Assembly (NCBI GenBank): GCA_947625045.1
Contig: CANQMW010000001.1
Location: 62,001-126,000 of the forward strand
Length of the DNA: 64,000 nucleotides
Reading direction: 5' to 3'
Source: an uncultured Oscillospiraceae bacterium
GTDB taxonomy: Bacteria > Bacillota > Clostridia > Oscillospirales > Oscillospiraceae
Each line of letters starts with the position of its first letter. The first letter of the stretch is position 1. Positions 1-64,000 of this stretch are shown here, piece by piece. The translations under genes were made by a program, and so were the position numbers. The notes beneath the pieces are model-generated. The model did not search any database, had not been told where the DNA came from, and saw only the letters and a list, made by a program, of their open reading frames with translations.

Positions 1-1
1 C

Positions 2-334
2 TTCGGCACCAACGACCTGACCCAGATGACCTTCGGCTTCTCCCGTGACGACGCCGGCAAGTTCCTGGGCGCTTACTACGACAAGAAGATCTACGAGAAC
101 GACCCGTTCGCCAAGCTGGACCAGACCGGCGTGGGCAAGCTGGTGGATATGGCCTGCAAGCTGGGCCGGTCCGTCAACCCCGACCTGCACCTGGGCATCT
201 GCGGCGAGCACGGCGGCGACCCCTCCTCCGTGGAGTTCTGCCACAAGGTGGGCCTGGACTACGTGTCCTGCTCTCCCTTCCGTGTTCCCATCGCCCGCCT
301 CGCCGCCGCCCAGGCCGCGATCAAGAACGGCTGA
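2..334 (+). CDS. ppdK: Pyruvate, phosphate dikinase, C-terminal end (partial)
   Basis: The reading frame is open from base 2 and ends with TGA at 332-334, so only about the last 110 residues are present; the start lies outside the window. The tail carries the PEP-binding barrel signature 'GTNDLTQ' at the very edge and '[10 protein letters not shown]', whose cysteine is the catalytic acid/base of the PEP/pyruvate domain. The enzyme interconverts pyruvate + ATP + Pi with PEP + AMP + PPi, and in anaerobic Bacillota often works in the glycolytic direction. It is followed by a strong hairpin terminator. The family assignment is secure; regulation cannot be judged from this fragment. Confidence 0.95.
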
Positions 335-367
335 GTTACGCGAGCGCACAGCGAATAAACAAAACAG

Positions 368-405
368 CATCCCCGGTCAGCGAAAGCTGGCTGGGGATGT
401 TTTAT
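368..405 (+). terminator. Rho-independent terminator of ppdK
   Basis: A 14-bp stem (two G-U pairs) with a GAAA tetraloop, arms 368-381 and 386-399, is followed by a short T run. It sits 33 bp after the ppdK stop codon. Confidence 0.85.
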
Positions 406-459
406 ATCCGTCTTGCCGTGACCCGCCCGGTGTGATACAATGTCCCGGCAGAAAGAGAG

Positions 460-1188
460 ATGGTATATGTGATCGGACTGGGAACTGTCCTCAACGCCGC
501 CGGGATCATTGTGGGCGGCCTCATGGGGATGGCGTTCGGAAAGTTCCTGTCGGAGCGGGTCCAGCAGACTTTGAACATGGCCTGCGGCGTGAGCGTGCTG
601 TTTCTGGGCATCGCCGGGGCCATGGAGGGGATGCTGTCCATTCAGGACGGGGCCCTCTCCAGCGGCGGGACCATGATGATCGTGGGAAGCCTGGCCCTGG
701 GCGGTCTGGCGGGAGAGCTCATAAATTTGGAGCGCCTTTTTGAGCGGTTCGGCGAGTGGCTGAAGGTCAGGACCGGCAACGCCAAGGAGCAGCGGTTCGT
801 GGAGGGGTTCGTCACCGCCTCCCTTACCGTGTGCGTGGGGGCCATGGCCATCGTGGGCGCCATCGAGGACGGCATGTTCGGCGACTGGTCCATCCTGGCC
901 GCCAAGGCGGTGCTGGACCTGATCATCGTGCTGGTGATGACCTGCTCGCTGGGGAAGGGGTGCATCTTCTCCGCCGTCCCCGTGGCGCTGTGGCAGGGGG
1001 CGGTGACGGCCCTGGCCCGGTTCATCCGGCCCGTCATGACCGACGCAGCGCTTTCCAACCTCTCCACGGTGGGGTCCATCCTCATCTTCTGCGTGGGCCT
1101 CAATCTCGTGTGGGGGAAGAAGATACGGGTGGCGAACCTGCTGCCCGCCGTGGTGTTCGCGGTGGTATTCGCGTTCCTGCCCCTGTGA
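460..1188 (+). CDS. DUF554 family membrane protein
   Basis: A 242-aa, very hydrophobic protein with about six or seven predicted membrane segments. The N-terminus 'GTVLNAAGIIVGGLMG' and the repeated small-residue helices match the DUF554 (YdfK/YqgA) family, whose transport or sensing role is unknown. An AGAAAGAGAG purine stretch just upstream of ATG 460 supports the start. It stands alone between the ppdK terminator and the next gene 62 bp downstream. No substrate can be read from the sequence. Confidence 0.85.
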   Translation: MVYVIGLGTVLNAAGIIVGGLMGMAFGKFLSERVQQTLNMACGVSVLFLGIAGAMEGMLSIQDGALSSGGTMMIVGSLALGGLAGELINLERLFERFGEWLKVRTGNAKEQRFVEGFVTASLTVCVGAMAIVGAIEDGMFGDWSILAAKAVLDLIIVLVMTCSLGKGCIFSAVPVALWQGAVTALARFIRPVMTDAALSNLSTVGSILIFCVGLNLVWGKKIRVANLLPAVVFAVVFAFLPL

Positions 1189-1250
1189 GGCGGAAGACCG
1201 GAGGGGTGTGTCCTGCGCAGAAGAACTGACAGATCAAGGAGGAAAATATA

Positions 1251-2045
1251 ATGGTATTTCCCGCGTATTTCTGGGTGCTGTTCGCGGCCGCCATGCTCAT
1301 AAGCGCACTCGGGTTCAAAAAGTTCATCTGGTTCATCTCCCTGGGCTACGGCCTCTCCATTGCCGGGGAGGGGCTGGTGATGTCGGCTCTGTTCGGAAAG
1401 AGCCTGGACGCCGGGACGGCACTGGCCTGCGCCGTCTTCGTCCTGTACGGCTGCCGTCTGGGCGGGTACCTGGCCTGCCGGGAGGCGCTGAGCGCGTCTT
1501 ATAATGAGCATATGGCCGGAGAGGTCAAACAGAACGTCCCCCTTGGCGTGAAGCTCGTCCTATGGGTCGTCTGCGCGATGCTGTATGTGCTGCAGGTGAC
1601 GCCGGTGTTCTACCGGCTGCTGGGCGGCGCCGGTTCCAATGCCTGGACCTATGTCGGCGTCGCGGTGATGCTGGCCGGCGTCGCCCTGGAATCCGCCGCC
1701 GACCTGCAGAAGAGCGTGGCCAAGAAGGCGGACCCCTGGCGGTTCGTGGACAAGGGGCTGTACCGCCTGGTCCGCTGCCCTAACTATCTGGGGGAGCTTC
1801 TGTTCTGGACGGGTGTGGTCCTGTCCGGCATCGGCGGAGTGCACGGCTGGCAGTGGCTGCCGGCTCTTATTGGCTACGCGGGCATCGTCTTCGTCATGTT
1901 CTGCGGCGCCCGCCGGCTGGAGATACGCCAGAACAAGAATTACGGCAGGGACCCGGAGTATCAGAAGTACGTGAAGAGCGTGCCCATCCTGCTGCCCTTC
2001 GTGCCGCTGTACAGCGTGGAGAAGTATAAATGGCTGGCGGGCTAG
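1251..2045 (+). CDS. DUF1295 / isoprenylcysteine-methyltransferase-like membrane protein
   Basis: A 264-aa multi-pass protein of the steroid 5-alpha-reductase C-terminal / DUF1295 type. The C-terminal half shows the family pattern 'GLYRLVRCPNYLGE' near residues 180-193, and a positively charged cytosolic end, 'YQKYVKSVPILLPF'. Related proteins are reductases or SAM-dependent methyltransferases of lipid-like substrates in the membrane; the actual reaction here is unknown. AAGGAGG 8 bp before ATG 1251 fixes the start. It may be read from the DUF554 promoter, since no terminator separates them. Confidence 0.8.
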   Translation: MVFPAYFWVLFAAAMLISALGFKKFIWFISLGYGLSIAGEGLVMSALFGKSLDAGTALACAVFVLYGCRLGGYLACREALSASYNEHMAGEVKQNVPLGVKLVLWVVCAMLYVLQVTPVFYRLLGGAGSNAWTYVGVAVMLAGVALESAADLQKSVAKKADPWRFVDKGLYRLVRCPNYLGELLFWTGVVLSGIGGVHGWQWLPALIGYAGIVFVMFCGARRLEIRQNKNYGRDPEYQKYVKSVPILLPFVPLYSVEKYKWLAG

Positions 2046-2143
2046 TGCATCAGGCCTGCGGGATCGTCAATGACCACGTGAAGGAGCGCTTCCGGTACCG
2101 GGAACTGGTGGATGGCACAGATGTGGAGAGGTTGAAAGATTGA
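2045..2143 (+). other. Short GTG-initiated reading frame overlapping the DUF1295 stop, possibly a gene remnant
   Basis: A 32-codon frame begins with GTG overlapping the TAG of the preceding gene and ends at TGA 2141-2143. It is charged ('KERFRYRELV') and its codon use resembles the high-GC chromosome, so it may be the surviving 3' end of a lost gene or a tiny coupled peptide. It has no ribosome site of its own. I recognise no family. Confidence 0.3.
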
Positions 2144-2236
2144 GCATGATATAGCGCGGTGCCAAAAGAATATACATGAACCGCTTTATTAAATCGAAGT
2201 AAAGATGGTTTTATAAAGTCAGGCTATATATCATGA

Positions 2237-2265
2237 GGGAGGCACTTACGGTGCCTCCCATTCTG
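2237..2265 (+). terminator. Hairpin upstream of the AT-rich islet
   Basis: A perfect 9-bp stem (2237-2245 / 2251-2259) with a 5-nt loop and weak T-rich flank. It probably ends transcription from the DUF1295 side before the islet promoter. Confidence 0.55.
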
Positions 2266-2276
2266 TCGAAATCAGA

Positions 2277-2305
2277 TTGATTTTTAATACTGCCTTTGTT
2301 ATAAT
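2277..2305 (+). promoter_or_regulatory. Sigma-A promoter of the islet operon
   Basis: TTGATT at 2277-2282, 17-bp spacer, TATAAT at 2300-2305 preceded by TGT (extended -10). The predicted start of transcription is about 2312, just ahead of the 2325 gene. Confidence 0.75.
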
Positions 2306-2324
2306 GTGAAAGATGGAGGATAGC

Positions 2325-2951
2325 ATGGAACGATATACAGAGACAGAATTACGGAAATGGTATCGAAATAATGTTGGAGATGAATTCGCAGGGTATGAAG
2401 ATGAATTCATCTTATCAGCAAAGCGATTTTGTGATACCGATGCGGACGAATTGCCGGCGATCCTATCGGATGCTGAGAGTCCTGACTATGAAGATGAATT
2501 TCCTCGTGCAGAAGCGGTGATCGGTGATCGTTATATCCCTGTTGAGCAGATATCTTTAGATTTTCTCCGAGGAATTTTTTGTGGCGTTGTGGCAGGAAGT
2601 GTTCTTCCCGGGGAGGCCAGCCTGCGTAAGGCGGCAATATCAGGTATAATCGAGGTGGCCTTTTCTGTCGGAAAAGAATCCCGTAGGCTGCCTTCGAAAT
2701 GCTTGCCATTTTATAATTATCTTGTGACGGCTCAATATACATATTTTGACCGTATAAAATTCTTGTTTCATCATGACAAGGGGTTTCCAATGCAGGCAGC
2801 AATCGAGTCGTTTTGCCAATTGGAGATGGAAAAGGATTCCGATTTGGACGGTACGAAACTCAGAGAGACGGTTCAGAACATTGCTATGCAGTTGAAAGAT
2901 GCAGGTGTTATTTCCAATGTTTCTGAAGATCGTTATATAATAACATTTTGA
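2325..2951 (+). CDS. Hypothetical protein, first gene of AT-rich islet
   Basis: A 208-aa soluble protein with no recognised domain. The frame opens at 2313, but GGAGG at 2315-2319 lies 5 bp before ATG 2325, so 2325 is the likely start ('MERYTETELRKWY'). The N-terminal half is acidic; residues about 80-110 are hydrophobic/small ('GIFCGVVAGSVL'), which may be a buried helix rather than a membrane span. The DNA is visibly AT-richer than the flanks, as in its downstream partner, which begins 38 bp later. The shared promoter and composition suggest a horizontally acquired two-gene unit. Function unknown. Confidence 0.7.
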   Translation: MERYTETELRKWYRNNVGDEFAGYEDEFILSAKRFCDTDADELPAILSDAESPDYEDEFPRAEAVIGDRYIPVEQISLDFLRGIFCGVVAGSVLPGEASLRKAAISGIIEVAFSVGKESRRLPSKCLPFYNYLVTAQYTYFDRIKFLFHHDKGFPMQAAIESFCQLEMEKDSDLDGTKLRETVQNIAMQLKDAGVISNVSEDRYIITF

Positions 2952-2989
2952 ATTTTTGTCTGGCATTGATTTGAGGAGGATGCGTAGGA

Positions 2990-4648
2990 ATGAGTGGTGA
3001 AATGACCCAAAGGGAGACAAAACCATTCTATTTAATAAGAAATGCTGAAGAGGTCGATGTTGTCGTTCAAGCTTTTTTCCCTTCCAGGTTGCCCGATGGG
3101 GATCCTCATCAGAGTTCAGAGATGGTAGAGCCGCTGTCTGAAGGCGCCGACTGTCTGGGATATCAGGCAAATAAACGTATGTTCAGCGATATACTTGCTG
3201 CTATTTTGAGGTCTGCCGGGGATTTCTCGCTGGTAAAAGAAGAGTATCATGTAGATCCGTTTTTTCGCGACAGCTATTACCATTATTTTTCAAACCAGCA
3301 TTTTTCAGTGTCCCGATTTTGCCAGAGGATCTCATTTTTCTCTGGAGCGATTACTTCGCTCAATGATTTTCGCTCCGATAAAGAGCAAGACTTGAATGAT
3401 GCGTTTATTGGAAGCTGTGTGCTGTATCCGACAGAGGCCCATACGATGGGGCGCGTTTTGCTGGATCCTAAATACCTTATTGAAGATCCCCCGTGCTATG
3501 TGAGGCTGACAAAGTATTCGTTTACCGTTTTTGGGATCCGTTTGAATACAAGAGCGTTTTTGTTTCAGATGCAGGATCGGGAAACAACTCGCTGCGCTGA
3601 GGTCACATTGCTCAACCTTCTCGACTATTATGGGAATACATATAGTGATTATAGGACATGGAGACCGAATGAAATAATACAGTTGGAAAAGGATTTTTCT
3701 CCGGACCGGACCTTGCCATCTCGGGGCATTAATTATTATACGATGTCGCGTTTGCTGACAAAATGCGGATTCTCTCCAAGATTATATGGAGCGGAAGCGA
3801 TAAATGAAACGCGGGGGGAAGGGAACAAAAAGATCCAACACGTATTGCATTATTATATTGAATCCGGTATACCTGTTGCGGTGAATATTTCCCATCCTGC
3901 CAACAAGACGATCCCTGGTCATTCTTTGGTCTGTATTGGCTATTCCGGCAGAATGCAGCCGTCTGAAGAAGTTTTGGCTTCGTGTGATAGCGGGACCGAT
4001 TTAAAACTGATCGATGCGGCGGATTACTTTTGGAATTATGTTGTGATTGATGACAACCAAAAACCATATTCGATCAGACCTTTTGACAAACTGTCCGCAT
4101 CACATGAGGAATTCAGGGTCAGCTTTGTGTTGGTTCCCCTGTATAAAAGAATGTTTCTTGAGGCATCAGAAGCATACTGCCTGGCAACAACGGTCCTCAG
4201 AGATTCGGCATACGGATTGCTCAAACGTATTCCCGGCTTTGACCAGTCTAGGGCGGTCGTTGTCCGTCTTTTCCTGGCATCCGGCCGCTCCTTTAAGCGC
4301 TTTAGGCTTTCCCATAGTGCTGATCAGGGCGAGGGTGAAAGCTCCTACCGAAGTCTGTATGCGTCTGTTCCGTTTCCCCGTTTTGTGTGGGTGGCCGAGC
4401 TGTATTGGGAGCCTGAATTCACTTCGGGAGATAAACATGCCTTTGGCGAGATCGTCATGGATGCTACGTCAACTACGAAAAATGATGTGAAGAGCATCAT
4501 CATGCTGAATTACCCAAGTTCAATATCGATTCGGTCGCCGGAGGATTCGATCGCCGCCCTTAATAAGCGGGTCTCCATAGGGAAAGAGCCATTGGTCTTG
4601 CAGCCGTTCCATGGATATACGGCCAATTTGGAGAAAGTTGATAGATAA
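2990..4648 (+). CDS. C39-like (papain-fold) cysteine-peptidase-like protein
   Basis: A 552-aa protein without signal peptide or membrane span. The middle shows what looks like a C39/papain-type triad in order: Gln195 then Cys202 in 'TTRCAEVTLLNLLDYYG', His311 in 'GHSLVCIGYSG', and Asp354 in 'YVVIDDNQKPY'. The helix after Cys and the 'GHSLVCIGY' strand are typical of C39-like domains. The N-terminal 190 and C-terminal 170 residues match nothing I know. AGGAGGA at 2974-2980 serves ATG 2990. It follows the 208-aa gene by 38 bp. A cytosolic protease, or a transferase with the same fold, is inferred; the substrate may be its neighbour. Confidence 0.6.
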   Translation: MSGEMTQRETKPFYLIRNAEEVDVVVQAFFPSRLPDGDPHQSSEMVEPLSEGADCLGYQANKRMFSDILAAILRSAGDFSLVKEEYHVDPFFRDSYYHYFSNQHFSVSRFCQRISFFSGAITSLNDFRSDKEQDLNDAFIGSCVLYPTEAHTMGRVLLDPKYLIEDPPCYVRLTKYSFTVFGIRLNTRAFLFQMQDRETTRCAEVTLLNLLDYYGNTYSDYRTWRPNEIIQLEKDFSPDRTLPSRGINYYTMSRLLTKCGFSPRLYGAEAINETRGEGNKKIQHVLHYYIESGIPVAVNISHPANKTIPGHSLVCIGYSGRMQPSEEVLASCDSGTDLKLIDAADYFWNYVVIDDNQKPYSIRPFDKLSASHEEFRVSFVLVPLYKRMFLEASEAYCLATTVLRDSAYGLLKRIPGFDQSRAVVVRLFLASGRSFKRFRLSHSADQGEGESSYRSLYASVPFPRFVWVAELYWEPEFTSGDKHAFGEIVMDATSTTKNDVKSIIMLNYPSSISIRSPEDSIAALNKRVSIGKEPLVLQPFHGYTANLEKVDR

Positions 4649-4674
4649 GGAAAACTACATTTTCCGAAATTGAG

Positions 4675-4703
4675 TTGACAATTGGCGAGGAAATAGATAT
4701 AAT
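4675..4703 (+). promoter_or_regulatory. Perfect consensus sigma-A promoter with no obvious gene
   Basis: TTGACA at 4675-4680, exactly 17 bp, TATAAT at 4698-4703. It is the best promoter match in the window, but the next 130 bp contain no convincing start codon with a ribosome site. Confidence 0.7.
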
Positions 4704-4709
4704 AATAGA

Positions 4710-5064
4710 GCTTCTTGTGAACCCTCTCAGGGAGAAATATCGTTTTTACTCCTTTTGCTGGCTTACCTGAAGCGTATAAGGATCGCGGCATAATGAAGCC
4801 GCCAATGAATTTGCCGAAAAATGGCAATAACGCTTTTATATGGGCGTTCATAAGATGTTGATTGAAATGAATTTTGTTAACTATTTGAATTCTTTTGCGG
4901 CCGATGCTGCCAAGACAATGTCTTTGGAAGATTTGCCTGAGGAACAGCAGGCAACGGAAAAAACGCTGATCCAAATCGAAAGCGTCGTTGCCGAATATGC
5001 ACGGAAGAATGAAGCGGTCTTTTCTCAGAGTGACTATTTGGCTGCGAGCACTGCTCTTGGCTGA
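4710..5064 (+). pseudogene. Decayed small gene or leader region after the islet
   Basis: The 588-bp gap after 4648 holds only one open stretch, 4840-5064 (74 aa, helical, acidic), which lacks a ribosome binding site. In the same frame upstream, about 16 codons ('NEAANEFAEKWQ') lead up to a TAA at 4829-4831. Another frame is open before that ('FAGLPEAYKDRG'). Together they look like one helical protein broken by a frameshift and a stop, transcribed from the 4675 promoter. A non-coding RNA is an alternative. No family recognised. Confidence 0.35.
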
Positions 5065-5152
5065 TGTGACAGTGGGCAGCGATGAGATATAGGGAAATGT
5101 CCTGTTGAGCCCCATATTGCTGAGAGACATAGCGCGAAAAATGATCAATCTA

Positions 5153-5182
5153 TATCCCCGGCAGCTCTGGCGGCCGGGGATA
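5153..5182 (+). terminator. Hairpin before the alpha/beta hydrolase
   Basis: A 10-bp GC-rich stem (5153-5162 / 5173-5182) with a 10-nt loop marks the downstream edge of the AT-rich islet. The T tract is weak. Confidence 0.5.
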
Positions 5183-5236
5183 TCTCTTACCTGTGGAGGG
5201 CTTTTGAGATAAAACATCCCAAAAGAAGGGGAAACT

Positions 5237-6049
5237 ATGACGGAACGAGAATATGCCACCCCTTGCGGCACCATCCATTACTGGGCCGGGAGCGGAGACC
5301 TGCCCGGGCCGCCGCTGGTGTTCCTGCCGGGGCTGACCGCCGACCACAGGCTCTTCGATAAGCAGATAGGATATTTCGAGGGAAAGTATCCGCTCTTCGT
5401 CTGGGATGCGCCGGGGCATGCCGCGTCCTGGCCTTTTGAGATGACGTTCAGTCTTGCGGACAAGGCCCGGTGGCTGGATGAGATACTGGCCCGGGAGGGG
5501 CTGTCCGGCCCGGTCATCATAGGCCAGTCCATGGGCGGCTATGTGGGGCAGATGTATGCCCAGCTATTCCCGGAGAAGCTGCGGGGATTCATCTCCGTGG
5601 ACTCGGCGCCCCTGCAGCGGTCCTATCTCACGGGATTGGAGCTGTGGCTATTGAAGCGGATGGAGCCCGTCTACCGGTATTACCCCTGGAAATGGCTGCT
5701 GCGCCAGGGGACCAACGGCGTCGCCATGTCCGAATATGGCCGGGCGCTGATGGGGGAGATGATGATGACCTACGACGGGGACAAGGCACGATACGCGAAG
5801 CTTGCCGGCCACGGGTTCCGGATATTGGCGGAGGCCATCGAGGCGGATCTGCCCTATGAGATAAAGTGCCCGGCAATGCTCATATGCGGGGAAAAGGACC
5901 ACGCCGGGTCCTGCATCCGCTACAACAAGGCCTGGCACAAGAAGACCGGCATCCCCCTCCACTGGATCAAGGGCGCCGGGCACAACGCCAACACCGACGC
6001 GCCGGAGGAAGTCAATGAGCTCATCGAGGACTTTGTGAAGGGCCTGTAA
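5237..6049 (+). CDS. Alpha/beta hydrolase
   Basis: A 270-aa cytosolic alpha/beta-hydrolase-fold protein. The nucleophile elbow is 'GQSMGG' (Ser98), the acid is probably Asp221 in 'CGEKDHAG', and the histidine is His249 in 'GAGHNAN'; 'FLPG' at 29-32 is the oxyanion-hole loop. All triad residues are present, so it should be active as an esterase, lipase or C-C hydrolase, but the substrate is not predictable. AAGAAGGGGAAAC just upstream supports ATG 5237. The gene is monocistronic and ends at a bidirectional terminator. Confidence 0.88.
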   Translation: MTEREYATPCGTIHYWAGSGDLPGPPLVFLPGLTADHRLFDKQIGYFEGKYPLFVWDAPGHAASWPFEMTFSLADKARWLDEILAREGLSGPVIIGQSMGGYVGQMYAQLFPEKLRGFISVDSAPLQRSYLTGLELWLLKRMEPVYRYYPWKWLLRQGTNGVAMSEYGRALMGEMMMTYDGDKARYAKLAGHGFRILAEAIEADLPYEIKCPAMLICGEKDHAGSCIRYNKAWHKKTGIPLHWIKGAGHNANTDAPEEVNELIEDFVKGL

Positions 6050-6058
6050 AATACAGAA

Positions 6059-6096
6059 AACCGGGGGAGACGTGAGAACGTCTCCCCCGGTTCTGT
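6059..6096. terminator. Bidirectional terminator between convergent genes
   Basis: A 15-bp perfect stem (6059-6073 / 6078-6092) with GAGA loop, T-rich on one side and A-rich on the other. It serves both the hydrolase and the minus-strand SDR gene. Confidence 0.85.
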
Positions 6097-6102
6097 GTGT
6101 TT

Positions 6103-7128
6103 TCAAATGGACGCTTTGGACGCCTCCAGGGCGGCGATGACCCGGTCGCACCAGGCGTCGAACTCCGGGTCGGGTATCTGGCACTCCTCCGGGTGGGACA
6201 GCACGTAGTCCAGTGCGATGCGCACGCCCACATGGAAGGGGACGGTGGTCTTCATATCCGGCGCGAGACGCTTGAGCTTTGCGTTATCGAAGCACACGCA
6301 CACGGCCTTGTCGCCCAGGAGATTGCCCTCCAGCTCGTAGCCGTACTTGTCGCCCACGGCGGCGAGATACTCGCTGGCCACGTGGCAGGCGTGCAGCTCC
6401 ACCCCCAAGGCGTCGGCGATGGTGGCGTATATCTGGTCCCAGGTCAGGATCTCGTCGCCGGTGATCTGGAAGGCCTCGCCGATGGCGTGGCGATTGCCCA
6501 TGAGGGCGGTGTAGCCCACGGCGAAGTCCTTGTTGAACGTCACATGCCACAGGCTGGAGCCGTCGCCTTGGATGATGACGGGCTTGCCCTGCCGCATGCG
6601 CTCTATGACCTGCCAGAAGCCGTTCTTCCCGTGCACGCCCAGGGGGATGTGCCGCTCGTCATAGGTGTGGCTGGGCCGGACGATGGTGACGGGGAAGCCC
6701 TCCTCCTGGTACTTGCCCATGAGGAATTCCTCGCAGGCGATCTTGTTCCGGGAATACTCCCAGTGGGGGTTGGCCAGAGCCGTGCCCTCGGTGATGATGT
6801 GGCTGGCGGCGGGCTTGTGGTAGGCCGAGGCGGAGCTGATGTAGATATACTGCCGGGTCCGGCCCCGGAAGAGACGCCAGTCCCGCTCCACCTGGTCCGG
6901 GGTGAAGCCGATGAACTCTCCAACCACGTCGAAGGTCATGTTGCCCAGCTTTGCCAATACATCCGCCTCGTCATTGATGTCCGCGGTGATCTGGTGCACC
7001 CCCTGGGGCACGGCATGGGACCGGTTGCCCCGGTTGATGAGCCATACCTCCCAGCCCAGCTCGTTTATGAGCCGCCTCACGATGGCGGCGCTGATGGTGC
7101 CGGTGCCGCCGATGAACAGTGCTCTCAT
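6103..7128 (-). CDS. NAD-dependent epimerase/dehydratase (extended SDR)
   Basis: A 341-aa extended short-chain dehydrogenase/reductase. The N-terminus has the NAD-binding loop 'GGTGTIS' (residues 8-14), and the active-site Tyr/Lys lie in 'YSRNK' near residue 125. The family includes sugar-nucleotide epimerases and dehydratases. The glycine-loop spelling is like the isoflavone-reductase/UDP-epimerase-like group, so a substrate cannot be fixed. It starts 17 bp after the mnmE stop and is probably the third gene of the rex-mnmE-SDR transcript. Confidence 0.85.
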   Translation of the reverse strand: MRALFIGGTGTISAAIVRRLINELGWEVWLINRGNRSHAVPQGVHQITADINDEADVLAKLGNMTFDVVGEFIGFTPDQVERDWRLFRGRTRQYIYISSASAYHKPAASHIITEGTALANPHWEYSRNKIACEEFLMGKYQEEGFPVTIVRPSHTYDERHIPLGVHGKNGFWQVIERMRQGKPVIIQGDGSSLWHVTFNKDFAVGYTALMGNRHAIGEAFQITGDEILTWDQIYATIADALGVELHACHVASEYLAAVGDKYGYELEGNLLGDKAVCVCFDNAKLKRLAPDMKTTVPFHVGVRIALDYVLSHPEECQIPDPEFDAWCDRVIAALEASKASI

Positions 7129-7145
7129 AGTCGCTCCTCCTGTAT

Positions 7146-8543
7146 TTATTTTCCCACGCAGAAGCGGGAGAAGATGCCGTTGGTCACGTCCTCCCGGACC
7201 GTGCGGCCGGAAAGCTCCCCCAACGCCCCCAGTGCGCCCTCGATCTCCGTGAGCACCGCGTCGGGGGCGAAGCCCTGGGCCATGGCATCTTTCGCGGCCC
7301 GCACATAGTCCAGCGCCCGGCCCACGGCGTCCGCCTGACGGGGGTTGGTGAGCATCTCCCCGGCGGGGAGGGGCTCGCTCTCTTTAAACATGGCGGCTAC
7401 CGCCGCCTCCAGCTTATCCAGCCCCGCGCCGGTGAGGGCGCTGAGGGCGATGGTCCCGTCCATATCCCAGGCAGAGGGCAGGTCAGACTTGTTTTTGATG
7501 ATGATATATTTTGGCGCGGCCTTGGCGGCGGTGAGCACCGCCTCGTCCTCCGCCGTGAGGGGCACGGAGCCGTCCAGCACCGCCAACACCAGCCCGGCCC
7601 CCTCCGCGGCGGCGTGGGCCCGCAAAACGCCCTCTTTCTCCACCGGGTCCGCGGTGTCCCGGAGGCCCGCGGTGTCCGAAAGGCGCAGAAGGGTGCCCCC
7701 CAGCACGGCCTTTTCCTCGATGGTGTCCCGGGTGGTGCCGGGGATGTCGGTGACGATGGCCCGGTCGTAGCCTAAGAGGGCGTTCAAAAGGGAGCTCTTG
7801 CCCGCGTTGGGCCGGCCCAGGATGGCGCAGGGCACGCCATTTTTCAAAACATTGCCCCGCCGGAAGGTGGCCAGCAGCCGGGCCAAAGCGTCCTCCGCGC
7901 CGGAGAGGGTCTCCTCATACCGGGCCATGGCGAAGGGCTCGATGTCCTCGTCCGGGTAGTCGATGACCGCGTGGTAGTGGGAACAGATAGCGGTGAGGTC
8001 GTCATACACGGCGTCGGTCTTTCTGCGGATGGCCCCGTCCAGCTGGGAGGCGGCGAGGGCGGCGATCTGGGGCGTCTCGGCGTCGATGAGGTCGATGACC
8101 GCCTCCGCCTGGGTGAGGTCCATCCGCCCGTTCAGAAAGGCCCGGCGGGTGAACTCCCCGGCCTTGGCCTGCCGGGCCCCGGCGGCGAAGAGGCTGTCCA
8201 AGGCAGCCCGCAGAACCACGGGGGAGCCGTGGCACTGCAGCTCCGCCGTGTCCTCGCCGGTGTAGCTGTTGGGGCCCCGGGACACGGTGGCGAGGCATAT
8301 GTCCAAGAGCGCCCCATCCGCGGCGGTGAGCTTTCCCAGAATGAGCCGCCGGTCGGCCCGGCCGCTCATGGGCCCGCCATAGAGGGGCGTGAACACGCGG
8401 TCCAGCACGGCCAGAGTGTCCGGTCCGCTTATGCGCACGATGCCGATGGCGGCCAGGACCTGACCGGTGGATATGGCGGCGATGGTGTCAAATACGCCGC
8501 CCTCCCGGGCGGCGTGGGGGTGTGTTGTGGCGGTATCGTTCAT
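7146..8543 (-). CDS. mnmE: tRNA uridine-5-carboxymethylaminomethyl modification GTPase MnmE
   Basis: A 465-aa protein of full family length. With MnmG it modifies the wobble U34 of certain tRNAs. The N-terminal tetrahydrofolate-binding domain (about 15-130) precedes the GTPase domain, with G1 'GRPNAGKS' at 243-250, G2/switch 'DIPGTTRD' at 266-273 and G3 'DTAG' at 290-293. The C-terminus ends in the catalytic 'CVGK'. ATG 8543 overlaps the rex stop as ATGA, so it is coupled to rex. MnmG is not in the window. Confidence 0.97.
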   Translation of the reverse strand: MNDTATTHPHAAREGGVFDTIAAISTGQVLAAIGIVRISGPDTLAVLDRVFTPLYGGPMSGRADRRLILGKLTAADGALLDICLATVSRGPNSYTGEDTAELQCHGSPVVLRAALDSLFAAGARQAKAGEFTRRAFLNGRMDLTQAEAVIDLIDAETPQIAALAASQLDGAIRRKTDAVYDDLTAICSHYHAVIDYPDEDIEPFAMARYEETLSGAEDALARLLATFRRGNVLKNGVPCAILGRPNAGKSSLLNALLGYDRAIVTDIPGTTRDTIEEKAVLGGTLLRLSDTAGLRDTADPVEKEGVLRAHAAAEGAGLVLAVLDGSVPLTAEDEAVLTAAKAAPKYIIIKNKSDLPSAWDMDGTIALSALTGAGLDKLEAAVAAMFKESEPLPAGEMLTNPRQADAVGRALDYVRAAKDAMAQGFAPDAVLTEIEGALGALGELSGRTVREDVTNGIFSRFCVGK

Positions 8544-9187
8544 TTTTTCTCTCCGTCGTCCAGCTGGGCCAGGTGATAGGTGAGGACAAGAAGGCTGTCG
8601 GAGAAGTGGATGCTCTCCACCAGGGGGCCGTCCTCGCCCACCTCCAGCTCAGTGTTGGTAAAGTTCCAGATGGCGCGGATGCCCGCCGCCACCAGGGTGT
8701 CGGTCAGCTCCTGGGCCACGTGCCGGGGCACGGTGAGGATGGCGATGTCCACCTTATGCTCCCGCACGAAGGCGCCCAGGTCCTTCACGTCGTAGATGGG
8801 GAAACCATCGATGTCCGTGCCGATGACGGCCGGGTCCACGTCGAAGGCGCCCAGGAAGGAGTAACCCTCGATGATGAAGTCGAAGTTCTGCACCAGGGCG
8901 GTGCCCAGGTTGCCGGCGCCCACCAAAATGGCGGAGTAGCCTCGGTAGGTGCCCAATATCTGGCCTATCTCCTTGCGCAGGGAGTCGATGTTGTAGCCGT
9001 AGCCCTGCTGCCCGAACTCGCCGAAGCAGGAGAAGTCCTGCCGTATCTGGGAGGGGGTGAGCCCCATCTGGCGGCCCAGTTTGTCCGAGGATATGCGCTC
9101 CTCGCCCTTGCTGGCCAGGTCGTCCAGCTTTCGCAGATACCGAGGGAGCCGGCGGATCACGTTGTTGGAAACATTGGTCCTTTTCAC
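8540..9187 (-). CDS. rex: Redox-sensing transcriptional repressor Rex
   Basis: A 215-aa NADH/NAD+-sensing repressor that derepresses fermentation and anaerobic genes when NADH rises. The winged helix begins right at the start ('NVSNNVIRRLPRYLR'), and the Rossmann loop 'GAGNLG' is at 90-95. A longer frame begins at 9229, but AAGGAGG at 9195-9201 sits 7 bp before GTG 9187, and family members start with K-R-T/P-x-V-S, so GTG 9187 is chosen. First gene of rex-mnmE-SDR, divergent from holB. Confidence 0.95.
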   Translation of the reverse strand: MKRTNVSNNVIRRLPRYLRKLDDLASKGEERISSDKLGRQMGLTPSQIRQDFSCFGEFGQQGYGYNIDSLRKEIGQILGTYRGYSAILVGAGNLGTALVQNFDFIIEGYSFLGAFDVDPAVIGTDIDGFPIYDVKDLGAFVREHKVDIAILTVPRHVAQELTDTLVAAGIRAIWNFTNTELEVGEDGPLVESIHFSDSLLVLTYHLAQLDDGEKK

Positions 9188-9251
9188 GTCCTGCCTCCTT
9201 GTAACATTCACAGCCGTATAATGGTACAAAATGCAATCCTGTTATACCGAA

Positions 9252-9271
9252 TTTACCACATTTTTGGTAAA
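9252..9271. promoter_or_regulatory. Inverted repeat in the rex-holB divergent region
   Basis: TTTACC and GGTAAA (9252-9257 / 9266-9271) flank an 8-bp AT-rich spacer in the rex upstream region. It is not the canonical Rex site, so a different regulator or chance is possible. Confidence 0.35.
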
Positions 9272-9284
9272 GTTGCAAATGTTA

Positions 9285-9314
9285 TTGTAAGCTGGCGCGA
9301 AAATATGCTATAAT
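9285..9314 (+). promoter_or_regulatory. Promoter of holB-ricT
   Basis: TTGTAA at 9285-9290, 18-bp spacer, TATAAT at 9309-9314. The -10 overlaps ATG 9313, which therefore cannot be the holB start. Confidence 0.65.
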
Positions 9315-9375
9315 GCCTATATTACAGCCGGGCGGGGTAAGCATAATAGACAAAACCCCGGGGCGGAAACGGACG

Positions 9376-10149
9376 ATGATGGCGGAAAGACGACTCTCCC
9401 ACGCGTATATGCTGCTGGGGCCCGCGGGCGAGGCCCGGGACAGCGCGGCCCGGCGCCTGGCGGCTGCCCTTTTGTGCGGCCAGGCGGAGCCCCCCTGCGG
9501 GGTATGCCGGGACTGCCGCAAGGTCCTCTCCGGCGTCCACCCGGACGTGGCCCTGGTGACCCGGGAGCAGGGGGAGAAGGGCCCAAAGCAGGATATCACC
9601 GTGGGCCAGATACGGGCCATGACGGCGGACGCCGTGCTGGCCCCCAACGAGGCGGCCCGGAAGGTGTACGTCATCTCCCCGGCGGACAGGATGAACCAAC
9701 AGGCCCAGAACGCCCTTTTGAAGGCCCTGGAGGACCCTCCCGGCCACGCCTGCTTCATCCTCTGCGCCGCGGCGCCCGACGCGCTGCTGTCCACGGTCCG
9801 GTCCCGGTGCGTCCGGGCGGAGATGGAGGCGGAGCGGGATGCGCGGCAGGAGGGCATATCGGAACTGGCCCGGGCCTATCTGCAGGCCGCGGCCGGCGGC
9901 GACCCCTGCCAGGTGGCGCTGGCCTGCATGAGCCGGGCGGGGCTTAACCGGGAGGACACGGAGGCCTTCGCCGACCAGGTGAAGAGCGCCATATGCGACA
10001 TTCTCTGCGGCCGGGCGGGGGACATGGGCCTGGACAGGGCGCGGCTCATGAAGCTGGACGCGCTCATGGACAAGACGACGGACTACCTGCGGCACAATGT
10101 GCAGCCGAAGCAGATCTTCGGCATGCTGGCCGCGGAGACATTGAGGTAA
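9376..10149 (+). CDS. holB: DNA polymerase III delta' subunit (clamp-loader)
   Basis: About 257 aa. Part of the clamp loader that opens the sliding clamp. The conserved start 'RLSHAYMLLGPAG' is followed by a degenerate P-loop (no Lys-Thr), as expected for a non-ATP-hydrolysing delta'. A zinc site 'CGVCRDC', the segment 'NALLKALEDPP' and the 'SRC' motif follow. The open frame begins at 9313, but that ATG lies in the -10 box; ATG 9376 or 9379 fits the family. It is followed by ricT 7 bp later, the classical Bacillota order. Confidence 0.9.
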   Translation: MMAERRLSHAYMLLGPAGEARDSAARRLAAALLCGQAEPPCGVCRDCRKVLSGVHPDVALVTREQGEKGPKQDITVGQIRAMTADAVLAPNEAARKVYVISPADRMNQQAQNALLKALEDPPGHACFILCAAAPDALLSTVRSRCVRAEMEAERDARQEGISELARAYLQAAAGGDPCQVALACMSRAGLNREDTEAFADQVKSAICDILCGRAGDMGLDRARLMKLDALMDKTTDYLRHNVQPKQIFGMLAAETLR

Positions 10150-10156
10150 GGATACA

Positions 10157-11428
10157 ATGACAGAAGTTGTGAGCATCAAATTCCGCAACCGGGGCAAGAG
10201 CTATTACTTTGACCCCGCGGGCATGGAATTCAAGATCGGCGACAAGGCCGTGGTGGAGACCAGCAAGGGCCTGGAGATCGGCACGGTGGTCCAGGCCAAC
10301 CGCCAGATCGAGGACGAGCAGGTGGTCGCTCCCCTGCGCCCGGTGGCCCGGGCCGCCACGGAGGACGACCTGCGCATCGAGGAGCTGTGCAGGACCCGGG
10401 AGCGGGAGGCCTACGTCATCGGCAAGGAGAAGATCGCCGCTCACGGCCTGGATATGAAGCTGGTAGACGTGGAGTGCTCCTTCGAGGGCAACAAGATCAT
10501 CTTCTTCTTTTCCAGCGACGGCCGGGTGGACTTCCGGGAGCTGGTAAAGGACCTGGCGGGGGTGTTCCGCACCCGCATCGAACTCAGACAGATCGGCGTC
10601 CGGGACGAGGCCCGGATGCTGGGGGGCTTGGGCATATGCGGCCAGCCCTTCTGCTGCGGCACCTTCATGGACGAGTTCAAGCCCGTGTCCACCAAGATGG
10701 CGAAGGTGCAGAACCTGAGCCTGAACCCCGCCAAGATATCCGGCTGCTGCGGCCGGCTCATGTGCTGCCTGCGCTATGAGCAGCCGGCCTATGAGGAACT
10801 GGTGAAGAACGTGCCCAAGACCGGCGCCTTCGTGGAGACGCCGGACGGTTACGGCAACGTGAACCAGGTGAACATCCTGCGCCAGACGGTGCGGGTGAAG
10901 CTGGATGGGGAGGGGGACGACGCCTACCGCCAGTATGACGCCGAGGACGTGGCCGTGGTGCCCGGGGGCCGGCCCCGGGACGGCAGCCAGCCGCCCCATG
11001 TGCTGGTGGTCCGGCCCAAGAAGGTCCAGGAGCCGGAGGAGGAGACGGACCCCTGGGAGATCCCGGAGCTTCTCATCACCACCCCGGCCGAGGAGGCGGC
11101 CAAGCCCGCCATCCAGAGCGAGCAGCCCGACAAGCCCCGGCCCATCCGGCGGGAGGACAAGCCGGCGGAGCAGGGCAAGGGCCGTCAGGGCCGCCGTCAG
11201 CGCTATGGCAACAGGCAAAAAGGCGAGCGGTCCTCCGCCGAGGCCCGGTCTGAGGCCCAGCAGGCCCGGAAGGGGAACCGCCCCAAGGGACCCCGGCCCA
11301 AGGCCGACGGTCAGACCCCCCAGGAGCAGTCCCAGAAGGCCCGCAGCAAGAACTACTACGGCCGCCGCCGGCCCTATAACCGCCGCCCCAGGAACGAGGG
11401 CGGCAGCCAGCCCAAGGGCGAGGGCTGA
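10157..11428 (+). CDS. ricT: RicT/YaaT (PSP1 domain) with long basic tail
   Basis: A 423-aa protein. Residues 1-275 are the PSP1-C domain, with the cysteines that bind Fe-S in the RicA-RicF-RicT (Y) complex: Cys161, 166, 167, 197, 198, 203 and 204. That complex affects RNase Y-dependent mRNA processing in Bacillus. Residues about 285-423 form a low-complexity tail rich in Lys, Arg, Gln, Gly and Pro, ending 'YYGRRRPYNRRPRN', which the roughly 275-aa Bacillus protein lacks. The tail looks disordered and RNA-binding. In an operon with holB, ended by a strong terminator. Confidence 0.92.
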   Translation: MTEVVSIKFRNRGKSYYFDPAGMEFKIGDKAVVETSKGLEIGTVVQANRQIEDEQVVAPLRPVARAATEDDLRIEELCRTREREAYVIGKEKIAAHGLDMKLVDVECSFEGNKIIFFFSSDGRVDFRELVKDLAGVFRTRIELRQIGVRDEARMLGGLGICGQPFCCGTFMDEFKPVSTKMAKVQNLSLNPAKISGCCGRLMCCLRYEQPAYEELVKNVPKTGAFVETPDGYGNVNQVNILRQTVRVKLDGEGDDAYRQYDAEDVAVVPGGRPRDGSQPPHVLVVRPKKVQEPEEETDPWEIPELLITTPAEEAAKPAIQSEQPDKPRPIRREDKPAEQGKGRQGRRQRYGNRQKGERSSAEARSEAQQARKGNRPKGPRPKADGQTPQEQSQKARSKNYYGRRRPYNRRPRNEGGSQPKGEG

Positions 11429-11440
11429 ATTTTGACACAA

Positions 11441-11477
11441 AAAACACCGCCGCGGATGGCCGCGGCGGTGTTTTTTA
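11441..11477. terminator. Bidirectional terminator ricT / ATP-grasp gene
   Basis: A 13-bp perfect stem (11443-11455 / 11460-11472) with A6 before and T6 after, placed between convergent genes. Confidence 0.9.
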
Positions 11478-11486
11478 TTTACATAA

Positions 11487-12677
11487 TTATTTCAGTTTGA
11501 ACGCGGCGCGCATGAAGGCGTCCATGTCCTTCTTGGCGTCAAAGCAGGCGATGGTCACCTGGTTGCCCATGACCCCCGCCAGGGCGTCGGGCATGCGGGT
11601 AAAGAGCCGCACGTTGTCCGCGTACTTTTCCCCCAGCTCCTCGTGGGTCAGGGCGTATTCGCACTCGTCCCGGCGGCCGGTGTAGACGCAGTAGCTCTTG
11701 GGCCCGTCGTAGCTGTGGCGGCACTCATCGAAGGCCACCATGTCGGCCCATATCTGATATACGTCGGCGCTTTGGGAGAAGTTCAGCATGTCGGGGGTGT
11801 AGCCCCCGGCGGGGCGCATGTTCACCTCCAGGGCCACGATGTCGCCCTTTTTGCCCAGCCCCGCCTTATCGGCGGTGAGGCGGAAGAACTCCAGGTGGAA
11901 GAACCGGCTGGAGGCGCCGAAGGCTTTGAGTGTCGCCTTCCCGGCGGCCTCCACCTCGGGGGGCACCTTCTTGTTTACATAATACGAGCAGGGCGTGTGC
12001 TCGTTGGCCATGTCCATGATAGAATCGGGGGAGATGTGGCTGGCGGCGAAGAGGACCTGGCCCTTGGAGTCGCACACCCCGTCGTAGGTAGTGACCTCGC
12101 CGGGGACGAACTCCTCCATGAGGTAGGCCACGTTCGGCTTTTCGGCGAAGAAGGCCTTTACATCGTCGTCGCTCTTCAGCTTATAGGTGGCGGCGGCGCC
12201 CACGCCGTTGTCCGGCTTCACCACCACGGGGTAGCCCACCTTCTTGGTAAACTTCAGCGCCTTCGCAAGGTCCGTCACCGGCAGATACCGGGCGGCGGGG
12301 ACCCCGGCCTTTTTGTAATACTCCTTCATGAGGGTCTTGCTCTTGAACTTGGCGATCTGGTCGGCTTTAAGGCCCGTGGTCACGTTGAACTCGGTGCGCA
12401 GGCGGGCGTCCTGCTCCAGCCAGTACTCGTTGTTGGACTCGATCCAGTCGATCTTCCCGTGGCGGTAGGAGAAGTAGGCCACGGCCTTGAACACTTGGTC
12501 GTAGTTCTCCAGGGTGTCCACCTTGTAGTACTCGGTGAGGGAGCCCTGCAGCTCCGGGTGCAGGTCCTCGTAGGGGCAGTCGCCGATGCCCAGCACGTTG
12601 ACGCCGTTGTCCGCCAAGCGCATGCAGAAGTACCGGTAGGCCACCGGGAAGTTGGGAGAGATGAAGACAAAATTCAT
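11487..12677 (-). CDS. ATP-grasp carboxylate-amine ligase-like protein
   Basis: A 396-aa ATP-grasp enzyme. The pre-ATP-grasp domain occupies about 1-110. The ATP-binding lid strand is 'GYPVVVKPDNGVGAAATYK' near residues 145-165, the adenine/Mg strand is 'YLMEEFVPG', and the Mg-binding 'ALEVNMRPAGG' is near 285-295. Such enzymes join a carboxylate to an amine or thiol through an acyl phosphate. The substrate is unknown, and no peptide or precursor gene lies nearby. Monocistronic, with its own promoter divergent from the isochorismatase gene. Confidence 0.82.
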   Translation of the reverse strand: MNFVFISPNFPVAYRYFCMRLADNGVNVLGIGDCPYEDLHPELQGSLTEYYKVDTLENYDQVFKAVAYFSYRHGKIDWIESNNEYWLEQDARLRTEFNVTTGLKADQIAKFKSKTLMKEYYKKAGVPAARYLPVTDLAKALKFTKKVGYPVVVKPDNGVGAAATYKLKSDDDVKAFFAEKPNVAYLMEEFVPGEVTTYDGVCDSKGQVLFAASHISPDSIMDMANEHTPCSYYVNKKVPPEVEAAGKATLKAFGASSRFFHLEFFRLTADKAGLGKKGDIVALEVNMRPAGGYTPDMLNFSQSADVYQIWADMVAFDECRHSYDGPKSYCVYTGRRDECEYALTHEELGEKYADNVRLFTRMPDALAGVMGNQVTIACFDAKKDMDAFMRAAFKLK

Positions 12678-12714
12678 AGCGGTTCTCTTTTCTTTATTGA
12701 TTTAAGGTTTTAAC

Positions 12715-12743
12715 ATTATACAGCATACCGCTCCGGAATGCAA
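12715..12743 (-). promoter_or_regulatory. Promoter of the ATP-grasp gene
   Basis: On the minus strand TTGCAT (12738-12743), 17-bp spacer, TATAAT (12715-12720). Confidence 0.7.
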
Positions 12744-12748
12744 GAGCA

Positions 12749-12777
12749 TTGACAGCGGCCGCCCAAACGGCTACAAT
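12749..12777 (+). promoter_or_regulatory. Promoter of the isochorismatase-family gene
   Basis: TTGACA at 12749-12754, 17-bp spacer, TACAAT at 12772-12777. It is back-to-back with the minus-strand promoter, 5 bp apart at the -35 boxes. Confidence 0.75.
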
Positions 12778-12797
12778 GGCCCAAAGGAGATGAGCCT

Positions 12798-13319
12798 ATG
12801 CGTAAGATACTGCTTGTCATCGACATGCAAAACGATTTCATCAACGGCTCCCTGGGCACACAGGAGGCGGAGGCCATCGTGGACAAGGTGGTCGGGGAGA
12901 TAGAGAAATACCCCCGTGAAGATGTGTTCGCTACCCGGGACACCCATCCTGAGAACTACCTGGATACCCAGGAGGGGCGGAACCTGCCCGTGGTCCACTG
13001 CGTGAAGGGCACCTACGGCTGGCAGCTGAACGAGAAGATCGCCGCGGCCCTGGGGGACGCGGAGGTCATCGACAAGCCCACCTTCGGCTCCGTTGTGCTG
13101 GCGGAGAAGCTGGCGGACATGGCGAAGGCCGAGCCCCTGGAGATCACCCTGGTGGGACTTTGCACCGACATATGTGTGGCGTCCAACGCCCTGCTCATCA
13201 AGGCGTATCTGCCGGAGACGCCGTTGAAGGTCATCGCGGACTGCTGCGCCGGCGTGACGCCCCAGAGCCACTCCGCCGCCCTGCAGACCATGCGGATGTG
13301 CCAGGTGGCGGTGCTGTAA
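12798..13319 (+). CDS. Isochorismatase-family cysteine hydrolase (nicotinamidase-like)
   Basis: A 173-aa single-domain hydrolase. The catalytic set is visible: Asp9 in 'VIDMQNDF', Lys93 in 'DKPTFGS' and nucleophile Cys126 in 'GLCTDICV'. His50 and Asp48 in 'RDTH' suit the metal site of nicotinamidases (PncA), which turn nicotinamide into nicotinate in NAD salvage. The family also hydrolyses other amides, so the exact substrate is unproven. AAAGGAGATG precedes ATG 12798. Followed by a terminator facing the BMP gene. Confidence 0.87.
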   Translation: MRKILLVIDMQNDFINGSLGTQEAEAIVDKVVGEIEKYPREDVFATRDTHPENYLDTQEGRNLPVVHCVKGTYGWQLNEKIAAALGDAEVIDKPTFGSVVLAEKLADMAKAEPLEITLVGLCTDICVASNALLIKAYLPETPLKVIADCCAGVTPQSHSAALQTMRMCQVAVL

Positions 13320-13339
13320 GGGAAGAGGTACATATGGAA

Positions 13340-13370
13340 CGGGACGCGCTGTCTGCGCGTCCCGGTTTCG
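13340..13370. terminator. Terminator between convergent genes
   Basis: A 10-bp GC-rich stem (13340-13349 / 13355-13364) with a T-rich flank between the isochorismatase gene and the minus-strand BMP gene. Confidence 0.7.
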
Positions 13371-13387
13371 TTATAAAAGGAGAGAGC

Positions 13388-14383
13388 TTACCTCGTGGTG
13401 TTCACGACGATCTCGCCGTCGATGATGGCCTCGGCCACCTGGGCCACCTCTTCCTTCAGCTCGTCGGTGATCTGCTGGGGGGCATCCTCGTCGCCATAGC
13501 CGATGCCAACGTAGCCGGTGGACATGTCCGCCACCCAGGTGGTGCCCCAGCGGGAGTCGTCCCCGTCCAGAAGCTCGGTGACGGCGGCGTAGATGGAGTC
13601 GCCTATCTCCTTTTTCATGGAGCAGATGATCACGTCGGGGTCTATGTACTTCTGGTCGGAGTCCACGCCGATGGCGTAGAAGTGGTGCTCCGCGGCGGCT
13701 TTGAACACCCCCTGGCCGGTGGTGGAGGCGACCTGGAAGATCACGTCCGCGCCCTTGTCCAGCAGGGCCAGGGCGCATTTTTCGCCCACGGCGGGGTCGG
13801 TGTAGGTGTTGGCGTAGTTCTTCACCACCTCGGTGGTGGTCTCGTAGGTGTCGGCGAAGTACTGGGCGCCCTGCTCATAGCCCACGATGAAGTCGTTGAC
13901 GGTGTCGTCGTTGTCACCGCCAACCACGCCGATGATGCCGCTCTCGCTCATGTAGGCGGCGATGTACCCGGCCAGGAAGGAGCCCTCGTTCTGGGCGTAG
14001 GTGATATTCAGCACGTTCTCCACGGGCTCAGAAGTGGCGCTGTCCACCCATATCCACTTCACGTCGGGATAGGTGGGGGCGATGGACTCGATGTCGTAAA
14101 ACTCCCAGCCCACGCATATGACCACGTCCGCCTGATCGGCGGCGTTGCGCATCTGGATGGCGTGGCCCTCGCCGTTGCACTCGATGGTGATGGGCTCCAC
14201 GCCGCCGCCGTCAGCCAGGCGGTCCAGGCCCTCCCTGGCGGAGTCATAGAAGCCGCGGTCGCCGAAACTGTCCGCCACCACCAGCGCCACCTTCAGGGGC
14301 TTGTCGGCGGCCAGGGCGGGCGCGCTCATAAGGCCGCAGAACATCAGCGCGGCCAGCAGAAAGCATATGATACGTCTATTCAT
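13388..14383 (-). CDS. BMP-family ABC substrate-binding protein (orphan)
   Basis: A 331-aa secreted binding protein of the basic membrane protein (PnrA/BMP) family, whose members usually bind purine nucleosides. A signal peptide with cut near 'PALA|AD' spans residues 1-25; there is no lipobox cysteine at the cut. Family segments 'VALVVADSFGDRGFYDSA', 'GVDSDQ' and 'AIIDGEIVVN' are present. No permease or ATPase genes adjoin it, so it must work with a transporter elsewhere or as a sensor. Confidence 0.88.
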   Translation of the reverse strand: MNRRIICFLLAALMFCGLMSAPALAADKPLKVALVVADSFGDRGFYDSAREGLDRLADGGGVEPITIECNGEGHAIQMRNAADQADVVICVGWEFYDIESIAPTYPDVKWIWVDSATSEPVENVLNITYAQNEGSFLAGYIAAYMSESGIIGVVGGDNDDTVNDFIVGYEQGAQYFADTYETTTEVVKNYANTYTDPAVGEKCALALLDKGADVIFQVASTTGQGVFKAAAEHHFYAIGVDSDQKYIDPDVIICSMKKEIGDSIYAAVTELLDGDDSRWGTTWVADMSTGYVGIGYGDEDAPQQITDELKEEVAQVAEAIIDGEIVVNTTR

Positions 14384-14434
14384 GGGGCATTACCTCTCGT
14401 TCAATGATATGGCAAACGGCCAAAAACCACGCCT

Positions 14435-14463
14435 ATTATAATGACAGTTGCCCCGGATTGCAA
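14435..14463 (-). promoter_or_regulatory. Promoter of the BMP gene
   Basis: On the minus strand TTGCAA (14458-14463), 17-bp spacer, TATAAT (14435-14440). Confidence 0.7.
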
Positions 14464-14512
14464 GTGTTGGGAATTTTTGTCAGAAACTTTAGAAAATTTT
14501 TCATATTTTTTG

Positions 14513-14542
14513 TTGAAATTATCCAGCTCGTTGTTGTATAAT
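14513..14542 (+). promoter_or_regulatory. Promoter of the flavodoxin-fold gene
   Basis: TTGAAA at 14513-14518, 18-bp spacer, TATAAT at 14537-14542, 32 bp before the start codon. Confidence 0.7.
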
Positions 14543-14573
14543 CAAACTATCAAAGAAAAGGAGGGGTCACCGT

Positions 14574-15158
14574 ATGAGACAGATCCTTTTGGTGGACTGC
14601 TGTGTGCGGCGGGAGGAATCCCGCACGGCGCGGCTGGCGCGGGCCTTCGTGGAGGGCCTGGACCAGGAGCGGTTCTCCGTCAGCGTGGTAAGGCCGGACG
14701 AGGAGCGGATGCGGCCCATGGACGGCGCGCTCCTCCGGGAGCGGGACAGGCTGCTGGCTGAGGGGGCCTTGGACAGGCCCCGGTTCGACTATGCCCACCA
14801 GTTCGCCGCGGCGGAATACGTTGTGTTCGCCGCGCCCTTCTGGGATATGAGCTTTCCCGCGTTTTTGAAGGTCTACATCGAGAACATCAGCGTGGAGGGC
14901 ATAACCTTCCGCTCTACCGAGACAGGCCTGGAGGGCCTGTGCAAGGGGAAGAAGCTGATCCTGCTGACAACCCGGGGCGGCTTTTACGGCGGCACGGACA
15001 TGGACCAGGGCAGCGCTTATCTGAAGGCCCTGAAGGAATTTTACGGCTTCGGCGAGTTCCTATGCGTGGCCGCCGAGGGCCTGGACACGGGCGTGGACCC
15101 GGAGCCCCTGGTGGCGAAGGCGGAGGCGGAGGCGAGAGCCCTGGCGGAGAGCCTCTGA
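14574..15158 (+). CDS. NAD(P)H-dependent flavodoxin-fold oxidoreductase
   Basis: A 194-aa protein of the flavodoxin-like/azoreductase group that uses FMN to reduce quinones or other acceptors. Seen are the N-terminal strand 'ILLVDCCVRREESRTARLA' (phosphate-binding loop), 'FAAPFWDMSFPAFLKVYI' near 80-97 (FMN isoalloxazine loop, as in AcpD/azoreductases) and 'LTTRGGFY' near 131. AAAGGAGG before ATG 14574 fixes the start. Single gene with its own promoter and terminator. Acceptor unknown. Confidence 0.85.
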   Translation: MRQILLVDCCVRREESRTARLARAFVEGLDQERFSVSVVRPDEERMRPMDGALLRERDRLLAEGALDRPRFDYAHQFAAAEYVVFAAPFWDMSFPAFLKVYIENISVEGITFRSTETGLEGLCKGKKLILLTTRGGFYGGTDMDQGSAYLKALKEFYGFGEFLCVAAEGLDTGVDPEPLVAKAEAEARALAESL

Positions 15159-15175
15159 GAACGGAATAAGGCGAA

Positions 15176-15210
15176 TGGCCCTGGAAACGCGGTTTCCGGG
15201 GCTATTTTTT
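15176..15210 (+). terminator. Terminator of the oxidoreductase gene
   Basis: A 13-bp stem (15176-15188 / 15192-15204) followed by T6. Confidence 0.85.
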
Positions 15211-15285
15211 GTCAAAAAGGGGTCACTATGGAGATTGTCAAAAAAATGGGGGCCGGCGGTTTCTCCCTTTTGTGATAAAGTGACA

Positions 15286-15325
15286 TTGACAATCACTAAT
15301 GTAACGAATTAAAATATTGTATAAT
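15286..15325 (+). promoter_or_regulatory. Promoter of the opp operon
   Basis: TTGACA at 15286-15291, 18-bp spacer, TAAAAT at 15310-15315. A better-looking TATAAT at 15320-15325 has no -35 at proper distance. Confidence 0.6.
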
Positions 15326-15369
15326 TAGCGGATGAAAGCCCGCTGCATATTTCAATTGGAGGAAAGACA

Positions 15370-16992
15370 ATGAAGAAGTTTATCGCGCTCGTTATGGCTC
15401 TGGCGATGGCCCTGTCCATGGGCATCCCGGCCATGGCTGCTGAGGGTGCGGAGCTGAGCGTCATGGTGGAGACCCCCGTGATGAGCCTGGACCCCCAGAT
15501 CGCCACCGACGGCACCTCCTTCGAGGTCATCGCCGACTACACCGACGGCCTGACCCAGATGGACGCCGAGGGCGGCGCTATCCCCGCTATCGCTGAGAGC
15601 TGGGATATCTCCGACGACGGCACCGTTTACACCTTCCATCTGCGTGACGACGCCGTTTGGAGCAACGGCGAGCCCGTCACCGCCGCCGACTTCGTGTTCG
15701 GCTGGCAGCGCGCCGTGGACCCCGCCAACGCCTCTGAGTACTCCTACATGCTCAGCGACATCGGCCAGGTCGTCAACGCCGCCGAGATCATCGCCGGCGA
15801 AAAGGACGTGTCCGAGCTGGGCGCCAAGGCCATCGACGACAAGACCCTGGAAGTGACCCTGAACGTTCCCGTCAGCTACTTCCTGAGCCTGATGTACTTC
15901 CCCACCTACTATCCCGTGAACCAGGCCTTCTATGAGTCCGTGGGCGACACCTTCGGCACCAGCCCCGAGACCGTGCTGTCCAACGGCGCGTTCATCATGG
16001 ACACCTATGAGCCCGCCGCCACCGCGTTCCATCTGACCAAGAACCCCGACTACTACGACGCCGACAAGATCCAGCTGGCCGGCCTGAGCTATCAGGTCAT
16101 CCAGGACTCCCAGCAGGCGCTCATGAGCTTCCAGACCGGCGCTCTTGACACCGTCCTGGTGGGCGGCGAGCAGGTGGAGCAGGTCAAGGACGACCCCCAG
16201 TTCCTGACTGTGGGCGCCGGCTACCTGTGGTATGTCAGCCCCAACATCAAGGACGTGCCTGAGCTGGCCAACCTGAACATCCGCATGGCCCTTACTTACG
16301 CCATCAACCGCGCCGACATCGCCGAGAGCGTGCTGATGGACGGCTCCATCCCCACCTACACCGCCGTGCCTCTGCAGTTCGCCACCGGCCCCGACGGCTC
16401 CGACTTCTCCGCTGACCAGACCATGTTCGCCGACTACTGCGCCGACGACGCCGCCAAGGCTGCCGAGTACTGGGCTGCCGGCCTGGAGGAACTGGGCATC
16501 GACTCCCTGGAGCTGGATATGATCGTGGACGCGGACGATGAGCCTCAGAAGGTCGCCCCCGTGCTGAAGGAGCAGTGGGAGACCACCCTGCCCGGCCTGA
16601 CCGTGAACCTGACCATCGAGCCCAAGAAGCAGCGTGTTGAGGACATGCAGAACGGCGACTTTGAGCTTGGTCTGACCCGCTGGGGCCCCGACTATGCCGA
16701 CCCCATGACCTATCTGGGCATGTGGATCACCGACAACGCCAACAACTACGGCTTCTGGAGCAGCGAAGAGTATGACGCCATCATCGCCGACTGCACCACC
16801 GGTGACCTCTGCACCGACCCCGAGGGCCGGTGGGCCGCCCTGTATGACGCCGAGGAGCTGGTCATGGCCGATGCCGTGATCTTCCCCCTGTACACCAAGG
16901 CCAACGCCGAGATGATCTCCTCCGCCGTCACCGGCATCGAGCATCACCCCTGCGCTCTGAACCGCGTGTTCAAGAACGTGGTCAAGGGCTGA
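15370..16992 (+). CDS. oppA: Oligopeptide ABC transporter, substrate-binding protein
   Basis: A 540-aa extracytoplasmic binding protein of the OppA/DppA (SBP_bac_5) family, first gene of the oppABCDF operon. The signal peptide (1-23) ends 'AMA|AEG'. It has no lipobox cysteine, although monoderm binding proteins are usually lipoproteins. The family segments 'SLDPQIATDGTSFEV', 'LRDDAVWSNGEPVTAADFVF' and 'RWGPDYADPMTYLG' are typical of peptide binders. AATTGGAGGAAAG gives the ribosome site. The hairpin after the gene probably lets it be expressed above the permeases. Confidence 0.92.
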   Translation: MKKFIALVMALAMALSMGIPAMAAEGAELSVMVETPVMSLDPQIATDGTSFEVIADYTDGLTQMDAEGGAIPAIAESWDISDDGTVYTFHLRDDAVWSNGEPVTAADFVFGWQRAVDPANASEYSYMLSDIGQVVNAAEIIAGEKDVSELGAKAIDDKTLEVTLNVPVSYFLSLMYFPTYYPVNQAFYESVGDTFGTSPETVLSNGAFIMDTYEPAATAFHLTKNPDYYDADKIQLAGLSYQVIQDSQQALMSFQTGALDTVLVGGEQVEQVKDDPQFLTVGAGYLWYVSPNIKDVPELANLNIRMALTYAINRADIAESVLMDGSIPTYTAVPLQFATGPDGSDFSADQTMFADYCADDAAKAAEYWAAGLEELGIDSLELDMIVDADDEPQKVAPVLKEQWETTLPGLTVNLTIEPKKQRVEDMQNGDFELGLTRWGPDYADPMTYLGMWITDNANNYGFWSSEEYDAIIADCTTGDLCTDPEGRWAALYDAEELVMADAVIFPLYTKANAEMISSAVTGIEHHPCALNRVFKNVVKG

Positions 16993-17016
16993 GACCTGAC
17001 CTAAAGCATTGACTCT

Positions 17017-17052
17017 GGCCGCGCCGAAGCGCAAAACTTTGGCGCGGCCTTT
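17017..17052 (+). terminator. Attenuating hairpin between oppA and oppB
   Basis: A perfect 9-bp GC stem (17017-17025 / 17041-17049) followed by TTT, inside the operon 24 bp before oppB. It may act as a leaky terminator or 3'-stabilising structure that raises oppA relative to the downstream genes. Confidence 0.6.
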
Positions 17053-17072
17053 CCATTATCGAGGAGGCTACC

Positions 17073-18008
17073 GTGAAGAAGTACACGCTCAAACGGCTGC
17101 TGACGAGCCTGTTCACCCTGCTGGCCATATTGCTGGTGCTGTTCATCCTGATGCAGCTCATGCCCGGCTCTCCCTTCAACGACGAGAAGCTGAACGACGA
17201 CCAGCGGGCGGTGCTGTACGCCAAGTACGGCCTGGACCAGCCGGTGCTGGTGCAGTTTTTCCGTTACGTGGGCAATATGCTCAAGGGCGATTACGGCGTC
17301 AGCTATAACATATCCAAGAACACCCCTATCTCCCAGCTCATCCAGACCCGCCTGCCCATCTCCATCGGCATCGGCGGCGCGGCGGTGGCCCTGGGGGCGC
17401 TGATGGGGCTGATACTGGGCCTCATCGCCGCGCTGAAGCACGGCACGTTCTGGGATACCATCGCCACCATCATCTCTGTCATCGGCGTGTCCGTGCCCTC
17501 CTATGTGTTCGCCCTGGGGCTCAGCTATACCCTGGGTTTCCGCATGCAGTGGTTCCCCATGCTCTATAACGCCCAGCTGGCCACCCAGTCCAGCGTGCTG
17601 CCCAGCATAGCGCTGTCCATGTTCACCATGGCCTCCATCGCCCGGTTCACAAGGACCGAGATGCTGGAGGTGCTGGACAGCGATTATATGCTCCTGGCCG
17701 AGAGCAAGGGCATCTCCGGCCCGGCGCTCATCTTCCGCCATGCCCTGCGCAACGCGCTCATCCCCATCATCACCGTGCTGGCCCCTCTGATCGTGGACCT
17801 GATGACCGGCTCGCTGGTGGTGGAAAAGATCTTCGCCATCCCCGGCGTCGGCAGCCTTCTTGTCAACGCCATCCAATCCAACGACTATAACGTTGTCATC
17901 TCTCTGAGTTTCATCTACTCAGCTATGTATATCGCCATCATGCTGGTGGTGGACATCCTCTATGGCGTCATCGACCCCCGCATCCGGCTGGCAAAGGAGG
18001 GCGACTGA
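17073..18008 (+). CDS. oppB: Oligopeptide ABC transporter permease OppB
   Basis: A 311-aa permease with about six membrane segments. The EAA loop that docks the ATPases is 'ESKGISGPALIFRHALRNAL' near residues 209-228, and the N-terminus 'LKRLLTSLFTLLAILLVLF' is typical of the DppB/OppB class. The start is GTG 17073 with GAGGAGG 7 bp upstream. It forms the channel with OppC, one base of spacing between the genes. Confidence 0.94.
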   Translation: MKKYTLKRLLTSLFTLLAILLVLFILMQLMPGSPFNDEKLNDDQRAVLYAKYGLDQPVLVQFFRYVGNMLKGDYGVSYNISKNTPISQLIQTRLPISIGIGGAAVALGALMGLILGLIAALKHGTFWDTIATIISVIGVSVPSYVFALGLSYTLGFRMQWFPMLYNAQLATQSSVLPSIALSMFTMASIARFTRTEMLEVLDSDYMLLAESKGISGPALIFRHALRNALIPIITVLAPLIVDLMTGSLVVEKIFAIPGVGSLLVNAIQSNDYNVVISLSFIYSAMYIAIMLVVDILYGVIDPRIRLAKEGD

Positions 18009-18009
18009 A

Positions 18010-19071
18010 ATGGCAAAGACAAAGGCCCCGGCCATGGCTGCCGTGCCCTATGTGCCCGTGGCGGAGGATTTCGTCCTCAAGAACGCCTCCGGGGAGCTGG
18101 CCCTGGACGCCAACTTTGCTTCCCAGAGCTTCTGGAAGGACGTCATCATCCGCTTCTTCCGCAAGAAGAGCGCCGTCATCGGCATGATACTTATTATCAT
18201 CATCACGCTGATGGCCATCGTGGGCCCGGGCATGAATGCCTATACCTACTCCGGCCAGACCCTGACCCAGAAGAACCTGGCCCCCCGCGTGGCGGCGCTG
18301 GAGAAGTTCGGCATCTTCGACGGCAGCGAGACCATGCGCACCACCACCGGGTCCAAGACCGTGAACAACTACATCGAAAAGGGCCTGGAGGACGTCTATT
18401 ACTGGTTCGGCAGCGACAACTTCGGCCGGGACATTTGGACCCGTACCTGGTCCGGCACCCGGGTCAGCCTCATCATCGCCGCCGCCGCCACCCTCATCGA
18501 CATGATCATCGGCATGAGCTACGGCCTCATCTCCGGCTACTTCGGCGGCAAGGTGGATATGCTCATGCAGCGGTTTTTGGAGATCATGAATGGCATTCCC
18601 CGGCTGGTCATCGTGACGCTGCTGCTACTTGTGCTGGAGCCCGGCATGATCACCATCATCTTCGCCCTGATGCTCACCGAGTGGGTGGGCATGAGCCGCA
18701 TCGCCCGGGCGGAGATGCTGAAGCTGAAGGAACAGGAGTTCGTCCTGGCCTCCCGGACCCTGGGCGCGGGCAAGTTCTTCATCATCTTCAAGGAGATACT
18801 GCCCAACATCATCGGGCCCATCATCACCCAGGTCATGTTCTCCATCCCCACCGCCATCTTCACGGAGGCCTTTTTGAGCTTCGTGGGCCTGGGCATCCCC
18901 GTGCCCCGGTGCTCTCTGGGCTCGCTGATCTCCGAGGGCTACAACAGCTTCACCACCCACCCCTTCCAGATCATCCCGCCGGTGGTGGTCATGGCCCTTT
19001 TGATGTTCAGCTTCAACCTTGTGGCCGACGGCCTGCGGGAGGCCCTGGACCCCAAGATGAAGGAAATGTGA
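18010..19071 (+). CDS. oppC: Oligopeptide ABC transporter permease OppC
   Basis: A 353-aa permease. It has the OppC N-terminal segment and first span (about 60-80), a roughly 75-residue extracytoplasmic loop with 'FGSDNFGRDIWTRTW', then the permease core with the EAA loop 'ASRTLGAGKFFIIFKEILPN'. The frame extends back to 17962, but AAAGGAGGG at 17995-18003 and the position one base after the oppB stop indicate ATG 18010. Partner of OppB. Confidence 0.94.
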   Translation: MAKTKAPAMAAVPYVPVAEDFVLKNASGELALDANFASQSFWKDVIIRFFRKKSAVIGMILIIIITLMAIVGPGMNAYTYSGQTLTQKNLAPRVAALEKFGIFDGSETMRTTTGSKTVNNYIEKGLEDVYYWFGSDNFGRDIWTRTWSGTRVSLIIAAAATLIDMIIGMSYGLISGYFGGKVDMLMQRFLEIMNGIPRLVIVTLLLLVLEPGMITIIFALMLTEWVGMSRIARAEMLKLKEQEFVLASRTLGAGKFFIIFKEILPNIIGPIITQVMFSIPTAIFTEAFLSFVGLGIPVPRCSLGSLISEGYNSFTTHPFQIIPPVVVMALLMFSFNLVADGLREALDPKMKEM

Positions 19072-19081
19072 GGGAGAGTAT

Positions 19082-20176
19082 ATGGACGAAAAAGAAAAGA
19101 TCATCGATATACGGGATCTGGACATCTCCTTCAAGACCACGGCGGGCGTGGTCCACGCCATCCGTGGCGTGGACATAGACCTCTATAAGGGCGAGACCGT
19201 GGCCATCGTGGGCGAGTCCGGCTCGGGCAAGTCCGTGACCATGAAGGCGGCCATGGGGATCCTGGCCAGCAACGCCACGGTGAACAGCGGCACCATCCAG
19301 TTCAACTACCACCATCTGGCGGACGGCTCGCCCGCCAGCGTGGATATCCTGAAGCAGGATAAAAAGTGGATACGCAGTCACATCAACGGCCGGCGCATCG
19401 CCATGGTGTTCCAGGACCCCATGACCAGTCTGGACCCAACCATGCCCATCGGCAAGCAGATCATGGAGGGCATGATCTGGCACTACAAGACCCCCAAGGC
19501 GGAGGCCAGGGCCAAGGCTATCGACCTGCTGCGGGAGGTGGGCATCGACGACCCGGAGAAGCGGATGAAGAACTACCCCCATCAGCTCTCCGGCGGCATG
19601 CGCCAGCGGGTGGTCATCGCCATCGCGCTATCCTGTGACCCGGATCTTCTCATCTGCGACGAGCCAACCACGGCCCTGGACGTGACCATCCAGGCCAAGA
19701 TCATCGAGCTCATCCGCAGGCTCCAGAAGGAGCGGGGCATCTCCGTCATCTACATTACCCATGACTTGGGCGTGGTGGCGAAGGTGGCGGACTACGTCAA
19801 CGTGATGTACGCGGGCAAGATCGTGGAGAAGGGCACCATCAACGAGATATTCTACGATCCCCGCCACCCCTATACCTGGGGATTGCTCTCCGCTATGCCG
19901 GACCTGGAGACGGCGGACGAGCGGCTCTATACCATCCCCGGCTCCCCGCCGAACCTCTTGTATGAAAAGACCGGCGACGCCTTCTCTCCCCGGAACCGGT
20001 ATGCCCTGGCCGTGGACGACAAGGCAGAGCCGCCTATGTTCAAGATCACCGATACCCACTACGCGGCCACGTGGCTTTTGGACCCCCGGGCGCCCAAGGT
20101 GGAGATGCCCGAGGAGCTGAAGGCCCGCATCAGGCGGATGAAGGAGGAGGCGAACAAGCATGGCGGCGAACTATAA
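19082..20176 (+). CDS. oppD: Oligopeptide ABC transporter ATPase OppD
   Basis: A 364-aa ATPase. Walker A 'GESGSGKS' at 44-51, signature 'LSGGMRQRV', Walker B with '[10 protein letters not shown]', and the oligopeptide-type C-terminal extension 'TIPGSPPNL', which in this family can hold an Fe-S-like cysteine cluster; those cysteines are mostly absent here. GAGGGAGAG before ATG 19082. It overlaps oppF by 17 bp. Confidence 0.94.
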
Positions 20177-21092
20177 CGGCGAACCCCTTCTGCAGGTGGA
20201 GGGCCTGAAGCAGTACTTCCATGTGAGCCGCACCTTCACCGTGAAGGCCGTGGAGAACGTGGACTTCGTCATATACCCCGGCGAGACCTACGGTCTGGTT
20301 GGAGAGTCCGGCTCGGGCAAATCCACCATCGGCCGCAGCGTCATACGCCTTTACGACCCCACCGCCGGTACCATCCGCTTCAACGGCATGGACATCTCCG
20401 GGAAGATGAAGGCGGCGGACCAAAAGGCCCTGCGCACCCAGATGCAGATGATATTCCAGGACCCCATGGCCTCCCTGAACCCCCGGAAGAAGGTGGAGGA
20501 CATCATCGCCGAGGGCTTGGATATCCACCATGTGTGCAAAAGCGGCGCGGAGCGCTCTGAGATGGTCCGGGCCATCCTGGCCAAGGTGGGCCTGGCCCCC
20601 GAGCACGCGGGCCGGTACCCCCATCAGTTCTCCGGCGGCCAGCGCCAGCGGGTGGGCATCGCCCGGGCGCTGGTGATGAACCCCAAGCTCATCATCGCCG
20701 ACGAGTGCATCTCGGCCCTGGACGTGTCCATCCAGGCCCAGGTGGTGAACCTGATGAAGGACATCCAGGAGGAGACGGGCACGGCCTATCTCTTCATCGC
20801 CCATGACCTATCCATGGTCAAGTACATCTCCGACCGCATCGGCGTGCTCCACCTGGGGCACCTTCTGGAGACGGGCACCACGGACGAGATATTCGCCCAC
20901 CCGGTCCACCCCTATACCAAAAGCCTGCTGTCCGCCATACCTGCCCCCAATCCGGTGGTGGAGAAGCAGCGGGTGGCGGAGGGCTACGACTACAAGACCT
21001 CCGGCATCGACTATGACAAGGGTACCAACCACCTGGTGGAGGGCACCCACTATGTCAAGTGTACCGACGAGGAATTTGCCGCCTGGGTCTGA
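20160..21092 (+). CDS. oppF: Oligopeptide ABC transporter ATPase OppF
   Basis: A 310-aa ATPase that pairs with OppD. Walker A 'GESGSGKS' at 48-55, signature 'FSGGQRQRVGIARAL', Walker B 'IIADECISALDVS'; Cys replaces the usual Pro after the catalytic Glu, a known variant in this subfamily. ATG 20160 lies inside the end of oppD, with GGAGGAGG just upstream, so the two are coupled. Last gene of the operon; a strong terminator follows. Confidence 0.94.
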   Translation: MAANYNGEPLLQVEGLKQYFHVSRTFTVKAVENVDFVIYPGETYGLVGESGSGKSTIGRSVIRLYDPTAGTIRFNGMDISGKMKAADQKALRTQMQMIFQDPMASLNPRKKVEDIIAEGLDIHHVCKSGAERSEMVRAILAKVGLAPEHAGRYPHQFSGGQRQRVGIARALVMNPKLIIADECISALDVSIQAQVVNLMKDIQEETGTAYLFIAHDLSMVKYISDRIGVLHLGHLLETGTTDEIFAHPVHPYTKSLLSAIPAPNPVVEKQRVAEGYDYKTSGIDYDKGTNHLVEGTHYVKCTDEEFAAWV

Positions 21093-21109
21093 GAAAAATG
21101 CATAAGAAA

Positions 21110-21136
21110 CGCCCCCGGTCCATCGGACCGGGGGCG
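21110..21136. terminator. Terminator between opp operon and 5'-nucleotidase
   Basis: A 12-bp perfect stem (21110-21121 / 21125-21136) with a 3-nt loop between convergent genes. Confidence 0.8.
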
Positions 21137-21169
21137 AATGCCGTTTATAGGTTTTGCGTCAGGAGTCCA

Positions 21170-22900
21170 TCACTTGATGGTGATGCGGCCGGCGCCCTCC
21201 AGCTCGTCATAGCCGGTGACATTGGGCAGGCCGTCGCCGTCGGTGTCCTCAAAGGCCTGGACGTAGTTGGCCAGGACCATGTAGTCCTCCATCACGTAGT
21301 CCAGGATGTTGGTCGCGCCCTGGAACATGGAGAAGCCGTCGCCCAGGTCGCGCAGGGTGTAGTTGTAGCCCGCCAGGTTGTAGGTGGCGTCCACGTCCAG
21401 CGGCGTGCTCTCGCCGGTGACGGGATCCACGATCATGACGTCCTTCACCCGGTACTCGCCGTCCACGCCGGTGAACACGCCCTTGTCATCCATGGTGCAG
21501 GAGGAGGGGATGGAGGTGTCGATGGTGTAGGTGGCGCCGGAGACATGCAGGAAGCCGCCGATCTCCTCGCCGGTGCCGACGCCGCGGGCGCCGAACTCCA
21601 GGGCGTCAAGGATCTGCTGGCCGGTGACCTGGATGAGGCACGCCACGTTGCCGAAGGTGTGCATGTTCTTGCAGGTCAGGTAGCTGATCTCGCCGGTGAT
21701 GGCCTCGTTGCGGATGCCGCCGCCGTTCATGATGGCCATGTTCACGGGATAGCCGTCCACGGCGCTGGTCTTGGAGAACAGATAATACAGAGCGTCAGCC
21801 GCGAAGTCGCCGGAGTTGGTCTCCTGGCTGCGGACCAGACGGGTGCCGTCCTCGGTGTAGTTGTTCAGCACGCACTCGGTGGTGCCGATGACCTGGCCCA
21901 GCTCGTCGTTGACCTGGCCGATCCAGGCGGACTGGATCTCATAAACGCCGTCCTCGGAGTTGGCTTCCTCGCCGGCGCGGTGGGCGGCGTCAACAGCGTC
22001 GAACAGGTCGGCCTTGACGGCCTCCATGTTCAGCAGCTCGGTGGAGATGGTGCCGTCGGGGGCGATGGTCATGTGGCCCAGGTTATTGAAGTAGGAGCCG
22101 GTCTGGGTGAGGATGACGGTGTTGCCGTCCTTGTCCGCGACCTCCTCCATGGGGACCTCGGTGTGGGAGTGGCCGTCGATGAAGGCGTCAAAGCCGGTGG
22201 TGTTGGCGATGACTTCCTCGCTGGTCCAGGGCTTGGACGCGGGGTCCACGCCCAGGTGGCCCAGGCCGATGATCACGTCGGCCTCTTCAGAGGCGGCGTC
22301 GATGGCCTCCTGCACGGTGGCGTACAGGTCGGAACCGTCCTCGCCGCCGGCGATGCCGTAGATGTAGTTGCCCTCTTCATCCTGGAAGTAGGCGGGGGTG
22401 GACTTGGTGAAGGACTCGGGGGTGGTCACGCCGATGAAGGCGATCTTCTGCCCGCCGATCTCAAAGACCTTGTAGGCGTCCAGGACGTTCTCGCCCTTCA
22501 CGCCGTTCTCCTCATGGTAGAAGTTGCAGGACACATAGGGGAACTCGGCCCACTCGATGGCGTTCATGCAGCCTTCCATGCCGTAGTCGAACTCGTGGTT
22601 GCCCAGGGTGGCCAGGTCATAGCCAACGGCGTTCATCAGCTTGATGATGGTCTCGCCCTTGTCCATGGAGCCGTAGGCGGTGCCCTGGATGGCGTCGCCG
22701 GCGTCCACCATCAGGACGTTGTCCAGGGTGTCGCGGTACATGGCGGCCAGGGTGTAGTTCAGGTCCTTGTCGATGTAGGTGTGCACATCGTTGGTGTAGA
22801 GCACGTTGACGGTCTCGGCCTCCGCCTCAGCGGCGAGGGCGGGCGCGCACAGGCTCAGAACCATGGCAAGGGCCAGAAGCAGGGTAAAGAGCTTCTTCAT
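21170..22900 (-). CDS. Secreted 5'-nucleotidase / UDP-sugar hydrolase family phosphoesterase
   Basis: A 576-aa exported phosphoesterase. The signal peptide ends near 'PALA|AEA'. The N-terminal metallophosphatase domain has 'TNDVHT', 'DAGDAIQG', 'GNHEFD' and 'GHSHTEV', the two-metal ligand set. The C-terminal 5_nucleotid_C domain (about 340-530) binds the nucleoside. Such enzymes release phosphate and nucleosides outside the cell. It lacks LPXTG or any obvious anchor, so it may be released or held non-covalently. The ribosome site AAGGAGG precedes ATG 22900. Confidence 0.93.
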   Translation of the reverse strand: MKKLFTLLLALAMVLSLCAPALAAEAEAETVNVLYTNDVHTYIDKDLNYTLAAMYRDTLDNVLMVDAGDAIQGTAYGSMDKGETIIKLMNAVGYDLATLGNHEFDYGMEGCMNAIEWAEFPYVSCNFYHEENGVKGENVLDAYKVFEIGGQKIAFIGVTTPESFTKSTPAYFQDEEGNYIYGIAGGEDGSDLYATVQEAIDAASEEADVIIGLGHLGVDPASKPWTSEEVIANTTGFDAFIDGHSHTEVPMEEVADKDGNTVILTQTGSYFNNLGHMTIAPDGTISTELLNMEAVKADLFDAVDAAHRAGEEANSEDGVYEIQSAWIGQVNDELGQVIGTTECVLNNYTEDGTRLVRSQETNSGDFAADALYYLFSKTSAVDGYPVNMAIMNGGGIRNEAITGEISYLTCKNMHTFGNVACLIQVTGQQILDALEFGARGVGTGEEIGGFLHVSGATYTIDTSIPSSCTMDDKGVFTGVDGEYRVKDVMIVDPVTGESTPLDVDATYNLAGYNYTLRDLGDGFSMFQGATNILDYVMEDYMVLANYVQAFEDTDGDGLPNVTGYDELEGAGRITIK

Positions 22901-23019
22901 GTGATGTCCTCCTTAAAATAAATAGGTGTTGGGGCTCTCATGCACCCATTATAAACAAGCTGTTGTCCTTAGTCAAAAGGAAATCCAGATAAAGGAAGGG
23001 ATTCGTCTTTTTGTCGAAA

Positions 23020-23997
23020 TTATATGGTGTTATGGAAATCGGGGAAGTATTTTTCCACAAAGGGCACTTTGGGCACGGTGAAGACTTTTCCCCGCAGGTA
23101 GTCAAGTGTCTCCGCCGGGGAGACAAAGTCGAAGCCCAGCCGCCAGGACCATAAGAGCTGCCGGTCCTCCCCATAGCGGCGGTTCATCTTCTCCCGGCCA
23201 TACTTGCCGTCTCCCAGCAGCGGCCAGCCTGCATGGGCCATCTGGACCCGTATCTGGTGGGTCCGGCCGGTGTGGAGCCGGCAGGTCACCAAGCTCAGGC
23301 CCTCCCGGCTCGCCAAGACCTTATAATCCGTGGCGGCGAAGCTGGCGCCCGGCTCCTGGCGGGGCTTGACATAGACCTGATTTTTCACCGCGTCTTTAAA
23401 AAGCCATCCCTCCAAACGGCCTTCGGCAGGCTTTGGCGTGCCCAGGCACACGCAGAGATACTCCTTCGTGACCTCCCGGGCCCTGATCTTCTCATCCATG
23501 TCCCGCAGGGCGGGGGCGGTCTTGGCGGCGATGACGATGCCGCCGGTGCCCCGGTCGATGCGGTTGCAAAGGGCGGGGGCGAAGCCGTTCTCATCCGCCG
23601 GGTCCCACTGGCCCGCCTGGTAGACGTGGGCCTGGATGCGGGCGATGAGGGTGTCGGCGCTCCAGCCGTCCGCCCCGTGGCACAGCACCCCGGGCCGCTT
23701 ATTCACCAGCAGGATGTTCTCATCCTCGTAAAGTATCTCCAGGTTGGGCTTCACGGATGCCAGCCAGGCGTTGGCATCCTTTTTCTGCTCTCCGAAGAAC
23801 TCCTCTGGGATAAAAAGGCGCACGATATCCCCCTCCGCCAGGCGGGCGTCGGGCCGGGCCCAGCGGCCGTTTATCTTTATCTCCTTCCGGCGGAAGTATT
23901 TTTGCAGCAGGGAGGAGGGCATAGACGGGACAGCCCTGGCCGCGAAGCGGTCCAGGCGCTGGCCGGCGTCGTTTTTCGTGACGGTATATTCTCTCAT
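23020..23997 (-). CDS. RluA-family RNA pseudouridine synthase
   Basis: A 325-aa protein with an S4 domain (about 10-70) and an RluA-type catalytic domain; the catalytic Asp148 lies in 'NRIDRGTGG', where most relatives have HRLDR/HRID. 'RTHQIRVQMAHAGWPLLGD' completes the active-site motifs. The frame extends to 24048, but the family begins at 'REYTVTKNDAGQRLDRF', so ATG 23997 is preferred. It modifies a uridine in rRNA or tRNA; the site cannot be assigned. Confidence 0.9.
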   Translation of the reverse strand: MREYTVTKNDAGQRLDRFAARAVPSMPSSLLQKYFRRKEIKINGRWARPDARLAEGDIVRLFIPEEFFGEQKKDANAWLASVKPNLEILYEDENILLVNKRPGVLCHGADGWSADTLIARIQAHVYQAGQWDPADENGFAPALCNRIDRGTGGIVIAAKTAPALRDMDEKIRAREVTKEYLCVCLGTPKPAEGRLEGWLFKDAVKNQVYVKPRQEPGASFAATDYKVLASREGLSLVTCRLHTGRTHQIRVQMAHAGWPLLGDGKYGREKMNRRYGEDRQLLWSWRLGFDFVSPAETLDYLRGKVFTVPKVPFVEKYFPDFHNTI

Positions 23998-24086
23998 AGC
24001 GCTTTTAAGTGTACCATGAAAATTTTTGGTTGACAATGGCGGACGCATAATTTATAATACTTTGGCGACTGTATGAGGTTTGTCCG

Positions 24087-24593
24087 ATGATCTTAGACCT
24101 GCACGAGATAATCGAGATGCCGGGAAAGAGCGTCCCCTTCCAGTGCGAGCTGGATGAGGAGCGGCTTTCTTTCCCCCAGCTGGAGGCCTTTGAAGGGCCG
24201 GTGACGGCCCGGGGCCGGGTGCGGAACGAGGCCGGGGTGCTCCACCTGGAGGCGGACGTGGCGGCGGATATGACCGTCCGGTGCGACCGGTGCGGAAAGC
24301 CCTTCCGGCGGAAGCTTTCTCCCCGGTACACGGCGGTGCTCCAGGCCGACGCCGAGGACGCCGACAGCGAGAACGTGTTCCCGCTCATAGGCGACGGCGC
24401 GGACGTGTCCGACGTGGCGGAGACCCTGCTCATCCTGGACATGGACGGAAAATTTCTCTGCCGGCCGGACTGCAAAGGGCTGTGCCCCACCTGCGGGAAG
24501 GACCTGAACGACGGACCCTGCGATTGCAAAAAAGAGATCGATCCGAGAATGGCGGCCCTCGGGCAGCTTTTGGATGATATACAGGAGGTGTGA
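24087..24593 (+). CDS. DUF177 / YceD-family protein
   Basis: A 168-aa protein of the YceD family, a conserved neighbour of rpmF with a suggested role in 23S rRNA accumulation in plants and bacteria. Two CxxC pairs are visible: 'CDRCGK' near 70 and 'CKGLCPTCGKDL' near 130-141, so zinc binding is likely. It precedes rpmF by 3 bp in the usual order. Confidence 0.9.
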   Translation: MILDLHEIIEMPGKSVPFQCELDEERLSFPQLEAFEGPVTARGRVRNEAGVLHLEADVAADMTVRCDRCGKPFRRKLSPRYTAVLQADAEDADSENVFPLIGDGADVSDVAETLLILDMDGKFLCRPDCKGLCPTCGKDLNDGPCDCKKEIDPRMAALGQLLDDIQEV

Positions 24594-24596
24594 CCC

Positions 24597-24785
24597 ATGG
24601 CAGTCCCTAAGAGAAAACAGTCCCATGCCCGGAAGAGCATGCGGCGCTCCAGCGTCTGGAAGCTGCGCCTTCCCAAGCTGGTCGCCTGCCCCAACTGCGG
24701 CGAGTACCACATGCCTCACCGCGCCTGTCCGGCCTGCGGCCAGTATGACGGACGCACTGTCGTCACGGTAGGCGAGGAGAAGTAA
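24597..24785 (+). CDS. rpmF: Ribosomal protein bL32
   Basis: A 62-aa protein; 'AVPKRKQSHARKSMRRS' is the diagnostic N-terminus, and the zinc ribbon is formed by 'CPNCGEY' and 'CPACGQY'. This is the zinc-containing (C+) form. AGGAGG lies 8 bp before ATG 24597. It shares a transcript with the DUF177 gene and is followed by a terminator. Confidence 0.97.
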   Translation: MAVPKRKQSHARKSMRRSSVWKLRLPKLVACPNCGEYHMPHRACPACGQYDGRTVVTVGEEK

Positions 24786-24800
24786 TCACCGGCAAGATAA

Positions 24801-24824
24801 GGGGGGCGTACGCCTCCCTTTTTT
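24801..24824 (+). terminator. Terminator of rpmF
   Basis: A 9-bp stem (one G-U pair) centred on GCGTACGC and followed by T6. Confidence 0.8.
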
Positions 24825-24900
24825 GCGCCGGACATATCCCATCCGGGGCGGCATAGGCCGTCCCTTGCGTGCTATACTAAAAGAAAGGAGGCGGTCGTAA

Positions 24901-26226
24901 ATGGCGAGGCCCCTGGTGGCCATCGTGGGCCGGCCCAACGTGGGCAAGAGCATGCTCTTCAACCGGCTGGCGGGGCAGAGGCTCTCTATCGTCGAGGATA
25001 CCCCCGGCGTGACCCGGGACAGGCTCTACGCCCCCTGCGAGTGGACCGGGCGGAGCTTTGACATCGTGGACACCGGCGGCATCGAACCCAATACGGCCAA
25101 CGAGATCCTCCTTTTCATGCGGGAGCAGGCCATGATGGCCATCGACAGCGCCGACGTGATCGTCATGGTCACGGAGATCGGCACCGGCATCACCGCCGCC
25201 GACCAGGAGGTGGCCGGCATGCTCCAGCGCAGCGGCAAGCCCGTGGTGCTGGCGGTGAACAAGATGGACGCCATCGGTCCTGACGATCCCGGCATATACG
25301 AGTTTTATAACCTGGGCCTGGGGGACCCCATCGCCGTCTCCGCTGTCCACGGCCACGGCACCGGGGACCTGCTGGACGCCTGTGTGGCCCACTTCCCGCC
25401 TCCCGAAGAGGACGAGCGGGACGACGGGCGCGTGCGCGTGGCCGTCATCGGCAAGCCCAACGTGGGTAAGTCCTCGCTTATCAATTATATATTGGGGGAG
25501 AAGCGGGTCATCGTGGCGGACATGCCCGGCACCACCCGGGACGCGGTGGACACCCCCGTGGACAACGCCTCGGGCAGCTACCTCTTCATCGACACGGCGG
25601 GCATCCGCCGCAAATCCAAGGTCAACGACCGGGTGGAGAAGTTCTCCGTCATGCGGGCGAAGCTGGCGGTGGAGCGGGCCGACGTGTGCCTCATCATGCT
25701 GGACGCCCGGGACGGGGTCACCGAGCAGGACACAAAGATCGCGGGCCTGGCCCACGAGGCGGGCAAGGCCAGCATCATCGTGGTGAACAAGTGGGACCTG
25801 GTGGAAAAAGAGACGGGCACCATGGAGGATATGCGCAAGCGCGTCAAACAGGACCTCGCTTTTATGGATTATGCGCCGGTGGTATTCATCTCCTGCTTGA
25901 CGGGACAGCGAACGGGGCGTATATTTGATATGATAAACGCCGCCAACGAGCAGGCGTCCCTGCGCATCTCCACAGGAAAGCTCAATGACATCCTGGCCGA
26001 CGCCCAGGCTCGGCAGCAGCCCCCCACCGACAAGGGCCGCCGCCTGAAGGTATATTATATGACCCAGACCGGGGTGAAGCCGCCCCACTTCGTCATCTTC
26101 TGCAACAGCAAGGAGTTGTTCCACTTCTCTTATCAGCGATATATAGAGAACCGCATCCGGGCCGCCTTCGGACTGGAGGGGACCCCCGTCAGGATCACGA
26201 TCCGACAGAAAGGAGAAAACGAATGA
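24901..26226 (+). CDS. der: Ribosome-assembly GTPase Der (EngA)
   Basis: A 441-aa protein with two tandem GTPase domains and a C-terminal KH-like domain; required for late 50S subunit assembly. P-loops are 'GRPNVGKS' (10-17) and 'GKPNVGKS' (184-191); 'NKMD' and 'NKWD' are the G4 motifs. Full family length. AAAGGAGG before ATG 24901. The stop overlaps plsY as ATGA. Confidence 0.97.
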   Translation: MARPLVAIVGRPNVGKSMLFNRLAGQRLSIVEDTPGVTRDRLYAPCEWTGRSFDIVDTGGIEPNTANEILLFMREQAMMAIDSADVIVMVTEIGTGITAADQEVAGMLQRSGKPVVLAVNKMDAIGPDDPGIYEFYNLGLGDPIAVSAVHGHGTGDLLDACVAHFPPPEEDERDDGRVRVAVIGKPNVGKSSLINYILGEKRVIVADMPGTTRDAVDTPVDNASGSYLFIDTAGIRRKSKVNDRVEKFSVMRAKLAVERADVCLIMLDARDGVTEQDTKIAGLAHEAGKASIIVVNKWDLVEKETGTMEDMRKRVKQDLAFMDYAPVVFISCLTGQRTGRIFDMINAANEQASLRISTGKLNDILADAQARQQPPTDKGRRLKVYYMTQTGVKPPHFVIFCNSKELFHFSYQRYIENRIRAAFGLEGTPVRITIRQKGENE

Positions 26227-26891
26227 TCCCTGTTCTTCTCATCCTCACCGCCGTGCTGGGCTATGGCCTGGGCGCGCTGAACGGGCCCGTGCTCCTCAGC
26301 CGCTTCGTCTTCCACAAGGAGCTGACGAAGCAGGGCAATAAGCGGCCGGACTACAATAACTTCGTCCGCGTCTATGGCAGCAAGTGGGGCGCCGCGGTCA
26401 TCGCCGCGGACGTGCTCAAGTGCGCCATCGCGGTGCTGGCCGGCGGGCTTCTGATGCTGATCGTGGACCGGAACGGCACCTACGTGACCGTGGGCAAGCT
26501 GTTCGCCGGCTTCTGCGCCATGCTGGGTGGCATGTACCCGGTCCATCACCAGTTCCGGGGCAACAAGGGCGTGGTCAGCTGCCTTGTCACCTTCTGGCTG
26601 GCGGACTGGCGCATCGGCCTGGTGGCCACGGGCGTGTTCGTCATCGTGGTGGCCTTCGCCCAGTATATCTCCCTGGCTAGCATGGCCGCCGCCGTGGCGG
26701 GCCCCATCGCCGCGTGGATATTCGTGGCGCCGGAGAACCTGAAGGGCCTGTGCGGGACGCTGGCGCTGTTCATGGCACTGGTGCTGCTGTGGCGGCACCG
26801 CGGTCACATCTTCAAGCTCCTCAATAAGAAGGAGCCCAAGGTGAAGTGGGGCCGGCCCCAGAACACCCGGAAGACGGACGACGATCTCTGA
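26223..26891 (+). CDS. plsY: PlsY-like glycerol-3-phosphate acyltransferase
   Basis: A 222-aa membrane protein with about five or six spans, translationally coupled to der, which is the usual place for plsY. PlsY moves acyl groups from acyl phosphate to glycerol 3-phosphate. Motif 2 is recognisable ('FRGNKGVVS' for the usual FKGGKG-A-T). Motif 1 is altered: 'PDYNNFVRVYG' stands where most PlsY have GSGNxGATN. The gene order favours PlsY, but activity with the changed motif is not certain. Confidence 0.75.
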   Translation: MIPVLLILTAVLGYGLGALNGPVLLSRFVFHKELTKQGNKRPDYNNFVRVYGSKWGAAVIAADVLKCAIAVLAGGLLMLIVDRNGTYVTVGKLFAGFCAMLGGMYPVHHQFRGNKGVVSCLVTFWLADWRIGLVATGVFVIVVAFAQYISLASMAAAVAGPIAAWIFVAPENLKGLCGTLALFMALVLLWRHRGHIFKLLNKKEPKVKWGRPQNTRKTDDDL

Positions 26892-26908
26892 TTTGTGACG
26901 ATATGCGA

Positions 26909-26936
26909 AAGCCCCCTTGAAAAAGGGGGCTTTTTC
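26909..26936 (+). terminator. Terminator of der-plsY
   Basis: A 10-bp stem (26909-26918 / 26923-26932) with GAAA loop and T run. Confidence 0.9.
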
Positions 26937-26970
26937 CCGCTTTTTTGGTGGTTTGTACACGGATTTATCC

Positions 26971-26999
26971 TTGACAGGCCAGGGAGAATCTGTTAAAAT
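26971..26999 (+). promoter_or_regulatory. Promoter of the rpsL-rpsG-fusA operon
   Basis: TTGACA at 26971-26976, 17-bp spacer, TAAAAT at 26994-26999 with TGT extended -10. Confidence 0.8.
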
Positions 27000-27064
27000 C
27001 CTAATTTGCGTGATAGCGTGCCTTGGCATCATTGCGCGCATTTTTGAGGAAAGGAGGAAAATAA

Positions 27065-27478
27065 ATGCCTACTTTTAACCAGCTGGTCCGCAAGGGCAGA
27101 CAGCAGGTGACCTACAAGTCCACCTCTCCCGCTATGCAGAAGGGCCTCAACACCCTGAAGAACCAGGAGACCGATCTGTCTTCCCCCCAGAAGCGCGGCG
27201 TCTGCACCGCTGTTCGTACTTCCACCCCTAAGAAGCCGAACTCCGCGCTGCGGAAGATCGCCCGTGTGCGTCTCACCAACGGCTACGAGGTGACGGCCTA
27301 TATCCCCGGCATCGGCCACAACCTGCAGGAGCACTCCGTGGTGATGATCCGCGGCGGCCGTGTGAAGGACCTGCCCGGCGTGCGTTACCACATCATCCGC
27401 GGCTCCCTGGATACCCAGGGCGTGGACGGCCGCCGTCAGGCTCGCTCCAAGTACGGTGCGAAGCGTCCCAAGAAGTAA
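27065..27478 (+). CDS. rpsL: Ribosomal protein uS12
   Basis: A 137-aa decoding-centre protein. '[11 protein letters not shown]' carries the wild-type lysine associated with streptomycin sensitivity, and '[13 protein letters not shown]' has the conserved Asp/Pro loop. AGGAAAGGAGG precedes ATG 27065. First gene of the str operon. The 126-bp gap to rpsG contains a short hairpin (CCAACAG/CTGTTGG) of unknown use. Confidence 0.98.
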
Positions 27479-27604
27479 AGCGTATCCCCAACAGCGTCCC
27501 TGTTGGTTCCTATATAATATAGCGGGAACGTCAGGGCGCGAACGGAAGTCGAAAGACACTTTCGAGTACCGGTGAATTCATCTTTATGAAGGAGGGAAGA
27601 TAAA

Positions 27605-28075
27605 GTGCCCAGAAGAGGTAACGTTCCCAAAAGAGAGATCTTGCCGGATCCTGTTTATCATTCCGTTCTGGTGACGAAGCTCGTCAACCAGATCATGCTG
27701 GACGGCAAGAAGGGCGTCGCTCAGAAGGTCGTGTACTCCGCCTTTGATATCATCAAGGAGAAGACCGGAAAGGACCCCATGGAGGCCTACACCGAGGCCC
27801 TCAACAACATCATGCCCAGCCTGGAAGTGAAGGCCCGCCGCGTGGGCGGCGCCACCTACCAGGTGCCCATCGAAGTGCGCCCTGTCCGGCGTCAGACCCT
27901 GGGTCTGCGCTGGCTCGTCGGCTACGCCCGCAAGCGCGGCGAGAAGACGATGAAGGAGCGCCTGGCCGGAGAGATCATGGACGCCAGCAACAACACCGGC
28001 GCCGCCGTGAAAAAGCGCGAGGATACCCACAAGATGGCCGAGTCCAACAAGGCCTTCGCGCACTTCCGGTATTAA
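27605..28075 (+). CDS. rpsG: Ribosomal protein uS7
   Basis: A 156-aa protein that nucleates the 30S head. The start is GTG 27605, with GAAGGAGGG upstream; family N-terminus '[17 protein letters not shown]'. Ends 'FAHFRY' as usual. Followed by fusA 24 bp later. Confidence 0.98.
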
Positions 28076-28099
28076 TCATCCCAGAAGGAATTTGAACGA

Positions 28100-30172
28100 A
28101 TGCCGAGAGAGTATTCCCTTGAAAAAACCCGTAATATCGGCATAATGGCCCACATTGACGCCGGCAAGACCACCACCACCGAGCGGATATTGTTCTACAC
28201 CGGCGTCAACTACAAGCTCGGCGAGGTCCATGAGGGCAACGCCACCATGGACTGGATGGTCCAGGAGCAGGAGCGGGGCATCACCATCACCAGCGCTGCC
28301 ACCACCTGCCACTGGCGTGATCACCGCATCAACATCATCGACACACCGGGCCACGTGGACTTCACGGTAGAGGTGGAGCGCTCCCTGCGGGTGCTGGACG
28401 GTTCCGTTACCGTCCTGTGCGCCAAGGGCGGCGTGGAGCCCCAGACCGAGACCGTGTGGCGCCAGGCCGACAATTACAATGTCCCCCGTCTCATCTATAT
28501 CAACAAGATGGACATCATGGGCGCCGACTTCTTCAACGTGGTGGACATGGTACGGGACCGGCTCAAGTGCAACGCCGTGCCCATCCAGCTGCCCATCGGC
28601 AGAGAGGCCGACTTCCGCGGTATCATCGACCTGGTGGAGATGAAGGCGGACGTGTACTACGACGACCTGGGCAAGGACATGAAGGTGGAGGACATCCCCG
28701 CCGATATGATAGACCTGGCCCAGGAATACCGGGAAAAGCTGATCGACGCCGTCTCCATGTTTTCCGACGACATCGCCATGCTCTACCTGGAGGGCAAGCC
28801 CATCCCCGCCGATATGATCCGCACCGCCCTGCGGGCCGGCACCATCAGCAACGAGCTGGTGTGCGTCACCTGCGGTACCAGCTACCGCAACAAGGGCGTG
28901 CAGAAGCTCTTGGACGCCATCGTGGACTTCCTGCCGTCTCCTCTGGATGTGCCTCCCGTGAAGGGGACCGACCCCAAGACCGGCAGGGACGTGGAGCGGC
29001 GCTCCAGCGACGACGAGCCCTTCTCCGCCCTGGCCTTCAAGATCATGGCCGACCCCCATGTGGGCAAGCTCACCTTCGCCCGTGTCTATTCCGGCACGGC
29101 CACCGCGGGCTCCACGGTCATGAACTCCACCAAGGGCAAGCGGGAGCGGCTGGCCCGCATCCTCCTGATGCACGCCAACCACCGCCAGGAGCTGGATACG
29201 GTCTATTCCGGCGACATCATCGCCCTGGTGGGCCTTAAAAACACCACCACCGGCGACACCCTGTCCGACGACAAGCACCAGATCGTGCTGGAGAGCATGG
29301 AATTCCCCGAACCGGTCATCCGCGTGGCCATCGAGCCCAAGACCAAGGCCGGCGAGGAGAAGCTGAACATCGCCCTGGCACGGCTGGCGGAGGAGGACCC
29401 CACCTTCAAGGCTTACACCGACGAGGAGACAGGCCAGACCATCATCGCCGGCATGGGCGAGCTCCACCTGGAGATCATCGTCGACAGGCTTTTGCGCGAG
29501 TTCCGCGTGGAGGCCAACGTGGGCAAGCCCCAGGTGTCCTACAAGGAGACCATCACCCGCCCCGCCACCGTGGACGTGCGCTACGCCCGTCAGACCGGCG
29601 GCAAGGGCCAGTTCGCCCAAGTGAAGCTGATGATCGAACCCAACGAGTCCGGCAAGGGCTACGAGTTCATCGACGCGGTCACCGGCGGCGCCATCCCCAA
29701 GGAATTCATCCCCGCCATCGACGCGGGCATCCAGGGCGCCATGCTTTCCGGCACTGTCGCGGGCTATCCCGTAGTGGACGTGAAGGCCACGGTCCTGGAC
29801 GGCCAGTTCCACGAGGTGGACTCCTCCGAGATGGCCTTCAAGATCTGCGGCAGCATGGCCTTCAAGGAGGCCTGCGAGAAGGCCGGGCCCACCCTGCTGG
29901 AGCCCATCATGAAAGTGGTGGTCACCACCCCCGAGGAGTATATGGGCGACGTCATAGGCGACATCAACTCCCGCCGGGGCCAGGTCCAGGGCCAGGAATT
30001 CCGCAACGGCGCCGTCATCATCGAGTGCAGCGTGCCCCTGTCCAGCATGTTCGGCTACGCCACGGACCTGCGCAGCAGGACCCAGGGCCGCGCCAACTAC
30101 TCCATGGAGCCCAGCCACTATATCGAGCTGCCCCAGAGCCTCCGGGAGAAGCTGATAGGCACAAGGCGCTGA
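28100..30172 (+). CDS. fusA: Elongation factor G
   Basis: A 690-aa translocase of full length. G1 '[15 protein letters not shown]' (residues about 17-31), switch 'RGITITSAA', G3 'DTPGHVDF', G4 'NKMD'; domain IV begins near 'VSYKETIT'. Third gene of the str operon, ribosome site AGAAGGA. No sign of a second, resistance-type copy in the window. Confidence 0.98.
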
Positions 30173-30185
30173 GCGCAAAAACTTA

Positions 30186-30214
30186 TTGCAAAATATCCCT
30201 GCATATTGTATAAT
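30186..30214 (+). promoter_or_regulatory. Promoter of tuf
   Basis: TTGCAA at 30186-30191, 17-bp spacer, TATAAT at 30209-30214, so tuf can be transcribed independently of fusA. Confidence 0.75.
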
Positions 30215-30268
30215 CTCAATCGCGAGTAAAGTATCTTAATTTTTTCTACTTTTTAGGAGGACAATGCA

Positions 30269-31474
30269 ATGGCAAAGCAAATGTTCAACCGCACCAAGCC
30301 CCATGTGAACATCGGCACCATCGGCCACATCGACCACGGCAAGACCACCCTGACGGCGGCCATCACCAAGGTCCTGAACATGGCTGACCCCACCGCTGCC
30401 GAATATACCGCTTATGATCAGATCGACAAGGCCCCCGAAGAGAAGGCCCGCGGCATCACGATCAACACCGCGCACGTCGAGTATCAGACTGAGGCCCGTC
30501 ACTACGCCCACGTGGACTGCCCGGGCCACGCCGACTATATCAAAAACATGATCACCGGCGCCGCGCAGATGGACGGCGCTATCCTGGTCATCGCCGCCTC
30601 CGACGGCCCCATGGCTCAGACCCGTGAGCACCTGCTGCTGGCTCGCCAGGTGAACGTGCCCTACGTTCTGGTGTTCCTGAACAAGTGCGACCAGGTGGAC
30701 GACCCCGAGCTCCTCGAGCTCGTCGAGATGGAAGTCCGCGAGCTGCTCAACGAGTACGGCTTCCCCGGCGACGACACCCCCATCATCAAGGGCTCCGCTC
30801 TGGAGTGCCTGGTGAGCACCGAGACCGATCCTCACGCCCCCGTTTACAACTGCATCTGGGAGCTGATGAACGCCGTCGATACCTGGATCAAAACCCCCGA
30901 GCGCGCTGCCGATAAGCCCTTCCTGATGCCCATCGAGGACGTGTTCACCATCTCCGGCCGCGGCACCGTCGTTACCGGCCGTGTGGAGCGTGGTCAGGTC
31001 AAGGTCGGCGACAAGGTCGAGATCGTTGGCATCAAGGAGACCCAGGAGACCGTCGTGACCGGCACCGAGATGTTCCACAAGACCCTGGAGTACGCCGAGG
31101 CCGGCGACAACGTGGGCTGCCTGCTGCGCGGCATCGACAAGAAGGCCGTCGTCCGCGGCCAGGTGCTGGCTGCTCCCAAGAGCATCCATCCCCACACCAA
31201 GTTCGTGGGCCAGGTCTACGTCCTCAGCAAGGACGAAGGCGGCCGTCACACCCCGTTCTTCAACAACTATCGTCCTCAGTTCTACTTCCGTACCACCGAT
31301 GTGACCGGCGTCATCTCCCTGCCTGACGGCGTCGAGATGTGCATGCCCGGCGATAACGTGGACATGAACGTGGAGCTGATCACCCCCATCGCCATCGAGG
31401 TGGGCCTGCGCTTCGCTATCCGCGAGGGCGGCCGTACCGTCGGTTCCGGCGTTGTCATCGAGGTCAAGGAGTAA
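30269..31474 (+). CDS. tuf: Elongation factor Tu
   Basis: A 401-aa GTPase delivering aminoacyl-tRNA. G1 '[10 protein letters not shown]', switch '[13 protein letters not shown]', G3 'DCPGHADY', G4 'NKCD'. TTAGGAGGACAATGCA gives the ribosome site before ATG 30269. Its codon use is noticeably more biased than its neighbours, as expected for a highly expressed gene. It ends at a long terminator. Confidence 0.98.
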
Positions 31475-31481
31475 AAACATC

Positions 31482-31522
31482 AAAGCAAAATCCCCCGGCT
31501 GTCGCCGGGGGATTTTGCTTTG
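31482..31522 (+). terminator. Terminator of tuf
   Basis: A very long perfect stem of about 17 bp (31482-31498 / 31505-31521), including flanking A and T runs. Confidence 0.92.
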
Positions 31523-31620
31523 GTCAGGCTGCGGTCTGCTGCAGCGCACGCGCAAGCGCGCACGTTTGCAGGCCGAGAAGAGATTTTTCCGAGGTACACG
31601 CCCCCGGAAAAATCATCCCA

Positions 31621-31643
31621 TTTTTTTCGCCGCTCCGGCGGCG
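31621..31643 (-). terminator. Terminator of the DUF4830 gene
   Basis: On the minus strand a CGCCGCC-GGAG-CGGCG hairpin is followed by a T7 tract (A7 reads as T 31621-31627 on plus). Between this and the tuf terminator, an AT-rich dyad (31582-31591 / 31605-31614) is also present. Confidence 0.7.
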
Positions 31644-31655
31644 AACTCTGCGAGG

Positions 31656-32102
31656 CTACTTGAGGCCGATCATAAATCCATTGAGGTTGGTGGAGTGGAC
31701 GTCCCCGGCGATGACCTTGTTTTTGAATACGTACAGGTCCGCGATGACGGTCTGCTCCGGGTCCGGGTAGTTGGTGACCGTGTAGCTGTAGAGGGTACAG
31801 CCGCGGCCGGCGAATTTGCTCAGGTCCCAGCCCTGCTGCTTTTGCAGCTGGTTGTAGGTCTCATATACGGCGGAGAACCGCTCCGGGATCAGGATCTGCT
31901 GGACCTGCTCGGAGGCGGCGTCCACCTCCCAGCCAAACTCGGCGAGATACGCCGCCCGCTTCTCGGCGGTAGAGACGGCGTCCCCGCCCAGGAGCTTCAC
32001 GCCCCCGGCGGCGCTGCCCACCGCCAGCAGCAGCGCCAGCAGCACAAGCGCCCCCAGGACCAGCAGAAAGGTCCGTGTCTTTGGTTGTATCATCCTTTTC
32101 AT
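31656..32102 (-). CDS. DUF4830 protein, membrane-anchored
   Basis: About 148 aa. An N-terminal membrane anchor (about 10-33) is followed by the DUF4830 domain: 'YLAEFGWEVD', 'QILIPERFSAVYETYNQLQK', 'QGWDLS' and 'VIAGDVHSTNLNGFM'. The family is common in Clostridia and its function is unknown; the domain faces outside the cell. The frame is open to 32123 (TTG), but ATG 32102 is taken as start for lack of a ribosome site at either. Single gene. Confidence 0.75.
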   Translation of the reverse strand: MKRMIQPKTRTFLLVLGALVLLALLLAVGSAAGGVKLLGGDAVSTAEKRAAYLAEFGWEVDAASEQVQQILIPERFSAVYETYNQLQKQQGWDLSKFAGRGCTLYSYTVTNYPDPEQTVIADLYVFKNKVIAGDVHSTNLNGFMIGLK

Positions 32103-32136
32103 AGTACAGCATATTCGCCCCAAAGGAGTTCTATGA

Positions 32137-32847
32137 ATGGAGCAGGAGAGATTGGATAAGCTCCTGGCCGGCTCCGGCCATTATACCCGAACGGAGGCCA
32201 AAAGCCTCATTCTGGCCGGGTCCGTCACCGTGGACGGCGTCCCGGTGCGCCGGCCGGAGACGAAGGTGTCCCGCACCGCCCGCATCGTGGCCGGGGGACA
32301 GGAGATCGACACGGCGGAGCACGTTTATTATATGATGAACAAGCCCGCCGGAACCATATGCGCCACGGAGGACGGGGCGTATCCCGCGGTCACAAGCTTA
32401 TTGCCCCGGCACCTGCGGGCCCGGGGCCTGTTCCCCGTGGGGCGGCTGGACGCGGACGTCACCGGCCTCGTCATCCTGACGGACGACGGGGCATACGCCC
32501 ACCGGGTCACGGCGCCCCGGTCGGAGATAGAGAAAGTATATGAGATAGAGACGGACCTGCCCCTCACGGAGGCCGACGCCGCCCGCCTGGCGGCGGGGGT
32601 CACCATGCCCGACGGCACGGCCTACCGGCCCGCGGGGCTCGCCATCGGCCCGGACAGCCCCTGCCGGGGGACGGTGACCGTCACGGAGGGGAAATTCCAC
32701 GAGGTGAAGAACCTCATTTCCGCCTGCGGCAAGCGCGTCGCGGCCATGCGCCGGGTGTCCATCGGCGGGCTGCATTTGGATGGAAATTTGCAAATTGGCG
32801 AATACCGGCGGATGGAAAAAGAGGAAGCCCTTGCTGTTTTTATATAA
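32137..32847 (+). CDS. rsuA: RsuA-family 16S rRNA pseudouridine synthase
   Basis: A 236-aa protein with an S4 domain (4-50) and a RsuA/RluB-type catalytic domain; catalytic Asp105 in 'GRLDADVTG', where most relatives have GRLDxxTxG. 'KFHEVKNLISACGKRV' is the second signature. It probably makes pseudouridine in the small-subunit rRNA. AAAGGAG lies 8-9 bp upstream of ATG 32137; a nearer ATG at 32132 is out of frame and stops quickly. Confidence 0.88.
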   Translation: MEQERLDKLLAGSGHYTRTEAKSLILAGSVTVDGVPVRRPETKVSRTARIVAGGQEIDTAEHVYYMMNKPAGTICATEDGAYPAVTSLLPRHLRARGLFPVGRLDADVTGLVILTDDGAYAHRVTAPRSEIEKVYEIETDLPLTEADAARLAAGVTMPDGTAYRPAGLAIGPDSPCRGTVTVTEGKFHEVKNLISACGKRVAAMRRVSIGGLHLDGNLQIGEYRRMEKEEALAVFI

Positions 32848-32938
32848 ATATATTTAATAATCAACAATATTTTTGTGCAAAACAGCGGAAAGAGGGCGGA
32901 GCGAATTAAAAAGTTTACAAATTTTTGCCCTGTTTCTA

Positions 32939-32967
32939 TTGCAAAATGACGACGGATGATTTACAAT
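32939..32967 (+). promoter_or_regulatory. Promoter of the CdaR-like gene and possibly ftsEX
   Basis: TTGCAA at 32939-32944, 17-bp spacer, TACAAT at 32962-32967. No terminator is seen between this promoter and the end of the S41 protease gene. Confidence 0.7.
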
Positions 32968-32999
32968 AGGCGCATGTATATGTTGGGGGTAAGATAGTT

Positions 33000-34088
33000 A
33001 TGTCGAGCCGTATTTTCCAAAGCGTCATCCTGCAGATGAAGGACGCCAGCAAGCGCTGCTTCGGCGTCGTGGACGAGCAGGGCAATGTGATCGCCAGCAG
33101 CGATCTGAGTCTGATGGGCTTTTCCATCGGAGACATCCATCTGGCCGCCCAGGAGGCGGGCACCGACCTGTTCGTGATGGCGGGCCGGACCTGCCGCGTC
33201 ATCGGCGCCGGCGGCCGTGGATCCTATGTGGCTTTCGTGGACGGCCAGGACGAGGCCGCCCGCAGCATCTGCATCCTGATCTCCGTCGCCCTGGCGGAGG
33301 CCAAGAGCAGTTATGACGACAAGCACGACACCACCACCTTCGTAAAGAACATCATCTCCGACAACATCCTGCCCGGAGACGTATATGTGCGGGCAAAGGA
33401 GCTGGGCTTCAACGCCGAGACGCCTCGCGGCGTGTTCGTGGTACGGCAGAATGCCGGCGCGGAGATGGCGGTGCTGGAGTACCTGCAGGGGCTCTACCCC
33501 TCCCGGGAGAAGGACTTTGTCCTGTCCATGAGCGAGACGGACATCGTCATCATCCGGGAGCTGCAGCCGGGCTTCGACTCCACGGAGCTGGAGCGCACCG
33601 CCCAGCAGATCCAGCGCAGCCTGGAGCAGGACATGGGCATCCACTGCGTGGTTGGCATCGGCTCGCCTGTGCTGCACCTCAGAGAGCTGGCCGACCGCTA
33701 CAAGGAAGCGGAGACCGCCATCGACGTGGGCAAGATCTTCGAGAACGACCAGACGGTCATCAGCTACGAGAGCCTGGGCATCGCCCGCATCATCTACCAG
33801 CTGCCCACGACGCTGTGCGAGATGTTCCTGAATGAAGTCTTCAAGAAGAACCCCATCGAGAGCCTGGACCAGGAGACCCTCTACACCATCAACAAGTTCT
33901 TCGAGAACAACCTGAACGTGTCCGAGACCAGCCGGAAGCTGTTCGTGCACCGCAACACCCTTGTCTACCGGCTGGAGAAGATCAAGAAGCTCACAGGTCT
34001 TGACCTGCGGGAGTTCGACCACGCCATCGTGTTCAAGGTCGCCCTCATGGTCAAGCAGTATCTCGAGAGCCAGAACACACGCTACTGA
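33000..34088 (+). CDS. CdaR/PucR-type helix-turn-helix regulator
   Basis: A 362-aa regulator. The N-terminal sensor-like half resembles sugar-diacid/PAS-type modules ('CFGVVDEQGNVIASSDLS'), the middle is a degenerate GGDEF-like segment, and the C-terminal PucR helix-turn-helix is at about 300-355 ('NLNVSETSRKLFVHRNTLVYRLEKI'). It lies 21 bp upstream of ftsE, which is unusual for this family and suggests it controls or is co-expressed with the cell-wall genes that follow. Ligand unknown. Confidence 0.83.
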   Translation: MSSRIFQSVILQMKDASKRCFGVVDEQGNVIASSDLSLMGFSIGDIHLAAQEAGTDLFVMAGRTCRVIGAGGRGSYVAFVDGQDEAARSICILISVALAEAKSSYDDKHDTTTFVKNIISDNILPGDVYVRAKELGFNAETPRGVFVVRQNAGAEMAVLEYLQGLYPSREKDFVLSMSETDIVIIRELQPGFDSTELERTAQQIQRSLEQDMGIHCVVGIGSPVLHLRELADRYKEAETAIDVGKIFENDQTVISYESLGIARIIYQLPTTLCEMFLNEVFKKNPIESLDQETLYTINKFFENNLNVSETSRKLFVHRNTLVYRLEKIKKLTGLDLREFDHAIVFKVALMVKQYLESQNTRY

Positions 34089-34109
34089 TCCCCCGGAGGC
34101 CCGGCATTT

Positions 34110-34808
34110 ATGGTCTTATTCGATAACGTATCCATGACATACCCCGGCGGGGACGTGCGCGCCATCGACGACATGTCCTTTGCCATCGACGACGGTGAAT
34201 TCGTGTTTCTGGTGGGGCCCTCCGGCAGCGGCAAGACCTCCATCATCAAGCTCATCACCGGCGAGGTGCGGGCGGACGAGGGCGAGCTGAACGTGAACGG
34301 CTTCGACCTGCGCCGCATCCGGCGGGGCCGGCTCCCCGCCCTGCGCCGCACCATCGGCGTCATCTTCCAGGACTTCCGTCTGATCGATGATATGACGGTC
34401 TATGACAATGTGGCCTTTGCCATGCACGTAGTGGGCGCCACCAACCGGGAGATCCGGCGGCGGGTGCCCTATGTGCTGGACCTGGTGGGCCTTTCCGGGC
34501 GGGAAAAGCGCTTCCCCCGGGAGGTCTCCGGCGGCGAGCAGCAGCGCGTCGCCGTGGCCCGGGCCATCGTGAACAGCCCCCAGCTTCTCATCGCGGACGA
34601 GCCCACGGGCAACCTGGACCCGGCCCGCAGCCTGGAGCTCATGCTGCTCATGGACCGCATCAACGACAACGAGATGGGCACCACCGTTCTGGTGGTGACC
34701 CACGAGAAGGAGCTGGTCAACTCCTTCTCCAAGCGGGTCGTCGCCATCGAGGACGGCCGCGTGATCTCCGACGGAATGGACGGGTATTACAGCTATGAGA
34801 TCCAGTAA
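34110..34808 (+). CDS. ftsE: Cell-division ABC ATPase FtsE
   Basis: A 232-aa ATPase. Walker A 'GPSGSGKT' 36-43, FtsE-typical 'GVIFQDFRLIDDMTVYDNVAF', signature 'VSGGEQQRVAVARAI', Walker B 'LLIADEPTG'. With FtsX it transmits ATP hydrolysis to extracellular murein-hydrolase activators. It overlaps ftsX by 14 bp. Confidence 0.96.
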   Translation: MVLFDNVSMTYPGGDVRAIDDMSFAIDDGEFVFLVGPSGSGKTSIIKLITGEVRADEGELNVNGFDLRRIRRGRLPALRRTIGVIFQDFRLIDDMTVYDNVAFAMHVVGATNREIRRRVPYVLDLVGLSGREKRFPREVSGGEQQRVAVARAIVNSPQLLIADEPTGNLDPARSLELMLLMDRINDNEMGTTVLVVTHEKELVNSFSKRVVAIEDGRVISDGMDGYYSYEIQ

Positions 34809-35682
34809 GATCGGCTATCTTATCAAAGAGGGCTTCAGGTCCATCGCCACCCACGGGTTCATGTCCTTCGCCTCGGTGACCATCATTGTGGCGTGTCTGG
34901 TCATCATGGGCAGCTTCACCCTCATCGCGGTGAACATCGGCTCCATGCTGGACGGCCTGGAGGCGGAGAACCAGGTGGTGGCCTACGTGGAGGAGACCTT
35001 CACGGAGGAGGAGGCCCGGGCCCTGCAGCCTGAGATCGAGTACATATCCAACGTCCGGCTGTGCCGGTTCGTGCCCCGGCAGCAGGCCATGGAGGAATTC
35101 GCCACCCAGTTCGAGGACCAGACCCTGTTCCAGGACGTGGACGCCTCCATCCTGCGGGACCGGTACATCATCTACCTGAACGACATCTCCCTCATGGAGC
35201 AGACCCAGGCCGATCTCTATAACATCATCGGCATCGCCAACGTGCAGGCCCATCTGGGCGTGGCCCAGGGCTTCGTGGCCGTGCGCAACGTGGTCAGCGC
35301 CGTGAGTCTGATACTGGTGGTGGTGCTGGTTGTGGTGAGCGTGTTCATCATGTCCAACACCGTGAAACTGGCCACTTTGAGCCGGCGGGAGGAGATCGCC
35401 ATCATGAAGATGGTGGGCGCCTCCAACTGGTTCATCCGCTTCCCCTTCGTGGTGGAGGGGCTGGTGCTGGGGCTTCTGGGCGCCATCATCGCCTTTTTGC
35501 TGGAATGGGGCGTGTACGACATCGTGGCGGACCGCATCATGTCCGGCCTCATCGGCCGGCTGGTGACGGTGATCCCCTTCGCTCACCTGAGCCCCATCGT
35601 GCTGCCGGTGTATCTGGGCGTGGGCCTGGCCGTGGGCGTGTTCGGCAGTACCATCGCCATCCGCAACTATCTGCAGGTGTGA
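34795..35682 (+). CDS. ftsX: Cell-division ABC membrane protein FtsX
   Basis: A 295-aa four-span membrane protein. Span 1 is at about 20-42, followed by the large extracellular loop (about 45-160) that contacts the coiled-coil activator, then three spans in the C-terminal half with 'REEIAIMKMVGASNWFIRFPF'. Its start lies inside ftsE. The two coiled-coil M23 proteins directly downstream are its probable partners. Confidence 0.95.
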   Translation: MRSSKIGYLIKEGFRSIATHGFMSFASVTIIVACLVIMGSFTLIAVNIGSMLDGLEAENQVVAYVEETFTEEEARALQPEIEYISNVRLCRFVPRQQAMEEFATQFEDQTLFQDVDASILRDRYIIYLNDISLMEQTQADLYNIIGIANVQAHLGVAQGFVAVRNVVSAVSLILVVVLVVVSVFIMSNTVKLATLSRREEIAIMKMVGASNWFIRFPFVVEGLVLGLLGAIIAFLLEWGVYDIVADRIMSGLIGRLVTVIPFAHLSPIVLPVYLGVGLAVGVFGSTIAIRNYLQV

Positions 35683-35721
35683 GGCATATGCCTCACACCT
35701 CGCTTGTGAGGACCTGACCCT

Positions 35722-36924
35722 ATGAAAAAGCGTTTCCGCCCGCTGCTGGCGGGTCTTTTGGCGGCCCTGTGCCTGATGAGCGCTGTGCCCGCCTATGCCG
35801 CTTCCAGCGACGACATCCAGGACGAGATAGACGACCTGAACGGCCAAAAGACCGACATCCAGAGCCGTATCGACGAATTGCAGGAGAGGATAGAGAGCCT
35901 GGAATTCAGCGAGGCCACGGCCCTGGAGAAGAAAGACGTGCTGGACCGGAAAAACGACCTGGCCGCCCAGGAGCTGGACGTGCTGGCTGAGCAGATCGCC
36001 ATCGTGGACGGCATGATCGCTTCGGTCCAGGAGGACCTGGACCAGGCCCGGGACAGGGAAGCCGGCCAGCGGCAGCGGTGGCTGGGCCGCCTGCGGGCCA
36101 TGGAGGAGACCAGCGACGTCAACTACATAGAGGTGCTCTTCGACGCCAACAGCTTTTCGGACCTTCTGACCCGGCTGGACATGGTTGGCCAGGTCATGGA
36201 GTACGACGAGGACCTGGAGGCGGCGTATATCGCCGCCCGCGAGGACGTGGAGGCCCTGGAGGCCCGGGCCGAGACGCTGAAAGCGGAGAACGAGCTGCGT
36301 AAGGCGGAGCTTCAGCAGAAACAGGAGCAGCTGGTGACGGACATCAACGCCGCCTGCGAAGTGATAGCCTCCATGCAGACGAACCTGGCGGACGTGAAGG
36401 CAGCGTTGGAGGCGGAGGAGGCCACCAAAGCGGAGCTGGCCGCCATCATTGAGGAAAAACAGCAGGAGCTTGAAAAGGCCAAGGCCGCCGAGGGCATGGC
36501 AAAGCCCGGCACGGTCACCGGTTCGGGCTTCATCTGGCCCAGTTACACCAAGTGGCTGACCAGCTACTACGGCCCCCGGTATCTGGAGCTCTACGGCTAC
36601 TGGCGCAAGCACGCCGGCGTGGACATCGGCGCCCGGTACGGCTCGGAGATATGGGCTGCCCAGGCGGGAACGGTCATCACCGCCAACTGGTACGGCGGCT
36701 ACGGCAAATGCGTCATGGTGATGCACGACAACGGCTACACTACCGTCTACGGCCACATGTCCTCCATCGCCGTGTACAGCGGCCAGACCGTGGCCCAGGG
36801 CCAGGTGCTGGGCTACGTGGGCTCCACCGGCAACTCCACGGGGCCCCACCTGCACTTCGAGATACGCTCCAACGCCGACCCTGATACCACCTACGACCCC
36901 GAGAGCTTCGTTTATTACGGCTGA
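35722..36924 (+). CDS. CwlO/PcsB-like coiled-coil M23 peptidase 1
   Basis: A 400-aa secreted protein. Signal peptide 1-26 ('VPAYA|AS'), long coiled coil about 28-260 with the FtsX-docking-like block 'AMEETSDVNYIEVLFDA' (126-142), and an M23 LytM domain. Metal and catalytic residues are present: His297/Asp301 in 'HAGVD', and His376/His378 in 'HLHFE'. It should cut peptidoglycan cross-links, or activate a hydrolase, when driven by FtsEX. A paralogue follows 45 bp later. Confidence 0.9.
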   Translation: MKKRFRPLLAGLLAALCLMSAVPAYAASSDDIQDEIDDLNGQKTDIQSRIDELQERIESLEFSEATALEKKDVLDRKNDLAAQELDVLAEQIAIVDGMIASVQEDLDQARDREAGQRQRWLGRLRAMEETSDVNYIEVLFDANSFSDLLTRLDMVGQVMEYDEDLEAAYIAAREDVEALEARAETLKAENELRKAELQQKQEQLVTDINAACEVIASMQTNLADVKAALEAEEATKAELAAIIEEKQQELEKAKAAEGMAKPGTVTGSGFIWPSYTKWLTSYYGPRYLELYGYWRKHAGVDIGARYGSEIWAAQAGTVITANWYGGYGKCVMVMHDNGYTTVYGHMSSIAVYSGQTVAQGQVLGYVGSTGNSTGPHLHFEIRSNADPDTTYDPESFVYYG

Positions 36925-36969
36925 TGAGCCGCTATGGCACACCTCACCCCGGCAGATAAAGGAGAACCT

Positions 36970-38256
36970 ATGAAGAGACGCAAGACATTCATATCCGTCG
37001 TGTGCATCATCCTGGTGGTGCTGATGGTCCTGTCCATCACGGTCATGGTCATCGCCCCCACCGCCCATGCCCAGACCAGCGCCGAGATCCAGGACGAGAT
37101 CGACGAGCTGAACGGACAGAGAAGCGCCATCCAGGGGCGGATGGACGACATCCAGGCGGAGATAGACAGCCTGGACTATGAAAAGGCCAACGCCCTGGAA
37201 AAGAAGCTGATGCTGGACCAGAAAAACCAGCTGGCCCAGGAGGAGATCCAGGTCATCGACGAGCAGATCGCCATCATCGACGGCCTCGTCGCCAACATGC
37301 AGCAGGACCTGGAGAAGGCGCGGAAGGAAGAGGAATACCAGCGCCAGCGCTGGGTCACCCGCCTGCGTGCCATGGAGGAGACCTCGGATGTGAACTACAT
37401 CGAGGTCCTCTTCGAGGCCAGCAGCTTTTCCGACCTTCTGACCCGGCTGGACCTGGTGGGCGAGGTCATGGAATATGACGAGGACCTGGAGGCCGAATAT
37501 GTGGCCGCCCGGGAGAACGTGGAGGCCCTGGAGGCCGAAGCGGAGGTCATGTTCGCCCAGAACGAGGCCCGCCGCCAGGAGCAGGAGCAGAAGAAGGCCC
37601 AGCTGGAGGCGGATATCGCGTCGGCCTGTCAGATCATCGCCCAGATGGAGACGAACATCGACGAGTACAACGAGGTCATGGACCAGGAAGAGGCCACCAT
37701 GGCCGAGGTCACAGCCCTGGTGGTCCAGAAGGAGAAGGAACTCAAAGAGGCCAAGGCGGCGGAGGAGGCCGAGCGGCTGCGGAAGCTGGCCGAGCAGCAG
37801 GCCGCCATGGGCGGCGGGTCCTCGCCTCCCGCGGCCGTCCTGGGGGGCGGCGGCAGCGCCTGGATGATGTGGCCCAGCTACACCACCGTCATCACCTCCC
37901 ATTACGGCATGCGTACCGACCCGGTCAGCGGCAAGATATACCGCCTGCACGCCGGGTGCGACATCGGCGCCAGCTACGGCAGCTCCATCTACGCCGCGGC
38001 GGCCGGCACGGTCATCCTGGCCGGCTGGAACGGCGGCTATGGCAACTGCGTGATGGTAAACCACGGAAACGGGTATACTACCCTGTACGGCCACATGTCC
38101 CGCATCGCCGTGTCCAACGGCCAGGCGGTGGCCCAGGGCCAGGTGCTGGGCTATGTGGGCTCCACCGGCAACTCCACCGGGCCGCATCTGCACTTCGAGG
38201 TCCGGGTCAGCTCTACCGGCGCCACCATCAACCCCCTGAGCTTCACTTATTATTGA
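36970..38256 (+). CDS. CwlO/PcsB-like coiled-coil M23 peptidase 2
   Basis: A 428-aa paralogue of the preceding gene. A longer N-terminal hydrophobic segment (8-34) may be a signal peptide or an uncleaved anchor. The coiled coil is at 37-290 and again holds 'AMEETSDVNYIEVLFEA'. A Gly/Ser/Pro linker ('GGGSSPP', 'LGGGGS') precedes the M23 domain with 'HAGCD' and 'HLHFE'. ATG 36970 is supported by AAAGGAG; the frame opens at 36934. Tandem duplication after ftsEX is the odd point. Confidence 0.9.
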   Translation: MKRRKTFISVVCIILVVLMVLSITVMVIAPTAHAQTSAEIQDEIDELNGQRSAIQGRMDDIQAEIDSLDYEKANALEKKLMLDQKNQLAQEEIQVIDEQIAIIDGLVANMQQDLEKARKEEEYQRQRWVTRLRAMEETSDVNYIEVLFEASSFSDLLTRLDLVGEVMEYDEDLEAEYVAARENVEALEAEAEVMFAQNEARRQEQEQKKAQLEADIASACQIIAQMETNIDEYNEVMDQEEATMAEVTALVVQKEKELKEAKAAEEAERLRKLAEQQAAMGGGSSPPAAVLGGGGSAWMMWPSYTTVITSHYGMRTDPVSGKIYRLHAGCDIGASYGSSIYAAAAGTVILAGWNGGYGNCVMVNHGNGYTTLYGHMSRIAVSNGQAVAQGQVLGYVGSTGNSTGPHLHFEVRVSSTGATINPLSFTYY

Positions 38257-38315
38257 TACAAACACGTACTTTTCGGACGGGGCGGCCTGGGGCCGCCCGT
38301 CTTTTATGAGGCGCT

Positions 38316-39479
38316 ATGAAGAATGACCGGTTTAAAATCGAATTGGGCTTTCTGGCCGGCGTCATCGCGGTGGCCGCGGTGGCGGTCATCCTCTGCGGCG
38401 GGTTCAAAAATCTCTGGCAGACGGCCCGGTTCGCCCAGTTTTTGCGCGTTGTGGACAGCCGGTACGTGTGGGACTATGACGCCGACGAGCTTACCGACAC
38501 GGCCCTGGCCGCGGCGGCCTACAGTCTGGACGACTGGAGCTACTACATGAACGACGAGGACTATGCCGCCTACGGGGACTACCAGGCTAACCAGTATCAG
38601 GGCATCGGCGTCACCGTCGCCAGGGATACGGAGGCTGGCGGCATCCGCATCGTCCAGACGGAGAAGGACGGCCCCGCTCAGCTTGCGGGTCTGACAGCGG
38701 GGGACCTCATCCTGGCCGCCGACGGCCAGAGCACCGCGGACATGGATACCGACGGCCTGCGGGCCATCATCCAGGCGGACTTCGGCGGTATGGTGCGCCT
38801 CACGGTGCGCCATGAAGACGGCACGGAGGAGGACGTGGACGTGTCCTGCCAGGTGGTCTATGATGACCCGGTGAGCGGGGAGATCTTACGGGGCCACGTG
38901 GGCTATATCGTCATCGAGAACTTCCACGCCGGCGCAGGGCAGGAGGTCCTGGACATGATAGATGCGCTCCTGGACCAGGGGGCGGACTGCTTCGTCTTCG
39001 ACGTGCGGGATGACCCCGGCGGGCAGGTGACGGAGCTGACCAAGGTGCTGGACAGACTCCTGCCGGAGGGGACCATCTTCCGCCAGACGGATAAAAGCGG
39101 CCGGGAGACTTTGGTTACCTCAGATGCCCAGAGCCTGGATATGCCCATGGCGGTGATCGTGAATGGGGAGAGCTACAGCGCCGCGGAGCTCCTCGCCGCC
39201 ACCCTGCGGGAGTACGATAAGGCCGTGGTGGTGGGTGAGCATACCACCGGCAAATCCCGCAGTCAGGTGACCTATGAGCTCTGGGGCGGCGGCGCGCTGC
39301 ACCTGTCCCATAATAACTACCTTACGCCGAACGGCGTGGACCTGTACGCCCAGGGCGGCCTTGTGCCGGACGTGGAGGTGGAACTCAGCGAGGAACAGAC
39401 CAGGCTCTACGCCACGGGGTGGCTGGAGCCGGAGGAGGACCCCCAGGTGCTGGCGGCTTTGGAGGCGCTGGGCGCTTGA
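38316..39479 (+). CDS. S41 C-terminal processing peptidase (CtpA-like)
   Basis: A 387-aa membrane-anchored protease. N-terminal span 8-28, PDZ domain about 93-175, catalytic domain with likely Ser288 ('GESYSAAELLAA') and Lys313 ('TTGKSRS'). The core is the variant S-Y-S-A-A-E rather than S-A-S-A-S-E. In Bacillota such proteases often process cell-envelope hydrolases, which fits the M23 genes directly upstream; that link is an inference from position. Confidence 0.88.
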   Translation: MKNDRFKIELGFLAGVIAVAAVAVILCGGFKNLWQTARFAQFLRVVDSRYVWDYDADELTDTALAAAAYSLDDWSYYMNDEDYAAYGDYQANQYQGIGVTVARDTEAGGIRIVQTEKDGPAQLAGLTAGDLILAADGQSTADMDTDGLRAIIQADFGGMVRLTVRHEDGTEEDVDVSCQVVYDDPVSGEILRGHVGYIVIENFHAGAGQEVLDMIDALLDQGADCFVFDVRDDPGGQVTELTKVLDRLLPEGTIFRQTDKSGRETLVTSDAQSLDMPMAVIVNGESYSAAELLAATLREYDKAVVVGEHTTGKSRSQVTYELWGGGALHLSHNNYLTPNGVDLYAQGGLVPDVEVELSEEQTRLYATGWLEPEEDPQVLAALEALGA

Positions 39480-39543
39480 CAGGACCGGGCTTGATAACTA
39501 TAATATTCGCGGATAAAAAATCACGAGAGCGGAGGTATCGGAA

Positions 39544-40017
39544 ATGGCTGACGCGAAATACAAAATGAGCCGGGAGCGGTATGAGGAGATCGCCAAGGAA
39601 CTGGAATATCTTCAGACCGTCCGGGAAAAAGAGGTCTCTGAACTGATCAAAGAGGCCAGAAGCTACGGCGACCTGTCGGAGAACAGCGAGTACGACGAGG
39701 CCAAGACCGAGCAGGGCAAGCTCTATTCCAAGATCGCCGAGTATAAGAACCTCTTGGAGAACGCCGAGATCGTGGAGCACAGCACCCGCAGCGGCGTCAT
39801 CAGCATCGGCAGTAAGGTCACCGTCCGGGACGTGGGCTTGGGCAAAGAGGCGGAGTACCAGATCGTGGGCAGCCAGGAGGCCAACCCCATGGCCGGGCGC
39901 ATCTCCGACGACTCCCCCTTCGGCAAGGGCCTCATCGGCCATAAGATCGGCGAGACCGTCACCGTGGAGGCCCCCGCCGGGGAGCTCCAGTTCGAGATCC
40001 TGAACGTCACCTACTAA
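39544..40017 (+). CDS. greA: Transcription elongation factor GreA
   Basis: A 157-aa factor that rescues backtracked RNA polymerase. The N-terminal coiled coil carries the acidic tip 'YGDLSENSEYDEAK' (41-54), and the C-terminal FKBP-like domain contains 'PFGKGLIGHKIGE'. GAGCGGAGG lies before ATG 39544. Followed by lysS at 28 bp, a frequent pair. Confidence 0.96.
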   Translation: MADAKYKMSRERYEEIAKELEYLQTVREKEVSELIKEARSYGDLSENSEYDEAKTEQGKLYSKIAEYKNLLENAEIVEHSTRSGVISIGSKVTVRDVGLGKEAEYQIVGSQEANPMAGRISDDSPFGKGLIGHKIGETVTVEAPAGELQFEILNVTY

Positions 40018-40045
40018 TACCACTACACAAAAGAGAGGGAAGCAT

Positions 40046-41545
40046 ATGTTCCAGTACGCGCCGGGGTATCGGACCGCCCCCGAGGGCCTGTCCGACGAGA
40101 TGCTCGTGCGCCGGGAGAAGCTCTTTAAGCTCCAGGACGCCCAGCAGGACCCCTACCAGATCACCAAATTCACCCGCAGCCATTTCTCCCGGGAGATAAA
40201 AGACGGTTATGACGCCCTGGAGGGGAAACAGGTGCAGGTGGCCGGGCGCATCATGGCAAAGCGCGTCCAGGGCAAGGCCGGCTTCATGGACCTGCAGGAC
40301 GACAAGGGCCGCATCCAGCTCTACGTCAGCGTGAACGAGCTGGGCCCCGAGGGCCTGGCCAAGGTGAAGAGCTGGGACGTGGGGGACATCGTGGGCGCCT
40401 CCGGCGAGGTGTTCAAGACCCGCACGGAGGCCATTTCCGTCCATGTCCATGCCATAGAGCTGCTGGCCAAGAGCCTGCGGCCCCTGCCGGAGAAGTTCCA
40501 CGGCCTCACGGATACCGACCAGCGCTACCGCCGCCGGTATGTGGACCTCATCATGAACGCCGAATCCCGCCGGGTCTTCGAGCTGCGCACCCGGTTCATC
40601 AGCCATGTGCGCCGGTACCTGGACAGCCGGGGCTATCTGGAGGTGGAGACCCCCGTGCTGGGCACCATCCAGGGCGGCGCCGCCGCCAGGCCCTTCGTCA
40701 CCCACCACAACACCTTGGACCTGGATATGTACATGCGCATCGCCACGGAGCTGAACCTGAAGCGGCTCATCGTGGGGGGCATGGAGCGGGTCTATGAGAT
40801 CGGCCGCATCTTCCGAAACGAGGGCATGGACACCAAGCACAACCCCGAGTTCACCACCCTGGAGATGTACGAGAGCTACGCCAACTTCGAGACCATGATG
40901 GACTATGTGGAGGGCATACTCTCCTCCGCTGCCATGGAGCTGCGGGGCACCTACGAACTGGAGTGGGGCGGCAACACTATCAACATGGCCCCCGGCTGGC
41001 GGAGACTGCCCATGATCGACGCGGTGAAGGAGTACGCAGGCCTCGACTTCGGCGCTATCTCCGATGACGCCGCCGCCGTGGCCGCCGCCAAGGCCGCTGG
41101 GGTGGATATGGACGGGAAGGACCCCACCTGGGGCAACGCCCTCTATGAGACCTTCGACCAGAAGGTGGAGGAGAAGCTTATCCAGCCCACCTTCATCACT
41201 ATGTACCCGGTGGAGGTGTCGCCCCTTGCCAAGCGCAGCCCCGCCGACAGCCGCCTCACCGAGCGGTTCGAGGCGTTCGTGGGCGCCTGCGAGATGGGCA
41301 ACGCTTTCTCCGAGCTCAACGACCCCCTGGACCAGCGGCTCCGCTTCGAGGCCCAGATGGCCCTGAAGGCCAAGGGCGACGAGGAGGCCAACGATATGGA
41401 TACGGACTTCTGCGAGGCCCTGGAATACGGCATGCCGCCCACCGGCGGCCTGGGCATGGGCATCGACCGGGCAGTCATGCTCCTGGCCGGCGTGGACACC
41501 ATCCGGGACGTGATCCTCTTCCCGACGATGAAGCCCACGGATTGA
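40046..41545 (+). CDS. lysS: Lysyl-tRNA synthetase (class II)
   Basis: A 499-aa enzyme of full length. The OB-fold anticodon domain occupies about 55-155 ('VAGRIMAKRVQGKAGFMDLQ'), class II motif 2 is 'FRNEGMDTKHNPEFT' near 255-270, and motif 3 is 'GLGMGIDRAVM' near 470-480. The C-terminus is 'LFPTMKPTD'. AAGAGAGGGAAG provides the ribosome site. Confidence 0.97.
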   Translation: MFQYAPGYRTAPEGLSDEMLVRREKLFKLQDAQQDPYQITKFTRSHFSREIKDGYDALEGKQVQVAGRIMAKRVQGKAGFMDLQDDKGRIQLYVSVNELGPEGLAKVKSWDVGDIVGASGEVFKTRTEAISVHVHAIELLAKSLRPLPEKFHGLTDTDQRYRRRYVDLIMNAESRRVFELRTRFISHVRRYLDSRGYLEVETPVLGTIQGGAAARPFVTHHNTLDLDMYMRIATELNLKRLIVGGMERVYEIGRIFRNEGMDTKHNPEFTTLEMYESYANFETMMDYVEGILSSAAMELRGTYELEWGGNTINMAPGWRRLPMIDAVKEYAGLDFGAISDDAAAVAAAKAAGVDMDGKDPTWGNALYETFDQKVEEKLIQPTFITMYPVEVSPLAKRSPADSRLTERFEAFVGACEMGNAFSELNDPLDQRLRFEAQMALKAKGDEEANDMDTDFCEALEYGMPPTGGLGMGIDRAVMLLAGVDTIRDVILFPTMKPTD

Positions 41546-41555
41546 CACATATACG

Positions 41556-41590
41556 AAAAAGCCTTGATGATGCAAGGCTTTTTCTTTTTT
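41556..41590 (+). terminator. Terminator of greA-lysS
   Basis: Stem A5GCCTTG / CAAGGCT5 (41556-41566 / 41573-41583) followed by more T. It marks the end of the housekeeping block. Confidence 0.9.
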
Positions 41591-41606
41591 GCCCAACAGG
41601 GCGGCG

Positions 41607-41635
41607 TTGACTTCGGAGGCTGGCCGTGCTACGAT
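41607..41635 (+). promoter_or_regulatory. Promoter of the nitroreductase gene
   Basis: TTGACT at 41607-41612, 17-bp spacer, TACGAT at 41630-41635 with TGC extended -10. Confidence 0.6.
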
Positions 41636-41674
41636 TAAGGAAAGACGACCCGGGATTTACAGGAGGAAAACAGT

Positions 41675-42205
41675 ATGAATGTTTTAGAGGCTATTTTCAA
41701 CCGACACAGTTATAGAGGCGAATATAAGTCCGACCCTGTTCCAAGAGAAGATTTGATAGCTATTTTGAATGCAGGGTTAAGCGCCCCATCAGGCTGCAAT
41801 AAGCAGACGACAAGTTTGATAGCCGTAGACGATAAGGAAACACTTCATAAACTGCGCGAAGTCATAGATCCGCCCGCCGGAGCGACGGCGCCTTGCATGA
41901 TCTGTGTTCTTACGCAAAGGGTCAATGCTTATCGGGACAGATGCTTTGCGGTGCAGGATTATTCTGCTGCGATAGAAAATATGCTACTGGCGATCGTTGA
42001 ACTCGGATACCAGAGCTGTTGGTACGAAGGTCATGTTACAGATGACGATAAGATCGGTCATAAAATGGCAAAGATATTAAATGTGCCCGATGATTATGAT
42101 TTGATATGCTTTTTACCTGTGGGAATCGCTAAAACCGAGCCGACACCTCCTAAGAAAAAGAGCTTTGAGGATAGGGCGTGGTTTAACTCTTTTCAAAACA
42201 TATGA
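41675..42205 (+). CDS. Nitroreductase-family protein
   Basis: A 176-aa FMN-dependent nitroreductase-fold protein. 'NRHSYRGEYKSDPV' (8-21) is the FMN phosphate-binding start, 'LSAPSGCNKQTTSLI' (35-49) the second FMN contact and 'CFLPVGIAK' the C-terminal strand. Composition is AT-richer than lysS. The last 55 bp, including 18 codons and the T of the stop, occur again exactly at 54372-54426. AGGAGG before ATG 41675. Substrate unknown. Confidence 0.85.
   Translation: MNVLEAIFNRHSYRGEYKSDPVPREDLIAILNAGLSAPSGCNKQTTSLIAVDDKETLHKLREVIDPPAGATAPCMICVLTQRVNAYRDRCFAVQDYSAAIENMLLAIVELGYQSCWYEGHVTDDDKIGHKMAKILNVPDDYDLICFLPVGIAKTEPTPPKKKSFEDRAWFNSFQNI
42149..42203 (+). repeat. 55-bp direct repeat, left copy (att-like)
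   Basis: Exact 55-bp copy of 54372-54426. This copy forms the 3' end of the nitroreductase gene. The flanking bases differ at once on both sides, so the boundaries are sharp, as in attL/attR core repeats of elements integrated into a gene's 3' end. Confidence 0.9.
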
Positions 42206-42586
42206 TTTCATTCCCATTTATCGCTCTGACGGCCGTTAAGCGTCAGCTTTGAAACACCTTATTTTGACCTTAAGAACAGCAGACGACTAACAGAGAAAAA
42301 CCTCCCCGAATTCGGCAGGATCGATCCTATTTTTCTTCTGTTGCTGGTCGGACGCTGGGCGAAGATAAAAACGATCCTGCGGAAATTCGTATAAATTCGT
42401 ATAATAACAAGATGGCGAGGGCGGGGAAATGCTGATATATAAGGGGAAATTGGTATTGATGAATTTCCCGACCATGAAACCACAGGACTGAGAAAACCGC
42501 ATGTCTGCGGGGATTTTAGGGTATATACCAAGGCGTTTTACCCACGTTTTACCCATTTTGGATCAATAGGAGCCATGACAGCACGG
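42206..42586. other. AT-rich non-coding junction with a LysS-tail-like fragment
   Basis: No gene. At 42456-42491 a short frame reads 'LVLMNFPTMKPQD' and stops, closely like the end of LysS ('LFPTMKPTD'); the last 27 nt differ from lysS at six positions, so it is a diverged copy, not the local one. The block after it (42492-42560), with repeated GTTTTACCCA words, resembles the right edge of an integrated element, by inference. No integrase gene is present. Confidence 0.4.
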
Positions 42587-42628
42587 CACAAGGCCTGTCC
42601 GACAAGTTCGGACAGGCCTTGTGTTTTT
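42587..42628 (+). terminator. Strong terminator before the frameshifted element gene
   Basis: A perfect 16-bp stem (42587-42602 / 42608-42623) with 5-nt loop and T5. Confidence 0.9.
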
Positions 42629-42646
42629 GTATCAGGAGGTGATTTT

Positions 42647-43504
42647 ATGAAGTGTCTGATGAAGTACCAGTGGGTCAAGCTGCCCCGGGCGCTTGTACCA
42701 ACTGGGAAGGGCGTTATGGGCGCCTGGGCCCGCCTGGCAGCCCGGGCAGCGTTCCGCAAAGTGAGGCATCATACTGCGGCCATATCAACGCTGTGACGCC
42801 AGGAACGTGGGCGGGAGGCATCGTGGGCCTGAAGAGTATCCTGGGGACTCCGCAGCAGGGAGAAAGCGCTCAGAACGCTTGCAGTGCTCTCAAATCTGGG
42901 GTATCTCCGCTATGACCTGGATCGCCAGACCAGGAAACTGACCTATGAGATCAGCGACTGGGTGGTGCAGTATCGGTTCACCGGCGCTGTGATGTCTTTG
43001 GAGACCCTGGGGCAGCGCTGGGGCTGGGAGAAGACGAAGGTATGGAGATTCTTTCAGAAGCATGGGGATGTTTTCGCTCTGTACCGTCTCCCGAGCTCCT
43101 ATGGCTGCCTCATTTTCAATAGGCAGTACCCGATGGGCACTGCGGGTCCTGTTCTGGAGGAAGAGGATATCGTGCAGCTGTTTCAGCGATTCCGTGCCTA
43201 TGCGGCTGGGGCCAACTGCACCCGCAGCGGTCTTAACAAGCTCATCCGCCTTTACAGCCATGCTGTCGTAGCCCAGACGGGTCTGGAAGGGCAGGAGGAG
43301 CCTGCGAAAAGTCGCGTTGCAGTTTTTGCCCCTATATATCGCGCGTGTATTTCTCTCTGTAGGAACTGTAAGAATTGCAGGAGTTACATATATGACTGCA
43401 GGGGTATGAACTATAGAGAGACAGGCAAGAGAGGCAGGGGACGGGACCCGGATGGGCCGGTGGATTTGAACAAGCCGTGGTATGAGATGTTTTCCTTTGG
43501 GTGA
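42647..43504 (+). pseudogene. Mobile-element helix-turn-helix protein, broken by two frame changes
   Basis: Three frames join into one protein of about 285 aa. 42647 onward reads 'MKYQWVKLPRALVPTGKG' to 'ARAAFRK'. Frame then shifts near 42757, giving 'EASYCGHINAVTPGTWAG' to 'LKSILGT', and shifts back near 42850, giving 'ALRTLAVLSNLGYLRYD' and an open run to TGA 43502-43504. The last part has a winged-helix look ('GWEKTKVWRFFQKHG') and a cysteine-rich segment 'CRNCKNCRSYIYDC'. I know related proteins only as genes of Clostridial mobile elements, role unknown. CAGGAGG before ATG 42647. Confidence 0.7.
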
Positions 43505-43605
43505 GAAACTGACAATGCCGGTCTCAGCAAGGCAAGGAAGGAGACAATTGCTTTCCCGAACGGAACGTGTTATTCTGAAACATATACGGAGATGAGGTGG
43601 TGCTG

Positions 43606-43769
43606 ATGAGTTCCGGGATCACGGAGCTGTCCCTTTTCCCGTAGAGATCAAGCCGGGGGCAAACACTGTCAGACGGAGCCTATGGAAGTTCAAAGGATTA
43701 TTCCCAGAAGGGGCAAAACTGCGCATTCGCTTCTCACTGGACAACCTGAAGCTGGACACGATGCACTGA
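43606..43769 (+). pseudogene. Short frameshifted remnant
   Basis: ATG 43606 opens 'SSGITELSLFP' and meets TAG after 12 codons. In another frame the reading continues 'VEIKPGANTVRRSLWKFKG' to TGA 43767-43769. One indel at about 43641 would join them into a 54-aa protein. Family not recognised. The rest of 43505-43809 holds nothing I can support. Confidence 0.4.
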
Positions 43770-43809
43770 ATATCCTTCTGCTTATGGCTGACTATAGGAG
43801 GTCAACCCG

Positions 43810-44220
43810 ATGAAACACGAATGCAGGATCACCGTACTGGAAACGAAGTGTTTTCCGGAGCTTCAGGAGAAGTACCTGGCTGATCCAAAGTCAGGTCCGT
43901 GTCCCTTTTTCAAGGTAGGCGACACGTTTTTGCTCAAGCGCACGCCGCAGCAGGATGATTTTTACCACCTGATGAACGGGAAGCTTTGCGGCGAGGCGTG
44001 GGACGCTGTGAGCCGGTATGTCTATACGGCCCTCCAGGGCGGCTCGATCATGAAGGGCTGGACAAATGACGACCGGATGATGATCGCCTGCTGTAACGAC
44101 GGAACGAGGCCCGTGGTATTCAAGATCGAGAGGATCGACATCCCGGAGACCGAGGAAGAGCAGGCATGGCTGGAAAAACAGGATTTCAGCAATTCCGCCG
44201 GGGACGCTTATACGGGCTGA
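43810..44220 (+). CDS. TIGR04076 family protein
   Basis: A 136-aa small cysteine-containing protein. 'CRITVLETKCFPELQEKY', the later 'KLCGEAWDAVSRYVYTALQGG' and 'IACCNDGTRPVVFKIE' match TIGR04076, a family of unknown function common in anaerobes. The conserved CC pair suggests metal binding or redox use. The ribosome site TAGGAGG precedes ATG 43810. It may be the only intact gene at this end of the accessory block. Confidence 0.8.
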   Translation: MKHECRITVLETKCFPELQEKYLADPKSGPCPFFKVGDTFLLKRTPQQDDFYHLMNGKLCGEAWDAVSRYVYTALQGGSIMKGWTNDDRMMIACCNDGTRPVVFKIERIDIPETEEEQAWLEKQDFSNSAGDAYTG

Positions 44221-44226
44221 TACCAA

Positions 44227-44262
44227 ATTACACGGTTGGCCATATCGGGCCAGCCGTGTAAT
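44227..44262. terminator. Dyad between convergent genes
   Basis: A 15-bp perfect inverted repeat (44227-44241 / 44248-44262) between the TIGR04076 gene and the minus-strand radical SAM gene. It lacks a T tract but is well placed for both. Confidence 0.55.
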
Positions 44263-44282
44263 ACTGTGAGTTGAAAATGGAT

Positions 44283-45212
44283 TTACTCTGCTTCCGTCAC
44301 GCGCTTTTTGCGCTGGCCGGTATTGTCTGAGCCCCGGATCTCCTCGTGGTAGAAATAGTCCACGATGACGGGGTGGCCCTGGGGGACGCGGCCATAGGGC
44401 ATCTCATTGTCCACAAAGGGGCAGTCGTATTTCTTTGCCATTTCTTCCGCCCTCTTTTCCAGCGCCTCAAAATAACGGCGGTCGTGCTTGTTATATATTT
44501 CGTCATACAGCAGCATGAGCTCCGGGCGCTTCCCGGCGATATAGTCCATGATGGTTTTCTTGAACCCGCCCCGCAGGTTCAGGTTCTCCAGCCAAAAGAG
44601 GTCGCACTGGTCTTTGACCCGCTCAAAGATGGCCTCAAAGTCCGTGATCCCCGGAAAGACAGGGGACACAAAGCACACGGTGCGGATACCGGCGTCGTAG
44701 ACCTTTTTCATGGCGGCGATGCGCCGTTCGATGCTGACGGCGCTGTCCATGTCATTTTTGAAATCCTCGTCCAGCGTGTTGACAGACCAAGACACCGTCA
44801 CCTGTCCCAGCTCTTTTAGAAGGTCTATATCCCGCAGGACCAGGTCGGACTTGGTGCAGATGAGGATGTCCGCGCCGCTGCCGCGAAGCTGCTCCAGCAG
44901 TTTGCGGGTGGCCCCGAATATCTCCTCCTGGGGGTTGTAGCCGTCGGTGACGGAACCGATGACCACCCGCTGTCCAGAATACTTCTGCGGATTTTTGATC
45001 TCCGGCCAGTGCTTTACGTCCAGGAACGTGCCCCATTCCTCCGTGTGGCCGGTGAAGCGCTTCATGAAGGAGGCGTAGCAGTATTTGCAGGCGTGGGTGC
45101 AGCCCACGTAGGGATTGACGGAGAAGCCGCCCACCGGGAGGCTGGACTTCGTCATGATGTTTTTCGTCTCCACGTCGGCGATGAGCACGCCGTTATCCGT
45201 CAACTGGGCCAT
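44283..45212 (-). CDS. Radical SAM protein, 'mobile pair' B type
   Basis: A 309-aa radical SAM enzyme. The Fe-S/SAM motif is Cys38, Cys42 and Cys45 in 'GCTHACKYCYASFMKRF'. Its 'VNPYVGC' lead-in and 'SVTDGYNPQE' resemble spore-photoproduct-lyase-like radical SAM proteins. It overlaps the next radical SAM gene upstream by 13 bp. Together they match my memory of the TIGR04470/TIGR04471 'radical SAM mobile pair' of Firmicutes; the reaction is unknown. Last gene of the Rrf2-NifX-rSAM operon. Confidence 0.82.
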   Translation of the reverse strand: MAQLTDNGVLIADVETKNIMTKSSLPVGGFSVNPYVGCTHACKYCYASFMKRFTGHTEEWGTFLDVKHWPEIKNPQKYSGQRVVIGSVTDGYNPQEEIFGATRKLLEQLRGSGADILICTKSDLVLRDIDLLKELGQVTVSWSVNTLDEDFKNDMDSAVSIERRIAAMKKVYDAGIRTVCFVSPVFPGITDFEAIFERVKDQCDLFWLENLNLRGGFKKTIMDYIAGKRPELMLLYDEIYNKHDRRYFEALEKRAEEMAKKYDCPFVDNEMPYGRVPQGHPVIVDYFYHEEIRGSDNTGQRKKRVTEAE

Positions 45213-45889
45213 GTTCGCTGCTCCTCCAAAACCTTGTTAAATGCGTCCGGCAGTTTCTGCACAGGCGTGTCCCCGCCCATGATGGGGGCCAGGTCCTCCT
45301 TCCAGAAAACCGGGATGTGAAGCGCGTGGGCCTGCTCCGTCAGGGAATACACCCATTCGGGCGTGGTTCGGACCTTCCGGCTCTGCGGACCGGTCATGGT
45401 GCCGATGACCACCCAGTCTATGCCGTGAAGATCGACCTCGCCCGGATCGTCGAACAGCGGCTCGAAAGTCACGTGATAATGCCGGGCCCGCACGTTTTGT
45501 CGCAGCGCGTCGATCCGCCAAAGCTCCGATTGCCGTGTGACCGTCACGCCGAACCACGCATTGTCAAGGTCAGTATCAATGTTAAGCAGGTCGGGGCGTT
45601 TTGACAGGAACAGAAACTGGTGCTGGGGATTCTCCGCCATCCTGGCGAATACCTGCTCCCGCCAAGCCGGTTCCCATCCCGCCAGGTCGCTCATGCCGGT
45701 CAGCAGAAAATTCTGCGGTTTTTCCTTCTCCATCAGCCGCAGCTTATTGGGAAAGAACTCCGGCGTGGAAAAGTCGTCGATCATGTGATAACGCTTGACG
45801 TTGTTCCTGGCGTAGCAGTAGGGACAGCCCACGGTGCAGCCGATCACCAGATTCATATTCTGTATCTGGTCCTTGATGCAGATGTACAT
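45200..45889 (-). CDS. Radical SAM protein, 'mobile pair' A type
   Basis: A 229-aa protein. Cys20, Cys24 and Cys27 form the CxxxCxYC motif in 'IGCTVGCPYCYARNNVKRY'. 'FLSKRPDLLN', 'WFGVTVTRQSE' and 'HYHVTFEPLFDD' resemble DUF5131-type phage/element proteins. A longer frame to 46276 is only the shadow of the NifX-like gene. ATG 45889 lies one base after the TAA of that gene, so it is translationally coupled. Paired with the overlapping B gene; substrate unknown. Confidence 0.8.
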   Translation of the reverse strand: MYICIKDQIQNMNLVIGCTVGCPYCYARNNVKRYHMIDDFSTPEFFPNKLRLMEKEKPQNFLLTGMSDLAGWEPAWREQVFARMAENPQHQFLFLSKRPDLLNIDTDLDNAWFGVTVTRQSELWRIDALRQNVRARHYHVTFEPLFDDPGEVDLHGIDWVVIGTMTGPQSRKVRTTPEWVYSLTEQAHALHIPVFWKEDLAPIMGGDTPVQKLPDAFNKVLEEQRTWPS

Positions 45890-45890
45890 A

Positions 45891-46295
45891 TTATTCGTGG
45901 CAGGAATGGCCGCCGCAGCCATGTCCGCCGCAGTTATGGGCGCCTGTGCCGTGCTCGTGGTCATGGTGGTCGCAGTGTACGGCCGGGTCATAGCCCAGCG
46001 TGCCGGCCAGCAGCGCGGCCACGGCCTCGTCTGCGGCGCCCTGGACGCCGCCGTAAAGCCGGATGCCCGCCTCGGCCAGCGCCATCTGCGCGCCGCCGCC
46101 GATGCCGCCGCAGTCATGGGCGTCCACGCCGTTGGCGGCGAGAAACGCGGCCAGCGCCCCATGGCCCTGACCGGCAGTGGGAACGATCCGGGAGGAGACG
46201 ACCTGCCCGTTCTCTGCCTCATAGATCTTGAACTGCTCTGTATGGCCGAAATGCTGAAAGACCATCCCGTTTTCATACGTGACCGCGATCTTCAT
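45891..46295 (-). CDS. NifX/NifB-like dinitrogenase-cofactor domain protein with His/Cys tail
   Basis: A 134-aa protein. Residues 1-100 are the NifX-type fold ('KIAVTYENGMVFQHFGHTEQF', 'GGGAQMALAEAGIRLYGG'), known to carry Fe-S or Fe-Mo cluster precursors. The last 30 residues are a metal-binding tail with 10 His and 4 Cys ('DHHDHEHGTG', 'CGGHGCGGHSC'). GGAGG at 46304-46308 favours ATG 46295 over ATG 46301. No nitrogenase genes are near; a cluster-carrier or metal-sensing role with the radical SAM pair is an inference. Confidence 0.85.
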   Translation of the reverse strand: MKIAVTYENGMVFQHFGHTEQFKIYEAENGQVVSSRIVPTAGQGHGALAAFLAANGVDAHDCGGIGGGAQMALAEAGIRLYGGVQGAADEAVAALLAGTLGYDPAVHCDHHDHEHGTGAHNCGGHGCGGHSCHE

Positions 46296-46297
46296 GT

Positions 46298-46750
46298 TCA
46301 TACCTCCGTATCGCTATCCATGCCAGCCTCTTGGCGGTAGGTGTCGATGATGTCCTGCAGGGTGATGGCGCTCATGCGGTCCTCCGCGGCCCGCTGCACC
46401 TCGTCGTAATAGTCCCGCAGAGCCAGCTGGATGTTCACGCCTACGCCGCAGTTGGGATTGGTGTGGGTATCCTGGTGCAGGATGGGCTTGTCCCCCTCGA
46501 TGGCCCGGTAAACGTCCAGCAGGGAGATGCCGCCGGGCTCCCTGGCAAGGGCGGCCCGGGGATGGCCCTTCACGCTGGCCAGCAGGCCGGCCTTTCGCAG
46601 GGCGCTCATCAGCTGCCGGATGTAGGCGGGGTTGGTCTGCACGCTCTCGGCGATCCGCTCACTGGTGAGGGCCGCGCCCGGATGGAGGGCGAGAAAGGCC
46701 AGCACATGCACTGCGTCGCTGAGTTTGGTGGAGTATTTCAAAGCCGTCAC
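46298..46750 (-). CDS. Rrf2-family transcriptional regulator
   Basis: A 150-aa regulator with an N-terminal winged helix ('YSTKLSDAVHVLAFLALHP', 'PAYIRQLMSALRKAGLL'). Relatives sense Fe-S clusters, NO or cysteine. Only one cysteine lies in the usual cluster region ('NPNCGVG'), so a classical three-Cys cluster is unlikely. Start GTG 46750. It heads the minus operon and faces the sirtuin operon across a 103-bp region that contains two dyads, probably its own operators. Confidence 0.87.
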   Translation of the reverse strand: MTALKYSTKLSDAVHVLAFLALHPGAALTSERIAESVQTNPAYIRQLMSALRKAGLLASVKGHPRAALAREPGGISLLDVYRAIEGDKPILHQDTHTNPNCGVGVNIQLALRDYYDEVQRAAEDRMSAITLQDIIDTYRQEAGMDSDTEV

Positions 46751-46773
46751 CCTTTTCTCTGGATGTTATTTTT

Positions 46774-46802
46774 ATTATAACAGCAGATTGACAGAAACAC
46801 AA
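46774..46802 (-). promoter_or_regulatory. Promoter of the Rrf2-NifX-rSAM operon
   Basis: On the minus strand TTGTGT (46797-46802), 17-bp spacer, TATAAT (46774-46779). It overlaps the divergent plus promoter. Confidence 0.65.
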
Positions 46803-46816
46803 GAGCGTGCTATGCT
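46788..46816 (+). promoter_or_regulatory. Promoter of the Sir2-Sir2-HD operon
   Basis: TTGACA at 46788-46793, 17-bp spacer, TATGCT at 46811-46816 with TGC extended -10. Confidence 0.7.
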
Positions 46817-46862
46817 TTTGCTGTAAAATAAAAAATAACAGCAGACGAAAGGCGTGAATGCT

Positions 46863-47831
46863 GTGAGCTACTATGATAATATGGTCATGCAGGCCCAGAT
46901 GAAGTATTCCATGTATTACGACACCTACGCCGCCGGGCGCACCCCCTACCAGCTCTCCACCCGGCCGCCGCTGCCCTACGAGGAGCAGATCGGGCGGCTT
47001 GTTGATGAGATCGCCGCGGCGGACTGCGTGCTGGTGGGCGGGGGCTCCGGCCTGTCCGCCGCCGGGGGCGGGGATTTCTATTACGAGGACAACGAGTCCT
47101 ATCGGAAGTGTTTTGGGAAGTATGCGGAGAAGTATCACTTTAAGGGCGCCTTCGCCGGCATGATGCATCCCTGGGCCAGCCGGGAGGAGTTCTGGGGGTA
47201 TCTTGCCACGTTCCTGCACACCACCCAGACCGCGCCCGTCCGCAGGCCCTATCTGGACCTGGATACGCTCCTGCGGGGCAAGGACTTTTTCGTCCTCACC
47301 ACCAACCAGGACACCCAGTTCGTCAAGCTCTATCCGGAGGACAAGGTAGCGGAGATCCAGGGCGACCACCGCTTCTTCCAGTGCGCGGCCTGCTGTACGG
47401 ACGACACATGGGACGCGGTGGAGCCGGTGCGGCAGATGATCGCCGCCATGGGAGAGAGCACCGCCGTGCCCCGGGACATGGTGCCCCGCTGCCCCCACTG
47501 CGGCGGCGAGGCGTTCCCCTGGGTGCGGGGCTACGGCAATTTCCTGCAGGGGAAGAAGTATGACGAGCAATATGAAAAGGTCTCCCGGTATATCCTGGCC
47601 CACAAGGACCAGCGCATCCTGTTCCTGGAGCTGGGGGTGGGCCGCCTCACGCCCATGTTCATCCAGGAGCCCTTTTGGAACCTGACGCTGGCGTTCCCCA
47701 AGGCCCGGTACATTGCCGTCAACAACAAGTATAACTATCTGCCGGCGCAGATCGAGGACAAGGGCATGGTGATCGTGGCCGACATCGCCGACGTGCTGCG
47801 TGACGCGGTATCGGCAAAGGAGAAGGAGTGA
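46863..47831 (+). CDS. Sir2-like protein 1 (SirTM-like)
   Basis: A 322-aa sirtuin-fold protein. NAD loop 'VGGGSGLSAAGG' (58-69), 'TTNQDTQ' (Asn148), 'EIQGDH' (Gln166) and a zinc site of Cys174/177 ('CAAC') with Cys210/213 ('CPHCGG'). The place of the sirtuin catalytic His is Gln. As I recall, class M sirtuins (SirTM), which are protein ADP-ribosyltransferases, also have Asn and Gln there, so this copy may ADP-ribosylate rather than deacetylate. GTG 46863 gives proper spacing from GAAAGG; GTG 46854 is also open. First gene of the plus operon. Confidence 0.72.
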   Translation: MSYYDNMVMQAQMKYSMYYDTYAAGRTPYQLSTRPPLPYEEQIGRLVDEIAAADCVLVGGGSGLSAAGGGDFYYEDNESYRKCFGKYAEKYHFKGAFAGMMHPWASREEFWGYLATFLHTTQTAPVRRPYLDLDTLLRGKDFFVLTTNQDTQFVKLYPEDKVAEIQGDHRFFQCAACCTDDTWDAVEPVRQMIAAMGESTAVPRDMVPRCPHCGGEAFPWVRGYGNFLQGKKYDEQYEKVSRYILAHKDQRILFLELGVGRLTPMFIQEPFWNLTLAFPKARYIAVNNKYNYLPAQIEDKGMVIVADIADVLRDAVSAKEKE

Positions 47832-47836
47832 GCATT

Positions 47837-48667
47837 ATGGACCTGGCGCCTGTCGCGGAAAAGATAAAAGGAGCGGACGCCATCCTGATCGGGGCCAGCA
47901 ACGGCCTGTCCATCACGGAGGGGCTGCACCTGTTTGCGGACAACGGGGCGTTTGAATATCTGTTCGGGGACTTTAAGCAAAAGTACGGCCTGCGGTGCAT
48001 CCTGCAGGGAGCCGGGGCCCGCTGGCCCTTCGAGGAGGAGAAGTGGGCCTTCTGGAGCCGCCTCATCCATCACTACTGCGGGCAGTATGAGCCCACGCAG
48101 GTCATGGAGGACCTGAAGGCCATCGTGGGTAGGAAGGACTATTTCATTGTGACCTCCAACGGGGAGGGCCATTTCGAGATGAGCGGCTTTGCCCCGGAGA
48201 GGATCTATGAGATCGAGGGGAACTGGCTGACCATGCAGTGCGCCGCCGCCTGTCACGACACGCTCTATCCCACCCTGGAGCTGGCGGAAACGCTGGCGGC
48301 GACAGAGCGGGACGGCAGGGTCCCCACAGAGCTGGTGCCCCACTGTCCCCGCTGCGGCGGGCCCATGCGCGTGCATATGGTGGGAGAGAACTACATCCCG
48401 GACGATGCCGCACGGGAGAGGTTTGGCTCGTTTCTGGAAGAATACCACGGAAAGAAGCTGCTGGTGCTGGAGCTGGGGATCGGCTGGCGCAATCAGCTCA
48501 TCAAGGCGCCGCTCATGCGTTTGGTGGCCCGGGAGCCGGAGGCGGCCTACGTGACCGTCAACCTGGGCGAGGTCTATATCGCCGAAGACATCCGGGACAA
48601 ATCCTTTGGCCTGGACGGGCCGCTGAGCGATATGCTGTCGGCCCTGCGGGAGGCGTGCGGAGCATGA
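47837..48667 (+). CDS. Sir2-like protein 2 (degenerate paralogue)
   Basis: A 276-aa paralogue of the preceding protein. NAD-loop counterpart 'IGASNGLSITEG' (18-29), 'TSNGEG' (Asn108), 'EIEGNW' (Glu127 at the catalytic His place), zinc cysteines 135, 139, 170 and 173. Loss of the His/Gln and changes in the loop suggest it binds NAD or ADP-ribose without normal catalysis, perhaps as a partner of protein 1. ATG 47837 has AAGGAG upstream and lies 5 bp after the first gene's stop. It overlaps the HD gene as ATGA. Confidence 0.7.
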   Translation: MDLAPVAEKIKGADAILIGASNGLSITEGLHLFADNGAFEYLFGDFKQKYGLRCILQGAGARWPFEEEKWAFWSRLIHHYCGQYEPTQVMEDLKAIVGRKDYFIVTSNGEGHFEMSGFAPERIYEIEGNWLTMQCAAACHDTLYPTLELAETLAATERDGRVPTELVPHCPRCGGPMRVHMVGENYIPDDAARERFGSFLEEYHGKKLLVLELGIGWRNQLIKAPLMRLVAREPEAAYVTVNLGEVYIAEDIRDKSFGLDGPLSDMLSALREACGA

Positions 48668-49197
48668 ATCTGCCGGAAACTGTCCGCGGGGACTATGAGA
48701 AGTGGCGCGCCTTCCTGCGGGAACAGGTGACGTTTTCCCTGAAAGATTCGGAGAAGCACACGAAGGACCACTGTGCCCGGGTGCTGCTGTACGCGCTGCT
48801 GATCGCGGAGAAGAGGGGCCTGCCCCGGAGCGAGCGGGAGGTGCTGTGCGCCGCGGCGGTGTTCCACGACTCCCGCCGGCAGGACGACTGGCTGGATGTG
48901 GGCCACGGCCGGCGGGCGGCGGACTATTACCGGGACTTTTGCCGGACGGGCGGGCTTGCCTTTGACGAGCGGGTATATCAGATCATGGCCTGGCACGACC
49001 GGCCCAGCGCCGAAGGCGAGGCGGCCATGGACGAGCTGGAAAACGGCGTGCTGCTCTACCGCATATTCAAGGACGCGGACGGGCTGGACCGGTACCGGCT
49101 GGGTCCCAACGCGCTGGATGTGGACAGGTTGAGGACGGCGGAGGCCCGCAGTTTGACCGGCCTCGCCCGGCAGCTCGTGCGTAAGGCAGAAGAATAA
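48664..49197 (+). CDS. HD-domain phosphohydrolase-like protein
   Basis: A 177-aa protein with HD-domain features: 'HTKDHCARVLLYALLIAE' (first His), 'AAAVFHDSRRQDDW' (the HD pair) and 'IMAWHDRPS'. Such domains hydrolyse nucleotides or phosphate esters, often as metal enzymes. Coupled to Sir2-like 2 through ATGA. A longer upstream frame is a shadow. Given the sirtuins, a nucleotide or ADP-ribose derivative is a plausible substrate, but nothing proves this. Confidence 0.8.
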   Translation: MNLPETVRGDYEKWRAFLREQVTFSLKDSEKHTKDHCARVLLYALLIAEKRGLPRSEREVLCAAAVFHDSRRQDDWLDVGHGRRAADYYRDFCRTGGLAFDERVYQIMAWHDRPSAEGEAAMDELENGVLLYRIFKDADGLDRYRLGPNALDVDRLRTAEARSLTGLARQLVRKAEE

Positions 49198-49239
49198 CGG
49201 CCCCGGTTTGGCTCTCCTGACATGACCAATAGCGTGAGG

Positions 49240-49270
49240 GCGGGAGCATCTTATTCGATGCTCCCGCTTT
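49240..49270. terminator. Terminator of the Sir2-HD operon
   Basis: An 11-bp perfect stem (49240-49250 / 49257-49267) with TTATTC loop and short T run, between convergent genes. Confidence 0.75.
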
Positions 49271-49295
49271 GCTCATCTCCCCGATAAATAGGAAT

Positions 49296-49736
49296 TTAGT
49301 TTTCTGCTGATAACCGACAATTCAGTTCATAAAGCGCCGTTCTATTAGAATCCCATTTCAAACGTGACATAGCATCACAGTAATCCAACCATTCGCAATC
49401 AAGGTGTTCTTTGGATAGTTTTATATCGGAAATACATTCAAACGCAAAATGATACTCCGGCAAAACAAAAGTGTCCTTTGACCAGTGCTTTCGATGGCGT
49501 TCTGAAATAACATTTGCGGGGATATATGCCATTGAGACGAGTTTGGTTATGTTGTCCACTTTTATCCCTGCTTCTTCTGCAATCTCGCGGGTTGCAGATT
49601 CTACTGGCGTCTCAACATCTTCACCGCCGCCTGCTACGAATTGCCACTGATCTATATCTGCGCGGTGAAGAACGCAGAACTGTAGATTCGGATTTCGTCT
49701 ATAAGGAATCGCCAATATCTGAAACGGTGCTCTCAT
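49296..49736 (-). CDS. Nudix hydrolase
   Basis: A 146-aa protein with a full Nudix box, 'GGGEDVETPVESATREIAEE' followed by AGI, in which all the metal-binding Glu are present. 'FQILAIPYRR' at the start resembles dATP / dihydroneopterin-triphosphate pyrophosphatases (NudB-like). GGAGG 9 bp upstream supports ATG 49736. The DNA is clearly AT-richer than the sirtuin operon, so it may have a separate origin. Substrate not assignable. Confidence 0.85.
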   Translation of the reverse strand: MRAPFQILAIPYRRNPNLQFCVLHRADIDQWQFVAGGGEDVETPVESATREIAEEAGIKVDNITKLVSMAYIPANVISERHRKHWSKDTFVLPEYHFAFECISDIKLSKEHLDCEWLDYCDAMSRLKWDSNRTALYELNCRLSAEN

Positions 49737-49800
49737 GCTAATTAACCTCCACAACTCCCGATCTGTCGCTCCGATTAACTTCTCGGCAAACAGGAATTTG

Positions 49801-50043
49801 TCAAACTGTATGTGCTGTTATAATTGTATAACTGTATGAATTGATAGTTATTCTTATATTATCTATTTCACAGTACCAATTCTTGCCTTGCTTATAAATA
49901 TTGCAATTTTTATCTGAAACTTTGTTTTTGCAATATTCAACAGCATCACATTCGTCTAATTGTAAATTTTTCTTGATTCTTTTGACACCCATTTCTGTGG
50001 TATGGATCTTATCAATATTATCCAACAGTATTTTAGCTTCCAT
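49801..50043 (-). CDS. DUF3781 protein
   Basis: An 80-aa protein: 'LLDNIDKIHTTEMGVKRIKK' and 'KQGKNWYCEIDNIRITIN' followed by 'TIITAH' match DUF3781, a small family of unknown function that often sits next to regulators or in variable regions. AT-rich like the Nudix gene. AGGGGGAATGG lies just before ATG 50043. Confidence 0.75.
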   Translation of the reverse strand: MEAKILLDNIDKIHTTEMGVKRIKKNLQLDECDAVEYCKNKVSDKNCNIYKQGKNWYCEIDNIRITINSYSYTIITAHTV

Positions 50044-50132
50044 TATCCATTCCCCCTACATATCCCGATTTGCCGCGCTCACCCGGCTGCCATGCCATGT
50101 CGTGCGGTTCCGGCATCAGCCGGGAGCACGAC

Positions 50133-50180
50133 CGGCGCGGGGGTATAATGACGATTAGGCGTCATTATACCCCCGCGCCG
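50133..50180. repeat. Perfect 21-bp inverted repeat
   Basis: Arms 50133-50153 and 50160-50180 with a 6-bp centre. There is no T tract, but each arm contains a TATAATG-like stretch, so it could be a bidirectional terminator, an operator, or the end of a small mobile unit. The rest of 50044-50204 shows no gene. Confidence 0.7.
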
Positions 50181-50204
50181 CCCAAACCGCAAGCATGGGC
50201 CATG

Positions 50205-50735
50205 TCACACAGTCATGAACTCGTTTTCCCGCTCCAGGTAGCGGCAGAACACGAACAGGCCGCACAGGTCCTCCGGAGGCAGGCCCGTCTCGTCCTCTAT
50301 GGTCCATCCGCCCATGATCCCCCGGTGAAGGATATGCACCACCTCCCGGCGGCCCCGGTCATACAGGGAGTAGTCCTGGCCGCTGTGCATGACCATGTCG
50401 TATTCCTGCCCCTCCAGTGTCACGTCGGCATGGTCCGCCCGGGGCATGTGGCACAACGGCCAGCCCGTGTCAACGGGGTCGCTCCCGGCGGCATAGTGGG
50501 GCGTGGCCGCGGCGTGCTCCCGGCCCCCGCCGTCGGTGAGTACATATGTGTGCCTGTCCACCCGGTCCTCCCCATGGCAGGCGGCCTCATGGTGTATATC
50601 CGTTATCGCTACCAGCTCTCCCGCCGGGGAGAGCAGTTTCTTTTCCTGGCCCGACACGGTCCCTCTTATGCTCATAAGCGTGCTTTTCTCTCCCACCCGA
50701 TGGAGCGCGCCCGCCGCGATGATGTATTTATCCAT
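50205..50735 (-). CDS. Hypothetical protein in the chromate-transporter operon
   Basis: A 176-aa, His- and Asp-rich soluble protein; 'SPAGELVAITDIHHEAACHG' and 'YDRGRREVVHILHRGIMGG' suggest a beta-rich fold, with no family I can name. It begins 15 bp after the stop of the second chromate-transporter gene, with GGGAGGCGG upstream, so it is the third gene of that transcript. Confidence 0.6.
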   Translation of the reverse strand: MDKYIIAAGALHRVGEKSTLMSIRGTVSGQEKKLLSPAGELVAITDIHHEAACHGEDRVDRHTYVLTDGGGREHAAATPHYAAGSDPVDTGWPLCHMPRADHADVTLEGQEYDMVMHSGQDYSLYDRGRREVVHILHRGIMGGWTIEDETGLPPEDLCGLFVFCRYLERENEFMTV

Positions 50736-50750
50736 GATCTTCCGCCTCCC

Positions 50751-51314
50751 TCAAATGATAAGACTTGCCAAGGTCCCCAGCGCGCCGGCGCCCATCATCA
50801 CATAGATGGGCTTCACCCGGAAGCGCCGCAGCACGAAAAGGCTGACACAGAAAAGAGCCAAAGAGATATAGTTTATCCCGCCCAGGTCCTCCGGCAGCGT
50901 CCGCTGGCCGTAGAAGGTCATGATCTGAAGCGATATGCCCGCCGACGCGATCATGGCAACCACAGCTGGGCGGAGGGCCGCCAGTATCCCCTTCACCGTA
51001 TCCAGGCCCCGGAAACGGTAATAGACGTAGGCCAGCGCCATCACGATGCAGCAGGAAGGCAGAACGCACCCCGCCGTGGCTACCACGGCGCCGGGGATGC
51101 CGGCCACTCGGATGCCCACGAAGGTGGCGGCGTTGATGGCGATGGGGCCGGGCGTCATCTCGGCGATGGTCATGATGTCCGCGAACTGGGTCATGGTCAG
51201 CCAGGGGTGGACATCCATGACCTGGTGCTGGATGAGGGGCATGGCCGCGTAGCCGCCGCCAATGCTGAATAGGCCGATCTGGAAAAAGCTCCAGAGAAGC
51301 TGCCCATAGATCAC
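50751..51314 (-). CDS. Chromate transporter half 2
   Basis: A 187-aa membrane protein of the CHR family, one half of a split transporter. 'FFQIGLFSIGGGYAAMPLI' and 'AEMTPGPIAINAATFVG' are the two family motifs. The start is GTG 51314, overlapping the TGA of half 1 as GTGA, so they are coupled; the longer frame to 51671 is a shadow of half 1. Members export chromate or other oxyanions. Confidence 0.9.
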   Translation of the reverse strand: MIYGQLLWSFFQIGLFSIGGGYAAMPLIQHQVMDVHPWLTMTQFADIMTIAEMTPGPIAINAATFVGIRVAGIPGAVVATAGCVLPSCCIVMALAYVYYRFRGLDTVKGILAALRPAVVAMIASAGISLQIMTFYGQRTLPEDLGGINYISLALFCVSLFVLRRFRVKPIYVMMGAGALGTLASLII

Positions 51315-51901
51315 GGCCGCCTCACCGCCTTTCGATGGAGATGTCCGCCATGTTTGCGGAAGACCGTATCCGCCGCGCCAATGGCGGCGCAGACCAGGAT
51401 CACGGCGATGATGTTCACGCCCAGAAACCGCACGGCGATGAACGACAGGACCATGATGGCCGGATACAGCAGCCGCTTTTGGCGCAGCACCCCCGCGCCC
51501 ATGGTGAGCACCACGTCGCATATCACCGCCGCCACCCCGGCCAGCATGCCGGCCATGGCTGTGTTCACGATGGCGTTGTCCCGCACCGCGCCGTAAAACC
51601 CGGATATGGCGGAGATGATGACCAGCGGCGGCAGCACCGTGCCAAGCACCGCCAGCAGCGCCCCCAGACACCCGGCCACATGATAGCCCACCAGGATGGA
51701 GGCGTTCACCGCGATAGCTCCCGGCGAGGACTCCGCGATGGCGACCAGGTCCAGCATCTCCTGCTCGTCGATCCAGTGCAGCTCATTTACGAACTTCTCC
51801 CGCATCAGCGGCACGATGACAAAACCGCCCCCGAAGGTCCCCGCGCTCAGCTTCAGCGTGGAGATGAAAAGCTTTCCGTAGACGCCCTTCTCTCTTTTCA
51901 A
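51311..51901 (-). CDS. Chromate transporter half 1
   Basis: A 196-aa CHR-family half: 'LSAGTFGGGFVIVPLM' and 'AIAESSPGAIAVNASILVG'. The start is TTG 51901, with AAGGAGG at 51909-51915 7 bp upstream. Forms a heterodimer with half 2 by family precedent. Divergent from a LysR gene 103 bp away, the usual control arrangement. Confidence 0.9.
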   Translation of the reverse strand: MKREKGVYGKLFISTLKLSAGTFGGGFVIVPLMREKFVNELHWIDEQEMLDLVAIAESSPGAIAVNASILVGYHVAGCLGALLAVLGTVLPPLVIISAISGFYGAVRDNAIVNTAMAGMLAGVAAVICDVVLTMGAGVLRQKRLLYPAIMVLSFIAVRFLGVNIIAVILVCAAIGAADTVFRKHGGHLHRKAVRRP

Positions 51902-52004
51902 GCCCTCGCCTCCTTGTCGGGGCCATTATATATCTTGCATTTTTATATTGGAAATACTATAATCAAATCATAACGATAAGCAAAACAATATAAAAGGTGA
52001 TGCC

Positions 52005-52916
52005 ATGACCATACGCCACATCAAAATATTCCTGGCCATCTGCGAGGCTGGGTGCAACACCACCAAGGCCGCCGAGGCCCTGCACATGTCCCAGCCGGCG
52101 GTGAGCCTGGCCCTCCGGGAGCTGGAGCAGTATTACGGCGTGGCTCTGTTCGATAGGATGGGGCGGCGGCTGAAGATCACGGACGCGGGAACACGCTTCC
52201 GGGACTACGCCCTGCATATCGCCCGGCTTTTCGACGACATGGAGAAGGGGATGAAGGACTGGGACGCCTTCGGCCTCATCCGGGTGGGGGCCAGCGTCAC
52301 CATCGGGGCCCAGTTTCTGCCCAGCTATGTGAAGGCGTTTTATGACCGCTATCCTGGCACAGAGGTGCACGCTCTGGTGGCCCCCTCCGAACAGTTAGAG
52401 GCGGAGATCATGGCCAACACCCTGGACCTGGCCCTCATCGAGGGCGTGCCCCACAGCTCGGACCTGGTGAGCGAGAGCTATATGGAGGACGAGCTGGCGG
52501 TCATATGCGCCCCGGACCTGTTTCCCTCCGGCGCACGGCTCACTCTGGAGCAGTTCAGGGCGCAGAGATTCCTCCTGCGGGAGCAGGGCAGCGGCACCCG
52601 TGAGGTGTTCGACCGGACGACGGCTTCCGCCGGGTTCCATGTGGAGCCTATATGGGAGGCCATGAGCACCACCGCCCTGGTGAACGCGGTCATCCGCGGC
52701 CTGGGCGTGGCGGTGCTGCCCCATCGGATGGTGATGGGGCCTATTGAGCGGGGGCTGGTGAACACGGTGACGGTGGAGGGCCTGACCTTCCGGCGGGAGT
52801 TTCGCATGATCTGGCACCGGGAGAAATACCTGACAGCGGCGGCCCGTGCCTTTCTGGACCTGTGCCGGAACTACGAGATGGATTACCCCTTGCCGAAGTA
52901 TAATGGCCTGTTTTAG
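52005..52916 (+). CDS. LysR-family regulator (of the chromate transporter)
   Basis: A 303-aa LysR regulator. Winged helix 1-60 ('TTKAAEALHMSQPAVSLALR'), effector domain 90-300. It faces the chr operon across an AT-rich 103-bp region and so probably activates it; no exact T-N11-A box was settled. AAAGGTGATGCC before ATG 52005. Effector unknown. Confidence 0.9.
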   Translation: MTIRHIKIFLAICEAGCNTTKAAEALHMSQPAVSLALRELEQYYGVALFDRMGRRLKITDAGTRFRDYALHIARLFDDMEKGMKDWDAFGLIRVGASVTIGAQFLPSYVKAFYDRYPGTEVHALVAPSEQLEAEIMANTLDLALIEGVPHSSDLVSESYMEDELAVICAPDLFPSGARLTLEQFRAQRFLLREQGSGTREVFDRTTASAGFHVEPIWEAMSTTALVNAVIRGLGVAVLPHRMVMGPIERGLVNTVTVEGLTFRREFRMIWHREKYLTAAARAFLDLCRNYEMDYPLPKYNGLF

Positions 52917-52938
52917 GAGAGTTGTTTTGCTGACAAAA

Positions 52939-52975
52939 AAGCGACGGGAGACATCATGGTCTCCCGTCGCTTCAA
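52939..52975 (+). terminator. Terminator of the LysR gene
   Basis: A 14-bp perfect stem (52939-52952 / 52959-52972) with A6 before and TT after. Confidence 0.8.
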
Positions 52976-52981
52976 AATACT

Positions 52982-54347
52982 ATGCCTTGTTTGGATGCTC
53001 CATCAAATGAGAAATTCACTGAAATATATAATTTTCATATAAATATAATTATACGAAATACGGTCGTGCTGACCGGCGCCCGCCGCGTGGGGAAGACCAC
53101 CATCGAGTATCAGATGATCGATACCCTTATAAAGCGCGGCGTCTCACCGCAGCAGATCGTCTTCATCTCCCTGGACCACCCCATGCTCAAGCTCAGCGGA
53201 TGATATCCTGGAGTGTTACCATGAGAACGTCTGGCCTACGCAGGATGTCTACTATTTCTTCGATGAGGTCCAGTATGCCGCCGGCTGGGACAAGTGGCTC
53301 AAGACGATATACGACACCCAGCCGGAGACAAAGTGCGTCGCCACCGGCTCCGCCAGTCCGGCGCTGGTCCGGGGGAGCGCCGAAAGCGGAGCGGGGCGCT
53401 GGAGCGTCATCCAGGTGCCGACCCTGTCCTTCTTTGAATACTGCTCCCTGATCGGTGTGGATGTACCGGAGCTGGGCGCTGATGTCCGGCCGACGGCCTT
53501 TGTGCACATGACCCAGCCGGAGCGCACACAGGTCATGATGAGCCTGGCGCCGGTCCAAAACCATTTTTCCCGCTATCTGCGGGTGGGGGGCTTCCCGGAG
53601 CTTGCTCTGGCCAGCAATGAGCTATTGGCCCGGCAGGTCATGCGCGAGGACGTGGTGGACAAGGTCCTGAAACGGGACCTGCCCTCGCTTTATAGTATCC
53701 GCAGTCCGCTGGAACTGGAGCGCATTTTCCTCTATCTGTGCAACGTCTCCTCCAACATCGTCTCTTTCTCGGCGATCGCGCGGGAGCTGGACGGCGTCTC
53801 CCGGGCGACCGTGGAAAACTACGTGAAGTACCTGGAGAGCGCGAACCTCATCTTCCAGAGCTGGCCGGTAGATATGGGTGGCCGGAAGGCACTGAAGATG
53901 CAGCCGAAGATATATATCGCGGATGCGGCCATCAGAAACGCGGTCCTGATGGATAACGATATGCTGACGGACCCTGTCGAACTGGGCAGGATCGTGGAGA
54001 CAGCGGTATACAAGCATGTGGCCAGCTTTACTTATCAGCAGGCCGCGAAGGTCGGGTATTCCCGCGGCGGTCCGAAGGATCAGGAGATCGATATAGTGGT
54101 GGAGTACGCAAATACTCGCAGGATCCTCATCGAGGTCAAGTACCGGGAGCAGGCGCCCATCTCCGACGATGACGCGATCGTTGAACTGAGCAAGGAGGCG
54201 GAAGCGGCCATCATCGTCACCAAACGGGCCGATGACTATGGAACGCACCACGCGCCGGACGGGAGAGAGCTGATCCGCATCCCTGCGTTCGCGTTCCTGT
54301 ACCTGCTCGGCAATGCGGAGAAACATGGGTATAAGGGACGTGAATAA
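52982..54347 (+). pseudogene. DUF4143-type AAA ATPase, frameshifted
   Basis: Two frames make one ATPase of about 450 aa. 52982-53203 has Walker A 'GARRVGKTT' and stops after 'LKLSG'. The other frame continues from 'DDILECYHENVWPTQ' through Walker B 'YYFFDEVQ' and 'CVATGSASPALVRG' to TAA at 54347, including the DUF4143 DNA-binding/nuclease-like end 'KDQEIDIVVEYANTRRILIE'. A one-base insertion near 53201 explains the break. The first 25 residues are AT-rich and unlike the family, so the 5' end may also be replaced. Confidence 0.82.
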
Positions 54348-54371
54348 AACACATTTGACAGTCTGAGCATA

Positions 54372-54426
54372 CCTAAGAAAAAGAGCTTTGAGGATAGGGC
54401 GTGGTTTAACTCTTTTCAAAACATAT
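54372..54426 (+). repeat. 55-bp direct repeat, right copy (att-like)
   Basis: Exact copy of 42149-42203, here outside any gene, 25 bp after the ATPase remnant and just before the LysR promoter. It keeps the nitroreductase 3' coding sequence without the gene. Confidence 0.9.
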
Positions 54427-54440
54427 AACGGTATCCTACC

Positions 54441-54470
54441 TTGCCAGACGCGGCTTTATCGTGTTATACT
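54441..54470 (+). promoter_or_regulatory. Promoter of LysR-LacI, twin of the LytTR promoter
   Basis: TTGCCA at 54441-54446, 18-bp spacer, TATACT at 54465-54470 with TGT extended -10. The stretch 54431-54473 aligns with 60477-60520 with few changes. Confidence 0.75.
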
Positions 54471-54486
54471 GATGCCCGAAAGGGCG

Positions 54487-55398
54487 GTGAGCGGTTTGTA
54501 TAATCCCCAGCTGGAGACTTTTGTCCGGGTGGCGGATGCGGGCAGCTTCAACAAGGCGGCGGACGACGCTTTCATCACGCCCACGGCGGTCATCAAGCAG
54601 ATCAACCTGCTGGAATCGGAGCTGGACCTGAAGCTCTTTGTCCGCAGCCACCGGGGGCTCACGCTCACCAAGGCGGGCGAATCCCTCTACCGGGACGCCA
54701 AGTACATGATGGACTACTCCCGCCGGGCCATCGCCCGCGCCCACGCCGCCATGCAGGAGGAGTACGGCGTGGTGCGCATCGGCACCTCGCCCATGACCCC
54801 GGCCCAGCTTCTCACCGACCTGTGGCCCCAGATCCACGAGCGGTGCGGGGACGTGAGCTTTCAGCTGGTCCCCTTTGAGAACACCCCGGAGAACGCCCGG
54901 GAGATACTACGCAACCTGGGAGAGAACATCGACGTGGTGACGGGCATCTTCGACGAGACGCTGCTGGCCCTGCGCCAATGCGCGGGCTTTGAAATATCCC
55001 GCGAGCCCATCTGCTGCGCCGTGAGCATCTATCACCCCCTGGCGGCCAAAGATGTTTTGACGCCGGAGGACCTGGCCGGGGAGGAACTGCTGCTGATCCA
55101 CCGGGGATGGAGCAGGTACATGGACGAGCTGCGGGATGACCTTACGCAGAACCACCCGGACGTGCAGATCACGGATTTCGATTTCTATGATATGAGCATC
55201 TTCAACCGCTGCGAGCAGAGCCGGAACATGCTCGCGGTGATTGGCAAGTGGTCATGCGTCCATCCCATGCTGAAGGTGCTGCCGGTAGCGTGGGACCACG
55301 CCATCCCCTTTGGCATCCTTCACCCGCCTGAGCCGTCGCCTATGCTGGCCCGGTTCCTGGACGCGGTGCGGGCCGTGGTGCAGGAAAATGGAAGATAA
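54487..55398 (+). CDS. LysR-family regulator
   Basis: About 303 aa. The LysR winged helix is 'LETFVRVADAGSFNKAADDA' and 'ITPTAVIKQINLLESEL', followed by a substrate domain. The frame is open from 54388, but the -10 at 54465 excludes starts before about 54477; GTG 54487 or TTG 54496 remain. It overlaps the following LacI gene by 11 bp. Two regulators of different families in one transcript, without a transporter, is unusual. Target unknown. Confidence 0.82.
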   Translation: MSGLYNPQLETFVRVADAGSFNKAADDAFITPTAVIKQINLLESELDLKLFVRSHRGLTLTKAGESLYRDAKYMMDYSRRAIARAHAAMQEEYGVVRIGTSPMTPAQLLTDLWPQIHERCGDVSFQLVPFENTPENAREILRNLGENIDVVTGIFDETLLALRQCAGFEISREPICCAVSIYHPLAAKDVLTPEDLAGEELLLIHRGWSRYMDELRDDLTQNHPDVQITDFDFYDMSIFNRCEQSRNMLAVIGKWSCVHPMLKVLPVAWDHAIPFGILHPPEPSPMLARFLDAVRAVVQENGR

Positions 55399-56416
55399 GG
55401 TACGTCTTTCGGATATCGCCTCGGAGCTGGGACTCAGCACGGCCACGGTCTCCTATGTGCTCCACGGCAAGACCGGCATGGTGTCGGAGCGGACGGCGAA
55501 CCGGGTGCGGCAGGCGCTGGAGGAGCGGGGGTATCTGCCCCGGGCGGCGGAGGTGCTGCTGGCAGAAAACCCGGCGAAGATCGTGGGCGTGGTCATAAAT
55601 GACCACGAGAAGTATGAGGCCCACATCCTGGAGGACGCCTTCATCGCCTCGGCCCTCAACGCCTTGAGCGCCGAGACGGCACGCCGCGGATTGCAGATGA
55701 TGGTGAAGGCTGTGCGTGACCTGGACGAGATCGTGTCCTTCGCCACTATGTGGAACCTGGAAGGGCTGGTGCTCATCGGCTTTTGCAGCGCGGATTACAA
55801 ACGCCTCCGGGAGAATATGCGCATCCCCTTTGTGGTCTATGACGCCTGCGGCGCCCGGACGGAGCGGACCTTTGCCGTCAACATCGACGACCGGGGCGGC
55901 GGCCGGCAGGTGGGGGAGTATTTCCGCCGCTGCGGCCATCGGCGTGCCCTGTGCCTTGCGGACAACGACGAGGACATGGACCATGCCCGCTGGGAGGGAT
56001 TTCGCGAGGGCTTCGGTGACGGCGCGGAGTTTTGGATGATCCCCATGGCAAAGCAAGAGCGTCTGGCGTTTTATGAAGCGCGGCTCCCGGCACTTTCTCC
56101 GTTCACGGCCATATTTGCTGTGTCGGACTACTACGCGGTGGAGCTGTGCCATTTCCTGACGGGCCACGGCGTCGCGGTGCCGGAGGAGATATCGGTGTGC
56201 GGCTTTGACGACGCGCCCCTGTGCGCCATGGTGTACCCCGCCCTCACCTCCGTCCGGCAGGACACGGCGGCCCGGGCCAAATGCGCCCTGGACGCCCTGC
56301 GGCGTCTGCGGGCCGGGGAGGCGGTGGAGATGTCCGTTACCCTCCCCACGGAACTAGTCGTGCGGGGGAGCACAAGGAACTGCGATATGACGCTGACAAC
56401 GGAAGAGGCGGACTGA
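55388..56416 (+). CDS. LacI-family regulator
   Basis: A 342-aa repressor: helix-turn-helix 'RLSDIASELGLSTATVSYVL' at 5-24, hinge helix and a periplasmic-binding-like sugar domain with 'GLVLIGFCS', 'GGGRQVGEYF' and 'ISVCGFDDAP'. ATG 55388 lies within the end of the LysR gene; the longer frame is a shadow. Effector probably a sugar, unproven. After the stop, a 12-bp unit (CAGGTACTCGA) is repeated in tandem at about 56429-56452. Confidence 0.87.
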   Translation: MEDKVRLSDIASELGLSTATVSYVLHGKTGMVSERTANRVRQALEERGYLPRAAEVLLAENPAKIVGVVINDHEKYEAHILEDAFIASALNALSAETARRGLQMMVKAVRDLDEIVSFATMWNLEGLVLIGFCSADYKRLRENMRIPFVVYDACGARTERTFAVNIDDRGGGRQVGEYFRRCGHRRALCLADNDEDMDHARWEGFREGFGDGAEFWMIPMAKQERLAFYEARLPALSPFTAIFAVSDYYAVELCHFLTGHGVAVPEEISVCGFDDAPLCAMVYPALTSVRQDTAARAKCALDALRRLRAGEAVEMSVTLPTELVVRGSTRNCDMTLTTEEAD

Positions 56417-56540
56417 TCGGTATTTAACAGGTACTCGACAGGTACTCGACCTGCGGTAGAGCCAGCAAGAATCAACTGCCGGTTCATGTTCATTCACATC
56501 GGTTTCAGATATGCTCGGGCCATGAAAGGAGGTGCCCGAT

Positions 56541-57170
56541 GTGGACCAGATCAAAATCGGAAAATTCATAGCGTCATGCAGAAAGGAACAGGGCATGACC
56601 CAGGCAGTCCTTGCCGAGAAACTCGGTATCAGCGACCGGGCCGTATCAAAGTGGGAAACGGGAAAATCCATGCCTGATTCCGGGATCATGCTGGAGCTGT
56701 GCGGTCTTCTGAAAATCAATGTCAACGAACTCCTGTCGGGCGAAAAGATCATGGCAGAATCCTATGACAAACGGGCAGAGGAAAATCTTCTGGCTATGAA
56801 GCGCCAGATCGAGGAAAAGAACCGGCAGATGCTGAGGACGGAATACTGGATCATCATTCCGGCTGTCCTTGCCGGGCTGGTCATGGTGTTTGTGGCATCG
56901 TTCGTAGAAATGCCCGCATGGTTAAGGGGCTTGCTGATCGCGTTTGCCCTTGTGATGATCTTCACGGTCGCTTTTATCGCGGTGGGCATTGAACAGAAGG
57001 CCGGATACTACGAGTGTCAAAAATGCGGCCACAGATATGTACCGACTTACTGGCAGACCAATCTCGCGCAGCACGCAGGCAGGACAAGATATATGAAATG
57101 CCCTGAATGCGGTAAACGAAGCTGGCAGAAGAAAGTGTTGACAAAGGAAGATCAGGCCCCCGTTTGTTGA
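56541..57170 (+). CDS. XRE regulator with two membrane spans and zinc ribbon
   Basis: A 209-aa protein with three parts: a Cro/XRE helix-turn-helix (5-60, 'MTQAVLAEKLGISDRAVSKW'), a short coiled coil and two membrane spans (about 103-121 and 128-150), and a C-terminal zinc ribbon (Cys159, 162, 187 and 190). This is a membrane-tethered transcription factor. AAAGGAGG at 56525-56532 gives 8-bp spacing to GTG 56541; the GTG at 56532 is inside that site. Upstream of a MATE gene, which it might control. Confidence 0.82.
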   Translation: MDQIKIGKFIASCRKEQGMTQAVLAEKLGISDRAVSKWETGKSMPDSGIMLELCGLLKINVNELLSGEKIMAESYDKRAEENLLAMKRQIEEKNRQMLRTEYWIIIPAVLAGLVMVFVASFVEMPAWLRGLLIAFALVMIFTVAFIAVGIEQKAGYYECQKCGHRYVPTYWQTNLAQHAGRTRYMKCPECGKRSWQKKVLTKEDQAPVC

Positions 57171-57236
57171 AATATTTCGTTGTCGTCTTTAACAAAATAA
57201 CATTCTGATTTTTGTCACACCTTACATATTTAAGTT

Positions 57237-57266
57237 TTGCAATCACGCCTCCTGACGGGGTATCAT
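57237..57266 (+). promoter_or_regulatory. Promoter of the MATE gene
   Basis: TTGCAA at 57237-57242, 18-bp spacer, TATCAT at 57261-57266. Confidence 0.55.
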
Positions 57267-57281
57267 CGACCTGTCAGGAGG
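57248..57281. promoter_or_regulatory. Dyad flanking the MATE -10 box
   Basis: CCTCCTGAC (57248-57256) and GTCAGGAGG (57273-57281) are perfect inverted arms, 16 bp apart, with the -10 between them. The right arm also contains the MATE ribosome site. If transcription starts near 57273 the left arm is not in the mRNA, so a protein operator fits better than an RNA hairpin. Confidence 0.5.
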
Positions 57282-57288
57282 TGCTTTT

Positions 57289-58614
57289 ATGGAAAAACAG
57301 TCTTTTTTCCGTTCCGTCTGTGCCCTTGCCATTCCCGTGGCGCTGCAGTCCATGCTCCAGGCGTCCTTCGGCGTGGTGGACCAGGTCATGATCGGCCAGC
57401 TGGGCGCCGTGGAAGTGGCGGCGGTGGGACTGGCCGGGAAATTCACAGGGATATTCAACGTGGTCATATCCGCCGTGGGCGCGGTGGCCGGGATCATGCT
57501 CTCCCAGTACATAGGACAGAAAAACGCCGCCGAGACGCGGCGGAGCCTGGCGGTCAATCTGCGGGTATGCTTCTGCCTCGCCGCGCTGTTCATGCTGGCC
57601 GGCGCCGCCGTCCCGGAGCGGATCATGGGCCTCTACATCAACGATAGCGCGACAGCGGAAACGGCGGGGCGGTATCTGGCCATCGTGTCCGGCACCTTCC
57701 TCCCTGCGGCGGGGATCACCATACTGTCCACCCATTTGCGGTGTATGGAAAAGGCGTCTCTGCCGCTCTACGCCGGGCTCGCGTCGGCGGCGGTCAACAC
57801 CGGCCTCAACTGGATATTGATCTTCGGAAAGCTGGGCGTGCCGGCCCTCGGCGTCACGGGAGCGGCGCTGGCGACGCTGATCTCCCAGCTCGTCTATTTC
57901 CTGGTCATCCTTGGGATGTATGCCAAATATCGGGAGCAAGCGGAGAGAGCCCCGGCCGGCCCCTTTGCATGGGGCCAGTACCTTTCCATGCTGTTGCCGC
58001 TGCTGGTCAGCGAATCCATGTGGGTCCTGGGCGAAAACGTGTACGCGGGCATTTACGGCCACTTGGGCACCGACGCCACCGCCGCCATGACGCTGACGAA
58101 CCCCGTCCAGTCCCTGGCCATCGGAGCGTTGTGCGGCCTGAGCCAGGCGGCGGCGATCCTCATCGGCAAGCGCCTTGGGGACGGGGACCGGGACATGGCC
58201 TACCGGGAGGCGAGAAAGCTCCTGTTCTACGGCTGGGTGGGCTCCATGCTGCTGTCCGCGGTGATCGCCTGCACCGGGCATTGGTATGTTCGTATCTTCA
58301 ACGTGGAGGCGCCCATCCGGGAGCTGATACGCCAGATCCTCACCGCCTACGCTGTGGTGCTGCCCTTTAAGGTGCTGAATATGATCGTCGGCAGCGGCAT
58401 ATTGCGCAGCGGCGGGAAGACGAAATACGTCATGGTCATCGACCTTGTGGGCACCTGGGTATTCGGCGTTCCCATGGGGCTTTTCGCCGCGTTCGTGTAC
58501 CACTGGACCATCCCTTGGGTCTACCTCACCCTGTCCCTGGAGGAGTGCGTGCGGCTGGCCATCTCCCTTGTGGTATTCGAGCGGCGCGGCTGGATGAACC
58601 AGCTGAAAGCGTGA
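57289..58614 (+). CDS. MATE-family efflux transporter
   Basis: A 441-aa protein with about 12 spans in two homologous halves; 'PVALQSMLQASFGVVDQVMIG' (12-32, split here as the first helix motif) and the matching 'LPLLVSESMWVLGENVYAG' start the halves. MATE proteins export cationic drugs, flavins or metabolites with Na+ or H+. CAGGAGG 6 bp before ATG 57289. Single gene with a terminator downstream. Confidence 0.92.
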   Translation: MEKQSFFRSVCALAIPVALQSMLQASFGVVDQVMIGQLGAVEVAAVGLAGKFTGIFNVVISAVGAVAGIMLSQYIGQKNAAETRRSLAVNLRVCFCLAALFMLAGAAVPERIMGLYINDSATAETAGRYLAIVSGTFLPAAGITILSTHLRCMEKASLPLYAGLASAAVNTGLNWILIFGKLGVPALGVTGAALATLISQLVYFLVILGMYAKYREQAERAPAGPFAWGQYLSMLLPLLVSESMWVLGENVYAGIYGHLGTDATAAMTLTNPVQSLAIGALCGLSQAAAILIGKRLGDGDRDMAYREARKLLFYGWVGSMLLSAVIACTGHWYVRIFNVEAPIRELIRQILTAYAVVLPFKVLNMIVGSGILRSGGKTKYVMVIDLVGTWVFGVPMGLFAAFVYHWTIPWVYLTLSLEECVRLAISLVVFERRGWMNQLKA

Positions 58615-58654
58615 GGGCAAAGAGCTATAACCTTTGGGTTTATACTTATGAACT

Positions 58655-58687
58655 GATCGGGACTTCTCAAGAGGTCCCGGTCTTTTT
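58655..58687 (+). terminator. Terminator of the MATE gene
   Basis: A 12-bp stem (58655-58666 / 58671-58682, two G-U pairs) with TCAA loop and T5. Confidence 0.88.
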
Positions 58688-58689
58688 AT

Positions 58690-58805
58690 AATATGACCAT
58701 GGAATATACTCCAGACAGGGGGGCGCGAAACGCTTCGCCCTTTATATCGCCTTCGTGATGGCCTTATCCCTGGTCACGGGACTTATCGTGAATCTGGTCG
58801 TATGA
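58690..58805 (+). pseudogene. C-terminal scrap of a membrane protein
   Basis: A frame without start codon reads 'KRFALYIAFVMALSLVTG' and on to 'LIVNLVV' before TGA 58803-58805. One hydrophobic helix at a high-GC codon bias suggests the tail of a lost membrane protein. Nothing else is seen in 58615-58915 apart from the terminator. Confidence 0.3.
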
Positions 58806-58915
58806 ACCCGCATCCCTGGCGGATTCTCCGCCAGGGGGCAGTTCTTGTGAAGTCCGGGCTGGTGTGGTATATTTCTTGTTAGAACGACAAATCGGGGTCA
58901 TAAGGATGAGTATGT

Positions 58916-59350
58916 ATGCATAAAAAGAAAGGCAAAATGATCATAGCTCTGCTGGTAGCTGCATTTGTTGTGGTTACTGCGGTTGTTTGGATTTTTACAC
59001 CTGAGCAACGGGTCGCTTTTTTTGTCCGAACGCATAGTGAAAATCTGTTTGAAATCGTTTCTGCTTGTTTAGCTGGGGAACATTTTGCCGAAAGTTATCG
59101 TGGGGTAAGCGTCAACGGTCTATATGATGGGGAGCATCCTATCGTCCAATTCTATACGTTTGGCTGGGGATTGATCCCATATATGGGATTCTATTATTCA
59201 CCTGATGACAAACCCGCTGCCTTTCAGAATGTAAATGTAGAGTTAACGCCTGTGAGTGATAATAGATGGGAATGGACAGACGGAACGGACAATCGCGGTA
59301 TGACAAAGAAAATTGATGACTGTTGGTATTACTATGAAGCCTGGCTTTGA
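58916..59350 (+). CDS. Hypothetical membrane-anchored protein
   Basis: A 144-aa protein. A single N-terminal hydrophobic segment (7-28) acts as anchor or uncleaved signal; the extracellular part has 'FTFGWGLIPYMGFYYS'-like aromatic stretches, 'ELTPVSDNRWEWTDGTDNRG' and 'DDCWYYYEAWL'. I have no named family for it. AAGGATGAG lies before ATG 58916. AT-rich compared with the flanks. Stands alone. Confidence 0.65.
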   Translation: MHKKKGKMIIALLVAAFVVVTAVVWIFTPEQRVAFFVRTHSENLFEIVSACLAGEHFAESYRGVSVNGLYDGEHPIVQFYTFGWGLIPYMGFYYSPDDKPAAFQNVNVELTPVSDNRWEWTDGTDNRGMTKKIDDCWYYYEAWL

Positions 59351-59424
59351 AAGAATGAGAAATGACGTGGGTTCCTATTTTCCGTGCTAAAAAACCAGAT
59401 GTGACAAACAGAATACAAATGATC

Positions 59425-59466
59425 ATAACTGCGGCAGGGTATGACCCGACCGCAGTTATAACTTTT
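59425..59466 (+). terminator. Terminator after the 144-aa gene
   Basis: A 10-bp stem (59425-59434 / 59450-59459) enclosing a second GGGT/ACCC stem, followed by a T5 run. 59351-59424 shows nothing else. Confidence 0.75.
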
Positions 59467-59704
59467 TGTGTGGACTGATGGACCAAAAGAGACTTCTCTT
59501 GTAGGCGTTCATGGGGTAGAATAAACTCATTAAACATAGAAGGAGGAACGTCATGCTCTGGAGACTGATGCCTGTGCTGGCCGCCGCGAAGCGGACCATG
59601 AACGTGCTCTCCCGGAGGTCGCGCAGCGTGGCCCGCAGGGCGCCGGAGACGGTGTTCTCCACACCCCGGGTCATATAGGTTTGTATGTCAAATCTCTCGT
59701 CCAT
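59456..59704 (-). pseudogene. Radical SAM protein, only the N-terminal 43 residues remain
   Basis: From ATG 59704 the frame reads 'MDERFDIQTYMTRGVENTV', then 'SGALRATLRDLRESTFMVRF' and 'AAAS'. This is the lead segment of a radical SAM family whose next part should reach the 'SCNLHCAGCY' Fe-S motif. Instead, after about 59575 the frame enters unrelated sequence and stops at 59456. On the plus strand just there, AGAAGGAGG and ATG 59553 are the leftover start of another gene, so the junction at about 59560-59575 is a deletion or rearrangement scar. Confidence 0.65.
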
Positions 59705-59709
59705 TGCTC

Positions 59710-59856
59710 TCACTCCCTCGCCGTCAGCTTCCCGATGATCTCGTAAAGCGTCCCGTAGAGCGCCGCCGCTTTCTTCGGCTCCAGCTGGACACAGGCGGCC
59801 AGCCGGCCGGGGACGGTGACGGCCCGCTCCCGCAGCGCCGCGTATTTGTCTTCCAT
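59710..59856 (-). CDS. Small 48-aa protein ahead of the radical SAM remnant
   Basis: ATG 59856 with GAGGAGGAG upstream encodes 'MEDKYAALRERAVTVPGRLA', then 'ACVQLEPKKAAALYGTLYEI' to TGA at 59710. It is helical and charged. It ends 5 bp before the radical SAM start, so it was the first gene of that operon. It could be a small accessory protein of the radical SAM enzyme; no family recognised. Confidence 0.55.
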   Translation of the reverse strand: MEDKYAALRERAVTVPGRLAACVQLEPKKAAALYGTLYEIIGKLTARE

Positions 59857-59982
59857 TTGCTCCTCCTCTCTCAACTACAGACGATGCCCACGACTGCCTG
59901 TCAGCCGTGGGCATATCGTTTTTTCAGGCGTTCTGCTCCGCCCACGCGACCCAGAGCGCCTCGTCTTTTTTACTGTTTTGCG

Positions 59983-60291
59983 TTATGCTGTCAGCTCGGC
60001 CTGCTCCGCTTCATAGGCGGCGCGGACGGCCCGAGCAAGCTGGCCGGCGCAGAAGGAGTGTATCTCCTCGTCGGTGCCGGGGGCCTGGTCCATGAACTGG
60101 TTGCAGGGGAAGTCCAGTATTTCCAGACCGTCCTTCTGATGCAGCTCATACAGGTCCTGCAGTTCGTCATACTGGGGCGTGAAGCCGCAGCCGGTAGCGG
60201 TATTGACGATGAGAAGCACCTTGCCCTTATACTGCGCCAGGGATACCTCGCTTCCGTCCTGCGCTTTTACCGTGAAGTCATAAATGTTCAT
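59983..60291 (-). pseudogene. Glutathione peroxidase, C-terminally truncated
   Basis: 102 aa instead of about 160-180. 'MNIYDFTVKAQDGSEVSL', the Cys motif 'VNTATGCGFTPQY', the Gln loop 'EILDFPCNQF' and 'EEIHSFC' match the glutathione/thioredoxin peroxidase family. After 'FCAGQ' the sequence becomes an Ala/Glu-rich tail and stops, so the conserved Trp/Asn part of the active site is missing. ATG 60291 has AAAGGAG at good distance; 60315 is also open. Probably inactive. Confidence 0.75.
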
Positions 60292-60315
60292 TGTACGTTC
60301 TCCTTTGACACTCAT

Positions 60316-60476
60316 TTATTCAATATCGCGAGATTAACTTAAGCATAATACAAAATTGTTTACGTGTCAATAGGATGCAATACAAAAATGAGCGCGGTCC
60401 CGGGGATAGCGGGTGAACGTCAGCTCTCCGCCGGCAAGCTCCTCCAGCATGGCCCGGACGGCGCGGGATAGACAAT
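60316..60476. other. Intergenic region with an old minus-strand coding trace
   Basis: AT-rich up to about 60390, then a GC-rich stretch reading on the minus strand 'RAVRAMLEELAGGELTFTRY' and 'PRDRAHF' without start or stop, likely the remains of another gene. No intact feature. Confidence 0.3.
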
Positions 60477-60487
60477 GTATCCCTATC

Positions 60488-60517
60488 TTGCCAGGCTGGG
60501 TTTTATCGTGTTATACT
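60488..60517 (+). promoter_or_regulatory. Promoter of the LytTR-GHKL operon, twin of the LysR promoter
   Basis: TTGCCA at 60488-60493, 18-bp spacer, TATACT at 60512-60517 with TGT extended -10. Same boxes and nearly the same spacer as 54441-54470. Confidence 0.75.
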
Positions 60518-60539
60518 GATAAAGAAAGGAAACGGAACG

Positions 60540-61265
60540 ATGCTTAAAATATCTGTTTGTGACGATGAGGCCGAAGAGAGGAAAAGGATCACGGACAATC
60601 TCCGGGTCTACACAGCGGCACATTATGAGCATGGTGTCGAATTTGACGTATATTCGTCTGCGCTGGAAATGCTGGAAGCATTTGACAGATCAGGCGCTCC
60701 TGATATCGCACTTCTGGATATTTGTATGCCCGGTATGCTGGGAACGGAATTGGCGCGGGATATTCTCCGCTTCAGTAAAAATACCGACATCATCTTTCTG
60801 ACGACCAGCTCGGATTATGCGGTCGACGCCTTTTCCATACATGCCGCGGACTATATCTGCAAGCCCTATACGCAGGAACAGTTCGACGCGGCCCTGGAAC
60901 GGGTCATTGTCAGGCGGGAGCAAAAAACATGGATCCTTCTCCGCTGCGAGGGGGAATTGCACCGCGTCGCGCTGGAAGATATTCTGTACATAGAGACCAG
61001 AGACAAACGTCATGAGGTCTCCCTTGCCTCCGGGAGAAAGCTTTCCGTGTGGTCATTGCCAGCGCAGGTTCAGGAATCGATCATGGGCAAAAAAGGCATG
61101 ACCATGTGCGGCAGCTCTTATATCGTCAACCTGAATCATGTCCGCTGCTTTTCCGGCACGGATCTCGTGATGGATGACGGGACCCTCATCCCTGTTCCAA
61201 GGCGGTGCCGCGCGGAGCTGAAGCAGGCGTATTTTGATTTTTACCTGAAGGAGGCGGTGAACTGA
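60540..61265 (+). CDS. LytTR-family response regulator
   Basis: A 241-aa AgrA/VirR-type regulator. Receiver domain 1-120 with phospho-acceptor Asp60 ('ALLDICMPG'), acidic 'CDDE' at 7-10 and Lys in 'CKPY'; LytTR DNA-binding domain about 135-235 with 'DILYIETRDKRHEV'. AAAGGAAACGGAACG before ATG 60540. Its stop overlaps the sensor kinase start by one base. Pairs with the next gene. Confidence 0.94.
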   Translation: MLKISVCDDEAEERKRITDNLRVYTAAHYEHGVEFDVYSSALEMLEAFDRSGAPDIALLDICMPGMLGTELARDILRFSKNTDIIFLTTSSDYAVDAFSIHAADYICKPYTQEQFDAALERVIVRREQKTWILLRCEGELHRVALEDILYIETRDKRHEVSLASGRKLSVWSLPAQVQESIMGKKGMTMCGSSYIVNLNHVRCFSGTDLVMDDGTLIPVPRRCRAELKQAYFDFYLKEAVN

Positions 61266-62545
61266 TGCCGGCGATCCAGATCATCATAATCGCCTTTTTT
61301 GTCAGCTTGTTGTTTTTCGCAACGCATCTGACGGCGGGGCTTTTGCTGCAGGAGAGAAAGTACCCGGTAAAAAAGACGGCGCTGCTGTGGGGGTCAACAG
61401 GCGTATTCCTTTTTCTGGAGGCGTGTTTCAGCTTTTTTTATCTGTCAAAGCCATGGAGGATGCCCATTGCTTTGATGCTTTCGTATCTGTACTTTTGGGG
61501 AATTTACATATATGTGTCGGCAGACGGATTCTGGAAGAAATGCTATCTTTGGATCACCTATGGCTGCGTCTTCTGCGTTTCCCTGTCCATTTCATTTTTG
61601 GGATGCTATTTGCTTGTGCCGAACGGGTCGGAAACGCATGTGTATTTTGTGCGGGGCGTGATCTATGGCGTTATCAGTTTTGCGATCTTGCTTGCGTATT
61701 ATAAATACGGCCGGCCGGTCATCCGGGAGATCAGCGGGTTTCGCACAAAAAACTGGATATCGCTGAGTATCGTCTCCCTGATATATTTTTTCGCCTTCGT
61801 GCTGGTTTTATCAAGGATCAGTGCAGATAACGGGATCAATTCAAACACTGTGCTTCTTTTCTCCCTGCTCGTGTGCTCTTTTGCCATGGCCAGCATCCTG
61901 ATCATCAGCAACATCCATCAGATGCGAAAGGAAGCAAGGGACGAATTGGTAAAGCAAAACGTTGAGTACCTGACGTCCTATGTGGAGAATGCGCGGAAGA
62001 CAGAGCAGGAGAACCGGCGCATCCGCCACGACCTGCGCCATCACGACGAGCGGATCGCGGCCATGGCCCGGGAGGGCGATACGGAGGGGATATTGGCGTA
62101 TCTGGGGCAGACCAAAGAGGCGTCGGAGCGTTTTCCCGCCTGGTGTCCCAACGTCACGGTCAACGGCATCCTGGGCTCTTACGCGGGGAAGGCTAAAGAG
62201 GCGGGCGTGGGATTTACTGCGCAGGCGGACACCCCGGCGCAGTCGCCGGTCGCCGACATGGATCTCGTGGCGATCCTTGCCAACCTTCTGGAAAATGCGC
62301 TGAACGCCTGCGTCGCACGGAAAAGCTCCGGTCCTATCCAGGTCCACATCAGGAATGTGGGGAATAAAACGGTGATCGCCGTCAGTAATCCCTGCAGCAC
62401 AGACTTGAAGCTGGAAAACGGACTGCCGGCTGCGCGGGGCGTCGGGATCGACAGTATCATATCCTCCTCTGTCAAGTATCATGGGGAGATCAACTATACG
62501 ATCCAGGAAGGCATTTGTACCGCCTGTGTGATCCTGAATCCATGA
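61265..62545 (+). CDS. GHKL-type sensor histidine kinase (AgrC-like)
   Basis: A 426-aa membrane kinase. About six or seven spans in residues 1-215 form the sensing part; the coiled linker leads to the phospho-accepting His255 in 'IRHDLRHHDE'; ATP-binding N-box 'NLLENALNA' at 340-348 and G-box 'GVGIDSI'. AgrC-like kinases often sense peptides, but no pre-peptide gene was found near. Translationally coupled to the regulator. Confidence 0.92.
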   Translation: MPAIQIIIIAFFVSLLFFATHLTAGLLLQERKYPVKKTALLWGSTGVFLFLEACFSFFYLSKPWRMPIALMLSYLYFWGIYIYVSADGFWKKCYLWITYGCVFCVSLSISFLGCYLLVPNGSETHVYFVRGVIYGVISFAILLAYYKYGRPVIREISGFRTKNWISLSIVSLIYFFAFVLVLSRISADNGINSNTVLLFSLLVCSFAMASILIISNIHQMRKEARDELVKQNVEYLTSYVENARKTEQENRRIRHDLRHHDERIAAMAREGDTEGILAYLGQTKEASERFPAWCPNVTVNGILGSYAGKAKEAGVGFTAQADTPAQSPVADMDLVAILANLLENALNACVARKSSGPIQVHIRNVGNKTVIAVSNPCSTDLKLENGLPAARGVGIDSIISSSVKYHGEINYTIQEGICTACVILNP

Positions 62546-62622
62546 CCGCGTCAGAAGAGCTTTGAAGATGTCAGATCCCCGCAAGCGGGGCTCCTCCATC
62601 GGTCAAAGCCCTTCTTCCTTTT

Positions 62623-62657
62623 CCCCACGCGACCCGTTTCACTGGGCTCGCGTGGGG
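62623..62657 (+). terminator. Large hairpin after the two-component operon
   Basis: A 10-bp stem (62623-62632 / 62648-62657) extended by a CCC/GGG pairing with one bulge. A smaller CCCCGC/GCGGGG hairpin lies at about 62576-62590. T-rich flanks are poor. Confidence 0.5.
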
Positions 62658-62794
62658 GCCCCGATAAGATGCTGGTGACCAATTTCGGGATAAAAACGAC
62701 CAATTTCGATATTTTTCCCTATTCTTTAAATCGCTGTGGTATATATACTAACTTAATTAAGGTATCGTAAGTTATTCTATAGGGAGGCAGAACC

Positions 62795-63091
62795 ATGAAT
62801 ATTCAAAAGACAGTGACCGGAACGACTTTGACCGTGAATCTGGAGGGGAGATTGGATACCACGACCGCCCCGCAGCTGGAGGGAGAACTCAGAAGCAGCA
62901 TCGATGGCCTGACGGGCCTCGTGATCGATCTTGAGAAGCTGGATTACATCTCGTCCGCTGGCCTGCGGGTGCTTTTGGCCATGCAGAAGATCATGAACAG
63001 GCAGGGCGAGATGATCATCAAAAACGCCAACGAAACGGTCATGGAAGTGTTTGAGGTCACGGGTTTTTCAGATATTTTGACGATCGAGTGA
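62795..63091 (+). CDS. STAS-domain anti-sigma-factor-antagonist-like protein
   Basis: A 98-aa single STAS domain. 'GRLDTTTAPQLEGEL' (18-32) and 'LDYISSAGLRVLLAMQKIM' (49-67) are the family hallmarks; Ser54 aligns with the serine phosphorylated in SpoIIAA. Such proteins switch partners with a HATPase kinase. The next gene begins 17 bp later with a degenerate ATPase-like domain, which may be that partner. ATAGGGAGG before ATG 62795. Confidence 0.9.
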   Translation: MNIQKTVTGTTLTVNLEGRLDTTTAPQLEGELRSSIDGLTGLVIDLEKLDYISSAGLRVLLAMQKIMNRQGEMIIKNANETVMEVFEVTGFSDILTIE

Positions 63092-63108
63092 TCGGAGAGA
63101 GGTAAACC

Positions 63109-64000
63109 ATGAACATGCAGAGGACAACGATCGGAACGATCAGACCCGCGGGGGGGGGGTTAAAGGTGAACAGCCGCAGTGAAAACTATCCCCTGTCCGC
63201 GAGGACGATCGACATAGTATCCGAGATATGCGTACAGGTGCTTACGGAGGCGGGGGCGGATAAAAAGGATATCATCCGCGTCCGTCTGTCGTTGGAGGAG
63301 ATCCTGGGCGTCTGGCTGGAGCCTTTGGCGGGCGCTATGGTCCACGTGGACTGCGGACAGAGATTTGGACGGGCTTATTTGAAAGTAAGCGTGGACGGTC
63401 CGACCATAGATCCGTGGGAAGACGAGGCGTTGGTACTCAGCAGCCGTATGCTCTCCCAGGCAGGGCTTTCGTTTACATACGCTTATAAGGACGGGAAAAA
63501 CTGCCTGGTCTGCAATCCCAAGAAAAAGAAGTCGTCCATGGGACAGGCGGCGGTGCTTTTGTGCGCGGTCTTTCTGGCGGCGTTCCTGGGTCTTGCCATG
63601 AGGCGGGCCCCGGCCATGCAGGCAGCGGCTCTCTCGGTCACAGAGCCCCTGTTCAACATGATCCTGGGAGCGCTCCGGGCGGTCTCGTCCCCGCTGGTGT
63701 TCCTGGCCGTCTGCTGCGGGATCGTGAGCATCGGCGATCTGACGATGGTAGGCAGAGTGGGCAAAAAACTGATCTTCAGAATGGTCGCGGGAACATTTGT
63801 TCTGGCGGTGGTCATGGCATTGGCGGGCTGCCTGCTGTTCCCCATCGCTTCGGAAGCGGGGGGTGGGATCAAAGGCAATTATTCGGCGATCTATCAGATG
63901 GTGCTGGATATCGTGCCCTCGGATATCATCTCGCCGTTCCTGAACGGGAACGCGCTGCAGCTCGTTTTCCTGGGCATCTGCGTGGGCGCCGCCCTTTTGA
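63109..64000 (+). CDS. ATPase-like domain fused to a dicarboxylate/amino-acid:cation symporter (partial)
   Basis: Open from ATG 63109 to the window edge (297 codons, no stop). Residues about 28-135 resemble an anti-sigma HATPase, but the N-box is degenerate ('RLSLEEILGVWLEPL', no Asn). Residues 145-297 are the start of a DAACS/SDF-type transporter, with 'EPLFNMILGALRAVSSPLVF' and then 'GIVSIGD'. A run of ten G (63150-63159) lies at codons 14-17; GTG 63166 (codon 20) offers an in-frame start beyond it. GAGAGAGG precedes ATG 63109. A soluble regulatory module on a symporter beside a STAS gene is unusual. Confidence 0.72.
   Translation, partial: MNMQRTTIGTIRPAGGGLKVNSRSENYPLSARTIDIVSEICVQVLTEAGADKKDIIRVRLSLEEILGVWLEPLAGAMVHVDCGQRFGRAYLKVSVDGPTIDPWEDEALVLSSRMLSQAGLSFTYAYKDGKNCLVCNPKKKKSSMGQAAVLLCAVFLAAFLGLAMRRAPAMQAAALSVTEPLFNMILGALRAVSSPLVFLAVCCGIVSIGDLTMVGRVGKKLIFRMVAGTFVLAVVMALAGCLLFPIASEAGGGIKGNYSAIYQMVLDIVPSDIISPFLNGNALQLVFLGICVGAALL
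63150..63159 (+). repeat. G10 homopolymer in the symporter-fusion gene
   Basis: Ten consecutive G within the first 20 codons. A change of one base would shift the frame, as in phase-variable contingency loci; a sequencing error is the other possibility. Confidence 0.8.

Follow-up and report, generated by a model that had tools for sequence, protein, structure and literature searches.

The locus at 44283..49197 of the window (the whole 64-kb stretch of DNA analysed) raises the question of whether seven closely packed genes, whose products are of the radical SAM (rSAM), NifX, Rrf2, sirtuin, and HD kinds, constitute a single functional system and, if so, of what nature. Our answer, which we consider moderately probable as a whole, is that the core would be a thiol- or electrophile-induced module of two sirtuin subunits, designated here A and C, and that this module is apparently a form, not described before, of a known system of stress-response modification, lacking the usual eraser protein. 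All seven open reading frames (ORFs) were present, and their identities were assigned by HMM or PDB sequence search (Table 1). The tight packing noted in the preliminary description was confirmed: in the minus arm rSAM B and rSAM A overlap by 13 bp, 1 bp separates rSAM A from NifX, and NifX and Rrf2 overlap by 4 bp; in the plus arm A overlaps C by 4 bp, and C overlaps the HD gene by another 4 bp, counted from the ATG at 48664, instead of the 5-bp separation formerly given. The arms, moreover, do not face each other as had been stated, but run back to back from a divergent gap of 103 bp between Rrf2 and A.

Table 1. Features in and around the seven-gene block, with window coordinates
Feature	Coordinates	Strand	Basis
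TIGR04076 small protein, possible accessory	43810..44220	+	HMM match
Radical SAM mobile pair protein B (TIGR04470)	44283..45212	-	592 bits, cut-off 410
Radical SAM mobile pair protein A (TIGR04471, DUF5131-like)	45200..45889	-	410.9 bits, cut-off 355
NifX/NifB-type (Nitro_FeMo-Co) protein, His/Cys-rich tail	45891..46301	-	Pfam 3e-19
Rrf2 repressor, one-cysteine YwnA/SifR-like	46298..46750	-	Pfam Rrf2 1e-33; best PDB match YwnA 1xd7
Operator-like dyad O1, TGTTA-N9-TAACA	46764..46782	.	Pattern scan
Promoter-like site of sirtuin operon, TTGACA-N17-TATGCT	46788..46816	+	Promoter scan
Operator-like dyad O2, TGTAA-N9-TAACA	46822..46840	.	Pattern scan
Type A class-M-like sirtuin, 325 aa, GTG start	46854..47831	+	phmmer 5a3a_A E 8.3e-40
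Type C divergent sirtuin partner, 279 aa	47828..48667	+	phmmer 5a3a_A E 1.1e-39
HD-domain hydrolase, 177 aa	48664..49197	+	Pfam HD 25.4 bits, cut-off 22; alignment of 7 sequences

The genome of this gut bacterium carries the block twice, the second copy of 44227–49297 lying elsewhere in the genome and matching that of the window at 95.8% over 3735 bp and at 89.2% over 1190 bp; in one of the two copies rSAM A is shortened. This duplication, along with a patchy distribution, lends indirect support to the earlier view of the block as mobile. The NUDIX gene at 49296–49754 was rejected as a member because the similarity between the two copies stops at 49297; the TIGR04076 gene is also found close to the second copy (L089, 5195–5605). 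A scan of genome contigs yielded 128 relatives, of which we examined the best 80, the other 48 being weaker; the TIGR04076 gene was present in 6 of these best 80 loci. Among the best 80 of the 128 and the sampled genomes, the complete seven-gene block was found in only the own genome, with its two copies, and in L005, whose genome is one close relative; L004 is truncated by the ends of its contig. The co-occurrence check proposed in the preliminary description thus went against the whole set, and we rejected the seven-gene unit as a conserved system on the locus counts, with NifX homologues in 7 and HD in 6 of the best 80 loci. The conserved unit is A plus C, usually with Rrf2; HD and NAD-salvage genes accompany it in some lineages.

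As to the minus arm, rSAM A and rSAM B are adjacent genes whose products both pass the curated cut-offs for the radical SAM mobile pair (TIGR04471/TIGR04470), a family already named, so that the novelty of the locus rests on the plus arm; what sets this pair apart is its position near class-M-like sirtuins. The literature collection searched contained no paper naming the radical SAM mobile pair. That the rSAM pair and NifX are functionally unrelated cargo, the system being restricted to Rrf2–A–C(–HD), is a serious possibility, if not the one that we favour. NifX, at the frequency just given, is a local accessory; rSAM B lies within 10 kb in 16 of the best 80 of 128 loci, several of those 16 being near copies (L060, L063, L065, and L067; L023 and L025); and in the order sample 30 of 37 rSAM B loci have no class-M-like sirtuin within 10 kb, many of the sirtuin-less ones being accompanied by MarR or HxlR plus a flavin reductase. 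Against independence stands the frequency with which the two are neighbours: 6 of 19 genomes have rSAM B no more than 10 kb from a class-M-like sirtuin, where 0.15 would be expected. The Poisson and hypergeometric values for this link presuppose that genes are placed at random in 2.5-Mb genomes, and they take no account of relatedness. The neighbours include L109, where rSAM B overlaps a macrodomain/SirTM (class M sirtuin) operon by 4 bp. From the joint cluster first described, the rSAM–sirtuin link is retained; within the two-subunit sirtuin module that we propose, the rSAM pair and NifX would be optional redox-stress cargo. We know of no earlier report that ties the radical SAM mobile pair to class M sirtuins, and the association offers a functional context for that unexplained pair. 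As a separate observation, DUF5131-like proteins (cluster k16) adjoin canonical SirTM in L108 and L142.

A and C are usually found together. Of the 57 well-flanked loci among the best 80 of 128 (those with at least 2.2 kb on both sides of A), 43 have a C-type sequence no more than 2.5 kb from A, and all six type A loci of the order sample, from five genomes, have a C of the EG type within about 1 kb. A stands without a visible C in 4 of the 57 (L039, L041, L042, and L056), and in L082 the C lies more than 7 kb away; C may therefore not be strictly required. The pair recurs on plasmids of the Bacillales and Lactobacillaceae, the Bacilli having been sampled through plasmids only, and in a CobB-rooted tree each type, plasmid copies included, forms one clade, with supports of 98/95 for A—a clade taking in two proteins earlier left untyped—and 100/100 for C. 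On how clades A, B, C, and M branch at depth the trees disagree, C standing separate from the rest in the unrooted tree and joining M at 97/97 in the rooted one; the class M affinity extends to the third sirtuin type, B.

Neither A nor C scores above the Pfam or NCBIfam curated cut-offs. Among PDB sequences both are closest to SirTM 5a3a (E about 1e-39); the macrodomain-bearing chain 8rsn follows with E values of 7e-17 and 2e-11, and the SIRT5 and SIRT6 entries attain 0.012 at best. Residues N151, D153, Q169-G170, R225, T266-P267, C177, C181, C213, and C216 of A are invariant in 20 homologues, and aligned motifs show that A retains equivalents of SirTM N118, Q137, R192, D120, and TP, the residues having been tested by Rack et al. 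(2015; PMC4518038); the motif GVGRLTP departs from the SirTM form GVGx[NT]TP in having L, M, or I at the [NT] place. QG replaces HG in 79 of 79 type A copies, the typing motif itself including QG. Judged from these features, A is probably the catalytic ADP-ribosyltransferase subunit. C, for its part, has E130-G131, N111, N222-Q223, K226, P228, C138, C142, C173, and C176 invariant in 17 homologues: relative to SirTM it keeps the Asn and the glycine-rich loop, has Glu for the catalytic Gln, lacks the Arg in the aligned column, and has [RK]NQ for TP. EG, and hence not QG, occurs in 52 of 52 type C copies, typed by a different motif (TSN[GA]E). A dN/dS of 0.13–0.20 in three pairwise comparisons indicates purifying selection on C; the zinc-ribbon region is gone from the C of L060, L063, L065, and L067.

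Rrf2 lies within 3 kb of A in 56 of the best 80 of 128 loci. Its C101 is present without exception in the 55 homologues of at least 130 aa, is paired by phmmer with a Cys of YwnA, and occupies the place of the one invariant Cys in the thiol-based repressors of the SifR/YwnA/HypR group (C102 in SifR, C97 in YwnA; PMC9218516). The two dyads formerly reported in the 103-bp gap were recovered as O1 and O2, the sole TGTWA-N9-TWACA matches in the 64-kb window; the 2.93-Mb own genome contains five such sites, of which the two copies of this promoter account for three, versus two sites for the reversed-pattern control. At least one dyad occurs in 48 of 52 homologous Rrf2/sirtuin intergenic regions (mean in 100 shuffles, 0.1); the four lacking one are L024, L030, L041, and L062. 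The regions were bounded by longest-start ORF calls, which makes some of them short, including L024 and L030, and in some the nearest sirtuin is C or B. The 19-bp layout with 5-bp half sites and N9 spacing is that of the SifR group; the half site is TGTWA here and TGTAA there, O1 and O2 each departing from the strict TGTAA-N9-TTACA and agreeing with the relaxed form, and the dyads stand at a sirtuin module beside the regulator's own gene instead of at a catechol/iron regulon (PMC9218516). The plus promoter sits between O1 and O2; as to the overlapping divergent promoters previously postulated, that one figures in the promoter scan, whereas the candidate minus promoter TTGTGT-N17-TATAAT was read by eye and is absent from the scan list. 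The suggestion of redox gating gains support from the SifR/YwnA-like Rrf2, with its single cysteine, and from the operators that fit it.

The HD family was found in 7 of 391 genomes of the class, the own included (E 1e-12), and only one of the other six (G406, L152) has an adjoining sirtuin gene, a C in two overlapping frames. The window HD and the HD half of an HD–isochorismatase fusion in L078 are members of one family; the fusion is accompanied there by nicotinate phosphoribosyltransferase (NaPRT) and NadE. Two Bacillales plasmid operons have the order A–C–HD–NaPRT–isochorismatase-family hydrolase, an arrangement that points to NAD+ turnover, and L048 has an isochorismatase-family gene plus NaPRT, although the nicotinamidase label comes from Pfam Isochorismatase together with the gene context, and the protein of L048 scores 31 bits, far below the NCBIfam nicotinamidase cut-off of 174. 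NAD-salvage genes adjoin only 2 of the best 80 of 128 loci. Along with the class M affinity, these neighbours in some lineages are consistent with the NAD/ADP-ribose chemistry originally suggested.

The activity, the A–C complex, the repressor binding and its inducer, the role of HD, and the target we infer as follows. The Rrf2 repressor would bind both dyads around the sirtuin promoter and be released upon modification of Cys101 by quinone, electrophile, or disulfide stress. A would then use NAD+ to ADP-ribosylate some acceptor through the class M QG mechanism, with C, the co-inherited paralogue, as its partner: either an activating or substrate-presenting subunit, or a reader of the modification. 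The nicotinamide set free would be recycled by the NAD-salvage enzymes that some lineages encode beside the pair, and HD might act on an NAD- or ADP-ribose-derived product.

The nearest known systems are the SirTM/Zn-Macro operons (Rack et al., 2015, PMC4518038; PMC11490716), which share with the present locus the sirtuin subfamily, the tight packing, and the redox-stress setting. Here, in contrast, there are two or three sirtuin paralogues, usually one of the EG type, a Rrf2 (or TetR) regulator, HD and NAD-salvage genes in some lineages, and no adjacent macrodomain found. A tblastn search with 22 macrodomain proteins gave a match in 3 of the best 80 of 128 loci (L013, L015, and L050), none beside the A/C pair in those 80, and none in the window, L089, or L091–L095; in the control, 19 of 20 canonical SirTM loci had a macrodomain, 18 of them within 300 bp. 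For this reason we file the proteins as class-M-like and not as SirTM/Zn-Macro. Nor do the window genes include GcvH-L or lipoate ligase; the target and the eraser known from SirTM therefore do not apply here.

The place held by the macrodomain in those canonical loci is occupied here by C, an arrangement that would also suit a writer and an eraser in one fold, with A adding ADP-ribose and C, through its catalytic-position Glu, removing it in lieu of the Zn-macrodomain. The invariant Glu and retained glycine-rich loop of C, the pairs without an adjoining macrodomain, and G657, which carries A and C and has no macrodomain genome-wide at E 1e-6, agree with such a division of labour; C, however, has neither the Arg nor the TP pyrophosphate motif, a macrodomain that could act in trans lies elsewhere in 5 of 6 type A genomes, and to our knowledge there is no sirtuin-fold ADP-ribosylhydrolase, so that we judge this reading unlikely. 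Somewhat more doubtful still is a sirtuin-only ADP-ribosylation switch of gut anaerobes, in which A (QG) as writer and C (EG) as eraser or reader would replace the macrodomain, HD and NAD salvage would close the NAD+ cycle, the rSAM pair would act on or repair the modified target, and a quinone/thiol sensor would release the whole.

The partnership of A and C that we prefer has a precedent in FAM118A/FAM118B, two diverged sirtuin paralogues active only together (PMC12700824); their joint action on NAD+ was shown, whereas that of A and C is proposed, and they are vertebrate proteins of the SIR2_2 subfamily, outside any operon, requiring the catalytic His/Asn in both partners. Should A and C be an obligate pair, they would form a bacterial parallel to that human partnership. 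A and C could also be protein deacylases that resemble class M in fold only, as weak matches to the PRK00481 deacylase models, far below cut-off, and the deacetylase annotation of Bacillales relatives might suggest; QG or EG in place of HG, the PDB ranking above, and the lack of deacylase activity in SirTMs (PMC4518038) make this very unlikely. Less probable again is the defence half of the "stress or defence" first put forward, namely NAD+ depletion in abortive infection after the manner of anti-phage SIR2 proteins, for which the sirtuin fold, the patchy spread, the plasmid relatives, and the matches of rSAM A to two unnamed candidate PADLOC models (PDC-M30B, 5e-29; PDC-M41B, 1.1e-28) would speak, but against which stand the class M affinity, the dedicated thiol-type repressor, known partners of NAD salvage and not a nuclease, no relative of A in viral contigs and one weak phage record, and no PADLOC match for A, C, and HD (at E 0.01) or NifX.

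The two-subunit module would thus represent a macrodomain-free version, spread over several phyla, in which a strictly different paralogue is nearly always beside the catalytic one. Class M targets beyond GcvH-L are stated to be unknown (PMC11490716), and a locus encoding partner, sensor, and—in some lineages—NAD+ recycling together offers a direct way into them.

Genes for MinD/CooC-like ATPases, MoxR, VWA, and DUF3786 (PF12654) proteins near many Lachnospiraceae copies suggested maturation of nickel/CODH or similar metal enzymes, a reading that we did not adopt; no such genes were seen in the window block or in the annotated Bacillales stretches. Heavy-metal export genes (Cd/Zn-type P-type ATPase, HMA, ArsR), which lie beside several loci and the second own copy and not beside the window copy, are kept as an accessory association.

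The seven open reading frames named in the preliminary description, occupying positions 44283 to 49197, were all present and packed as described there. The two radical SAM proteins of the minus arm scored over the curated NCBIfam cut-offs as radical SAM mobile pair B (TIGR04470) and A (TIGR04471), which families are already catalogued; in the open-licence literature searched, nothing was found naming that pair. With Pfam, the NifX-like protein matched Nitro_FeMo-Co, the regulator Rrf2, and the last gene of the plus arm HD. The Sir2-like proteins A and C both fell under every Pfam and NCBIfam cut-off; in phmmer, the top PDB match was the canonical class M sirtuin (SirTM) of S. pyogenes (5a3a; 8.3e-40 for A, 1.1e-39 for C), followed by the macrodomain-bearing chain 8rsn (6.7e-17 and 2.2e-11), the SIRT5 and SIRT6 entries reaching 0.012 at best. 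By these matches, A and C both belong with the class M sirtuins, for which Rack et al. (PMC4518038) demonstrated lipoylation-dependent ADP-ribosyltransferase activity.

Positions of the features discussed, in the window or in the locus indicated
Feature	Location	Strand	Remark
Sirtuin A	window 46854-47831	+	type A
Sirtuin C	window 47828-48667	+	type C
HD protein	window 48664-49197	+
Chromate-transporter family (Pfam)	window 51311-51901	-	downstream of block
rSAM A, second copy	L089:11064-11582		172 codons, 57 fewer than the 229 of the window copy
rSAM B/macrodomain/SirTM	L109:8955-11462 (G033)		4-bp overlap of rSAM B with a macrodomain gene, itself overlapping a canonical SirTM gene
C-cupin (DUF985) fusion	L151:6854-8188		Lactobacillaceae plasmids; neighbours type A gene and TetR regulator

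We took 80 public-genome loci (the best 80 of 128 relatives), the window and a contig-40 protein of the same genome, and typed the 157 sirtuins of at least 240 aa found there, 79 as A, 52 as C, 21 as B and 5 as other. Mutation of Asn118, Gln137 or Arg192 is described as dramatically decreasing SirTM activity (PMC4518038, in the text available); type A keeps the equivalents of all three, and matches the motif GVGx[NT]TP at every position except one. In type C, EG replaces QG, the aligned Arg column has no Arg, and a GIGxxNQLIKAP-like stretch lies where GVGxxTP would stand. Type C is nonetheless under purifying selection, its dN/dS against three copies being 0.18, 0.20 and 0.13 (0.24, 0.19 and 0.13 for A), and its own motif was invariant in 17 homologues. 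Type B, also QG, sits within some arrays, with the order ABC in 10 loci. The type C proteins of L060 and L063–L067, of 230 aa, have lost the zinc-ribbon region of the sirtuin fold and retain the EVEG and NQLIKA motifs.

A and C are an old pair. Where A was flanked on each side by 2.2 kb or more (57 loci), a C-type sequence of at least 45% identity lay within 2.5 kb of A in 43, as an intact typed gene in 39 and a partial or split one in four (L018, L031, L035, L058). The remaining 14 were judged by motif and weak tblastn match: C was near A, though shorter, split or diverged, in L057, L060, L063, L065, L067 and L074; the match in L055 was of 36%, and a remnant was left in L062; C lay some 3 kb from A in L048 and more than 7 kb from it in L082; L039, L041, L042 and L056 had no C by either means. 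A tree rooted on CobB united the A proteins of the gut loci and of the Bacillales and Lactobacillaceae plasmids in one clade, and the C proteins from those three sources in another.

The reading with the most support makes the module a class-M-like sirtuin of two subunits, controlled by a thiol sensor and turning over NAD+, where C would be a partner or reader. A precedent for such a partner is the pair FAM118A/B, each member of which is described as almost inactive alone and active together with the other (PMC12700824, available text). That C should instead erase the modification made by A we consider less likely. The available text of the open-licence literature searched contained no listing that named this arrangement of a sirtuin pair in a context of Rrf2, HD, radical SAM and nicotinate phosphoribosyltransferase.

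As to the sensor, the nearest PDB match of the Rrf2 protein was YwnA, and its Cys101, invariant in the 55 homologues of at least 130 aa (57 in the cluster), occupies the place of C102 in SifR, which regulator is described as a monothiol quinone sensor with the operator TGTAA-N9-TTACA (PMC9218516, available text). The dyad here follows the relaxed pattern TGTWA-N9-TWACA, found in 48 of 52 Rrf2/sirtuin intergenic regions (shuffled mean, 0.1). The 2.93-Mb genome has five matches to it, of which three lie at the sirtuin promoter in its two copies; the reversed-pattern control gave two matches there. The Rrf2 protein thus looks like a switch dedicated to the module, one that probably senses thiol-reactive stress.

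The NAD+ turnover is suggested by the neighbours. Paenibacillus sp. 37 and Mesobacillus foraminis have plasmids on which a single strand encodes, in succession, an A-like, a C-like and an HD protein, then nicotinate phosphoribosyltransferase and an isochorismatase-family protein (with one small gene interposed in M. foraminis), and Lactobacillaceae plasmids carry an A-like gene with a C-cupin fusion. Two gut loci, L078 and L048, have next to their sirtuin arrays genes for nicotinate phosphoribosyltransferase and for an isochorismatase-family protein; in L078 the latter is fused to an HD domain, and NAD synthase adjoins. The catalytic triad of nicotinamidase is D, K, C, and all three are present in the L078 protein, the isochorismatase-family proteins of both loci being under the NCBIfam nicotinamidase cut-offs. 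Taken with those of the plasmids, these salvage genes point to NAD+ consumption, but, occurring in 2 of the 80 loci, they are not a standing part of the module in gut bacteria.

The A/C loci differ from canonical ones in their surroundings. In 19 of 20 control loci, picked from the class-M-like matches of the order sample, a protein of the macrodomain cluster (which includes the neighbour of the contig-40 sirtuin, a Pfam Macro match) accompanied SirTM, within 300 bp in 18 and about 1.1 kb off in L145, L137 having none; whereas a macrodomain protein search found none adjoining the A/C pair in the 80 loci, the window or the second copy. Five of six type A genomes had a macrodomain elsewhere, and G657 none at E 1e-6.

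Class-M-like matches occurred in 100 of the 394 order-sample genomes, type A by motif in five (six loci, each with an adjoining EG-type C), and, at E 1e-80, in 2 of 391 class-sample genomes; no viral contig scanned had a relative of A. Some of the A loci come from records that bear the names Desulfovibrio, Collinsella, Succinivibrionaceae and Treponema. This patchy distribution, together with the second copy of the block in its own genome, suggests horizontal movement.

Regarding the radical SAM arm, TIGR04470 exceeded its cut-off in 35 of the 394 genomes (37 loci), and 19 of these genomes also had a class-M-like match, versus 8.9 expected (P 1.2e-4). The two lay within 10 kb in 6 of those 19, versus 0.15 expected (P 1.5e-8, kinship ignored): the sirtuin was type A in three of them and canonical SirTM in the others, one of which is L109, a radical SAM/macrodomain/sirtuin operon. 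All seven sirtuin-linked loci were within the 24 scoring more than 500 bits, and none within the 13 lower. Most of these lower loci (417–455 bits; L115–L123, L125, L126) adjoin a gene that we take, from its sequence, to be formamidopyrimidine-DNA-glycosylase-like and/or nitroreductase-like, a DNA-repair setting being possible. Around A, rSAM B lay within 10 kb in 16 of the 80 loci, NifX occurring in 7 and HD in 6. In six Lachnospiraceae loci (L018, L022, L034, L045, L053, L073) a gene clustering with DUF3786 (Pfam test run on L045 and L053 alone) lies close downstream of the sirtuins, followed in several by TetR and MinD/CooC-like ATPases and in some also by MoxR and VWA, which surroundings resemble a metal-enzyme maturation neighbourhood.
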